From: Candidatus Poribacteria bacterium
GTDB taxonomy: Bacteria; Abyssobacteria; SURF-5
Direction of reading: 5' to 3'
DNA: 37,280 nt
Assembly: GCA_016215705.1 (NCBI GenBank)
Contig: JACRIR010000059.1
Span: 1 to 37,280 of the forward strand
In this document: positions 1 to 37,280 of the stretch, piece by piece
Layout of the letters: every line of letters begins with the position of its first letter
Numbering within the stretch: position 1 is the stretch's first letter
Position numbers and translations under genes: made by a program
The notes under the pieces: generated by a model
The model's input: only the letters and a program-made list of their open reading frames with translations
Databases searched by the model: none
What the model was told of the DNA's origin: nothing

Positions 1-1523
1 AGGCTGCCGACTTTGTCTTCCATGAACAGTTGCCAGGCGGGATTGATGGTTAAGGCTTTGATCGCTTCGTCAACCGCAATGACTTGCTCTGGGCCGATAA
101 CCTGGCCGTTGCGGGTTTTGCGGGTGATCGCTGACCGCATGAGTTTGAAAGGTTCGGCCGGATACATCGGCGAATCGTTATGGAGCGAGCTTCGGAGGCC
201 TGCTTTGTTGGCGGCCGCAATCGGCATCGCGAATCGCGCGCGCTCTGGGCCGATAATTTCGTCGCGCAGCGCCTCGCCGTAGTAGTAGAGATAGTTGATG
301 TGCCAGCTAGTAGTCAGACCGAGCCGGGCCGTCCGCCCCATCTCATCAATGGGAAACAGGCCGCCGTGCTCGATACGGTGGCGGTGGTCGTTTCTGGGAG
401 AAGCTTTCAGAACCGCCTCATACACGTCTATGACGTCGCGGATTGCCCGGTCGCCTTGCGCGTGGACCGCAATCTGCCAACCCATGTCGTGGTATTTCTG
501 CATCAACTCTCTGAATCTTTCTTTCGGGAACATCGAGTATCCGCAGGTGTCCTTCGGAATTCCGAGACCCTCCTGCATGAGTTTGCTGTTGAGATACGGC
601 GCATCGAGAAACACGTTGCCGGTCCCGAAAGAGCCGTCGTACCAGAATTTCGCGCCGCCTGCCCTGAGCCGGTCGCTTTCGCCTCCGAAATCCACGGTGA
701 TTCCTTGTTCCAGGTCGGTCGCCTTGTTCATAACGATAATGCGTATCGGACAGTCATCGCGTTCCACCAGTTCTTTGAGGATATCCGTCCAGTTCGCAAA
801 AACCGGGAATACGCCCATTGCGCCGACAGTCGTGTACCCGGCTTTCGCATAACGCCAAACCTGTTTCTGAATAAGGTCAAGACCCTTCTCTTGCGAGTCC
901 AGGAGCAGAGGCAACATTACCGATGCGATAGCGCCTTGCTCGATTACCATGCCGGTAAGGTTGCCGTCTTTGTCTTTAACGAATGTTCCGCCCTCGGGCT
1001 GGGGAGTGTCGTTGGTGACTCCGGCGACATCAAACGCCTTGTGATTGACAAAAACCGTGTGCATGCTCTGGAGCATGATGAGAATCGGATTCGTTGAAGA
1101 TATCTCATCCAGTTTGTCGGCGTCCAACGCTTTGAGGTCGCGAATCAGGATGGGGTCATATCCGAAAGCGGCAATCCATTCTCCCTGTTTTGCGGCCGCC
1201 GCGGCAGCGCGGAGCCTATCCATTATCTCTCTTCCGCTCGAGTTGCTGAATCCGCTCACGTCGATCCAATCGTAAAGGAGCGCGCTGATCACCGGATGAC
1301 TGTGCGGCTCGATGAGGCCCGGCATCAATGTTCTGCCCTCCAGGTCAATAACTTGCGTGCCCGAACCTTTATGTCGAAATACCTCGACGCGACTGCCGAC
1401 CGCCGCGATTTTTCCATTCTTGACGGCAATCGCCTCGGCCGTGGGATTCTTGTCATCAACCGTTACAATGTCTCCTCCGGTGAAGATAATGTCGGCGCAA
1501 CCCTGATTCTGTGAGAGTGTCAT
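1..1523 (-). CDS. YtcJ-type amidohydrolase (amidohydrolase family 3), 3' end cut by window edge
   Basis: Reading the minus strand from the ATG at 1523 gives an open frame of about 507 residues that runs off the window, so the C-terminus is missing. The N-terminal strand region (about 10-65) leads into PGLIEPHSHP (about 68-77), the metal-binding HxH site of the amidohydrolase superfamily. Further on there are HAQGDRAI, RIEHGG and HNDSPM, the conserved blocks of the YtcJ/exoenzyme-regulatory-protein-like branch, which hydrolyses amide or ester bonds at a metal centre. A GGAG lies 9 nt before the ATG. No signal peptide is visible, so it is probably cytoplasmic. The substrate cannot be predicted. 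Long plus-strand frames over this interval are shadows. The family call is secure; the specific reaction is not. Confidence 0.9.
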   Translation of the reverse strand, partial: MTLSQNQGCADIIFTGGDIVTVDDKNPTAEAIAVKNGKIAAVGSRVEVFRHKGSGTQVIDLEGRTLMPGLIEPHSHPVISALLYDWIDVSGFSNSSGREIMDRLRAAAAAAKQGEWIAAFGYDPILIRDLKALDADKLDEISSTNPILIMLQSMHTVFVNHKAFDVAGVTNDTPQPEGGTFVKDKDGNLTGMVIEQGAIASVMLPLLLDSQEKGLDLIQKQVWRYAKAGYTTVGAMGVFPVFANWTDILKELVERDDCPIRIIVMNKATDLEQGITVDFGGESDRLRAGGAKFWYDGSFGTGNVFLDAPYLNSKLMQEGLGIPKDTCGYSMFPKERFRELMQKYHDMGWQIAVHAQGDRAIRDVIDVYEAVLKASPRNDHRHRIEHGGLFPIDEMGRTARLGLTTSWHINYLYYYGEALRDEIIGPERARFAMPIAAANKAGLRSSLHNDSPMYPAEPFKLMRSAITRKTRNGQVIGPEQVIAVDEAIKALTINPAWQLFMEDKVGS

Positions 1524-1706
1524 TGTTCCGAACTCCGATCGCGATTCGGGTGGTCGCAATAACGGTGCTCAAATTCACGAAAAAAACAGAATATATTTCG
1601 GCTTGATTATATGCGGAGAAATCTCCCGAATTCAAGAAAAAGATCAGGCGCCGCCGAAACAGAGTGAGTTTGTGTCCATTTTCGCCACCCTGCTCGGAAA
1701 TCACGA

Positions 1707-1830
1707 GGGCGCAATGAATTGCGCCCCTACAGGCAAGAATGAAGAAAATCGGGGACACGATGTCGCATCGTGTCCCCGATTTTCCGGGGCGCGATTCATC
1801 GCGCCCGATGTGCGCTGTTTGGTTGCGGCT
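1707..1830. repeat. Composite palindromic repeat block (three hairpins)
   Basis: Three adjacent perfect palindromes: 1707-1726 (arms GGGCGCAAT), 1745-1783 (18-bp arms ending in ACACGATG, loop TCG) and 1787-1806 (arms GGGCGCGAT), followed by a conserved tail at 1807-1830. The first two recur almost identically at 25890-25966, and the last hairpin plus tail recurs inverted at about 15855-15898. No gene is supported between 1524 and 2167; a 183-codon minus-strand frame here is built from these repeats. Confidence 0.9.
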
Positions 1831-1910
1831 ATACCCTCTGCTGTGGTTCAGATTCTTTTGTTTTAGACAGCGGTGTTCTGCGTTTTTGTGTCGTTGCACT
1901 AGCCTTTGAA

Positions 1911-1944
1911 ATAGGCATATTGCTATAATAGGCATATTGTTATA
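1911..1944. repeat. Tandem 17-bp direct repeat
   Basis: Two head-to-tail 17-mers, 1911-1927 and 1928-1944, read ATAGGCATATTG then C or T then TATA, differing at one base. They are AT-rich within GC-richer surroundings and contain TATAAT-like hexamers (1924-1929). They might be a protein-binding site or promoter upstream of the kinase gene, but no matching -35 element at proper spacing was found. Confidence 0.6.
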
Positions 1945-2008
1945 GTATGATTGTTTTCTGGGCGCAGCGAGAGTTGTGCTCGTTGCGGGATTCTTATAAT
2001 GATGCAAT

Positions 2009-2133
2009 CTAGTGTAGTGTCTCTAACGCTTCTTTGCATTTGAGCTTCGGGGACAGTCCCGATTCTACGGCGCCCGTAAATCTGGGACAGTCCCCTTCGC
2101 ACGCTTTAAGTTATTTCTGAGACACGAATCTAG
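2009..2133. mobile_element. MITE-like element, copy A
   Basis: A 125-bp unit bounded by CTAG at both ends. The left terminus is CTAGTGTAGTGTCTC; the right terminus begins GAGACAC and is then degraded before CTAG. Inside is an imperfect inverted repeat whose arms carry GGGGACAGTCCC and GGGACAGTCCCC. A near-identical copy in opposite orientation occupies 31816-31947. It encodes no protein, so if mobile it would depend on a transposase elsewhere. It ends 34 bp before the start of the histidine kinase gene. Confidence 0.8.
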
Positions 2134-2167
2134 GGAGAGAAACACCGATAACGGAACAAGGAATGCA

Positions 2168-4309
2168 ATGAGGGGCAGCAGGCGGATTCTTATCTTACTT
2201 GCCATTATGGCCGGCGTATCGCTCGGCGTAGGGGCAATCGCGCTGGTTTCCCTGTACCGAGCCTCATTTGAACAACAACGCAAACGCCTGGTCGAGATAG
2301 CGAAGAGCCAGGCGAGCATGATCGAGGCTATGGCTCGATTCGACGCGGCCCGTGTCGCCAAAGATGATGCCAAAGGCCTGCTGGCCATTACTCTTAACGA
2401 ACTCAGAGACGCGCATAAGCATTTTGAGGGTTTAGGTAAGACCGGTGAGTTTGTGCTAGCCAAGCGAGAGGGCGACCAAATCGTCTTTCTCCTGAGCCAT
2501 CGACACCATGATTTTAACAATCCCCACCCCGTGCCCTTCGAATCGAAAATCGCTGAGCCCGTGCGAATGGCGGTATCGGGAGGATCGGGCACGGTCGTTG
2601 GCCTTGACTATCGTGGAGAGCGAGTGCTTGCCGCCTATGAGTACCTGAAAGACCTCGAAGTGGGTGTCGTTGCCAAGATCGATATGGCGGAAATCCGCGC
2701 GCCTTTCATCAGAGCGGGCCTGTTGGCCGGCGCAGGCGGCCTTGTTCTCATTCTTTTAGGCAATGCTTTGTTTCTACGCATCGGCAACCCCATAGTTCAG
2801 CGCCTCGAGGAGAATGAGAGGAAATACCGTGGCGTCTTTGAATCAGCGGCGGACAAATTGCTCTTAGTCGGCAGGGATGGCGCGGTTCTGGATGTCAACC
2901 CGGCAGCATGCTCCGGCTTCGGGTTTTCCAGGGAGGAATTCATCGGGCAAAGCGTGCAAAAGATTGTCTCTCCGGAGCATTTTGCGCTCTTTGACACGGC
3001 GAGCAAAGAGGCCCTGGAGGGGAAAAGTTTCGGCGCCGAATCTGTGCACGTTCGCAAGGACGGCACACGGTTTCCGGTGGAGGTTCGTTTGTCGCCCATG
3101 GTTCACAAGGGTCAGCCTGTCATACTCGCGGTTATCCGTGATATCACAGGCCGAAAACAGGCAGAGCAGGTGCTGCGCGAAAGCCGGGAGGACCTGAATC
3201 GCGCCCAGGCTGTGGCCCGCATCGGCAGTTGGCGCTTGAATGTGCAACGCAACGAATTGCTCTGGTCCGACGAAAACTACCGCATATTCGGGATTCCGCA
3301 GGGCACGTCGCTAACCTATGAGACATTCCTAAGCGTCGTTCACCCGGAGGATCGGGAGTACGTGGACAGAAAGTGGAAGGCCGCACTCGATGGCGAGCCC
3401 TACGATATCGAGCATCGCATCGTCGTCGGCGACGATATAAAATGGGTCCGCGAACGGGCCGAACTGGAGTTCGACAAGGAGGGCGCTCTGCTCGGCGGTT
3501 TCGGCACCACACAGGACGTCACGGAGCGTAAACAGGCGCAAGATGCACTGCTGGAGAGCAAGGAGCGTTACCGCCGTCTTTCCGAAAGCCTTGAGGAAAC
3601 CGTCAATAAGCAGGTGGCGGAACTGCGCCACGCTCAAACCCTCGCAGCGCTCGGCCAGATGGTGTCGGTGGTCGCTCACGAACTCAGGAATCCGGTGCAC
3701 ACCATAAACCTCGGAATCGACAGCCTGCAAAGGGCGGTCGAGCAAGCCGGGCAGAAATCGGAAGTCTCGGCCATTGTCGAAGAAATCGCATACGGCTCCA
3801 AATGGATGAATAGCGTAATAGATGAGTTGCTATACTACGCGAGACCTGTCACATTGTCGTCTTCGTGGCGGCCCATCCAGGAAATCGTGGACGAAGCGTT
3901 GCTCCTGACAGGACACCGACTTCAAAATATATCGGTTAAGTTGGACGTGGACGAAACTAAAGCGTTCGTCGATGCCGAAAGAATGACCAGAGTGTTCGTG
4001 AACCTGATCTCAAATGCCGCGGATGCCATGCCTAACGGCGGAAATCTGAAAATATGCGCTCAGAAAGACGAAACAGTTGCGCCGGGCCTCCTGCGACTCT
4101 ACGTTTCCGACACCGGATGCGGAATCAGCGAAGAAACCCTCGAAAGAATTCATGAGCCCTTCTTTACCACAAAAACCAGAGGCGTAGGGCTTGGCATACC
4201 GATCTGCAAGAAACTGATTGAGGCTCACGACGGAACCCTGACAATCAAGAGTAAAGTCAACGAGGGAACGACCGTTGAGATTGTGCTTCCCGCTCGAGCG
4301 GAAGCGTGA
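2168..4309 (+). CDS. Membrane-bound PAS-domain sensor histidine kinase (orphan)
   Basis: 713 residues. Membrane segment at about 7-30, an extracytoplasmic Cache-like sensor region (about 31-182, with KTGEF at 91-95 and DYRGERVLAAY at 147-157), second membrane segment at about 183-206, a PAS domain (about 215-330, ending RDITGRK), a second PAS/PAC domain (about 340-455, ending TQDVTERK), then a short coiled region. The HisKA dimerisation helix carries AHELRNP with the phospho-acceptor His504. The ATPase domain shows the N box (NLISNA, 612-617), G1 (DTGCG, 648-652) and the TTKTRGVGLG loop (667-676). AAGGA lies 5 nt before the ATG. No response regulator is adjacent, so its partner is unknown. 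The fold and role as a sensor kinase are certain; the signal is not known. Confidence 0.95.
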   Translation: MRGSRRILILLAIMAGVSLGVGAIALVSLYRASFEQQRKRLVEIAKSQASMIEAMARFDAARVAKDDAKGLLAITLNELRDAHKHFEGLGKTGEFVLAKREGDQIVFLLSHRHHDFNNPHPVPFESKIAEPVRMAVSGGSGTVVGLDYRGERVLAAYEYLKDLEVGVVAKIDMAEIRAPFIRAGLLAGAGGLVLILLGNALFLRIGNPIVQRLEENERKYRGVFESAADKLLLVGRDGAVLDVNPAACSGFGFSREEFIGQSVQKIVSPEHFALFDTASKEALEGKSFGAESVHVRKDGTRFPVEVRLSPMVHKGQPVILAVIRDITGRKQAEQVLRESREDLNRAQAVARIGSWRLNVQRNELLWSDENYRIFGIPQGTSLTYETFLSVVHPEDREYVDRKWKAALDGEPYDIEHRIVVGDDIKWVRERAELEFDKEGALLGGFGTTQDVTERKQAQDALLESKERYRRLSESLEETVNKQVAELRHAQTLAALGQMVSVVAHELRNPVHTINLGIDSLQRAVEQAGQKSEVSAIVEEIAYGSKWMNSVIDELLYYARPVTLSSSWRPIQEIVDEALLLTGHRLQNISVKLDVDETKAFVDAERMTRVFVNLISNAADAMPNGGNLKICAQKDETVAPGLLRLYVSDTGCGISEETLERIHEPFFTTKTRGVGLGIPICKKLIEAHDGTLTIKSKVNEGTTVEIVLPARAEA

Positions 4310-4321
4310 GCTTAGGAAGCG

Positions 4322-4759
4322 TCAACTCATGGGAAGCTGGAAAAGCTCTATGACGACGCCGTCGGGTCCGCGCAGGGCGTTGGCCTTTGCCAGGCCGGTA
4401 TCCTTGGGCGGGCAGATAAACTCGACTCCCTTTGCGCTCAGCTCCTTATAAGCAGCTTCAGCGTCATCGACCACGAAAGCTATATGGTGTATCGCATGGT
4501 CGTAAGGCCGCAGCTTCCGCGCCATGTTTTCGCCCTTGGGATTCTTGAACTGAAGCAGATTTAGTCGCGCGCCTTTCCCTGTGAACAGGACGTATCGCAT
4601 CTTGATGTTCTTTACCCCGAACATCGCCTCGATGGCGGGATCGTTCTCCAACTCCATATCCATCATCACGTCGAGTCCGAGGATGCCGCAGTAGAACTCC
4701 AACGCTTTGTCCATGTCACTGACACTGATTGCTATGTGATGCACTTCGCCAAGTTTCAC
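4322..4759 (-). CDS. VOC/glyoxalase-fold protein (methylmalonyl-CoA epimerase-like)
   Basis: 145 residues starting from the GTG at 4759, chosen because AAAGGAGG sits 6 nt upstream; an in-frame ATG at 4825 would add 22 residues that do not fit the family. Two beta-alpha-beta-beta-beta modules are visible: HHIAISVSDMDKALEFY at the N-terminus and HHIAFVVDDAEAAYKEL in the second half, ending in GVVIELFQ. The two HH pairs and the terminal Glu are the usual metal ligands of vicinal-oxygen-chelate enzymes. The closest family feel is methylmalonyl-CoA epimerase or lactoylglutathione lyase, but short VOC proteins cannot be assigned a substrate by motif alone. It converges on the histidine kinase gene, 12 bp from its stop. 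Confidence 0.85.
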   Translation of the reverse strand: MKLGEVHHIAISVSDMDKALEFYCGILGLDVMMDMELENDPAIEAMFGVKNIKMRYVLFTGKGARLNLLQFKNPKGENMARKLRPYDHAIHHIAFVVDDAEAAYKELSAKGVEFICPPKDTGLAKANALRGPDGVVIELFQLPMS

Positions 4760-4964
4760 TGTCAGCCTCCTTTGTTGGTTCATGGTTCGTGGTGTCAAGA
4801 GGTCTTGCGCAGGGCCGAGAACCATTGCTATAATTCAGTCGCGCTTTTGCAGGAATGATGGCTGGAGTATACATCATTCCGGGGCGCATAGCCAAGCGCT
4901 TTTGGTCTCGTTCCACGTTTGACTAATATAGAGCGCATATGATAAGATGAAAAACTAATCATAA

Positions 4965-5012
4965 CGTGATTTCGCCTTCACCCCACCCCCCGCAGTTTAA
5001 GGCGAAATCACG
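4965..5012 (+). promoter_or_regulatory. 14-bp stem-loop in the rnfC leader
   Basis: CGTGATTTCGCCTT at 4965-4978 pairs perfectly with AAGGCGAAATCACG at 4999-5012 across a 20-nt C-rich loop. It ends 29 nt before the rnfC start. There is no T-run after it, so it is not an obvious intrinsic terminator. It could stabilise the mRNA, act as an attenuator, or be another dispersed repeat; a related core (GAAATCACG) appears in the hairpin at 27979-28005. Confidence 0.6.
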
Positions 5013-5041
5013 ATACAGATGTCCAAAAAGGAAGGGTTGAA

Positions 5042-6394
5042 GTGCAAGTGAAGAGCTTCCGTGGAGGAGTGCATCCTCCGACCGAAAAGAAGTATACGGA
5101 AAAGAAGGCGCTCGTGGCGATGCCACCTCCCGGGCGCATCGTCATTCCCCTCAGGCAGCATACCGGAGCCCCCACGAATGCCATCGTGAAGATCGGCGAC
5201 CATGTGGCCGCGGGTCAGTGCATTGCAAAAGGCCCCGGTTTCATCACCACCACAATGCACGCCTCGATATCGGGCGAGGCAGTCTCGATAAAGCAGCGCA
5301 ATCATCCTGTCTTCCGGAGTTGCGACGCCGTGGAGATCAAGTCCGACGGCAAAGACGAGTGGGTTTACGGCAAGAAGCATCCACGCGAGCGGCTCGATGA
5401 CATCGCTCCGGATGAAATCAAGAAGATAGTGACCGAGAGCGGAATTGTGGGACTCGGAGGGGCGGCTTTCCCGACACACGTCAAATTGTCTCCGCCGCCG
5501 GAGAAGAAGATAGACCTCTATATTCTGAACGGCGCGGAGTGCGAGCCATATCTCACAGCGGATGACCGGGTGATGCAGGAGCGGACCGCCGACATCATCC
5601 TCGGACTTCGATTGATGATGAAAGCGATAGGCGTCACGCGCGCCATCATCGGCATCGAGTCCAACAAGCCGGACTCGATCCGCGCGCTCACCGCTTCCGT
5701 CGCGGGTGTTCCAGGGGTTACAGTTCATGCGTTGCATACGAAATACCCGCAAGGCGCGGAGAAGCAGTTGATACGCGTGCTTACCGGCCGCGAGGTTCCC
5801 CGCGGCGGACTTCCGATGGACGCAGGTGTCGCAATCAACAACGTAGGCACTGCGCTTGCCGTCGCCGAAGCCGTCATCGAGGGAAAACCCCTCGTTGAAC
5901 GCGCTGTCACCGTGACCGGCTCCGCAATTGCGGAACCAAAGAATGTGATTGTGCGCCTGGGGACAAGCTTTCAGGAAGTGATCGATTTTTGCGGCGGCTT
6001 CTCGAAGCCGCCCGTGAAACTATTGATGGGCGGCCCCATGATGGGCATCGCGCAGTACACGACCGACGTGCCTGTGATAAAGGGCACGTCGGGCATCGTG
6101 GCTTTGGCCGCGCAAGACGTTCGCATCGTCGAGTCTCAAACGTGCATTCGCTGCGGGCAGTGCGTGAATGCGTGCCCGATGTATTTGCTGCCCTCGACGC
6201 TCGGCATACTGTGCGAGCGCCACAAGTTTGAAGAAGCCCGCGCGCTTGGGCTCATGGATTGCGTCGAGTGTGGCTGCTGCACGTATGTTTGCCCGGCCGG
6301 CAGGCCGATGGTGCATATGTTCAAGTTCGGCAAACTGGAATTATTCAAACAGGACCAGAAGAAACGCGCCCAGGCTCAGAAAGACAAGAAATGA
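5042..6394 (+). CDS. rnfC: Rnf complex subunit RnfC
   Basis: 450 residues. RnfC is the peripheral, NADH-site and Fe-S subunit of the Rnf complex, a membrane ion pump that couples ferredoxin:NAD+ oxidoreduction to Na+ or H+ transport. The N-terminus has the family signature FRGGVHPP; a Rossmann-like NADH/flavin-binding region follows (GLGGAAFPTHVK and NGAECEPYLTAD). Two [4Fe-4S] sites are present: Cys368/371/374/378 and Cys407/410/413/417. Start is GTG at 5042 with GGAAGGG 5 nt upstream; a second GTG at 5048 would also fit. Its stop overlaps the rnfD ATG (ATGA), so the two are translationally coupled. First gene of the rnfCDGEAB set. Confidence 0.97.
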   Translation: MQVKSFRGGVHPPTEKKYTEKKALVAMPPPGRIVIPLRQHTGAPTNAIVKIGDHVAAGQCIAKGPGFITTTMHASISGEAVSIKQRNHPVFRSCDAVEIKSDGKDEWVYGKKHPRERLDDIAPDEIKKIVTESGIVGLGGAAFPTHVKLSPPPEKKIDLYILNGAECEPYLTADDRVMQERTADIILGLRLMMKAIGVTRAIIGIESNKPDSIRALTASVAGVPGVTVHALHTKYPQGAEKQLIRVLTGREVPRGGLPMDAGVAINNVGTALAVAEAVIEGKPLVERAVTVTGSAIAEPKNVIVRLGTSFQEVIDFCGGFSKPPVKLLMGGPMMGIAQYTTDVPVIKGTSGIVALAAQDVRIVESQTCIRCGQCVNACPMYLLPSTLGILCERHKFEEARALGLMDCVECGCCTYVCPAGRPMVHMFKFGKLELFKQDQKKRAQAQKDKK

Positions 6395-7401
6395 CGCTCG
6401 ACAGACAACTCGTCGTTACGACCTCGCCTCATATACGTTCCGACATCAGCGTGAAAAGAGTAATGATCGACGTCGTAGTCGCTCTTGCTCCGACCACGCT
6501 CATAGGGGTCTTCTTCTTCGGCTTCCGCTCTGCTCTCGTGCTGGCTGTGGCCGTGATATCCGCAGTCGCGGCGGAGGCGCTTACACAGAAGGTCCTGAAG
6601 TGGGATGTCACGACAGGCGACTACAGCGCCTGCGTGACCGGCCTGTTGCTCGGCCTGAACCTGCCGCCGGGCGTTCCGCTCTGGCTCCCTTTCCTGGGGA
6701 GCGCATTCGCAATCATCATAGCCAAACTCACCTTTGGCGGGCTTGGCAAGAACATCTTTAATCCCGCGCTTGCGGGCCGCGTCATGCTCCTGGCCGCTTG
6801 GCCCATAGCCATGACAAAGGGATGGCTGAAGCCGGAATGGTGGCGTCTGCCGGGATTCTCTTTCTGGACTCTTAATGTCGCCGACCGCTTCGGCGTTTCG
6901 CTCGACGTGGTTAGTTCAGCCACCCCGCTCGTGAAAGGGGGCGCGACTCCAAATCCATTCACGCTCAGTGACCTTATCATAGGCCGCGTCGGCGGCTGCA
7001 TCGGGGAGACATCGGCGATTGCGCTGCTCATCGGCGGCGCATATCTGGTCTACCGTCGCCACATTTATTGGCAACTGCCGGCAACCTATATCGCCACCGT
7101 TGGATTCCTGGCGTGGATATTCGGCGGCGAGGCCTACTTTGCGGGCGATTTCCTCATGCACATGTTTGCCGGTGGTCTCGTGCTGGGCGCGATTTTCATG
7201 GCGACCGACATGGTGACGTCACCCATCACGATTAAAGGCCAGACAATCATGGGAATAGGTTGCGGTTTGCTTACGTTCCTTGTGCGTATCAAGGGAGGCC
7301 CTCCCGAAGGGGTTTCCTATTCGATTCTGATAATGAACGCTCTTACGCCTCTCATTGACAGATTCACCATACCAAAGCGATTCGGGGAGAAAAAGGCTTG
7401 A
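6391..7401 (+). CDS. rnfD: Rnf complex subunit RnfD
   Basis: 336 residues from the ATG at 6391, which overlaps the rnfC stop. RnfD is an integral membrane subunit carrying a covalently bound FMN. Multiple hydrophobic helices are evident (about 23-60, 85-110, 130-142, 225-250 and further to the C-terminus). The SATP motif at 176-179 is the flavinylation site, so Thr178 is the expected attachment residue. GGLGKNIFNPALAGR (116-130) is a conserved RnfD/NqrB block. An open frame extends further upstream inside rnfC but that is a shadow. The stop overlaps the TTG start of rnfG. Confidence 0.97.
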   Translation: MTLDRQLVVTTSPHIRSDISVKRVMIDVVVALAPTTLIGVFFFGFRSALVLAVAVISAVAAEALTQKVLKWDVTTGDYSACVTGLLLGLNLPPGVPLWLPFLGSAFAIIIAKLTFGGLGKNIFNPALAGRVMLLAAWPIAMTKGWLKPEWWRLPGFSFWTLNVADRFGVSLDVVSSATPLVKGGATPNPFTLSDLIIGRVGGCIGETSAIALLIGGAYLVYRRHIYWQLPATYIATVGFLAWIFGGEAYFAGDFLMHMFAGGLVLGAIFMATDMVTSPITIKGQTIMGIGCGLLTFLVRIKGGPPEGVSYSILIMNALTPLIDRFTIPKRFGEKKA

Positions 7402-8003
7402 ACATCTACGTTAAGTTGAGTTTCCTCTTGTTCCTGTTTTGCGGAGTCTCGGCGGGCGCGCTTGCCATCGCCAATAACGCCACCTATTCGCGCATCAAGG
7501 AAAACGAGGAGGGCAAAGAGCGTATCCTGAGGGGGCAAGCGATTGCGGGACAACAACAAGGCGAACAGGTCGCCTTCGATGCGAATCCTGTGGAGATCGG
7601 CGGCAAGCGGTACTACGTCGGCCGATTGGACGGTAAGGTCGCGGGAACGGCCTTCAGCGCCGTCACGAACAAGGGTTACGGCGGTCCGATAGAGGTAATC
7701 ATCGCGATGGATGCCGCCGGCGACAAGATTGCAGGAGTCAGAATCAAGAGCCACACCGAGACACCCGGCCTCGGCGCAAACTCAGCCCAAATCCGCTACG
7801 GCGAGACTGAACCATGGTTCCTTGTTCAGTTCAAGGGCATCCGACCGGAAGACGCCAAGCTCAAGAAGGATGATTCCAAGGGCGCAATCGACGCGATCAC
7901 TGCCGCCACAATTACCTCTCGCGCCGTAACTAATGTGATTCGGGAAGAAGCGACTGCTTTCCAGAAAGCGCTGCCTGAGTTAAAGGAGAAAGGCGCCGAA
8001 TGA
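7398..8003 (+). CDS. rnfG: Rnf complex subunit RnfG
   Basis: 201 residues, TTG start at 7398 overlapping the rnfD stop, with GGGGAG 8 nt upstream. One N-terminal membrane anchor (about 5-25) is followed by an extracytoplasmic FMN-binding domain. The flavinylation motif reads DAITAATITS at 165-174; the family consensus is S/T-G-A-T, so the usual Gly is Ala here and Thr171 is the probable FMN-bearing residue. SHTETPGLGANS (118-129) is the other conserved block. RnfG passes electrons within the membrane part of the complex. Stop overlaps the rnfE ATG. Confidence 0.95.
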   Translation: MNIYVKLSFLLFLFCGVSAGALAIANNATYSRIKENEEGKERILRGQAIAGQQQGEQVAFDANPVEIGGKRYYVGRLDGKVAGTAFSAVTNKGYGGPIEVIIAMDAAGDKIAGVRIKSHTETPGLGANSAQIRYGETEPWFLVQFKGIRPEDAKLKKDDSKGAIDAITAATITSRAVTNVIREEATAFQKALPELKEKGAE

Positions 8004-8629
8004 GTAACTGGAAGGAATTTTCAAAGGGTTTCTGGGCCGAGAATCCGACGTTCCGGCTCGTGCTCGGGATGTGTGCGCCGCTGGCGATTACGACTTCAGT
8101 CAAAAACGGGGTCGGGATGGGCGTCTCTACAACCGCCGTATTAGTGGCCTCGAATATATGGATTTCCATACTGCGAAACGCGATCCCGAACCAGATAAGA
8201 ATTCCATGCTTCATTGTGGTGATCGCCGCGTTTACGACAATCGTGGACCTCTCAGTGCATGCGTTCAGCCCTGTGCTGTATGATGCGCTGGGCATATTCA
8301 TCCCTCTTATCGTCGTCAACTGCATCATCCTTGGCCGGGCGGAAGCGTTCGCTTCAAAAAACCAAATCTGGCCGTCGGCGCTTGACGGCCTCGGCATGGG
8401 TCTCGCTTTTACCGTCAACTTGACCATCATCAGCGGAATCAGAGAGTTGATCGGAAGCGGCCAGTTGCTTGGCAGGCCGGTTGTTCCCCCGGCTTATCAA
8501 CCGTCGTTAGTGATGATCCTGCCACCCGGCGGGTTTATAACACTGGCTTTCCTCATAGCGGGCATGAACGTCATCAGTCGGCGACTGGAGATTCGGCGCG
8601 CGGCGGAGCGTAAGGAGGCGCCACAATGA
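8000..8629 (+). CDS. rnfE: Rnf complex subunit RnfE
   Basis: 209 residues, six predicted membrane helices. RnfE and RnfA are homologous, antiparallel membrane subunits that form the ion path and hold a shared Fe-S cluster. The N-terminal WKEFSKGFWAENPTFRLVLG and the following LGMCAPLAITT block, plus VVNCIILGRAEAFAS, are RnfE/NqrD signatures; the Cys in each of these two blocks is the conserved pair. An AAAGGAG lies before the ATG; the ATG overlaps the rnfG TGA, and its own TGA overlaps the rnfA ATG. Confidence 0.96.
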   Translation: MSNWKEFSKGFWAENPTFRLVLGMCAPLAITTSVKNGVGMGVSTTAVLVASNIWISILRNAIPNQIRIPCFIVVIAAFTTIVDLSVHAFSPVLYDALGIFIPLIVVNCIILGRAEAFASKNQIWPSALDGLGMGLAFTVNLTIISGIRELIGSGQLLGRPVVPPAYQPSLVMILPPGGFITLAFLIAGMNVISRRLEIRRAAERKEAPQ

Positions 8630-9213
8630 AACTCGATTTCTCAACCCTCATGACAATCATTATCGGCGCAATCTTCATCAACAACTTCGTCCTGAGCCGA
8701 TTTCTGGGAATATGCCCGTTCGTAGGTGTTTCCAGAAGCCTCGAGTCGTCGTTCGGAATGGGCATGGCGGTCATCTTTGTTATGACGCTCACTGGCTTTG
8801 TTACATACTTTGTAAATTTGATATTGGTCATAACCCGGGTTGAATATCTGCAGATGATGTGTTTCATTATTGTGATAGCCGCGCTTGTACAGTTTGTGGA
8901 AATGTTTCTCCAGAAATTCAATCCGACACTGTATTCCGCCCTCGGAATCTATCTGCCGCTGATAACGACAAACTGCGCTGTGTTGGCTGTCGCATTGCTG
9001 AACGTGAAAGAAGGGTACAATCTTATAGAGGCGGTGTTGTTCTCGTTCTTCGCGGCCGCCGGCTTCGCGCTTGCGCTCGTAATCATGGCAGGCATACGCG
9101 AACGGCTGGAAATCACCGATGTCCCCCGGACGATGCAGGGCGTCCCCATAACGTTCATCATCGCAGCGATTCTGTCCCTCGCTTTCATGGGTTTCTCAGG
9201 AATGAAGTTCTGA
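8626..9213 (+). CDS. rnfA: Rnf complex subunit RnfA
   Basis: 195 residues, six hydrophobic helices. NNFVLSRFLGICPFVGVS near the N-terminus and LITTNCAVLAVAL in the middle contain the conserved Cys pair shared with RnfE/NqrE. AAGGAGG precedes the ATG at good spacing; the ATG overlaps the rnfE stop. It forms the membrane ion channel half opposite RnfE. After its stop the operon is interrupted by 285 bp of palindromic repeats before rnfB. Confidence 0.97.
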   Translation: MKLDFSTLMTIIIGAIFINNFVLSRFLGICPFVGVSRSLESSFGMGMAVIFVMTLTGFVTYFVNLILVITRVEYLQMMCFIIVIAALVQFVEMFLQKFNPTLYSALGIYLPLITTNCAVLAVALLNVKEGYNLIEAVLFSFFAAAGFALALVIMAGIRERLEITDVPRTMQGVPITFIIAAILSLAFMGFSGMKF

Positions 9214-9252
9214 CCCTATGGGGGGTTATGTTTCGCATGCCTTAATCGGGAA

Positions 9253-9391
9253 CACCATGCCGCATGGTGCTTATTCGGGACACGATGCCTCATCGTGTCC
9301 CCGAATAAGCGTTGCCTTCTTGGCGTTTTTTTTCACAAATTACGATGACGTATCCGTGCAACCTCCGTAAGGGCGACCCGGCGGGTCGCCC
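9253..9391. repeat. Three palindromic repeats in the rnfA-rnfB gap
   Basis: 9253-9269 is CACCATG, loop CCG, CATGGTG. 9271-9308 is a long hairpin with arms TTATTCGGG-ACACGATG and its partner (one bulged base). 9371-9391 has arms GGGCGACCC around GGC and recurs at 10752-10772. No coding sequence is supported between 9214 and 9498. Any of these could attenuate or process the rnf message; they lack T-runs typical of intrinsic terminators. Confidence 0.85.
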
Positions 9392-9498
9392 GTACAAAAG
9401 ACGTCGGCGGATTTAGAAACTGACTGATTAGGAGCGGTTCCTTTCGCCTATAGCCGCGCTGTTGCGTGGTTGGCTGAAAAGAGGAGTAAAGGTTAAAG

Positions 9499-10563
9499 AT
9501 GTTGACTGATGCGAATACGTTGGCCATAATATGGTCGGTTGCCGTAATGGGCGGTCTCGGCCTTGTCTCGGGCGGACTTTTGGCCTTTGCCTCGAGAAAA
9601 TTCGCGGTCGAGGTGGACCCCCGCGTTGCGGAGGTAACGTCGGCGCTTTCGGGCGCCAACTGCGGCGCATGCGGCTATCCCGGCTGCGCCGGCGCCGCGA
9701 GGGCGATAGTCGAGGGCAAAGCGCCCGCAAACGTCTGCGCAGCGGGCGGCGAAGCTACCATGCGCATGATCGCCAAAATCATGGGTGTCGAAGCCGCCTC
9801 CGTGGCGCAGAAGATAGCAAAGATCCAGTGCCGGGGCGACATCGGTATCGCAAAACTCCAATATGAATACCACGGCATTGATGATTGCCGCGCTGCGTAT
9901 TTGCTCTTCAACGGCGCCAAAGCATGCTCTTACGGATGTCTTGCGTTGGGGACGTGCGCGAAGGCGTGCCCGTTCGGGGCCATAGAGTACGAGTTTCATC
10001 GCGTTCCCTACGTCCGCTACGACAAATGCACCGGCTGCGGAGTCTGCGTCGATACCTGTCCGCGCAAGCTCATAGACATGTACGACGCGACCGACGAAGT
10101 TTTCGTGCTGTGCAAGTCGCACGACAAAGGGCCTGCAGTAAGAAAGGTGTGCGAAGTCGGCTGCGTCGCGTGCGGCGTGTGCGAGCGCTCATGCCCGTAT
10201 GACGCGATCAGCGTAAAGGACGGCCTCGCTGTTGTCGACCACGCCAAATGCCAGAAATGCGGCATCTGTGTGATGAAGTGCCCGTACAACTGCATCTGGG
10301 GAAAGCCGAAGGAGACGCGCGCGTTCATAACCGACAAGTGCAACGGCTGCACCATCTGCGAGAAGACCTGCCCTGTCAATGCCATCAGCGGCCAGCCGAA
10401 GCAACTCCACGTCGTTGATCCCGAGCGCTGCATAGCATGCGGTATATGCGTTGGAAAATGTCCGCGCCAGGCCATCGAGATGCACCCGCATGCGCAATCG
10501 TCCGTGGCGCACGCGCAGGCAAAACCTGTCCCCGCGGAATCCACGCTCGCAGGGGTGAAATAA
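9499..10563 (+). CDS. rnfB: Rnf complex subunit RnfB, extended form with seven predicted Fe-S clusters
   Basis: 354 residues. RnfB is the ferredoxin-facing subunit. One N-terminal membrane anchor (about 8-30) is followed by the Fes domain with Cys55, 58, 63 and 80. Then come six ferredoxin-type [4Fe-4S] motifs: the RnfB-type CSYGCLALGTCAKACP, CTGCGVCVDTCP, CVACGVCERSCP, CQKCGICVMKCP, CNGCTICEKTCP and CIACGICVGKCP. Proteobacterial RnfB has far fewer; long forms occur in clostridia and other anaerobes. The tail is low-complexity and Ala/His rich. ATG at 9499 is preceded by GAGGAG and AAAGG. It lies 285 bp after rnfA, unlike the overlapping upstream genes. Confidence 0.96.
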   Translation: MLTDANTLAIIWSVAVMGGLGLVSGGLLAFASRKFAVEVDPRVAEVTSALSGANCGACGYPGCAGAARAIVEGKAPANVCAAGGEATMRMIAKIMGVEAASVAQKIAKIQCRGDIGIAKLQYEYHGIDDCRAAYLLFNGAKACSYGCLALGTCAKACPFGAIEYEFHRVPYVRYDKCTGCGVCVDTCPRKLIDMYDATDEVFVLCKSHDKGPAVRKVCEVGCVACGVCERSCPYDAISVKDGLAVVDHAKCQKCGICVMKCPYNCIWGKPKETRAFITDKCNGCTICEKTCPVNAISGQPKQLHVVDPERCIACGICVGKCPRQAIEMHPHAQSSVAHAQAKPVPAESTLAGVK

Positions 10564-10844
10564 TAGAAAGACGTAAGGATTGCCCGCGCCGCGAGACGCC
10601 CGGGCTGGTAGGTGGCCGACCTAACTTCCCCCTTTGCAAAGGGGGAAAGAGGGGGATTTAACTACCACTTTCTGCTTCTCCTTCCGCAAAGGGGGAGCGG
10701 AGAGTGTCTCGCAAATCTCTTTTCTTATGATTCCCCGCATTCCGGGCGTAGGGGCGACCCGGCGGGTCGCCCTTACTAAAGAATCATGGGACAGTCCCCG
10801 GAGGGGCATTCATCCTCTCCCTTTGCAGTTGCCGGAAAGATTGA
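10564..10844. repeat. Repeat-filled intergenic region after rnfB
   Basis: 10626-10647 is a perfect palindrome (TTCCCCCTTT, GC, AAAGGGGGAA), with a related half unit at about 10681-10697. 10752-10772 is the second copy of the GGGCGACCC hairpin seen at 9371-9391. A GGGACAGTCCCC core lies at about 10789-10800. No gene is visible. One of these hairpins may end the rnf transcript, though none has a clear T-run. Confidence 0.8.
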
Positions 10845-11717
10845 ATGAAAATGGCTGAACACAAGGTAGGCCCATACAAAATCATCCGTCCCATCGGAAA
10901 AGGAGGGATGGGCCGTGTCTACCTTGCGCTCGACGAAGAAAAAGACCGCTACATAGCCATCAAAGTCCTCCCCGAACACTTCCTCGAAGACAAAAAGAAG
11001 TCCGAGTACCTGCGCCGCGAGCTCCAAATAGCCAGCGAGCTCGACCATCCCAACGTCGTCGATATCTTCGAGATTCTCGAAATGCGCCGCAAGACGGACG
11101 GCAAGCTCCAGGGCTTCATGCTCATGGAGTTCATCGACGGCGAGAACCTTCGAACACACATCACCGCGCAAGACCTCGGAATATCCCGGGGCATTGCCCT
11201 TTGCGAGCAAATCTGCGAGGGCCTGAACTATATCCATCGACACCGTCTGAGCGACGGACGCTACCACTCGATTGTCCATCGCGACATCAAGCCCGAGAAC
11301 ATCCTCATAAAAAAAGACGGCCGCGTCAAGATCGTAGACTTCGGCCTCTCGACCGAAGAGAAGGGATTTCGATTCCTGCGCTCGAAGTCGAGGGCAGGAA
11401 CGCCTCAGTACATGTCACCCGAGCAGATAAGGGGCAAAGGCGTGGACGTGCGATCGGATATATACTCACTCGGCGTGTGCATGTACGAACTGTTCACGGG
11501 CAAGCTCCCATATGAGGGCAAAGACAAGAAATCAACAATGAAGATGCACATAAGCAGCAAGGTGAAGCCCGAGCCGCCCTCGAGCATAAACCCCAAGATT
11601 CCGCCAGTGCTCAGCCGCATCATCATGATGGCCCTCGAAAAAGACCCCGACAAACGCTTCCAATCCGTCGCCGAACTCCAACTCGCCCTCAAACACATCA
11701 CAGTTTCCCGCATCTAG
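10845..11717 (+). CDS. Soluble Ser/Thr protein kinase (Hanks type)
   Basis: 290 residues, essentially a bare kinase domain. The glycine loop is GKGGMGRVYLA (18-28), the ATP-binding Lys is in AIKVL (Lys40), the catalytic loop is HRDIKPENIL (Asp147), the Mg-binding loop is DFGLS (Asp165), and the activation segment ends GTPQYMSPEQ; DVRSDIYSLGV follows. There is no transmembrane helix, PASTA or other sensor domain, so it is cytoplasmic. ATG at 10845 or 10851 (two codons later) are both possible. It stands alone between repeat regions; its targets are unknown. Confidence 0.95.
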   Translation: MKMAEHKVGPYKIIRPIGKGGMGRVYLALDEEKDRYIAIKVLPEHFLEDKKKSEYLRRELQIASELDHPNVVDIFEILEMRRKTDGKLQGFMLMEFIDGENLRTHITAQDLGISRGIALCEQICEGLNYIHRHRLSDGRYHSIVHRDIKPENILIKKDGRVKIVDFGLSTEEKGFRFLRSKSRAGTPQYMSPEQIRGKGVDVRSDIYSLGVCMYELFTGKLPYEGKDKKSTMKMHISSKVKPEPPSSINPKIPPVLSRIIMMALEKDPDKRFQSVAELQLALKHITVSRI

Positions 11718-11864
11718 CCTGCCGTCAATCTCCCTTAATCGCGCCTGACTTCTCGCTATGTTCCGCTTGCCTCCTGTCGCCTTCATGGCGCCGAGCGTCC
11801 CTAATCGAACCGTCCCGTCGCACCCGCTGAAGTCAGTGGATTGTGTTTCACGACAAAATAGCCC

Positions 11865-11900
11865 TTGACAACTATATCGTATAGTGCTATAATGTATAGT
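11865..11900 (+). promoter_or_regulatory. Consensus sigma70 promoter with two overlapping palindromic operators
   Basis: TTGACA at 11865-11870 and TATAAT at 11888-11893 are separated by exactly 17 nt, a perfect consensus. Two short palindromes overlap it: ACTATA-TCG-TATAGT (11871-11885) in the spacer and CTATA-ATG-TATAG (11887-11899) over the -10. Transcription should start at about 11900-11901, which is the first base of the regulator's ATG. The layout suggests autorepression by the PadR-type protein and a leaderless mRNA. Confidence 0.8.
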
Positions 11901-12446
11901 ATGAAAACTTCAACCGCTTCGACGATAGATTTGATCATCCTGGGAATCCTGTTGGACAGGCCGATGAACGCCTATGAACTGGCCTGCCTGATAGACGAGA
12001 AACAGGTCGGGCGATTCCTGAAAATCAGCACGCCGGCCATTTACAAAAGCTGCAAGCGTCTCCACAAATCGGGTTTCTTGGATGCAAGAACTGCAAAGGA
12101 AGCCGAAAATCCCCGGAAGACTATCTACAACGTCAATAAGCGGGGGAAGGAGAGATTTTTCGCGCTGATGGAGCATTTTTCATCAAATATCACGCCGTTT
12201 TTCTTGGATTTCAACGCGTTTCTTTGGAATATTGAAAGAGCTGGAAAACGACGCGGCCTGAGAATGCTGGAGAGATTGCACGGCGAGCTGTCAAATCTGA
12301 ATGCATGGATTATCGAACATGAAAAAGAACAAGAGATGAATTTGTCTTTTCCGGCCAAAGCCATTGTAAAGCAGTACCGCATGACGATCGCGACGCTGCT
12401 CAAATGGTGCGAGGAAACCGTTGAAGATTACAAGCAGACTCCATAA
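11901..12446 (+). CDS. PadR-family transcriptional regulator
   Basis: 181 residues starting at MKTSTAS. A frame opens 12 codons upstream, but that stretch is the promoter itself, so the ATG at 11901 is preferred. The N-terminal winged helix is typical of PadR: LIILGILLDRPMNAYELACL (about 11-30), then a recognition region ISTPAIYKSCKRLHKSGFL and the wing with RKTIYNVNKRGKE. The C-terminal half is helical (dimerisation arm). It sits just before an ABC exporter pair, the usual arrangement for a regulator that represses a drug or peptide efflux system and is released by the substrate. Ligand unknown. Confidence 0.9.
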   Translation: MKTSTASTIDLIILGILLDRPMNAYELACLIDEKQVGRFLKISTPAIYKSCKRLHKSGFLDARTAKEAENPRKTIYNVNKRGKERFFALMEHFSSNITPFFLDFNAFLWNIERAGKRRGLRMLERLHGELSNLNAWIIEHEKEQEMNLSFPAKAIVKQYRMTIATLLKWCEETVEDYKQTP

Positions 12447-12473
12447 TGAAAGGAAACTGCGCGATATGAGTAC

Positions 12474-12491
12474 GGCCTCTTCTATGAGGCC
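12474..12491 (+). terminator. Small hairpin between the regulator and ABC genes
   Basis: GGCCTC (12474-12479), loop TTCTAT, GAGGCC (12486-12491), 27 nt after the regulator stop. No T-run follows, so it may be a weak terminator or a processing site that sets relative expression of regulator and transporter. The rest of 12447-12610 shows no gene. Confidence 0.35.
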
Positions 12492-12610
12492 ACAGGCATA
12501 CTTACTTTCATCTCCGCCATGTCGGCGATTCATAGCGGCTATGCCTTGATACAAGAAAGAAGAAAGGGAGCTTTGTTTCCCGACGGACAATCCATTGCGG
12601 AAGAGAATTC

Positions 12611-13336
12611 ATGAAGGTGGAGAACAGTGACATGAGTAATAGACCCGATTTCATTCAATTGAGAAACGTATCCAAGCGGTTTGCATCGGCAGCAGGACGA
12701 TTTGATGCGCTAAAGGACATTGATTTCAGTATCAGTCAGGGTGAACACGTGGCGATTGTAGGCAAATCAGGCAGCGGCAAATCCACGCTGCTCAATATGC
12801 TGACCGGAATTGATCATCCGAGCCGGGGTACGGTTACCGTCAATGGCACGGAAGTTCACACTCTAAATGAAAGCCGTCTGGCGACCTGGCGCGGACAAAA
12901 TATCGGCATCGTTTTCCAATTCTTTCAGCTCATTCCCACTCTCACTATTTTGGAAAACGTGCTGTTAGCGATGGATTTTGTTTACGCCATTCCGAAACAT
13001 GAACGTAAACAGCGTGCGATGGCGTTGCTCAAGCAAGTTGGCCTCGACCAGCATGTCAACAAACTTCCGACGGCGTTGTCCGGCGGAGAGCAACAGCGGG
13101 CCGCTCTTGCCCGTGCGCTCGCGAACGATCCGCCGATTGTGGTGGCGGACGAGCCAACCGGTAATCTGGACAGCAAAACCACGGAAATTATCATGAATCT
13201 GTTCGCCCAATTGGTTGGGGCCGGCAAAACCGTCATTATTGTGACTCACGAAAAAAACTCAGGTCCCGTATATGATCGAATCATTACTCTCAAAGACGGC
13301 ATGGTCATTGGAGACAGGAGGGGCGATGAATCATAA
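12611..13336 (+). CDS. ABC transporter ATP-binding protein (MacB/LolD type)
   Basis: 241 residues. Walker A GKSGSGKST (51-59), Q-loop VFQFFQL (101-107), signature LSGGEQQR (156-163), Walker B VVADEP (177-182) and the switch His in VTHE. The insert FFQLIPTLTILENV is typical of the MacB/LolD/FtsE group that works with FtsX-type permeases to move lipoproteins, peptides or antibiotics out of the inner membrane. The ATG at 12611 is used; an ATG at 12632 has a better GGTGGAG site 9 nt upstream and may be the true start. The permease follows 15 bp downstream. Confidence 0.94.
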   Translation: MKVENSDMSNRPDFIQLRNVSKRFASAAGRFDALKDIDFSISQGEHVAIVGKSGSGKSTLLNMLTGIDHPSRGTVTVNGTEVHTLNESRLATWRGQNIGIVFQFFQLIPTLTILENVLLAMDFVYAIPKHERKQRAMALLKQVGLDQHVNKLPTALSGGEQQRAALARALANDPPIVVADEPTGNLDSKTTEIIMNLFAQLVGAGKTVIIVTHEKNSGPVYDRIITLKDGMVIGDRRGDES

Positions 13337-13351
13337 TCGCCCATACTACTT

Positions 13352-15727
13352 ATGAACACGAAATTTAAGAAGGTTATTGGTGATCTGCGGATCAATCCCG
13401 GCCGCATAATACTTGTTATTTTCGCCTTGGTGATCGGATTGTGGGGAGTCGGATCCATCTTGGTGTCGTATACCATTCTGAGCCATGATCTGAATGAGAA
13501 CTTTATCAGAACCAATCCTCTCGATGCTGCCATAACGTCCAAAGATTTCAGCCGGCTGGATTTAGCCGCACTGAGAAGCCGGCCGGAAATCGAGAAAGCC
13601 GAATTCAGGGATTTCTCGTCGCTGAGAATCGAGACGCATCCGGATGAATGGATTCCCTTATGGTTGTTTGGCGTGGAAGATTTCGCCAACCTCAATCTGG
13701 CGCGCATTTTTGACCAAAAAGGCGACGGGGGCCCTGTGACGCCTGCAGACGGAGCGATGTTACTCGAACGCGATGGGCTTAAATTCTCTGATTTGAAGGC
13801 CGGTTCCCGTGCGCGCATTCGGGCCGGCGGCAGGATCGTTGATGTTCCGGTCGCCGGCATCAGTTTTGATTCGGCCCAGGCGCCGGGGACGCAAGACCAC
13901 TTGATCTATGGGTATGTGAACAAGAAGACGTATTCGGAAATTACCGGCGAAGCGGCCAATCAGCGGTTGATCATTCGCTTCAAAAACGTAGAATCAAGAC
14001 AGGACGTCGAGATTGTCGCTGATAATCTTCGCGAGTATTTTAAATCTTTGGGTATTGCTGTCGATGCGGTTAAGGTCCCCAAGTTTAACTCGCACCCCCA
14101 CCAGTGGCAGTTAAATACTCTGCTTTTCCTGGAGGGGAGTGTCGGATTCTTGGCGTTCCTGATGGGCGCCGTACTGGTTTCCCAGTTGATAGCCGCCATT
14201 TTGGCAAAACAAATCCGGCAAATCGGCATTCTCAAAGCCATCGGTGCGTCACGATCCAATATCTTTCAAATGTATTTGGTGATGGTGCTGGCATTTGGAG
14301 TCGTATCCGGCGCGATCGCCATACCTCTTGCGACTATGTCTGGCTATGCGTATGCCTACTTTGTAGCGAATATTATTAATTTCGAAATTCTTACCGTATC
14401 CCTGCCGGTTCATCTGTATTTTTACCTCATAGGCGCCGGTTTGCTACTGCCCATCCTATTGTCTCTCCCGACAATTTTGAAAGGAACGAGAATGTCGGTT
14501 CGCGATGCGTTAAGCGATTACGGCATTCGGCAACAGGATACATCCTCCAATAGAAGCGACATAATCAATAGACTGCCTATCCCTGGCAATCTTGCCTTGG
14601 CCTTCAGGAATACACTGCGTCGCAAGAAACGCCTCGCGGTTACTGTGGTTACCATGGCGCTCGGAGTGGCGATTTTCAGCACGGGATTCAATGTGCAACA
14701 ATCTCTCAAAGATCTCCTGTTTGATGTGAACAACAGCATGAAACATGATGTTCAGGTAGTGCTCATCAACCAGATACCAAAAGAACAGGTGGAGAAATAC
14801 TTCAGCGGCATTGATAACATAAGCCGCATAGAAACATGGAACGGCGGCCGCGGCGGAATGCAATCCAACATCGTCTCGACAGATGACGGCGTGGGAATCA
14901 TCGCCCTTCCCTATAATACCGATCTTGTTGCTTTCAGATCCGTCGAAGGGCGCTGGTTGGACGGCTCGACCGAACCAGAGATAGTGATGAACCAGGAAGC
15001 GGCGGCGCTCTATGACCATCCCGTAGTGGGTGGTTATCAATTACTGAGCATAAGAGGAAAACAACTAAAGGCAAAATTAGTCGGAATCGTTGATGAATTT
15101 GAAAAGCCGAAGATCTATATGGACAAAGATATGTATGACGGCATTGCCAATCCCAACCATTACATCAACAGCCTGATGTTTGTCGCCAAAGACAAGAGTT
15201 TCGACAAGGTCATGGCCTTGAAAAGAGATGTTGAGAAAGCAATTGCGCCGTCCGACCTGCAAATCCTCTATGTGATGATGCAGGCGGAACGGGTAAAAAT
15301 CATCTATGACCATCTATATATTGTTCTCGTGACAATTATCTTCTTCGCCATGCTGGTGCTCGTGGTGAGCGCAATGGGAATGGCATCCGCCACAAGCATC
15401 AATATTATGGAAAGGACTCGCGAGATCGGCGTACTGAGGGCAATCGGCGCTACTCCCAAAATGATTTACAGACTGTTCGTCACGGAAGGTATGATAGTAA
15501 GCGTCGCCGGCATTCTTCTTGGATTGTTGCTGTCGTGGCCGCTCAGTATAGTCGCTGCGAAGTTCTTCGGCAACCTGATGCTGGATATCGCACTTCGGCC
15601 GGCCTTCAATCATATTGGTTTTGCGATAACTCTGATTGCCACTGTAGTTTTTGGCTGGTTAGCCAGTCGTATCCCGGCTCGCGGAGCAATTAGGGTATCA
15701 ACCCGGGAAGCGCTTTCGTATGAATAA
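13352..15727 (+). CDS. FtsX/MacB-type ABC transporter permease
   Basis: 791 residues. One N-terminal membrane helix (about 17-40), a first periplasmic domain (about 41-260), an FtsX block of three helices (about 270-400), a middle helix (about 430-445), a second periplasmic domain (about 446-655), and a C-terminal FtsX block with RTREIGVLRAIGATPKMI at its helix junction. The matching KQIRQIGILKAIGASRSNI is in the first block. This duplicated layout is that of 10-helix LolC/E-like or YtrF/SalY-like exporters rather than the 4-helix MacB. Together with the ATPase and PadR regulator it forms an efflux unit. Substrate unknown. Confidence 0.93.
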   Translation: MNTKFKKVIGDLRINPGRIILVIFALVIGLWGVGSILVSYTILSHDLNENFIRTNPLDAAITSKDFSRLDLAALRSRPEIEKAEFRDFSSLRIETHPDEWIPLWLFGVEDFANLNLARIFDQKGDGGPVTPADGAMLLERDGLKFSDLKAGSRARIRAGGRIVDVPVAGISFDSAQAPGTQDHLIYGYVNKKTYSEITGEAANQRLIIRFKNVESRQDVEIVADNLREYFKSLGIAVDAVKVPKFNSHPHQWQLNTLLFLEGSVGFLAFLMGAVLVSQLIAAILAKQIRQIGILKAIGASRSNIFQMYLVMVLAFGVVSGAIAIPLATMSGYAYAYFVANIINFEILTVSLPVHLYFYLIGAGLLLPILLSLPTILKGTRMSVRDALSDYGIRQQDTSSNRSDIINRLPIPGNLALAFRNTLRRKKRLAVTVVTMALGVAIFSTGFNVQQSLKDLLFDVNNSMKHDVQVVLINQIPKEQVEKYFSGIDNISRIETWNGGRGGMQSNIVSTDDGVGIIALPYNTDLVAFRSVEGRWLDGSTEPEIVMNQEAAALYDHPVVGGYQLLSIRGKQLKAKLVGIVDEFEKPKIYMDKDMYDGIANPNHYINSLMFVAKDKSFDKVMALKRDVEKAIAPSDLQILYVMMQAERVKIIYDHLYIVLVTIIFFAMLVLVVSAMGMASATSINIMERTREIGVLRAIGATPKMIYRLFVTEGMIVSVAGILLGLLLSWPLSIVAAKFFGNLMLDIALRPAFNHIGFAITLIATVVFGWLASRIPARGAIRVSTREALSYE

Positions 15728-15854
15728 GGCTACCATCATGGATGCTTGTTCCGGGAAAATCCGAATGACAGTCTGAAGCTGCGGTTGCCTCAGCAGAAAA
15801 GAAGAGAACTTTGGAAGCGAACGACGGAAAAGATAAGATTGGCACAGCGCGGCA

Positions 15855-15947
15855 AGCCGCAACCAAACAGCGCACATCGGGCGCGATGAATCGCGCCCCT
15901 ACAGGATCCCTTGATTCATGCGTGTAGGGGCGCAATTCATTGCGCCC
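15855..15947. repeat. Paired GGGCGC palindromes
   Basis: 15879-15898 (arms GGGCGCGAT) and 15928-15947 (arms GGGCGCAAT), arranged as opposed units each bearing the flanking CCCTACA/TGTAGGG. The sequence at 15855-15878 repeats the tail found at 1807-1830 in reverse. The remainder of 15728-16082 shows no gene. Confidence 0.85.
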
Positions 15948-16082
15948 GTGTAATTAATATGCCTTATATTCGTGCAAGAAATCGCGACAGAAATTCACGA
16001 TTTCAAACGTGAGTAGTATAGAGCACGGTGGAAAGCACAAAATTCTCGGGAAGCTGACCCCGTGCATTCCATAAGTCATGTC

Positions 16083-16158
16083 TGGTGGAGATGAGCGGAC
16101 TCGAACCGCCGGCCTACGCGTTGCGAACGCGCCGCTCTCCCAACTGAGCTACATCCCC
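16083..16158 (-). tRNA. tRNA-Ala, anticodon CGC
   Basis: The minus strand folds as a complete cloverleaf: acceptor stem GGGGATG/CATCTCC, D-arm GCTC/GAGC, anticodon stem GCGCG/CGCGT with loop TTCGCAA (anticodon CGC, codon GCG), 5-nt variable loop, T-arm GGCGG/CCGCT with TTCGAGT. The third acceptor pair is G3:U70, the alanine identity element. ACCA is encoded at the 3' end. 76 nt in all. Confidence 0.97.
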
Positions 16159-16217
16159 AAACCACCCAAATTATAGCGAAGAATCTTCCATTTTGTCAAA
16201 TCGCCAAATAAAGGGAC

Positions 16218-16268
16218 AATCCGGAAATTGGGGACACGATGAGGCATCATGTCCCCAATTTCCGGATT
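16218..16268. repeat. Long palindrome of the GGGGACACGATG type
   Basis: Arms of about 24 bp (16218-16241 and 16245-16268) with one mismatch around AGG. The core matches the hairpins at 1745-1783, 9271-9308 and 25928-25966. The following 16270-16495 is pyrimidine-rich with no supported gene; an open frame through it only extends the downstream dehydrogenase artificially. Confidence 0.85.
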
Positions 16269-16503
16269 GCCGCCCTTCGCGCCTCGGGTCTGCGACCCCA
16301 TGTGGTTCAAATGTGACGTTCTTCTCCCTTTTGCCTGTTCTCTATTCGCCCAATTCGTCCAGCACCTGGGATTCGCGCCGTTCGTGCTCCAAGCCTTTTT
16401 CCTTTTTTCTGCCCCCGTTTTCCCTTTTAACCTTTTCGCCTTTTTCCCCGGCGGTGTCAGCCGCCCTCTCACCAAAGATTCTATTTCAAAAAATCGAGGA
16501 AAT

Positions 16504-17664
16504 ATGATACTATATGAGACACATACAACTCCCGGCGGAACCCCATTCGATCAGAATGCCAATGCGAGAGATATAGTGAAAATAGTAGTAGTAGGCGGAT
16601 ACGGCGACATCGGCAGTTGCGTTGTCGAAAAACTCATCGAATTCACTTCACATCAGGTGACCGTTGCCGGCCGCAATTTGCAGAAAGCGCGCGCGATATG
16701 CAGCACCTTCAAGGGTTACGTGGGCGCGCTCCAGGCGGACGTGGAAAACCGCTCGACGCTTACCGCCGCATTCGAGAATTTTGACCTCGTCATCAACTGC
16801 GCCGGGCCCTTCTTCAAGTACGGCGCAAATGTCGCAATCGCCGCCATCGAGACACGGACCCACTACATCGATATCTGCGACGATCCCGACCCCATTCCCA
16901 AGCTGTTCGCGCTCAATGACGCTGCGCGAAGAGCGGGGGTGACGGTAGTAACCGGCATGGGGTGGAACCCGGGTATATCGAATCTGGCCGTCCGCCTCGG
17001 CGCCAATCTCCTGGATGAAATCGAGCACGTCGAAATGGCGTGGGTCGTCGGCTCGGGCGACGCGAAGGGATTGGCCGCGCTCAAGCACACACTGCACGGC
17101 GTCACAGGCGAAGTCCCCATGTTCAAGGACGGCAAACAGGTTCTGCTGCCGGCATGGGACGACATGGAAATGGTGGAGTTCCCGGCGCCATTAGGCGAGC
17201 TGCCCGAGTTTCTGTTCGGGCATCCTGAGCCCCTCACGCTGCCTAGGGCCATCAAAGCCAGGAACATCTTCACGCGCGGCGGAATTGATCCGCCCTGGAA
17301 CAACAACGCTTTGCGTGTCATTCGCTCGCTCCGCCTGACAAACTCGAGAGGGAAGATCGATACCGTTGCCGGCATTATTCATAGAGTGCAGCGAATTTTC
17401 AGCATCGGCGGCGTCGAGCATTCGGCTTTGCGGATAGACGTAATCGGAAAGAAAGACGGGCAGAGCCGGCATCTCGTATTCAATATGCTCGACCGCATTC
17501 GCCCGCTCACGGCAATACCGTGCGCCGTCGGCGCAATGATGCTCCTTGACGGCGAAATTGCGCAAAAGGGTGTCATGTCGCCCGAGACGTGTATTGACCC
17601 TGTCAGGTTCTTTGACCGCATCTCCGACAAGGGCGTCAAGATCATGCGCGAAGGGCGACTGTAG
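16504..17664 (+). CDS. Saccharopine dehydrogenase-like NAD(P)-binding oxidoreductase
   Basis: 386 residues from the ATG at 16504 (GAGGA just upstream). A GTG at 16576 would give a start MKIVVVGGYGDIGS, which is where family members commonly begin, so the first 24 residues are uncertain. The Rossmann motif GGYGDIGS, then VAGRN, VINCAGPF, HYIDICDD and GWNPGISNL match the saccharopine dehydrogenase/carboxynorspermidine synthase superfamily. Substrate is not predictable; members act on saccharopine, polyamine precursors or are trans-acting enoyl-reductase-like. No partner genes flank it: a tRNA lies upstream and a restriction-modification pair downstream. Confidence 0.88.
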   Translation: MILYETHTTPGGTPFDQNANARDIVKIVVVGGYGDIGSCVVEKLIEFTSHQVTVAGRNLQKARAICSTFKGYVGALQADVENRSTLTAAFENFDLVINCAGPFFKYGANVAIAAIETRTHYIDICDDPDPIPKLFALNDAARRAGVTVVTGMGWNPGISNLAVRLGANLLDEIEHVEMAWVVGSGDAKGLAALKHTLHGVTGEVPMFKDGKQVLLPAWDDMEMVEFPAPLGELPEFLFGHPEPLTLPRAIKARNIFTRGGIDPPWNNNALRVIRSLRLTNSRGKIDTVAGIIHRVQRIFSIGGVEHSALRIDVIGKKDGQSRHLVFNMLDRIRPLTAIPCAVGAMMLLDGEIAQKGVMSPETCIDPVRFFDRISDKGVKIMREGRL

Positions 17665-17688
17665 GGTGTATCAGGAACTCGAAATACC

Positions 17689-18822
17689 ATGACCGTGCCA
17701 AAGAGAGAGAAATCACTTGCCAAATCTGTTGCCACAAGCCTTGATGTGGCGACACATGCGGTAAGGGAATACCATACGACGGCGCTTGGCGCTGTCTATC
17801 TCGGCGATTCCTTGAATCTTCTCGAACAATATGTAAAGCCGGGTTCCGTCGATCTGATCGTCACCAGTCCGCCTTTTGGCTTACTTCGCAAGAAAGAATA
17901 TGGCAACGTGGACGCAGAGAAGTATGTCGAGTGGTTTAAACCATTTGGCGCCGCGTTCCGCCGCGTCTTGAAATCGAAAGGTTCTCTGGTAATCGACATT
18001 GGTGGAGCATGGAATCCCGGCACGCCGACACGAAGCCTCTATCACTATGAGTTGTTGATAATGCTTTGTCGCGAGCTTGGCTTCCACCTGGCTCAAGAAT
18101 TCTTCTGGTGGAGTCCTTCCAAGTTGCCCACCCCTGCTGAATGGACTACTGTAAGGCGCATTCGCGTAAAGGACGCTGTTGATTGTGTGTGGTGGCTCTC
18201 GCCCACCCCGTGGCCCCGCGCAAGCAACCGTCGCATTCTATCACCCTACAGCGAATCAATGAAAGATTTGTTAAAGAACGGCTACCGGGCGAAATTGCGG
18301 CCAAGTGGGCACGACATTAGTGAAAAATTCTCGGTTGACAATGGAGCGGCCATTCCCCCCAATCTAATAGCAATCCCCAATACGGAAAGCAATTCCTATT
18401 ACTTGCGATATTGCAGAGACAACAACCTCGAGCCGCATCCGGCCCGCTTTCCCTCTGAGCTTCCGGAACTCTTCATTCGCATGTTGACTGATCCGGACGA
18501 CATGGTCTTGGACCCCTTTGCGGGCAGTTGTGTTACCGGAGAGGTTGCTGAACGACTTGGCCGCAAGTGGATGTGTGCGGAATTGACTGAGGACTACTTG
18601 AAGGGCGCTCTTGCGAGGTTCCATCACGACGCACAAAGCAATTGTCAAGAAGAATTATTCCCCCTTAGTGGGAAGGCCAAAAAGCCACCTGTCACAAGTT
18701 ATTATAAGATATTTCATCCGGGCGCATTGTGGAAAGACCTGCCGTTTGAACCCCTTCCACAAGACGGGGGAGAAAGTCGTCCCGCCACTCCCAAAGAAAC
18801 AATGATCTCGAAGCAATTGTGA
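17689..18822 (+). CDS. DNA amino-methyltransferase, beta class (probable N4-cytosine)
   Basis: 377 residues. The catalytic motif IV is TSPPF (59-63) and the AdoMet motif I is DPFAGSC (about 275-281), so the order IV...I marks a beta-class amino-methyltransferase. SPPF rather than DPPY/NPPY favours N4-cytosine methylation. The following LLRKKEYGN is reminiscent of the PvuII methylase group. The intervening segment, including WWSPSKLPTPAEW and ASNRRILSPYSESMKDLL, would carry the target-recognition region. The HNH nuclease begins 19 bp downstream, making a restriction-modification pair. Target sequence unknown. The stretch looks less GC-rich than its neighbours, consistent with transfer. Confidence 0.92.
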   Translation: MTVPKREKSLAKSVATSLDVATHAVREYHTTALGAVYLGDSLNLLEQYVKPGSVDLIVTSPPFGLLRKKEYGNVDAEKYVEWFKPFGAAFRRVLKSKGSLVIDIGGAWNPGTPTRSLYHYELLIMLCRELGFHLAQEFFWWSPSKLPTPAEWTTVRRIRVKDAVDCVWWLSPTPWPRASNRRILSPYSESMKDLLKNGYRAKLRPSGHDISEKFSVDNGAAIPPNLIAIPNTESNSYYLRYCRDNNLEPHPARFPSELPELFIRMLTDPDDMVLDPFAGSCVTGEVAERLGRKWMCAELTEDYLKGALARFHHDAQSNCQEELFPLSGKAKKPPVTSYYKIFHPGALWKDLPFEPLPQDGGESRPATPKETMISKQL

Positions 18823-18841
18823 ACGGTTCATCGATTCTGTT

Positions 18842-19843
18842 ATGCCAGCTACCGACCCACATCAACTCATTCAGGCAATTCTCGACGCAATAGAAGATTG
18901 CGTCTATTCGGCCGTCCCTGTTTCACCTGTCCGCCGGCACCCCCGGAAATTCGCCGTCACATCCCCGGAAGGACATGGGCTGTCGCTTTGGGTGTATATC
19001 TGGACGCTCACTCACGGAGGCCGATCATCGTTGCCCCACGAATATCGAATACAAATGACGACGGTCAATTCTCCGCTTGATGTGAATCCAACCGGACTAA
19101 CGATATTGCTCGGTTACGAACCTAGCCGGAAGGCGTTCGCCGGATTCGATTTGTCTCGTCACCGTTTATTTACCACCGGTTCTCCTTCAATTCAGATCGA
19201 CATCAGAACCCTCGATCAGAGCTTGCAGGACGGCTTGGCATTTTACCGCAAGAGCAACAGTGAGATCGCAGTCGGTGCTCGGCCCGATCAGCTTATGGCC
19301 TATGCTCAGAATGCGCAGAACCTTCACACATATGGTCGCCAGGCCGATACCCTAGGCCTCCTGCAGAAAGCATCGTCTCTTCAAGAGATATCCGAGCAGG
19401 ACATTGCTTTTCTCAACGCACAACGAAAACGCATCATTCAAACAGTGAGCCGCTTATCCCGTCAAGCCAACTTCCGGCAGCAGGTCTTGTATGCCTATGG
19501 AAATCGGTGCGCTGTCACAAGAATGCAACTACGTCTGGTAGATGCTGCGCACATCTTGCCTGTTGGAGCGCCAGGCAGCGCTGATGACATACGGAATGGA
19601 ATTGCCCTCTCTCCAACGTATCACCGAGCCTTCGACAACGGTCTCATTTACTTGGATGAGAGCCATACAATGCGCGTGAATCCTGAAAGGGAATCATCTC
19701 TTGCTGCTCTGCGCTTAGATGGAGGACTCTCGGGATTCAAGGCGGCGCTGGGCAGGGTTTTGCTCCCCCCTGATCGGAGGCAATGGCCTCATGCGACGTT
19801 TATCAAGAATGCCAATCGTTTTCGAAAGGTCAGAGAAAGCTGA
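18842..19843 (+). CDS. HNH restriction endonuclease
   Basis: 333 residues. The C-terminal HNH_2-type nuclease motif is clear: YGNRCAVT (Cys223), DAAHILPV (His237), NGIALSPTYHRAFD (Asn252, His261), the beta-beta-alpha metal site. The N-terminal 200 residues have no motif I recognise and probably bind DNA. Directly following the methyltransferase, it is best read as the restriction half of a type II system. The start ATG at 18842 has no strong ribosome site. An alternative, a modification-dependent nuclease, cannot be excluded but is less likely with a cognate methylase next door. Confidence 0.88.
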   Translation: MPATDPHQLIQAILDAIEDCVYSAVPVSPVRRHPRKFAVTSPEGHGLSLWVYIWTLTHGGRSSLPHEYRIQMTTVNSPLDVNPTGLTILLGYEPSRKAFAGFDLSRHRLFTTGSPSIQIDIRTLDQSLQDGLAFYRKSNSEIAVGARPDQLMAYAQNAQNLHTYGRQADTLGLLQKASSLQEISEQDIAFLNAQRKRIIQTVSRLSRQANFRQQVLYAYGNRCAVTRMQLRLVDAAHILPVGAPGSADDIRNGIALSPTYHRAFDNGLIYLDESHTMRVNPERESSLAALRLDGGLSGFKAALGRVLLPPDRRQWPHATFIKNANRFRKVRES

Positions 19844-19899
19844 ACAACATCGGCAGGCAATATCCGCAAAAATATGCGCAATAATCTGGAGGAAACGTT

Positions 19900-21021
19900 A
19901 TGCAGGAGTTGCTAATGAACAAAGGCCCGGACGACCTGCAAAGCGAGGTTCAACAGGCGAATCTCTGCGCGGGTTGCGGGATGTGCGTGGGATTGTGTCC
20001 GTACATTAAGGAGATGGACGAGAAGGTCGCCATCGTCGAGAGGTGTGGCCGCAGCGATGGCCGCTGCTACCGTTTCTGCCCGAGAACCTCGACCGATATC
20101 GGCGCGCTCGATGAAATGGTCTTCGGCGCGAGGCGCGGAGATGCCGTGCTCGGGTCGTACCGCACGCTGACTGCTGCAAAGGCAGCCAACGCCGCCACTC
20201 ATTCCGCCGGGCAGTACGGAGGTGTCGTATCGGCGCTGATAATCCACGCACTCAAGAAGGGTGTTGTCGAGGCGGCGCTGCTTACCAGGTATTCCGAACG
20301 CAAGCAAGTGCTTCCAAGGCCAACCGTTGCGCGGAATCGGAAGGAAGTACTGGCGTGCTCCGGCTCGAAGTATACGGCCGCGCCCACGCTGTCAGCGCTG
20401 CAAGACATATTGAAAACCGGCGAGAAACTTGCCGTCGTCGGGCGGCCATGTCAGGTAACAGCCATTCGCAAGATGCAACTTTATGATGACCGGCCCGAGC
20501 TCAAGAATATCAAGCTCGTCATCGGCCTCTTCTGTCTATGGGCTCTCGACTATAGAAGATACGCCGCTCATCTGAGCGGCCAGGTGAATGTAAGCCGAAT
20601 TCGCAAGATCGACATCCCCAAGAACGACGATTTCATCGTTTACACCAACGGCGGAGAGGCGCGCGTTCCCATCAACAAGATAAAGGAATTCATCCGGCCC
20701 TCATGTCAGGTCTGCTTCGATGTGACCGCCGAGTTGGCCGACATCTCGATCGGCTCGACCGAATGGCAGGATGATTGGAATACCGTGCTGGTCAGGAGCG
20801 AAGCGGGGGAGAAGCTCTTCGCGGACGCCTTGAAGGCTAAAGCCGTCACGACCAAGAAATTCCCCGGCGAACGCGAAGCGATATTGCGCGAGGCCGTCGG
20901 CGCCAAAAAACGAAGAGTGCTAAAGGAATTGAGCCGGCGCGGCAGCGAGAGCGCTCCGCTGCTTTATCTCAAACTCGATGATTCACAGCGGGCGTTGTTT
21001 CTGGAAGGAGGGAACAAGTAA
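19900..21021 (+). CDS. FrhB-like Fe-S flavoprotein (coenzyme F420 hydrogenase/dehydrogenase beta-subunit family)
   Basis: 373 residues; GGAGG lies 7 nt before the ATG. An N-terminal CAGCGMCVGLCP motif holds a [4Fe-4S] cluster. SAGQYGGVVSALIIHALKKG, then CSGSKYTAAP, VGRPCQVTAIRKM and the late CQVCFD with DISIGSTEW are the conserved blocks of the FrhB/FdhB family, flavin proteins that move electrons between Fe-S centres and F420 or another carrier. Bacterial members do not prove F420 use. Its TAA overlaps the iorA ATG by one base, so it is probably a partner or electron adaptor of the IorAB enzyme. Confidence 0.88.
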   Translation: MQELLMNKGPDDLQSEVQQANLCAGCGMCVGLCPYIKEMDEKVAIVERCGRSDGRCYRFCPRTSTDIGALDEMVFGARRGDAVLGSYRTLTAAKAANAATHSAGQYGGVVSALIIHALKKGVVEAALLTRYSERKQVLPRPTVARNRKEVLACSGSKYTAAPTLSALQDILKTGEKLAVVGRPCQVTAIRKMQLYDDRPELKNIKLVIGLFCLWALDYRRYAAHLSGQVNVSRIRKIDIPKNDDFIVYTNGGEARVPINKIKEFIRPSCQVCFDVTAELADISIGSTEWQDDWNTVLVRSEAGEKLFADALKAKAVTTKKFPGEREAILREAVGAKKRRVLKELSRRGSESAPLLYLKLDDSQRALFLEGGNK

Positions 21022-22961
21022 TGTTGAGTATTCTACTCGATGAGCCGGGCAAGCGCGTCTTGATGATGGGCAATGAGGCCATCGCCCGGGGCGCGATCGA
21101 AGCGGGCATGAAATTTTGCGCCGCGTATCCCGGTTCGCCTTCTTCTGAAATAATCGGAACACTCGCGAGGCCGGACGTGGCCGAAAACTTCGGGCATCAT
21201 GCCGAATGGTCAACCAACGAAGTGGTCGCCCTCGAGGCGGCGGCGGGAGCATCTTTCGGGGGTCTCCGCGCCTTGTGCGCCATGAAGCAGAACGGAATCA
21301 ACGTAGCTTCCGACTTTCTCATGTCGGTCGTCATGTCCGGCTGCAAGGGCGGTCTCGTGCTCGTGGTCGCCGACGACCCCGGCGCGCATTGCAGCAACAA
21401 CGAGATGGACTCGCGCGCCTACGCCCGACTTCTCGATGCTCCCTTGCTTGAGCCTGCCACCATCGAAGAATCCAAGGAAATGACCCGCTGGGCGTTCGAG
21501 TTGTCGGAAGAACTCGAAATGCCTTGCATGATTCGAAGCGTGACGCGTATCTCGCATGCGCGCGGCGACCTCTCTCTCGGCCCGATCAACCGCCTCCAGC
21601 GGACTCCACGCTTCGAGGCGTATGACCGTTTCCTGTCCCTGGGCACGGTCACACATTCGGTCCTTCATGGAAAACTCGAAAAAGCGCGAGACATTTTTGA
21701 GAAATCGCAGTTTAATCAATACGTCGGTCCGTCCGGCGCCGAGTTGGTCATCATCACGTGCGGCACGGGATGGCTCTTTTCCCGCGAGGCCCTCCGCACG
21801 CTCGGCCTCGAAGACAAAGTCGGCATTCTGAAGCTGGCGACCACGTGGCCGCTGCCCAACCGGTTTATCGTCGACCATCTGAAGGGCGTCAAACAGGTTC
21901 TGTTCGTCGAAGAGATTGACCCGTTCATGGAACAGAATGTGAAGAGTCTGCTCGCCGACTATATCGGGAGCGAGCTCGAGGTCATCAAATTCTTCGGGAA
22001 AGGCTCGGGTCACGTAAGGAGTCGCTTCGGGCCGGCGCTCGGCGAGATCGACCCCGACATCGTGATACGCGCCGTCGCGGAGATCAAAGGCGTCGACTAT
22101 CAGGCCCAGACTCCCGAATACGCCGAGCGTGCGAGCACGCTGCTGAGCGAATATACTGCGTCGCGCGATCTTGCTTTCTGCGCGGGGTGTCCGCATCGCG
22201 CGTCGTACTGGGTGATGAAGAACGCGCTTGCGCTCGACGGCCGCGGCGGTTTTGTTCTCGGCGACATCGGGTGCTACGGCATGGGAGCGGGCAGGTCGGG
22301 CTATTTCATCAATCGCACGCTGCATTGCATGGGCTCAGGCGCAGGGGTCGCGTGCGGCCTGGGCAATCTGGCGAAATTCGAGTTCGATCAACCCGTCGTT
22401 GCAGTGATGGGTGATTCGACGTTCTTCCATGCCGCTCTTCCCGCGCTCATAAATGCGCGCTACAATGGCGCAAAATTCACAAGCGTTGTGCTCGACAACT
22501 CGGCTACTGCGATGACCGGTTTCCAGCCGCACCCGGGCATCGGTCTCAACGCGATGGGCAATCCGGCAACACAGGTGCTCATCGAGGACGTCTGCAAGGG
22601 CCTCGGCTTCCACGTCGAGATTCGAGACCCGTTCAAGGTGGATGAGGCGGTCGAGGCGCTCCATGACCTCATGCAGCGCGAAGAATCGAGCGTGCTCATC
22701 CTGCGTCACACGTGCGGGCTGGTCGAGAGCCGAAAGAAAAAGAAAGACCGCATAAGCGTGAATGCGGAGAAATGCCTGGGTGACGAGTGCGGGTGTGCGC
22801 GTTTCTGCACGCGCGTGTTCGGCTGTCCCGCCCTCATCTGGAACGAGAAAGAGAAACATGCGTCGGTGGACGAGGTGGTCTGCACCGGCTGCGGTGTCTG
22901 CGCCTACCTCTGTCCGCAAAGCGCTATCGAGGTCGAAAAGGCCGAGGAGTTGCAGCGATGA
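21021..22961 (+). CDS. iorA: Indolepyruvate:ferredoxin oxidoreductase alpha subunit
   Basis: 646 residues. With IorB it oxidatively decarboxylates aryl-pyruvates (from Trp, Phe, Tyr) to aryl-acetyl-CoA, reducing ferredoxin. MMGNEAIARGAIEAG and AAYPGSPSSEI open the pyrimidine-binding domain. The TPP site shows GDIGCYGMG (414-422) and GDST (464-467) with the downstream DNSATAMTGFQ. The C-terminus holds ferredoxin-type clusters: Cys585/590/592/596/602 and Cys621/624/627/631. The ATG overlaps the stop of the FrhB-like gene and its stop overlaps the iorB ATG, giving a tight three-gene operon. Reduced ferredoxin from this enzyme would feed the Rnf complex encoded upstream. Confidence 0.95.
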   Translation: MLSILLDEPGKRVLMMGNEAIARGAIEAGMKFCAAYPGSPSSEIIGTLARPDVAENFGHHAEWSTNEVVALEAAAGASFGGLRALCAMKQNGINVASDFLMSVVMSGCKGGLVLVVADDPGAHCSNNEMDSRAYARLLDAPLLEPATIEESKEMTRWAFELSEELEMPCMIRSVTRISHARGDLSLGPINRLQRTPRFEAYDRFLSLGTVTHSVLHGKLEKARDIFEKSQFNQYVGPSGAELVIITCGTGWLFSREALRTLGLEDKVGILKLATTWPLPNRFIVDHLKGVKQVLFVEEIDPFMEQNVKSLLADYIGSELEVIKFFGKGSGHVRSRFGPALGEIDPDIVIRAVAEIKGVDYQAQTPEYAERASTLLSEYTASRDLAFCAGCPHRASYWVMKNALALDGRGGFVLGDIGCYGMGAGRSGYFINRTLHCMGSGAGVACGLGNLAKFEFDQPVVAVMGDSTFFHAALPALINARYNGAKFTSVVLDNSATAMTGFQPHPGIGLNAMGNPATQVLIEDVCKGLGFHVEIRDPFKVDEAVEALHDLMQREESSVLILRHTCGLVESRKKKKDRISVNAEKCLGDECGCARFCTRVFGCPALIWNEKEKHASVDEVVCTGCGVCAYLCPQSAIEVEKAEELQR

Positions 22962-23569
22962 AACAGAATGGCGACTGTCTCAACGTGATTATTACGGGTG
23001 TCGGTGGCCAGGGCAATATCCTGGCATCGCACATTCTGGCAACTGCTGCGATTGCCGAAGGCTTCCATGTGACCATCGGTGAGACCTATGGTCAGTCGCA
23101 GCGAGGCGGCTCGGTCATGAGCCACGTCAGACTATCGAAAGGGGAATCGCTCGGCGCGCTGATCCCTCGAGGGAAGGCGCATGTGATCGTTGGGCTCGAG
23201 CCGATGGAGACGCTTCGGGTGGCCGCGGACTACGCCAATCCCGGCACTAAGACGATTGTCAATCCGCGCCCGAACTATCCGCTCATGGTCCTCTACGGCG
23301 CGCAGGAATATCCGCCCGTCGAGACTCTCCTCGCGCGGTTGGGTGAGATGGTGGAGGTCGTCAAGGTTGTCGAGGGGACCGAACTCGCGAAAGGAATCGG
23401 AGAAGCGATGGCCTCGAACGTTGTCATGGTCGGCGCACTGGCCGGCTCCGGCTGGACACCGATCCCGACCGACACGTTCATCAGCGTTCTGAAGGAAGTC
23501 ATCCCCCAAAAGATTCTTGCGCTCAACCAGCGCGCCCTCAAGCTCGGGATTGAGAGCATCAGGAAGTAG
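22958..23569 (+). CDS. iorB: Indolepyruvate:ferredoxin oxidoreductase beta subunit
   Basis: 203 residues from the ATG at 22958, overlapping the iorA stop; a longer open frame starting inside iorA is a shadow. GVGGQGNILASHILATAA, GETYGQSQRGGSVMSHVR and IVGLEPMETLR are the signature of the gamma-type 2-oxoacid:ferredoxin oxidoreductase domain. It completes the IorAB heterodimer. The hairpin 11 nt after the stop (CCGCGC, AAG, GCGCGG at 23580-23594) may end the operon. Confidence 0.95.
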   Translation: MKQNGDCLNVIITGVGGQGNILASHILATAAIAEGFHVTIGETYGQSQRGGSVMSHVRLSKGESLGALIPRGKAHVIVGLEPMETLRVAADYANPGTKTIVNPRPNYPLMVLYGAQEYPPVETLLARLGEMVEVVKVVEGTELAKGIGEAMASNVVMVGALAGSGWTPIPTDTFISVLKEVIPQKILALNQRALKLGIESIRK

Positions 23570-23579
23570 GGGAAAGGGA

Positions 23580-23594
23580 CCGCGCAAGGCGCGG
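23580..23594 (+). terminator. GC hairpin after iorB
   Basis: CCGCGC (23580-23585), loop AAG, GCGCGG (23589-23594), 11 nt past the iorB stop. No T-run follows directly, so intrinsic termination is plausible but not certain. Confidence 0.4.
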
Positions 23595-23931
23595 GGTGGA
23601 CAGTTTCCAAGGGGGTATTTTCCCACTATTTTGGTATGGTTATGTAGCGCTGCGCTAATACGCCTTCGCGATCATTTCTGTGGGTGCGGGCTTTGTAGGG
23701 GTGCAGCGTGCTGCGCCCTGCAAGAACTTGGGACTTGCAGCTACACGGTAACAGTCTGGAGTTTGGACACTATTTTGGCAGCTACACGGTAGCTGTCATT
23801 CTGAGCAAAGCGAAGAATCTCAATCAGCGGGGATTTGCGAAATCTGCGGATAGGAAGCTTTCATTCGCGTGATTCGCCCTCATTTGTGCTATTCGTGATC
23901 CAGCTTTTTCTTGCGGTTTGGAACAAATGAA
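23595..23931. repeat. Repeat-rich gap between iorB and the DUF2284 gene
   Basis: Contains a GGGTGCAGC/GCTGCGCCC hairpin (23699-23718, related to 30297-30316), two direct copies of GCAGCTACACGGTA (23737-23750 and 23778-23791), ACTATTTTGG twice (about 23625 and 23769), and a TCATTCTGAG...GAAGAATCT segment near 23796-23820 that resembles a repeat found in many bacterial genomes. No gene is supported. Confidence 0.75.
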
Positions 23932-24462
23932 ATGAAAGAGGCATCCACGCCCAAAATCAAAAAAGACTTGCGGCAACTGGAAGCTTTCGCGAAGAAGCAA
24001 GGCGCTGTCGTTGCGAAGGGTATTCCAGTCGGGAAGGTCGTCACCGACGAGCGCGTATACTATAAATGTATGTACGGCTGTCCCCTCTACGGCTCATCCA
24101 AAATGTGTCCGCCGAACACGCCGCGACCGCAGGATTTCGAGCGTGCGCTCCGGAAATACTCGTGGGGTGTCCTTGTGAAAACGCGCCCCCATAAAATCAA
24201 CGATATTGTGGTGGAAGTCGAGAAACGCGCGTTTTCAATGGGCTATTACCTCGCGCTCGGCCTCCGAGGCGGCCCATGCCCGCTGTGTAAGGAATGCACC
24301 GAGCCGGCTGAACCATGCCGGCATCCCGAGAAAGCTCGTCCGTCGATGGAGGCCCTCGGCATCGATGTATTCGCCACTCTCAAGAACGCCCGAATTCCCG
24401 CCGAACTCAAGAAGGACACCGAGGAGGAATGGTTCTTCCACGGGTTGATCCTCGTGGAATGA
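23932..24462 (+). CDS. DUF2284 cysteine-rich predicted metal-binding protein
   Basis: 176 residues from the ATG at 23932; a TTG seven codons upstream is less likely. Two cysteine groups are visible: Cys46, Cys50 and Cys59 in KCMYGCPLYGSSKMCPPN, and Cys116, 119, 122 and 129 in GGPCPLCKECTEPAEPCRHP. RPSMEALGIDVFATL near the end is also conserved. This matches the DUF2284 family, common in anaerobes and archaea and thought to bind a metal or Fe-S cluster; its function is unknown. The downstream PLP enzyme begins 23 bp after the stop, so the two are probably co-transcribed. Confidence 0.85.
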   Translation: MKEASTPKIKKDLRQLEAFAKKQGAVVAKGIPVGKVVTDERVYYKCMYGCPLYGSSKMCPPNTPRPQDFERALRKYSWGVLVKTRPHKINDIVVEVEKRAFSMGYYLALGLRGGPCPLCKECTEPAEPCRHPEKARPSMEALGIDVFATLKNARIPAELKKDTEEEWFFHGLILVE

Positions 24463-24485
24463 ATGTTCGAACCGGAGAACACCCA

Positions 24486-25814
24486 ATGAGAGAATTGAAA
24501 CTCCCGCACAAAAGCATGTCGCGCGAAGCGGTGCTTTCAAAACTCAAGTCGATGAAGTCGGAAGACGTCGACTGGCAGAGCGGCCGGATGTTCAGCCTGA
24601 TTTATAACGCCGGCGAGGAAATCAGGGACATCACGCGGGAAGCTTTCAATATTTATTTCATGGAAAACGGGCTGAGCCCGTTCGCGTTCGCAAGTCTGAA
24701 AAAGCTCGAGACCGAGGTTATCGCAATGACCGCTGGCCTGCTCGGCGGAGACACAGAGACCGCAGGCAGCTTCACGTGCGGCGGCACCGAGAGCATTCTC
24801 ATGGCCGTGAAGACGGCGCGCGATTGGGCTCAAGTCGAGCGCCCCAACGTAAGAGGGCCGGAGATGATCAAGGCTGTCACGGCGCATCCGGCGTGGGACA
24901 AATCCGCACACTATCTCGGCCTGAAGGTAGTCGCCGTGCCTGCGGGTCCTGATTTCAGGGCCGACGTGGCCGCCATGTCGAAATGCGTAAATGAGAACAC
25001 GATCATGATGATAGGCTCTGCGATGACTTATCCTCACGGCATGGTAGACCCGATTGAGGAGCTTGGGAAAATCGCGGCGGAGAACAACATCTGGCTTCAT
25101 ATTGATTCATGTCTGGGCGGGATGATTTTGCCGTTCGTCAAGAAGCTGGGATATGAAGTTCCTGCATTCGATTTCAGCGTGCCTGGCGTAACCTCCATTT
25201 CCGCTGACCTGCACAAATACGGCTTTGCCGCCAAGGGCGCCTCGACGATCCTTTACAGGAACAGCGAATACCGGCGCCACCAGTATTTCGCATATGCGGA
25301 TTTCCCGGGCGGAGTGTATGCCACGTCCACGCTCACGGGAGCGAGGCCCGGCGGGCCGATTGCCGCCGCGTGGGCGGTAATGAATTACCTCGGCGAGGAA
25401 GGCTACTTGCGCCTGGCGAAAGCGGCGATGGAAACAACCCGGCAGTTGATGGACGGCGTGAATTCGATTCCGAAACTAAGAGTGCTCGGGAAACCTGTCG
25501 CGACCGTTTTCGCGATTGCGAGCGATGAGATCAATGTCTACGCGCTGTCGGATGCGCTCAAGCAAAGAGGCTGGCTTTTGGAGAAGCAACATCTTCCCGC
25601 TTCCTTGCATCTGACGGTGTCGCCATTTCATGCGCAGTTGGCTGACAGGTTCCTCGCTGACCTGGCTGCCTGCGCGAAAGAGGTTGAGAACATCGATTCT
25701 TCAAGCCTCTCCGACGAGGCCGTGATGTACGGCATGATGGCCTCGCTGCCCGACCGCTCGACCGCGCGCGATTTCGCCGTTGACTACTTGAACAACTTGT
25801 ACCGGCTTGAGTAA
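24486..25814 (+). CDS. PLP-dependent group II decarboxylase / sphingosine-1-phosphate lyase-like enzyme
   Basis: 442 residues from the ATG at 24486 (GGAG 8 nt upstream). FTCGGTESILMAVKTAR binds the cofactor phosphate, HIDSCLGG provides the Asp that pairs with the pyridine ring, and SADLHKYGFAAKG contains the Schiff-base Lys244 after His243. The overall plan, including GVYATSTLTGARPGG, matches sphingosine-1-phosphate lyases and archaeal-type tyrosine/aspartate decarboxylases. Which substrate is used is unclear; bacteria with this form can act on sphingoid base phosphates or amino acids. No membrane helix is present, unlike eukaryotic S1P lyase. Confidence 0.9.
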   Translation: MRELKLPHKSMSREAVLSKLKSMKSEDVDWQSGRMFSLIYNAGEEIRDITREAFNIYFMENGLSPFAFASLKKLETEVIAMTAGLLGGDTETAGSFTCGGTESILMAVKTARDWAQVERPNVRGPEMIKAVTAHPAWDKSAHYLGLKVVAVPAGPDFRADVAAMSKCVNENTIMMIGSAMTYPHGMVDPIEELGKIAAENNIWLHIDSCLGGMILPFVKKLGYEVPAFDFSVPGVTSISADLHKYGFAAKGASTILYRNSEYRRHQYFAYADFPGGVYATSTLTGARPGGPIAAAWAVMNYLGEEGYLRLAKAAMETTRQLMDGVNSIPKLRVLGKPVATVFAIASDEINVYALSDALKQRGWLLEKQHLPASLHLTVSPFHAQLADRFLADLAACAKEVENIDSSSLSDEAVMYGMMASLPDRSTARDFAVDYLNNLYRLE

Positions 25815-25889
25815 AGAGACGAGAGGCGAAACGGATAGGACTTCGCCCGCGTCATAGCGCAGCATAGCCGCGACAAAACAACATACAAC

Positions 25890-25966
25890 GGGCGCGATGA
25901 ATCGCGCCCCTACAGGCAGGAATGAAGAAAATCGGGGACACGATGTCGCATCGTGTCCCCGATTTT
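25890..25966. repeat. Palindromic repeat pair, near copy of the 1707-1783 block
   Basis: 25890-25909 (arms GGGCGCGAT) and 25928-25966 (18-bp arms with loop TCG), linked by the same CTACAGGCA-GAATGAAG spacer as at 1707-1783. The second hairpin is followed by TTTTT-like sequence and lies between the converging PLP and CstA genes, so it could terminate from either side. Confidence 0.9.
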
Positions 25967-25997
25967 TCCGTAAGTGAATCAGCGCAATCAGCGCGCT

Positions 25998-27755
25998 TCA
26001 TGCCCTCGCGGTGAGGACTTCCCTTTCGCCTTGTTCCTTTCGCCTTTTGCCTCCCGGCGTCTGGTTCGTGTCTCCGCCTTTGCCTTTCCCTCGCTCCAGG
26101 AACAAGGTTCTTGCCGCCTCCCAGACCAGCACGAGGCTCAGACACAAGAGGATAATCCCGCAGACGCCGGAAATGACAACATCGGGAACGAGTTTGCCCG
26201 GTGTCAATCCCGAAAGGGTCTTTATGAACGGGATAGTCAGATTAAACAATGACCAGATGGTCATGATCAGCATGAAGAGCATTGGCAGAATAGTGTAGAT
26301 CGGATTCTTCCCTGTCTTGATGAGCCATACCGAAATCGCCAGAAGTGTCAAACTTGCCAACAACTGGTTGCTTGCGCCGAAGATCGGCCAGGCTACCAGA
26401 TAACCTTTCTCTTTGGTCAGAAGCAGGAAAATGAAGGGAATGATGAGACTGATGACAGCGGCCACAAAACCGCCTGCTTTTGATTGCCAGCCGGTCAGTT
26501 CCTGAAGAATATACCGCGCCAGCCTGGTGCACACGTCCAGGGTGTCGTATACGAACGTCGAAAACGCCAGCAGTGCAAACGCAAGAGCCACCTGATAATC
26601 AATTCTGATCAAGCCCAGATATTGTGCAATACCGTTGGCATAGATGATATTGGGGTCCGACTTCAGCATGTCGGCGCCCTTGGGTAACATGATTACAGTC
26701 GCCATTGCCAGAACCGCCACCAGGCCCTCCAACAACATTGCTCCATAACCGATGACTAGGCTGTCTTTATACTTGCTTATCTGCTTCGAGGTAGTTCCCG
26801 AACTTACGACGCCATGAAACCCCGAGCACGCGCCGCAAGCGACTGTGATAAACAGGATGGGAAAAATTGCCTTGCCATTCACGGAGCTCTTGAAGCCGGT
26901 CAAATTCAAGGCAGGATACTCCATCCTGAAGTGGCCGAACAGCGCGCCCATCAAGCCGATAATAATAATAAGATACAGGAACCACCCGCCGAGGTAGCCT
27001 CGGGGTTGGAGCAATAGCCACAGGGGAATCAGCGAAGCGACCAGGCAATACAATAGTATGACGGCATTCCACTGTTTTATGGAGACTGCCGAGAGAGAAG
27101 TCAATATCTGCGCCGGCAAATGCGGGCCTACCCAGATGACAAACAGCGTGACGGGCAAGAATATAATCGTGGCATAGGATAGGCTGACTTTAAGACGATA
27201 CAGTAGAATGCCCATTGCGACGGCGACCATAAGATAGAGAAAAGAAGAAGCGGCTACCGCCGGGCCGAAGGCCACATCGCCGACCATTGTCTTGAACGTG
27301 TGGGCCGTGATATCGGTAAACGCGATGATTACATAGAGCAAGGTCAGCCACACAAAAATGAGAAAGAACCTGTGCGAAGTCGCCGACATGTGTTCCTTGA
27401 CGATCTCTCCGATGGAAGCAGCCTTATGCCTGAGAGAGGAAACCAGGCTGCAGAAATCGTGAGTTCCGCCTATGAAAATCGCGCCCAGAATAATCCATAG
27501 GAGCGCAGGCAGCCATCCGAACCACAGACACGCCAATATGGGGCCGACAATAGGCCCGGCTGCCGCTATCGCGGAGAAATGCTGACCCAGCAGCAGCGCC
27601 GGTTTTGCCGGCACGTAGTCCACGCCGTCGTTTATCTGGCAAGCCGGGGTGGGGGATGGGTCATCCACGTTTAACCTTCTCGCTAGAAAGCGGCCCTGGA
27701 AGACATAGCCGAGAAGGAGAGTTGCTACGACTATTAGGACGAGATGGCTTATCAT
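25998..27755 (-). CDS. cstA: CstA-family carbon starvation protein / pyruvate or peptide carrier
   Basis: 585 residues, strongly hydrophobic with about 15-16 membrane helices. AKPALLLGQHFSAIAAAGPI and FIGGTHDFCSLVSSLRHKA near the N-terminus are CstA signatures; CGACSGFHGVVSSGTTSKQI and VFAPASNQ-like FGASNQLLASLTL blocks follow. Known members import pyruvate or peptides under nutrient limitation. AAGGAGT lies 9 nt before the ATG at 27755. This is shorter than the roughly 700-residue E. coli CstA and resembles the YjiY/short form. The last 30 residues are charged and read through a repeat-like T/C-rich stretch, so the natural end may be recent. Confidence 0.93.
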   Translation of the reverse strand: MISHLVLIVVATLLLGYVFQGRFLARRLNVDDPSPTPACQINDGVDYVPAKPALLLGQHFSAIAAAGPIVGPILACLWFGWLPALLWIILGAIFIGGTHDFCSLVSSLRHKAASIGEIVKEHMSATSHRFFLIFVWLTLLYVIIAFTDITAHTFKTMVGDVAFGPAVAASSFLYLMVAVAMGILLYRLKVSLSYATIIFLPVTLFVIWVGPHLPAQILTSLSAVSIKQWNAVILLYCLVASLIPLWLLLQPRGYLGGWFLYLIIIIGLMGALFGHFRMEYPALNLTGFKSSVNGKAIFPILFITVACGACSGFHGVVSSGTTSKQISKYKDSLVIGYGAMLLEGLVAVLAMATVIMLPKGADMLKSDPNIIYANGIAQYLGLIRIDYQVALAFALLAFSTFVYDTLDVCTRLARYILQELTGWQSKAGGFVAAVISLIIPFIFLLLTKEKGYLVAWPIFGASNQLLASLTLLAISVWLIKTGKNPIYTILPMLFMLIMTIWSLFNLTIPFIKTLSGLTPGKLVPDVVISGVCGIILLCLSLVLVWEAARTLFLERGKGKGGDTNQTPGGKRRKEQGEREVLTARA

Positions 27756-27978
27756 GCTTCAAACTCCTTGGTAGTCGCGCCCATGTCAACTGCTATTTTG
27801 AGAATATACTCGAGGGATGAGCGAAGTCAAGCGGAAGACTGAGCCGAAAAGGTCAAGACGAAAGGCGAAAGGGATGAACAAGGGGGAAACGGTCAAAAGG
27901 GAAAAAGGGGGAAAGCGACGTAAACCAATGATGAATGATGAGTGATGAGATCTGCGAAAACCTGTACTACTCATTCTC

Positions 27979-28104
27979 GAAATCACGAATTCTTTTCGTG
28001 ATTTCTTGCGCGAACCCCACGCATACAAATCACAAGGGCGCAATGAATTGCGCCCCTACAGCCATGAATCAAGAGGCCCCGTAGGGGCGCGATTCATCGC
28101 GCCC
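27979..28104. repeat. Hairpin cluster upstream of the URO-D-like gene
   Basis: 27979-28005 has 11-bp arms (GAAATCACGAA and its complement) around a 5-nt loop. 28036-28055 (arms GGGCGCAAT) and 28085-28104 (arms GGGCGCGAT) form the usual opposed pair. The stretch 27756-27978 is purine-rich with no gene. Confidence 0.85.
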
Positions 28105-28143
28105 GGGTGTGCTGTTTTTGGCTGTGGCGTGATGGGCCGTGAA

Positions 28144-28201
28144 GGGGACTGTCCCTATTTACGGGCCGAGTTCTCTAGGCCGTACAATAGGGACTGTCTC
28201 C
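28144..28201. repeat. GGGACTGTCCC-type imperfect inverted repeat
   Basis: About 24-nt imperfect arms: GGGGACTGTCCCTATTTACG at 28144 and, at 28178-28201, the complement of GGAGACAGTCCCTATTGTAC. It shares its core with the MITE-like elements at 2009-2133 and 31816-31947 but lacks their CTAG termini. A TATAAT hexamer lies just downstream at 28219-28224 and may serve the next gene. Confidence 0.75.
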
Positions 28202-28260
28202 GAAGCCTATTGATAGTATATAATCTACGCAGCTTTGAACCGACTGGGGAGGGTGATCTG

Positions 28261-29460
28261 ATGCATACGGAATCGCAGACCCCGAAGGCGCGCATGCGGG
28301 CGGCGCTGCAAGGGAATAATCCGGGCGTCGTGCCTGCTGCGCCCGCATATCTTTGGCTTTTCCGGGAAGCGAGGGAAAAGCAATGTTACGTGGAGCAATA
28401 CCTTGACAGAATGCGAGGCATGAAGCGCTATCGGGCTGACCACGATGAGGATGTCGAGTTCAGGGCAAACGCCATATACCGCGCCTTCGAGATGTTCAAG
28501 GAACCGCCTGACTGGCTCGAGGTGAGCCCGGGCCCCGCGCGCGAGTGGGCCGGGCGGACCGAGATCGTTCTCGAAGACTCGAGGCTATGGTACCTCGACA
28601 CGGTCACCGGCGACCGATGTGACATGCTTGCATCGCGCCTGCCGTCGGGCAGAGACTACCTTTACGGAAACATCCCCTCGGCCCAGCAGGACGTGTGGGA
28701 TCAATCCGAACTCATCCAGAACAGAGACGTGATAGACGTGCTCGTGAGACTGGTTTCTCTTGAGGAACTACGCGAGCAGGGCGTTTTCGACCTACCCCGC
28801 AAGGTCGTCCGCGACAAAGGCGAAACGCTCTTTATCGTTGTCTATGACAGCACTCCTTACACGGCGACGTATCTGCTTGGCTTTCAGGGAACGATGCTGT
28901 CATTCTATGACAAGCCCGAAAACCTGAAATACTTTATCTCGCGTGTGCTCCAGCAGAGGCTGCCGATTCTGCGTGGATTCGCCGAGGTCGGCTACGACGG
29001 CATCTATGCCGAAGAAATCTTTAGCGGGGCCGACTTGATATCGCCGGTCGTCTTCGATGAATTCGTGCTTCCATTTAACGTGGAGTATTTCCGGACAACG
29101 CGGGAACTTGGCTTGTTGACCACGTATTATATGTGCGGCAACCCGCTTCCCCTGATCTCTAGACTCGTGCAACTTGAGTGCGATGCTCTCGCTTTCGAGG
29201 AGAGCAAGAAGAATTTCGCGATCGAACTCGAGGAAATCGTCCGACAAGCCGGCTCGCACAAATGTATCTTCGGCAATATCGACGCTCCGTACTACGGTCT
29301 CCACGCGAGCGACAACGAGGCCAGGCACGAGGTGCGTCGCCAGATAGAAATCGGATCGAGGGCGAAAGGATTCGTTGTCAGCACCGGCAGCCCGCTCCCA
29401 TTGGATACACCCTTGAGCAGAATTGACGCCATGATCTCGGCTGCACACGCATTCGCTTGA
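28261..29460 (+). CDS. Uroporphyrinogen decarboxylase (URO-D)-like protein, MtaA/CmuA-type superfamily
   Basis: 399 residues from the ATG at 28261 with GGGGAGGG 7 nt upstream; the frame open before that runs through repeats. The fold pattern of a URO-D TIM barrel is visible: GYDGIYAEE, ISPVVFDEFVLPF, then YYMCGNPLPLISRL (Cys292), DALAFEES, IFGNIDA and the terminal VVSTGSPLPLDTP. This branch includes methylcobamide:thiol methyltransferases (MtaA, MtbA) whose zinc site is H-x-C...C; here the position before Cys292 reads Tyr-Met, so the usual His is absent. It is therefore URO-D superfamily with uncertain chemistry. The selenoprotein candidate follows 77 bp downstream on the same strand. Confidence 0.85.
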   Translation: MHTESQTPKARMRAALQGNNPGVVPAAPAYLWLFREAREKQCYVEQYLDRMRGMKRYRADHDEDVEFRANAIYRAFEMFKEPPDWLEVSPGPAREWAGRTEIVLEDSRLWYLDTVTGDRCDMLASRLPSGRDYLYGNIPSAQQDVWDQSELIQNRDVIDVLVRLVSLEELREQGVFDLPRKVVRDKGETLFIVVYDSTPYTATYLLGFQGTMLSFYDKPENLKYFISRVLQQRLPILRGFAEVGYDGIYAEEIFSGADLISPVVFDEFVLPFNVEYFRTTRELGLLTTYYMCGNPLPLISRLVQLECDALAFEESKKNFAIELEEIVRQAGSHKCIFGNIDAPYYGLHASDNEARHEVRRQIEIGSRAKGFVVSTGSPLPLDTPLSRIDAMISAAHAFA

Positions 29461-29498
29461 CTTTCCTGCGTTTAAGGCGATACGATTTCATTAGTCCG

Positions 29499-29514
29499 CG
29501 CAGGCCGACCTGCG
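29499..29514 (+). terminator. Small hairpin between URO-D-like and MerB-like genes
   Basis: CGCAGG, loop CCGA, CCTGCG at about 29499-29514, 38 nt after the URO-D-like stop and 23 nt before the next ATG. No T-run; may be a weak terminator or translation-modulating structure. Confidence 0.3.
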
Positions 29515-29537
29515 TGACCAGAAGGGGGTGAAGGTTC

Positions 29538-30239
29538 ATGAATGAATCGAGCATGCTGGACAAGACGTTTAACATCATCATGAGACGCATGGTGCAAACA
29601 GGCCAGGCGCCTCACTACACGGAAATCGCCAAGGAGTTGGGCGTTTCCATGGTAGACGGCAAACAGGCGCTCCATGATCTCATCAACTCGGGAGTGCCCG
29701 GCTGGCTGTATCCGAAGACCGACCTCATCGTATCTATGGCGCCGTTCAATAATCTTCCCACCCAATACCGCATCACCATTGACGGTCAGCAGAAATGGTT
29801 CGGCCAGTGAGCGTTCGAATCGCTGGCGGTCTGCTGGCTATTCCCCGGAAAAACCGTTCGAATTGATGCGCCGTGTCTCGATTGCGGAGAACCCATCAGC
29901 GTCGAACTCAAGGACGGCGAAATCCTCAAGGCTGACCCTGACGGCATAATCGGGCACGTGTCCGTACCGTTCCTGAGTTGGATGCAAGACCCGGGCTTCG
30001 CCTGAAGCACCATGCTGTTCTTCCGGTCGGAAGAACACCTCAGGAATTGGGCCGACTTCGACCCGCAGACAGAGGCTGGAATTGTTCCCTTGCTCGACCT
30101 CGTGAAGTTGTTCTCCGCAGAATTTTTCCGGAGACGACTCGACCCCGACTATGTTTCGCACATGCAGGAATACGCAATGGGGTTTCTCGCAACGCTGAGA
30201 GAGATCGGCAAGACGGGTCCCTTCTGGCTGCCGGAATAG
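29538..30239 (+). CDS. merB: MerB-like organomercurial lyase family selenoprotein with two selenocysteines (in-frame TGA at 29808-29810 and 30003-30005)
   Basis: One continuous frame of 233 residues if both TGA codons are read as selenocysteine (U91, U156), ending at TAG 30237-30239. Residues about 20-52 form a helix-turn-helix-like N-domain (YTEIAKELGVS). MAPFNNLPTQYRI matches the MerB linker. GQ-U-AFESLAV aligns with the family WCALD block, placing U91 at catalytic Cys96, with Glu94 where the enzyme has Asp99. APCLDCGEPI matches the CPxCGEP block. FA-U-STMLFFRSEEHLRNW places U156 at catalytic Cys159; GKTGPFWLP ends the family. Each TGA is followed by a GGUC-loop hairpin. MerB cleaves C-Hg bonds using exactly these two cysteines. 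GAAGGGGG precedes the ATG. Neighbouring genes use TGA as a true stop, so recoding is local. A double-nonsense pseudogene is the alternative, but is unlikely. Confidence 0.88.
29817..29843 (+). promoter_or_regulatory. Predicted bacterial SECIS element 1
   Basis: Begins 7 nt after the TGA at 29808-29810. GAAU (29817-29820) pairs with AUUC (29840-29843); after one C/U mismatch, GCUGGC (29822-29827) pairs with GCUGGC (29833-29838) through two G-U wobbles, leaving the loop GGUCU (29828-29832). The loop matches that of the E. coli fdhF SECIS, and the first loop G is 18 nt past the TGA, within the range needed by SelB. Confidence 0.75.
30016..30037 (+). promoter_or_regulatory. Predicted bacterial SECIS element 2
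   Basis: A perfect 9-bp stem, UGUUCUUCC (30016-30024) with GGAAGAACA (30029-30037), closing the loop GGUC (30025-30028). The first loop G is 20 nt after the TGA at 30003-30005. The stem lies inside the conserved FFRSEEH codons, so it is coding and structural at once. This is the stronger of the two. Confidence 0.85.
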
Positions 30240-30296
30240 AAGTCACGAGTGTCATGTCACATTTGAGCTTGTATGTGTAGGCGTATCCCTTTGTAG

Positions 30297-30316
30297 GGGC
30301 GCAGCATGCTGCGCCC
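30297..30316. repeat. GGGCGCAGC palindrome
   Basis: Arms GGGCGCAGC and GCTGCGCCC around AT, with flanking GTAGG/CCTTAC, 57 nt after the MerB-like stop. Related to the hairpin at 23699-23718. The rest of 30240-30366 holds no gene. Confidence 0.85.
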
Positions 30317-30366
30317 TTACGGGAACCGACAAAACAAAGTTGACACGTCACGAGGGCACAGCGGCC

Positions 30367-30777
30367 ATGAGAATCGAAGATGAATTCATGGATGTGCTTC
30401 AGAACATTGAGGTTGTCGTGGCGACAACGCACCGCCGCCATGATGATCTGTCCGATCATGGCGTCATGCGCGTATACGAAGCATTGATCGATTGGCTTAA
30501 GGCGCAGAATATCGGGCGCAAGCCTCGGAACTTCGGGCTGTCCCCCCTGGAACAAGAGCTTTTTGAGCGCCTCGTGGAGATTTGTGAATGGCGCTTGGGC
30601 CGGGCCGAGTTTCCCGATGACGACGTGGAGCCACAGGCAGACCATCCAAAACCGATTACCGTGGACAATCTCGTTCGTTGCCTGAAGAGGCTTCTGAAAT
30701 CCGCCCAGATGTGGAACAAAGGAGGCGGCAGGCAGGGCTACCTCAAGTTCATATCGCCCTACGTCATGCCGCAGTGA
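30367..30777 (+). CDS. Conserved-looking hypothetical protein
   Basis: 136 residues from the ATG at 30367 (GAGGG 10 nt upstream; a TTG nine codons earlier is also open). I do not recognise a family. It appears all-helical and soluble: VLQNIEVVVATTHRRHDDLSDHGV, then VYEALIDWLKAQ, LEQELFERLVEICEWRLG and VDNLVRCLKRLLKSAQMW. No signal peptide, membrane helix or metal-binding cluster (two isolated Cys). Codon use and strand fit the upstream URO-D-like and MerB-like genes, from which it is separated by a repeat; it may be part of the same unit. Confidence 0.65.
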   Translation: MRIEDEFMDVLQNIEVVVATTHRRHDDLSDHGVMRVYEALIDWLKAQNIGRKPRNFGLSPLEQELFERLVEICEWRLGRAEFPDDDVEPQADHPKPITVDNLVRCLKRLLKSAQMWNKGGGRQGYLKFISPYVMPQ

Positions 30778-31126
30778 AGCGAGGCGGCCTATCATTTTTT
30801 TTGGAGGGGGCAGACACGGGTGAGACCGCCTATCCCCCAATGTAGCGGTTTGCTTCGGATATGGCACCAGCCCTCTTTACGCATAAGAAGGATTTCCGAA
30901 AATTCTCGGACAGAAGTTATGATGAGAAGCTTCACTTCTTGCCGTCTCACGTGTGAGGAATAGTTTGGGCGGAAGTTGCAGTCCGTGTGGCACAATAATA
31001 CTGTTGTTACCCGTACAAACCTTCCCTTCCTCGTTTTCAGCCTGGTAGATGCGAGAATTGCCGCTTTCTGGTATACTCTTTTTCCATAAGAACACGCGAA
31101 GCTGATTAGAACAGAAAGGCGCCACG
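30778..31126. other. Intergenic region before the TetR gene
   Basis: No coding sequence is convincing; open minus-strand frames here overlap the regulator start and look like shadows. GTTAC-CC-GTAC at 31006-31016 resembles a degraded form of the operator found at 32034 and 36911. TATACT at 31072-31077 is a possible -10 for the regulator, without a good -35. Confidence 0.5.
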
Positions 31127-31762
31127 ATGCCGAAGTCGCCACGTCCCTCGAAAGAAGTTGCTGCCGTAAGGCAGAGAATTCTGGACGAGGCCCTGGATAT
31201 TATCACCGATTATGGGTACGACGGCTTCACCATGAGAAAACTGGCCGACAGGCAGGGAATTGCAGCAAAAACCATATATAACTATTTTGCCAGCAAAGAC
31301 GAAATCTTCTTGCATGTGCGGACCAAAGGCTTTGAATTGCTCTATTCCGAGTTGCTCGAAGCTTATAACTCGAAAAACGATCCTTTCGAGAAACTCAGGG
31401 CAATGAGCGCCGCGTATATTAATTTCGGCTTACAGCGCGCCAACTACTACGACATTATGTTCATTTGGAACGTGCCGAGAGTTGGTGACTACACTGGATC
31501 TCCCCTGGAATCCCTTGCGGTCAAAGGGCTAAGGACCAGTCTTAAGTCAGCCGAGATTTTTACAACAGTGATTAAGGAAATTTCTGAAGCCTACGGCACG
31601 ATTCCGAACAATAAGGTGACAATGTATCTTCTTCAACTATGGGCCGGCTTGCATGGCATTGTGGCTTTACACAACAATACTCTTCTGAGCTATTTGCACG
31701 AGCGCCCCGGGGAGATTCTCGAAGAGATGTCCGAAGTACTGCTGTCGGTTTTCTTGCCATGA
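31127..31762 (+). CDS. TetR-family transcriptional regulator
   Basis: 211 residues; AAAGG 9 nt before the ATG. The N-terminal DNA-binding helix-turn-helix is classic: RQRILDEALDIITDYGYDGF, MRKLADRQGIAAKTIYNYFASKDEIF (about 14-60). The C-terminal helical domain (about 75-205) with NVPRVGDYTGSPLESLA and LQLWAGLHGIVALHNNTLL resembles the WHG-containing TetR group (here LHGIVAL). It is the only regulator near two copies of a GTTACAGTAAC palindrome (32034, 36911) and is thus the likely repressor of the radical SAM gene and the divergent dehydratase operon. Ligand unknown, perhaps an acyl-CoA. Confidence 0.93.
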   Translation: MPKSPRPSKEVAAVRQRILDEALDIITDYGYDGFTMRKLADRQGIAAKTIYNYFASKDEIFLHVRTKGFELLYSELLEAYNSKNDPFEKLRAMSAAYINFGLQRANYYDIMFIWNVPRVGDYTGSPLESLAVKGLRTSLKSAEIFTTVIKEISEAYGTIPNNKVTMYLLQLWAGLHGIVALHNNTLLSYLHERPGEILEEMSEVLLSVFLP

Positions 31763-31815
31763 TCCGCGTCCAACCTCCACGCATAGTTTCACTAAACCGT
31801 TCCCAACAATGATCC

Positions 31816-31947
31816 CTAGTGTGGTGTCTCAGAAATACTTAAAAGCGTGCGAAGGGGACTGTCCCAGATTTACGGGCGCTTTGCGCCGTAGAATCGGGAC
31901 TGTCCCCGAAGCTCAAATGTAAAGAAGCGTTAGAGACACTACACTAG
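31816..31947. mobile_element. MITE-like element, copy B (intact termini)
   Basis: 132 bp with 15-bp terminal inverted repeats: CTAGTGTGGTGTCTC at the left and GAGACACTACACTAG at the right (14 of 15 pair). Reverse-complementing it gives the element at 2009-2133 with only a few differences and a small extra GCGCAAAGC hairpin in the middle. The internal arms carry GGGACTGTCCC. No transposase is present in the window. Confidence 0.85.
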
Positions 31948-32013
31948 TGTGGGACGAACCTCCAATTCATCTTGAAGGGAAGAGTAATCAGCATTTGGAG
32001 AGAAAAGATCGGC

Positions 32014-32046
32014 TTGACAATAAATGCCAATGCTGTTACAGTAACA
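32014..32046 (+). promoter_or_regulatory. Promoter with embedded TetR-type operator before the radical SAM gene
   Basis: TTGACA at 32014-32019 and, 17 nt on, TACAGT at 32037-32042. The -10 lies inside the palindrome TGTTACAGTAACA (32034-32046), whose 11-bp core GTTACAGTAAC is identical to the core of the operator at 36911-36933. Binding there would block RNA polymerase. The remaining leader to 32130 holds no gene. Confidence 0.7.
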
Positions 32047-32130
32047 ACGTTGCGATTATAGCTGAGACACGCTTTCCAGTCTCTATCGTGATCCGCACGC
32101 ATCGTGTATGTGTGAAGGAGGAAGTTGTCA

Positions 32131-33384
32131 ATGGAATATCTTGATTATCTGCGCACTCGATTTCCGGAAACCCCTGAGCACATCATCATCAAGGCGGATG
32201 CATTGCGAAGGGGAATTGCATTCGATCTTCAGTTAGAAGACCTGGCGATGAGGTCATGCACGACAGGCCTGGCAACACGAGACGGGCGCCAGGAGGTGAG
32301 TGCGCCGAGTCAGTTTCATTTTTGCTCCGACGATACCACGGTTGACATTATCGTGGACGAGGATAGCCCATATCGAATCATCGAGAAGGAACCCGAGGAC
32401 TACCGGCTGCAGATCGGCAGTCTCGATCTCGGGAAAATCTATTTTACCTCGCGGCCGGGTTACTACGATCGGACAACCAGCGAAGGTCGTCCCGTACAGG
32501 ACTACGTGGTTCAACGGGGGCCGTCCTGCCTGTTGGTGACACCGGTCAATATCTGTGCGTACTTCCGGGGCGGTGATGCGTGTCGCTTCTGTGCGCTTTC
32601 GGTTCACATGGACCACGAGCGGGAAAGCAAAAAGCTACCCATGATCCCCGACTATGCGGTCCTTGGCGAAGCGGTTGCTATTGCGCGAGAATACATGGAC
32701 ATCAAGGAGATCAAATTGAATGGCGGTTCCCTGTACAACCTGAAGAAGGAAGCGCAGTGCATTGAACAATGTCTCACCCATATTCTTTCCGCAGCGGGTC
32801 CCATCGAAGAAGCCACTGTGTTTTCCCAAGCGCTTGAAGAAGACCAACAGAAGCGCTTAAAGGATGCCGGCGCCACCAATGTTTTCTTCGACATGGAAGC
32901 GTGGAACGAGCGCCTGTGGGATCAGATTGTTCCCGGCAAGGCCAAGACCGTCGGACGCGCGGAATGGTTGCGGCGGCTTGAAAAAGCTGTGGGCGTTTTT
33001 GGGCCGGGCCACGTGGCGTGCAATTTTGTGGCGGGGTTCGAATCAGCTCCCATCTCAGGATTTCTCACGCAACAGGAATCGCTTCGGTCCTATCTCGACG
33101 GGTTCGAGTATCTGACTGAGCGGGGGGTTATACCTTCATTCACCGTTTGGTACCCTCTTTTCGATAAACCGAGCGCGCCGAAGACGGAATATTACCTGGA
33201 ACTCGGCGAAGGTCTGCATCAAGCGATACTTCAGCAGGGTCTGTATCGAGACTTGGGTTTTTCAAAATTCGGGATGGATCCGCCGACGCTGGGATTGTAC
33301 TGCTATTTCTGCAGGAGCGTGCAGTTTGCCCAGGACTATCCGCGGCTCATAAACCGTAAGATCGCATCAACGGCGACCGCCTAG
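32131..33384 (+). CDS. Radical SAM protein with atypical Cx8CxxC cluster motif
   Basis: 417 residues from the ATG at 32131; AAGGAGG lies 9 nt upstream, which excludes a TTG 6 nt earlier. TPVNICAYFRGGDACRFCAL places cluster cysteines at 142, 151 and 154, spacing x8 and x2 rather than the canonical x3 and x2. IKLNGGSLYN fits the GGE-like AdoMet strand, and VACNFVAGFES and FTVWYPLFDKPS fit later barrel strands. A C-terminal CYFC (391-394) could hold a further metal site. The N-terminal 130 residues are an unrecognised domain. The promoter carries the presumed TetR operator, linking it to the operon converging from 33490. Its reaction is unknown. Confidence 0.82.
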   Translation: MEYLDYLRTRFPETPEHIIIKADALRRGIAFDLQLEDLAMRSCTTGLATRDGRQEVSAPSQFHFCSDDTTVDIIVDEDSPYRIIEKEPEDYRLQIGSLDLGKIYFTSRPGYYDRTTSEGRPVQDYVVQRGPSCLLVTPVNICAYFRGGDACRFCALSVHMDHERESKKLPMIPDYAVLGEAVAIAREYMDIKEIKLNGGSLYNLKKEAQCIEQCLTHILSAAGPIEEATVFSQALEEDQQKRLKDAGATNVFFDMEAWNERLWDQIVPGKAKTVGRAEWLRRLEKAVGVFGPGHVACNFVAGFESAPISGFLTQQESLRSYLDGFEYLTERGVIPSFTVWYPLFDKPSAPKTEYYLELGEGLHQAILQQGLYRDLGFSKFGMDPPTLGLYCYFCRSVQFAQDYPRLINRKIASTATA

Positions 33385-33489
33385 GTCGAGTTTTGCAAGG
33401 TATCTTCTCGGCATTGCCACAGCGCTCCTGAAAGAATAAACTCGAAATTCCGAGCCGCACCGACATTCCCGCCGCGACCAGTGCCTTTC

Positions 33490-34764
33490 CTACAGTTTCA
33501 TGGTCCTGAAGAACTGCTCGATTTTGTTCTTCACGGTTGCCAGAGAGACAACGCGCGAGTCGAGGAAGTCATCATCGAAAACAAGGAAAGGGATGTTTTC
33601 GGTGCGTGCAAAGTCGCGGTAAATGCCTATCAGGGGCCAACAATGCTTGCAACCGGCATGAGCGGAGACGATCACGCAGTCGAGTGAATAGTCCTGTCGG
33701 GCTCTGAGGAAGTCGGCCATATACAGCCTGGCGGGCAGGCGATTCTTGCCCATTGTCATATTCAGTCCGTGCCGCGCGAGCCCCTGGAGCATCGAGTCGA
33801 GCGACGATGTGTCAATCGGCGCTTGCCGCAGGTAGCCGCACCGTGTGTCATCGACAACGACAGCGCCGAATTCGTCCGCCATCCATCCGTAGATGTTGTC
33901 ACCGAACTGAGGGGGCACATGCTGCCAGACGACGCGGATCTTTTCGCCCGTCGCCGCCCCGCTCTCAGCTCGCTCGCGCGTGAACTCATAAAGCGCCTTG
34001 CAGTATTCGGTGCAATGAGGTTTCCCGAAACAGTTGTTCACTGCGGCGTAGACGTTCAGCAGAATGCTCGGCGGGGCGGGAGACGGCCTGAGCCTCCGAA
34101 GCAAATCCCATTCGAGGAGATATTCCAGGGCGCGATTCGATTCCTCGACTATCTCCCTCAGCCTGTCGATATCGAACTTCTTGCCCGAAAGCTCCTCCAG
34201 AACCGGGATGAAATTGCGCATCTGTCCCGCATAGTACTTGAAGGCGTCTGCGTCGTTCGTGAACGGAGCGTCCAACCTGTGCATGGGAGCATCGAGAAGC
34301 TTCTCCATGACCTGATAGCCGATCCGTGAACTGTCGCACGGAGCGGAGGTCGTAACAATCAAATCAGGCTGCGGTATCTCATCGGACAAGATCGCGCCAA
34401 TCAGCACCTTGTCCATGGAACAGACCTCTGGCGGAACACCGGCATTTTCGGTGGCATCGATGAATTCCCCAATCGCGTCCTGCAGGTAGCGCGCATATAT
34501 GCTCGTGTGAGTCTCTCCCACAAAGGGATACAGATCGAAGGCGAGAAAAAGTTCGGGCGTGAGGCAGAATTCGTGCCACACGAATTTCTTCTGCCGATTC
34601 CGCGCCACGTCGACTGCCTCCTCGATATTGCGGCTCATTATCTCCACTGTTTTGAGCATCAATGGCCCGTCGTTAGACAGCGGATTCTGGCTCAGCGTCG
34701 CCGCCGCAGGCTTGAGAACGCCATTCAGAATCTCCTCCAGCTTCGCAAAGGGTTTCTTGTCCAT
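33490..34764 (-). CDS. 2-hydroxyacyl-CoA dehydratase / benzoyl-CoA reductase family subunit (second)
   Basis: 424 residues from the ATG at 34764 with GGAGAG 8 nt upstream; an upstream frame adds 11 unlikely residues. HEFCLTPELFLAFDLYP (Cys67), TSAPCDSSR (Cys143) and SAHAGCKHCWPLIG (Cys372, Cys375) are the conserved regions of the HgdB/BcrB-BcrC family, in which Cys residues hold a [4Fe-4S] cluster at the active site. Such heterodimers, fed one electron by an ATP-driven activator, dehydrate 2-hydroxyacyl-CoA or reduce aromatic acyl-CoA. Third gene of the operon read from 36858. Substrate unknown. Confidence 0.88.
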   Translation of the reverse strand: MDKKPFAKLEEILNGVLKPAAATLSQNPLSNDGPLMLKTVEIMSRNIEEAVDVARNRQKKFVWHEFCLTPELFLAFDLYPFVGETHTSIYARYLQDAIGEFIDATENAGVPPEVCSMDKVLIGAILSDEIPQPDLIVTTSAPCDSSRIGYQVMEKLLDAPMHRLDAPFTNDADAFKYYAGQMRNFIPVLEELSGKKFDIDRLREIVEESNRALEYLLEWDLLRRLRPSPAPPSILLNVYAAVNNCFGKPHCTEYCKALYEFTRERAESGAATGEKIRVVWQHVPPQFGDNIYGWMADEFGAVVVDDTRCGYLRQAPIDTSSLDSMLQGLARHGLNMTMGKNRLPARLYMADFLRARQDYSLDCVIVSAHAGCKHCWPLIGIYRDFARTENIPFLVFDDDFLDSRVVSLATVKNKIEQFFRTMKL

Positions 34765-34893
34765 TCTTTTCTCTCCGACCTGCACGGACGCCGACAACGC
34801 TTCGAGGTATTATGCACGGTTGCAGAAGCGATATATCCGATCAGAGCTTCTCTTCAAACACAAACCGGCCGCGCTCCGGGAGCACAGATCGCT

Positions 34894-35688
34894 TCACGCG
34901 CGCGCGAACGCTTCGCGCGCCAGAATGGCCGCCCCGAGGGCTCCCACTATTTGCGGGTCTCCGGGCACCAGCGTGATGGCCGCCTTCAGTTTTTCTTCAA
35001 GGCACTTGATCAGGCCGACATTCTTTGCGCATCCTCCGGTGACGGTCACGTCTTGAACGAGACCGACCTTCCGCGCAAGCGAGACGAGCCGTGCGGCTAT
35101 AGCGAAGTTGATGCCGGCGGCGATGTCGGCGACGTCAACACCCTCGTTCAGAAGTGTGATAACCTCTGACTCGGCGAATACGCTGCACTGACTCGTTATC
35201 GTGGCCGGCGCCTTGGATTCGAGGGAAAGCGAGGAAATATCCTCGAGCGACACATGTAACACGCGACACATGGCCTCGAAGAAGCGCCCCGTGCCGGCGG
35301 CGCACTTGTCGTTCATCACGAACTCACGCACGCGGCCGGTGTCGCTGATGCCCATGACCTTGCAGTCCTGTCCGCCTATGTCGATCGCCGTCCTCACCGA
35401 CGAACGCAGCCAGCTCGCGCCACGCGCGTGACACGTTATTTCCGAAATATCCTCATTGGCAAACGGAATGCGCACCCGGCCGTAACCCGTGCCCACGAGG
35501 TAGGTTACGTCCTTGACGGATGAAAGGCCGGCCTGGCTGATGGCTTCGTTGATCACGAGTTCCGCCGTCTTTTCGGGCCGCGGCAGACACGGAACGATAA
35601 CGGAAGCGATAACGGAATTGTCCCGGACCAAAACGGCCTTGCCGGTAGTCGAGCCGATATCGCAGCCGCCAAACAGTGGTTCAGACAT
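34894..35688 (-). CDS. ATP-dependent activator of 2-hydroxyacyl-CoA dehydratase / BcrA-BcrD type (ASKHA ATPase)
   Basis: 264 residues from the ATG at 35688, where GGAGGAG is 8 nt upstream. The phosphate-1 loop GCDIGSTTGKAVL (8-20), the AIDIGGQDCK strand (101-110) and TGGCAKNVGL are ASKHA ATPase motifs. Cys129 (NDKCAAGTG) and Cys168 (TSQCSVFAES) are the two residues that hold a single [4Fe-4S] cluster bridging the homodimer in HgdC. ATP hydrolysis drives a low-potential electron into the dehydratase subunits encoded on either side. Reduced ferredoxin is the usual donor, a link to the IorAB genes. Confidence 0.95.
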   Translation of the reverse strand: MSEPLFGGCDIGSTTGKAVLVRDNSVIASVIVPCLPRPEKTAELVINEAISQAGLSSVKDVTYLVGTGYGRVRIPFANEDISEITCHARGASWLRSSVRTAIDIGGQDCKVMGISDTGRVREFVMNDKCAAGTGRFFEAMCRVLHVSLEDISSLSLESKAPATITSQCSVFAESEVITLLNEGVDVADIAAGINFAIAARLVSLARKVGLVQDVTVTGGCAKNVGLIKCLEEKLKAAITLVPGDPQIVGALGAAILAREAFARA

Positions 35689-35736
35689 CTTGCTTTCTCC
35701 TCCGTTGTCATTCAAAGAGTTGCCCGGTCGCCTTCT

Positions 35737-36858
35737 CTACCTGCTCATGCTCTCTATGAAGGCCTGTACCCGGGTTTTCAACTGGCCGAGTCCGCTCAAT
35801 ATGTATTCCCTTTCGAGCGGAAGCAGAGGCAGACCCGTCTTGCGGGCGTCCCACCTCAACAGGGTGCTCTCACCTCCCCACAGGTCGCAGAACTTGAGGC
35901 GCTCGCAGATGATGCCGTCGGCATTGTGCTCTTCTGCCAGCTTCATAATGAATTCGAACCGCTTGTCATGATCGGCTATCATGCGTGGGCACGGGGGGTG
36001 ATTCATGTAGCGTTCCACGAGCGCCTCCATGGGGGAGAGTGATTCATCGGCCAGGTTCCAGAAATTGCGCGAGCCAAGACAGAGCGATTCCGTCACAATC
36101 AGCCCGCCCTGTTGCTCGATGACTCTCAGGAGATTCGGATCGTCCAGGAGTCCGGCCACAAGCATTATCCGGGCGCGATAATCGGTGATGCCTTCTCGGG
36201 AATCCAATTCCTCGAGCGCAGAGCGCAGCATCCTGTTGCACTCTTCCTTCGGCAGCGCGGTCGCGGAGACCGCTATCTCCAACATCTCCGCTCCCGAAAG
36301 CAGAGGGCTGGGCCCCTTGCGGCTCTCGTGAAGCTTTCGAAGCAATGAGCGCGTTTCATTATGCAGGCGAATGGAATCCATGAGTTTTTCATCGCTGATC
36401 TCTATCCCGAAGTGTTCTTCGAGGTTTCGCCTGAACGATGAAATTTCTCTCAGATACCAGGCGCGGGCGCCCTCGTCCGAGAGATGGGGAACGTTCAGGA
36501 ATTGCATAAACGGCCGCGCCGCTTTGAGGTCGATGACGTCAAACAGACGACGGAGGTGATCGCAACTGTTCATCGCGACGATGCCGTCGAGAAAATCGAA
36601 CTTGCCCTTCAGGACCAGGTCGAGGACATGGCGCGCAAAAGTGCAGTTGTAGTTGCTGAGATATGCGTCGCCTTCATCGGTCTCGGTGCCACCGGTTGCT
36701 CGCATCCACACAGGGAGGATACCGGCCGCATGTATGATCTCTTCGGGAACATAGGAGCAGAAATAGCCGATCACTTTGCCGCCCCCGGCGCGCCACTTCT
36801 CAATGTATGAGTTTGTGTATGAGGCCGAAATTTCGGATAGTTCCTTCAGCACTGACAT
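35737..36858 (-). CDS. 2-hydroxyacyl-CoA dehydratase / benzoyl-CoA reductase family subunit (first)
   Basis: 373 residues from the ATG at 36858; a TTG three codons upstream is nearer the GAGGAAGGGG site and is an alternative. IGYFCSYVPEEIIHAAGILP (Cys34 region) is the hallmark N-terminal block; SNYNCTFARHVLD (Cys72), AMNSCDHLRR (Cys99) and CERLKFCDLWGGE (Cys318, Cys324) follow. It pairs with the subunit at 33490-34764 to make the heterodimer activated by the ATPase between them. First gene after the operator-controlled promoter at 36911-36972. Confidence 0.9.
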   Translation of the reverse strand: MSVLKELSEISASYTNSYIEKWRAGGGKVIGYFCSYVPEEIIHAAGILPVWMRATGGTETDEGDAYLSNYNCTFARHVLDLVLKGKFDFLDGIVAMNSCDHLRRLFDVIDLKAARPFMQFLNVPHLSDEGARAWYLREISSFRRNLEEHFGIEISDEKLMDSIRLHNETRSLLRKLHESRKGPSPLLSGAEMLEIAVSATALPKEECNRMLRSALEELDSREGITDYRARIMLVAGLLDDPNLLRVIEQQGGLIVTESLCLGSRNFWNLADESLSPMEALVERYMNHPPCPRMIADHDKRFEFIMKLAEEHNADGIICERLKFCDLWGGESTLLRWDARKTGLPLLPLEREYILSGLGQLKTRVQAFIESMSR

Positions 36859-36910
36859 TGCACGCAACGCCCCTTCCTCTGTGCGGTCAAGGCCACCCGA
36901 TCTGTCTCAC

Positions 36911-36972
36911 AACGACGTTACAGTAACGTCGTTACTATATACTATATATCAGATGTTTCGGTGTGTTGTCAA
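36911..36972 (-). promoter_or_regulatory. Promoter and 23-bp palindromic operator of the dehydratase-like operon
   Basis: On the minus strand TTGACA is at 36972-36967 and TATATA at 36948-36943, spacing 18. Immediately downstream lies a perfect palindrome at 36911-36933, with 11-bp arms AACGACGTTAC and GTAACGTCGTT around a central A. The core GTTACAGTAAC recurs at 32035-32045. The position over the start of transcription fits a TetR-type repressor. Confidence 0.75.
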
Positions 36973-37280
36973 GAGAAAAAAAAGGAGCATGAAGGGAGAA
37001 CAAGGAAGCGATCCATGGACCATTCAGTTTCTCCGTCGCGACGAAGTGCATATTGACATCGAACAATTTGTTCAAAGTTTGACTTTTCCCGAACCTCCAA
37101 GAGCGCAACTTTCACCCACCCGATCGTTTGGATATCGCTCTCGGCGACTCAAGAGTTCGTTTTCAACTCTACGCTTCGCGTTGACCCGTCGTGGTTGGGC
37201 CACTCCCATGACGCACCCGCCCAAAGAGACTCCAACTGGAAGAAAGGGAGAGGCATCTTGAGGGGAGTGATTCCTCCAAA
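36973..37280. other. Region beyond the dehydratase operon promoter; nothing firm
   Basis: A 90-codon plus-strand frame (36989-37261) starts only one base after GGAG and has no recognisable motif or compositional support. I do not see an RNA gene or repeat family here. Confidence 0.4.

Follow-up and report, generated by a model that had tools for sequence, protein, structure and literature searches.

A MerB-family protein of a Candidatus Poribacteria genome with selenocysteine predicted at both catalytic cysteine positions

In the organomercurial lyase MerB, either Cys96 or Cys159 binds the organomercurial, Asp99 protonates the leaving group, and external thiols afterwards strip Hg(II) (PMC4525700). 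MerB diversity was surveyed in 2021 with a screen for Cys96, Asp99, Cys159 and Cys117; the only variants described there are 99Ser and 117alt, and selenocysteine goes unmentioned in the main text (PMC8261052). A MerB-like protein that does contain selenocysteine (Sec) is SaoL (NF040728; Haft and Gwadz 2023, cited in PMC13188914). SaoL is presented as the MerB-like organometallic lyase of the multi-gene Sec-assisted organometallic (SAO) system, and is listed in PMC13188914 with one Sec, which lies in a CU motif. Metal-related proteins with two Sec residues have also been described, such as the metal-binding double selenoprotein MbdU (NF045648) and the putative mercuric reductase-like UxxU metal-binding protein (NF041115; both PMC13188914).

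In this work, we describe a gene in a stretch of 37,280 nucleotides from a Candidatus Poribacteria bacterium, which we call the window. Its protein shares the possession of two Sec residues with MbdU and NF041115 but belongs to a different family, and its Sec residues are 65 positions apart and lie at the catalytic ligand positions of MerB. The preliminary description of this DNA knew of no MerB with Sec at both sites. None was found in the open-licence literature, where the large double-Sec group is apparently undescribed and SaoL is apparently the sole described MerB-like selenoprotein; the claim has to be narrowed to two Sec residues, however, since the single-Sec SaoL was already known (PMC13188914).

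The features of the gene are collected in Table 1. Translation with TGA as Sec gives U91 and U156, and thus the single frame interrupted only by two TGAs that had been noted earlier is borne out. Residues 72-191 match the Pfam MerB model (PF03243) at 2.4e-22 and 79.7 bits, above the gathering cut-off of 27 bits. As references we used the R831b MerB structures 3F0P and 3F2G and the MerB2 structure 5C17. By position count in the alignment to 3f2g, residue 91 corresponds to Cys96 and residue 156 to Cys159, in agreement with the preliminary description, and in the alignment to the solved MerB chains Cys113 aligns with Cys117 and Glu94 with Asp99. The window protein therefore shares with MerB its sequence family, the catalytic positions, the aligned Cys117 and an acid at position 99, but differs in having Sec for both catalytic Cys, Glu for Asp99 and no mer operon. 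It scores far from the canonical MerB equivalogs (NF009710, 38.6 bits against a cut-off of 193; NF033555, 34.9 against 200). It is also related to SaoL as a MerB-like selenoprotein, and residues 13-136 weakly match the SaoL model. However, identity with SaoL was rejected (42.3 bits against the curated cut-off of 140), and the window protein differs from SaoL, as that protein is listed in PMC13188914, in having two Sec residues, no CU motif (the residues preceding them are Gln and Ala) and no conserved neighbourhood. An AlphaFold model built from two sequences was poor (mean pLDDT 48), so the fold assignment relies on homology.

Table 1. Features of the MerB-like selenoprotein gene, in window coordinates
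Feature	Position	Strand	Description
MerB-like selenoprotein gene (predicted)	29538..30239	+	233 codons, 2 in-frame UGA (Sec), TAG stop; translation, Pfam MerB, alignment, orthologues
UGA codon 91, predicted Sec at MerB Cys96 position	29808..29810	+	translation, alignment to MerB, homologue columns
Glu94 at MerB Asp99 position, putative proton donor	29817..29819	+	Glu in 30/30 clade-I sequences
Predicted SECIS hairpin for UGA 91	29822..29838	+	GCUGGC-GGUCU-GCUGGC, 6 bp, loop 17 nt past UGA
Cys113-x-x-Cys116; Cys113 at MerB Cys117 position	29874..29885	+	alignment to solved MerB chains
UGA codon 156, predicted Sec at MerB Cys159 position	30003..30005	+	translation, alignment to MerB, homologue columns
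Predicted SECIS hairpin for UGA 156	30016..30037	+	UGUUCUUCC-GGUC-GGAAGAACA, 9 bp, loop 19 nt past UGA

To place the gene within its family, the Pfam MerB model was searched in four draws, one of 386 relatives and three by phylum, with 396 genomes from the phylum of G084, 12 from that of G245 and 395 from that of the MAG described below, and column counts were made on an aligned set of 100 MerB homologues. This set contains 117 in-frame TGAs, 115 of which fall in the two catalytic columns (49 at Cys96 and 66 at Cys159). The other two, in the C-terminal tails of L093 and L094, are probably true stops read through by the script. Both TGAs are present in 47 loci, of which 30 form clade I and 17 clade II, and 19 loci have the TGA at the Cys159 position alone. 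With respect to positions 96, 99 and 159, clade I, which includes the window gene, is Sec/Glu/Sec (30 sequences), and clade II, which spans several phyla, is Sec/Asp/Sec (17 sequences). Cys/Asp/Sec occurs in 18 sequences, mainly those of clade III, and Cys/Glu/Sec in one. Another 30 have Cys in both catalytic columns and differ among themselves at 99; the remainder are a few oddities. Among these, L147 and L149 are clade-I copies in draft genomes that were scored Sec/Glu/Cys and look frameshifted between the two sites. Cys and Sec are thus exchanged among homologues at both catalytic positions. A separate observation concerns L129 (G1144:C171), in which a TGA stands at site 159 on a branch of 0.019 among near-identical Cys/Cys relatives; either a recent change or an error may account for it.

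Orthologues come from two other genomes of the same phylum (80% and 77% identical) and from a MAG chromosome that carries the label Deltaproteobacteria and, in the tree, the label Myxococcota (69% identical). All of them have the two TGAs at the same codons, and similarity among these loci is limited to the gene itself. In each of the three segments delimited by the TGAs, dN/dS is 0.05-0.23 wherever dS has not reached saturation, which indicates that all three are under selection at the protein level.

Both hairpins listed in Table 1 agree with the published model of bacterial SECIS elements in loop, stem, spacing and stability; the model specifies 3-9 nt for the loop, 4-16 bp for the stem and 16-37 nt for the spacing, with a G in the first two loop positions and an MFE of -7.5 or lower (PMC13188914). 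The 48-nt folds have energies of -10.9 (UGA 91) and -14.0 kcal/mol (UGA 156). Compared with shuffled sequences, neither stretch alone is strongly more stable (z of 0.31 and -1.57), and the case for SECIS elements therefore rests on conservation. Hairpins with a G-bearing loop at -5 kcal/mol or better follow UGA in 98% and 97% of cases at the two sites; the same criterion gives 18% and 30% at Cys sites. For the Cys159 site, the loop GGUC is found at an identical distance in 59 of 66 hairpins, six of the nine stem pairs are altered on both sides, and the covariation is 0.290 vs 0.153 in shuffles (0/500). Within clade I, codon conservation is 0.81 and 0.91 inside the two hairpins vs 0.43 elsewhere (p=2e-7). 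In particular, residue 99 in the numbering of the window protein is Cys, Arg, Ser or Gly in clade I, with a codon that is invariably NGC, which indicates that the RNA stem is kept rather than the amino acid. Note that the second hairpin partly codes for a conserved FRSEE motif, where constraints on protein and RNA overlap. In clade II, the hairpin past site 96 mostly has a CGUGC loop and lies further downstream.

The window genome (5.47 Mb, 270 contigs, 92% complete) contains the machinery for inserting Sec. It has selA (2.1e-145), selB above cut-off on the same contig as selA, selD above cut-off, and a tRNA-Sec with anticodon UCA (68 bits). Its SelD itself has an in-frame TGA near the N-terminus (SSGG-TGA-ACK), at a position that in SelD is usually Cys or Sec. 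Among 26 genomes tested, selA was detected in 25; the exception, G487, is fragmented and has a clade II copy. In G735, which has a Cys/Cys copy, the selA match is only weak and partial. Of the 26 long non-overlapping ORFs retained in the window, 15 end in TGA, which is therefore the normal stop for other window genes; no further readthrough gene in the window passed the same coding and hairpin filter. In one further genome, only about 1 kb separates a double-Sec MerB gene of clade II from a second selA copy (G586:C19:231507-232598 and 233546-233923; L079).

Two in-frame stop codons could also indicate a pseudogene, an assembly error or a TGA reassigned to an ordinary amino acid, and the apparent frameshifts of L147 and L149 might be taken as pointing in this direction. 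The probability of this is negligible: the same two codons are shared by 47 loci, all segments are under purifying selection, the SECIS elements are conserved, and TGA is a stop elsewhere in the window. Pseudogene, sequencing error and altered code were accordingly rejected. From the TGA columns, the conservation of the SECIS elements, the Cys/Sec exchange and the sister clade described below, these genes form a selenoprotein family. At the level of sequence comparison, it is thus shown that the window protein belongs to the MerB family, that both of its UGAs are predicted to be read as Sec, and that SECIS elements accompany them. The preliminary description had predicted Sec at both catalytic positions, and the orthologues, the homologue columns, the Sec machinery and the hairpins support this. 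Its expectations that homologues would have Cys or Sec in these two columns and that selA, selB, selC and selD would be found in the genome also held, the former with few exceptions among the 100 aligned homologues. The sequencing error that it had allowed for is excluded by the hairpins, by purifying selection and by the recurrence of both TGAs in independent orthologues.

In the tree, clade I (support 100/100) joins its nearest sister (99/90), a Cys/Glu/Cys clade, and then clade III (100/96); clade II (100/100) is placed apart. The well-supported branches require that Sec changed at least twice at site 96; two gains fit, and one gain followed by losses is also compatible. Clade II (L036, L038, L040, L069-L072, L082, L136, L139-L141, L144-L146, L148, L150) mostly has the motif AAUA.DA around site 96, with Asp retained at 99. 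Clade III (L033, L050-L057, L059, L060, L063, L067, L076), which is common in the phylum of G084, has Cys at 96 and Sec only at 159, with the motif NC.WDA / U.TM. Against each of the NCBIfam MerB models, representatives of clades II and III stay far under the cut-off. Within clade III, the two positions are both Cys in the nested members L061 and L066, and Ser and Trp in L064. One of the three members of the window's phylum has a classical Cys/Asp/Cys MerB (G001:C117, L031) besides both double-Sec types. A search of plasmids gave only distant classical MerB, the nearest at about 28% identity, and a search of phages gave none.

By analogy with MerB, the window protein likely cleaves a carbon-metal bond using two selenolates, with Glu94 as the acid. 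The full explanation that we favour, with a probability of roughly 0.7, is a double-Sec, SECIS-directed organometal lyase of the MerB type, whose chemistry, substrate and metal fate are proposed from this analogy. The ribosome would insert Sec at UGA 91 and UGA 156 to yield the full-length protein, each UGA being directed by its own SECIS hairpin together with the SelA, SelB, SelD and tRNA-Sec of the genome. The selenolates of Sec91 and Sec156, in place of Cys96 and Cys159, would capture the metal of the organometal; the most likely substrate is methylmercury or another soft-metal alkyl of this kind, present at very low concentration. Glu94 would then protonate the carbon leaving group, releasing an alkane, and thiols of the cell, selenide or a partner protein would take over the bound metal, possibly with the help of the Cys113-x-x-Cys116 pair.

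That pair, being conserved and additional, would also suit a redox enzyme, a peroxidase or reductase, working through a Sec91-Sec156 diselenide on an old MerB scaffold, and bacterial selenoproteins are often redox enzymes (PMC13188914). We consider this quite improbable, as the MerB acid position is still acidic, both Sec residues occupy metal-ligand positions and a thioredoxin-like motif is absent.

Several points count against the explanation that we favour. Asp99 is replaced by Glu; two selenolates could bind Hg(II) too tightly and slow turnover; no mer operon, mer genes or conserved neighbour were found near the window gene; and, among the limited number of candidates scored per genome, MerA exceeded its curated cut-off in just 2 of 26 clade-I genomes, with no bona fide MerA above it in the window genome. 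The Se-Hg bond is very strong, and a protein of this family might instead scavenge or chaperone a soft metal, Hg or another, stoichiometrically and without cleavage. This would suit a gene that stands alone and for which these candidates gave no MerA partner in most genomes. The change from Asp99 to Glu fits as well, since residue 99 of MerB affects metal specificity according to work cited in PMC8261052. Nevertheless, a pure binder would have no need of an acid at the proton-donor position, which is kept throughout clade I, and Asp is retained in the other double-Sec clade, so that we regard sequestration as distinctly unlikely.

The substrate of a lyase could also differ from the one that we favour, being some other organometal or organometalloid or an alkylated soft element, as proposed for SAO. 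The lack of mer genes nearby, the name of SaoL as an organometallic lyase and the separation of clade I from classical MerB in the tree speak for this; no neighbour, however, indicates As, Sn, Pb or another element, and we think it rather unlikely, if deserving of attention. A conserved operon was looked for twice across the loci and was not found, and no neighbour family recurred convincingly when 47 loci from clades I and II and from the Cys sister clade were compared.

For the family as a whole, we tentatively suggest, at somewhat less than even odds, that Sec arose at both ligands at least twice independently. The products would be a widespread group of diselenolate organometal lyases that act without a surrounding mer operon and, for the most part, without MerA; they might demethylate trace methylmercury and hand the metal on as Hg-Se.

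The MerB family thus gains two double-Sec clades and one single-Sec clade. Gene-prediction software and standard annotation would split or truncate these proteins, and surveys that demand Cys96, Asp99 and Cys159 would overlook these clades, so the capacity of bacteria to degrade organometals may be undercounted. The presence of Cys, one-Sec and two-Sec forms in one family offers a direct test of the role of selenium at a site that cleaves metal-carbon bonds, and the same family allows testing how cells handle a product held by two selenolates.

Follow-up and report, generated by a model that had tools for sequence, protein, structure and literature searches.

A MerB-family gene from Candidatus Poribacteria with in-frame TGA codons at both catalytic cysteine sites and a bSECIS-like hairpin after each

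Can one short bacterial gene carry two selenocysteine (Sec) codons, each served by a hairpin of its own, and if so, what might the protein do with two selenium atoms? The question is raised by a locus in a 37,280-nucleotide stretch of DNA, here called the window, from a Candidatus Poribacteria bacterium of the deep subsurface (GTDB lineage Bacteria; Abyssobacteria; contig JACRIR010000059.1). An earlier note, made from the sequence alone, had proposed that two TGA codons of this gene sit at catalytic cysteine positions and that each is followed by a hairpin resembling a bacterial SECIS element (bSECIS).

A MerB-family frame with two internal TGA codons

The gene lies on the plus strand (29538 to 30239), where both TGA codons fall in a single frame of 233 codons that is open when TGA is translated as Sec and that ends in TAG. 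A purine-rich stretch 5' of the ATG, AAGGGGGTGAAGG (29522 to 29534, plus strand), is a likely ribosome-binding site, as judged by eye only. With TGA translated as Sec, the frame scores 79.7 bits against the Pfam MerB family (PF03243; cutoff, 27 bits). Alignment to the solved structures of MerB and MerB2 places TGA1 (29808 to 29810; Sec91) at Cys96 and TGA2 (30003 to 30005; Sec156) at Cys159, the catalytic cysteines in MerB numbering. The available text of PMC8261052 agrees with this numbering, in that it defines MerB by Cys96 and Cys159. Both canonical cysteines are absent from the window protein, TGA standing in the place of each, and the two columns hold Cys in 15 Cys/Cys genes, which bears out the placement proposed in the earlier note. 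Further alignment puts Glu94 (GAA; 29817 to 29819) at the position of the MerB proton donor, Asp99, and Cys113 (TGT; 29874 to 29876) at that of Cys117. Glu replaces Asp99 in all three orthologues, the position is acidic, and, as indicated by alignment and fold, all metal-site positions are kept in the window protein.

Both TGA codons are retained in three of three genomes of the window's phylum, the other two orthologues being 77 to 80% identical to the window protein; one orthologue from the phylum matches Ca. Abyssobacteria SURF_17 (contig QZKI01000053.1). Comparison with genome G001 gave evidence of purifying selection downstream of TGA1 (dN, 0.16; dS, 0.82), and dN was much lower than dS in all three segments delimited by the two codons, wherever dS was computable.

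More distant relatives were gathered with the Pfam MerB model, which returned 14 matches in 10 of the 386 genomes of the relatives set, only one match, already known, from the 12 genomes of G245's phylum, and 33 matches in 28 of the 396 genomes of G084's phylum. One new gene (L075) and one known gene were recovered from 162 genomes with a profile built on the second Sec/Sec clade, and a search of viral contigs yielded no relatives. We kept 41 MerB-domain genes, the window gene included, and left out a 472-amino-acid MerB-like ORF (L034), two genes below the cutoff (L061 and L062), two G418:C336 fragments without loci, and repeats of G084 and G245; L075 entered the pair counts only. At positions 96 and 159, the 41 genes encode Cys/Cys (15 genes), Cys/Sec (14 genes), Sec/Sec (11 genes), or Ser/Trp (1 gene), and none of the 41 combines Sec at 96 with Cys at 159. 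All 36 TGA codons found among 7182 domain codons, counted from 70 before position 96 through 40 after position 159, sit on these two columns.

Several genes in this set have features of their own. G001 carries three MerB types (L026, L032, and L035, which are Cys/Cys, window-type Sec/Sec, and other-type Sec/Sec, respectively). The Ser/Trp gene, L052 from G559, has Trp at 159 encoded by TGG, one base from TGA, and is perhaps a decayed copy. In L049 and L054, Cys replaces Asp99 (CLWC/CMWC).

Hairpins downstream of the two TGA codons

Hairpin 2 (30016 to 30037, plus strand), UGUUCUUCC-GGUC-GGAAGAACA, is a perfect 9-bp stem, as the earlier note had it, in which 30016 to 30024 pair with 30029 to 30037 around a GGUC loop (30025 to 30028); the loop lies 19 nt past TGA2, its first G being the 20th base after that codon. 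Hairpin 1 (29822 to 29838, plus strand), with a loop 17 to 18 nt past TGA1, admits two readings. One is the arrangement described earlier, GCUGGC-GGUCU-GCUGGC, in which the loop begins with a G at the 18th base past TGA1 and is presumably that of E. coli fdhF. The other is GCUGGCG-GUC-UGCUGGC, with 7 bp, including two internal U-G/G-U pairs and a closing G-U pair, and a GUC loop. Both hairpins can be called bSECIS-like, since their distances (17 and 19 nt) and loops (GGUCU/GUC and GGUC) are inside the limits stated in the available part of section 5 of PMC13188914, namely, a loop 16 to 37 nt from the UGA and a G in the first two loop positions.

How far these structures exceed chance depends on whether the homologues are considered. 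Within the window alone, hairpin 1 is no more stable than shuffled sequence (z = 0.43; 119 of 200 shuffles fold as well), and its codon-shuffle p values are 0.077 with narrow spacing, 0.22 with wide spacing, and 0.11 by register. For hairpin 2, z is −2.08, an equally good fold is reached by 7 of 200 dinucleotide shuffles, and the corresponding p values are 0.02, 0.042, and, for the bare 7-bp register, 0.27. When sites from all genes were combined, codon shuffling with narrow spacing gave Fisher p values of 3e-6 for TGA2 (25 sites) and 2.6e-4 for TGA1 (11 sites), as opposed to 0.51 (29 sites) and 0.31 (15 sites) for Cys-codon controls; with wide spacing, the values were 0.007 for TGA1 and 0.0016 for TGA2 versus 0.11 and 0.15 at Cys codons. 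A fixed-register version, with registers picked after the sequences were seen, agreed with the best-hairpin version. The earlier note judged a chance origin very unlikely: with homologues, the signal is indeed far beyond chance, although the window alone makes only a moderate case.

Evidence for hairpin 2 comes from folding, codon shuffling, and covariation. A hairpin with its loop 18 to 19 nt after TGA2 was best scoring in all 25 TGA-159 genes in the narrow search, and GGUC occupies the same four bases in 24 of them (25 of 26 when L075 is included) and in none of the 15 Cys/Cys genes. Across the 7-bp stem, 97% of cells are paired and five of seven pairs show changes on both sides; the covariation score was reached by 0 of 500 shuffles, and slid controls scored far lower. 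Where the protein reads Arg-Ser (CGG TCG), the stem closes with C-G; where it reads Trp-Ser (TGG TCA), it closes with U-A. At this site, Arg is encoded by CGG in 15 of 16 cases, compared with 72 of 322 in the rest of the same genes, and the adjoining Ser is TCG in all 16 Arg genes; in the Trp genes, Ser is TCA in eight of eight, compared with 10 of 118 Ser codons elsewhere in those genes. A ninth Trp gene, L075, uses TCG, which makes a U-G pair. Moreover, two near-identical genes have a flipped G-C pair, in which CTG goes with CAG. Together, the Arg-Ser and Trp-Ser codon choices and the flipped pair indicate that the RNA pairing is kept even though the amino acids vary. Among the three orthologues, seven of nine synonymous codons in the hairpin 2 region are identical, versus 40 of 129 elsewhere (P = 0.0075), and the count in the hairpin 1 region is five of nine (P = 0.13). 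Because the genes are related, the p values of these codon-choice and codon-identity comparisons overstate independence.

The peptide that follows Sec159, F-[RW]-S-E-E (30018 to 30035 in the window), occurs in most Sec MerBs and is absent from the Cys/Cys ones collected here; judging from the sequences, it seems to be set by hairpin 2.

The evidence for hairpin 1 in the window clade consists of folding, codon shuffling, and three orthologues. The GCUGGC(G/A)-GUC-UGCUGGC stem is kept in all three genes, with one G-U to A-U change among just these three sequences. The first hairpin of the other Sec/Sec clade is CGCCCUU-CGUGC-AAGGGCG, 26 nt after TGA1, with 98% of cells paired in nine genes and double changes in two of seven pairs; its covariation was matched by 12 of 500 shuffles. 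Compensatory change is therefore found in hairpin 2 and in the distant-clade hairpin 1, while for the window-clade hairpin 1 it amounts to the single G-U to A-U change in three sequences. Similarly, every homologue with TGA2 has a hairpin at the same distance, whereas at TGA1 a common distance fails across clades because the hairpin lies 26 nt away in the distant clade and 17 nt away here.

These observations confirm a MerB-family gene with two in-frame TGA codons at its catalytic sites and bSECIS-like hairpins, and the sequence comparisons support the reading of both codons as Sec, each with a hairpin of its own.

Decoding, function, and origin of the Sec sites

The three phylum genomes appear equipped to decode UGA as Sec. 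All three have SelA, SelB, and SelD above cutoffs and a tRNA-Sec, with a UCA anticodon as determined with ARAGORN. In each of the three, selD (L018, L019, and L020) has a TGA of its own (SGGUACK) and is itself a selenoprotein gene; the hairpin that scores highest there has a GUC or GUU loop in two genomes, and in L020 it is a different hairpin that ranks first. Across the wider set, SelA occurs in 21 of the 22 genomes that encode a Sec MerB, and since it also occurs in 12 of 13 genomes without one, its presence is necessary but not telling. G496 has a Sec/Sec gene yet no SelA match, and its genome is fragmented and 91% complete. G595 carries a merB of the other Sec/Sec clade immediately 5' of a same-strand run of selA, a selD-AhpD fusion, and selB (L069:1746-8270); this genome also has a second selA elsewhere.

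The gene surroundings are less uniform. No conserved neighborhood was found among the three window-clade orthologues, and the neighbor scan around the window gene detected no mer operon or mer neighbors; the neighbors scanned were CstA, a URO-D/MtaA-like protein, TetR, a radical SAM protein, and others. The upstream neighbor (28006 to 29460), a homologue of URO-D/MtaA-like methyltransferases, was not among the scanned neighbors in the other two genomes. MerA scored below its family cutoff in three of three genomes. A MerA candidate near merB in G002 was rejected, as it scores as a dihydrolipoyl dehydrogenase. PADLOC returned no match for the MerB protein. Elsewhere, the window has a restriction-like gene (MTaX1 and HNH endonuclease; 18842 to 19840) and a tRNA-Ala (CGC) on the minus strand (16083 to 16158).

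An AlphaFold2 model, computed from the aligned proteins of the window and the other loci, which represent 31 of the 41 genes, adopts the MerB fold (pLDDT, 94.3; pTM, 0.89). The nearest solved chains are mercury-bound MerB2 (VIA Z, 18.3) and MerB (Z, 16.6), followed by winged-helix proteins (Z, 9), and Foldseek E values to MerB2 and MerB are about 1e-10. We favor, with a probability of about 0.87, the reading that the product is a lyase of the MerB family with Sec predicted in place of both metal-binding catalytic cysteines, each UGA being decoded with its own hairpin.

Selenolates bind Hg more tightly than thiolates do and are deprotonated at neutral pH, and a selenolate site would, for these reasons, suit trace scavenging. 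A gain from selenium would also fit with the faster cleavage of organomercurials by small selones than by thiones, as described in the available text of PMC11639659. According to the portion of PMC4525700 available, either Cys96 or Cys159 of MerB binds Hg and the proton of the other goes to Asp99, from which the leaving group is then protonated; the corresponding residues here are Sec91, Sec156, and Glu94. In the mechanism that we propose, SelB and Sec-tRNA(UCA) would decode each UGA with the aid of its own hairpin, located just downstream within the coding sequence, and the two selenolates would most likely be opposed in the MerB pocket of the folded protein. There, the selenolate pair might hold the metal atom of an organomercurial or a related organometal, and Glu94, at position 99, might hand a proton to the leaving carbon, following the published MerB scheme. 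The likely function would be the cleavage of organomercurials, or of other organometals, at a diselenolate site. Because no MerA is above cutoff, the cell would need its own way to strip Hg off such a site.

Masking both catalytic columns, a tree of 41 proteins places the Sec/Sec genes in two places, and AU tests reject a single clade for the Sec/Sec genes (P = 0.014) as well as for the Sec genes (P = 0.00075). These results should be read cautiously, given the long branches and the fact that the groups were defined with the data already in view. As the first hairpin of the second clade is a different one, the Sec/Sec arrangement probably arose twice. The window clade joins Cys/Sec genes, and so it may have acquired Sec at 159 before acquiring it at 96. 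A wider proposal, to which we give about even odds, is that in a diselenolate organometal lyase both cysteines were replaced by Sec independently in two lineages, each of which built its own first SECIS, while the second hairpin largely dictates F-[RW]-S-E-E. If true, this history would point to chemistry that only a selenolate pair serves, such as that of a substrate at very low levels or of one resistant to dithiolates.

Other explanations differ in how well they withstand these data. The locus might be a pseudogene, a set of two or three distinct ORFs, or the result of misassembly, with both TGA codons acting as ordinary stops; under translation table 11, the frame is split into ORFs of 90 and 75 amino acids, and TGA is a normal stop elsewhere in the window, ending 11 of the 21 larger ORFs. 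Such an account is very hard to reconcile with the retention of both codons in three genomes at 77 to 80% protein identity, with the low dN relative to dS in every segment for which dS was computable, with the restriction of TGA to two catalytic columns in 41 genes, and with hairpin covariation, and we consider it highly improbable. Somewhat less improbable, though still unlikely, is that only UGA2 is efficient and that UGA1 mostly terminates translation, yielding a 90-amino-acid winged-helix piece, with the double-Sec protein as a minor product and perhaps selenium-dependent regulation. Consistent with this idea, hairpin 1 is the weaker of the two, supported in the window clade by placement and three sequences only, and residues 4 to 68 alone match winged-helix DNA-binding folds. 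Nevertheless, purifying selection acts on the codons downstream of TGA1, the distant clade retains this TGA together with a strong hairpin that covaries, and 0 of 41 genes pair Sec at 96 with Cys at 159.

Two further readings concern function and history. Both residues could be Sec in a protein that is not an organomercurial lyase but acts on another organometal(loid) or serves in metal binding or sensing, as published proposals have it for Sec-assisted organometallic (SAO) proteins. The window protein scores 38.6 of 193 bits for the NCBIfam MerB model (NF009710) and 42.3 of 140 bits for SaoL, has no linked mer genes and no MerA above cutoff, and has Glu in place of Asp99, all of which suit this alternative; the fold and the full set of metal-site positions do not, and the lack of MerA loses force in light of the survey in PMC8261052, the available text of which gives 906 of 1795 MerB genomes, about half, as likewise without MerA. 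We view a nonmercurial role as a real contender, although less likely than not. It is also possible, with about the same likelihood, that Sec at 159 is one ancient trait repeatedly lost to Cys, such that the two Sec/Sec clades are remnants and not cases of convergence. The second hairpin is, after all, alike in all clades, with a GGUC loop, 19-nt spacing, and mostly F-[RW]-S-E-E, and the long branches may have misled the tree. The AU results speak against a single ancient origin, as does the fact that hairpin 1 differs in both sequence and distance between the two Sec/Sec clades.

Comparison with known systems

Most known selenoproteins are given redox roles. A natural diselenolate active site that can be compared with dithiolate MerB would offer a direct test of selenium's benefit in C-metal cleavage, and the presence of two natural SECIS elements in a single short message, separated by 195 nt, bears on how often a ribosome passes two UGA codons. 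In addition, estimates of demethylation potential among subsurface anaerobes may be too low because surveys based on Cys96 and Cys159 (such as that in PMC8261052, according to its available text) pass over Sec genes and because annotation cuts them at the first UGA.

The window protein resembles MerB itself (R831b MerB and Bacillus MerB2; PF03243) in fold (Z, 16 to 18), in both catalytic positions, in the Cys117 position, and in its winged-helix N-terminal part. It differs in having Sec for both catalytic cysteines and Glu for Asp99, in its identity of about 20%, in the absence of a mer operon around its gene, in a longer C-terminal end (the model aligned to about residue 205 of 233), and in a score far below the NCBIfam cutoffs for MerB, that of the equivalog NF009710 included. 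A further relative is SaoL (NF040728), a MerB-related selenoprotein whose primary paper is reportedly that of Haft and Gwadz in 2023. In the available part of Table 1 of a 2026 review (PMC13188914), SaoL is given as a MerB-like organometallic lyase with one Sec in a CU motif. The window protein, in contrast, has two Sec residues and falls short of the SaoL cutoff, and no SAO operon was seen around its gene among the scanned neighbors named above. The 14 Cys/Sec MerB-like genes of another phylum (e.g., L028) share the second Sec and a second hairpin with its loop at 19 nt; unlike the window gene, they have Cys at 96 and no hairpin signal after it. Recoding of several UGAs per chain is likewise known from MduS, MbdU, TsoB, a Prx-like UxxU protein, and others, which have two to three Sec residues in the same table of PMC13188914; in the part of that table available, none of the rows with at least two Sec residues belongs to the MerB family.

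Among the 11 proteins scanned across clades (the window protein and 10 others), no NCBIfam model (June 2026) scored above cutoff. A two-Sec MerB was not found in the literature searched, a search that mostly left subscription literature outside its scope, and none is described in the available portions of PMC9312934, PMC12013277, PMC2398784, PMC11639659, PMC12195606, and PMC5029168. Within the literature searched, then, the one-Sec relative SaoL is already in print, and the two-Sec MerB appears to be new.
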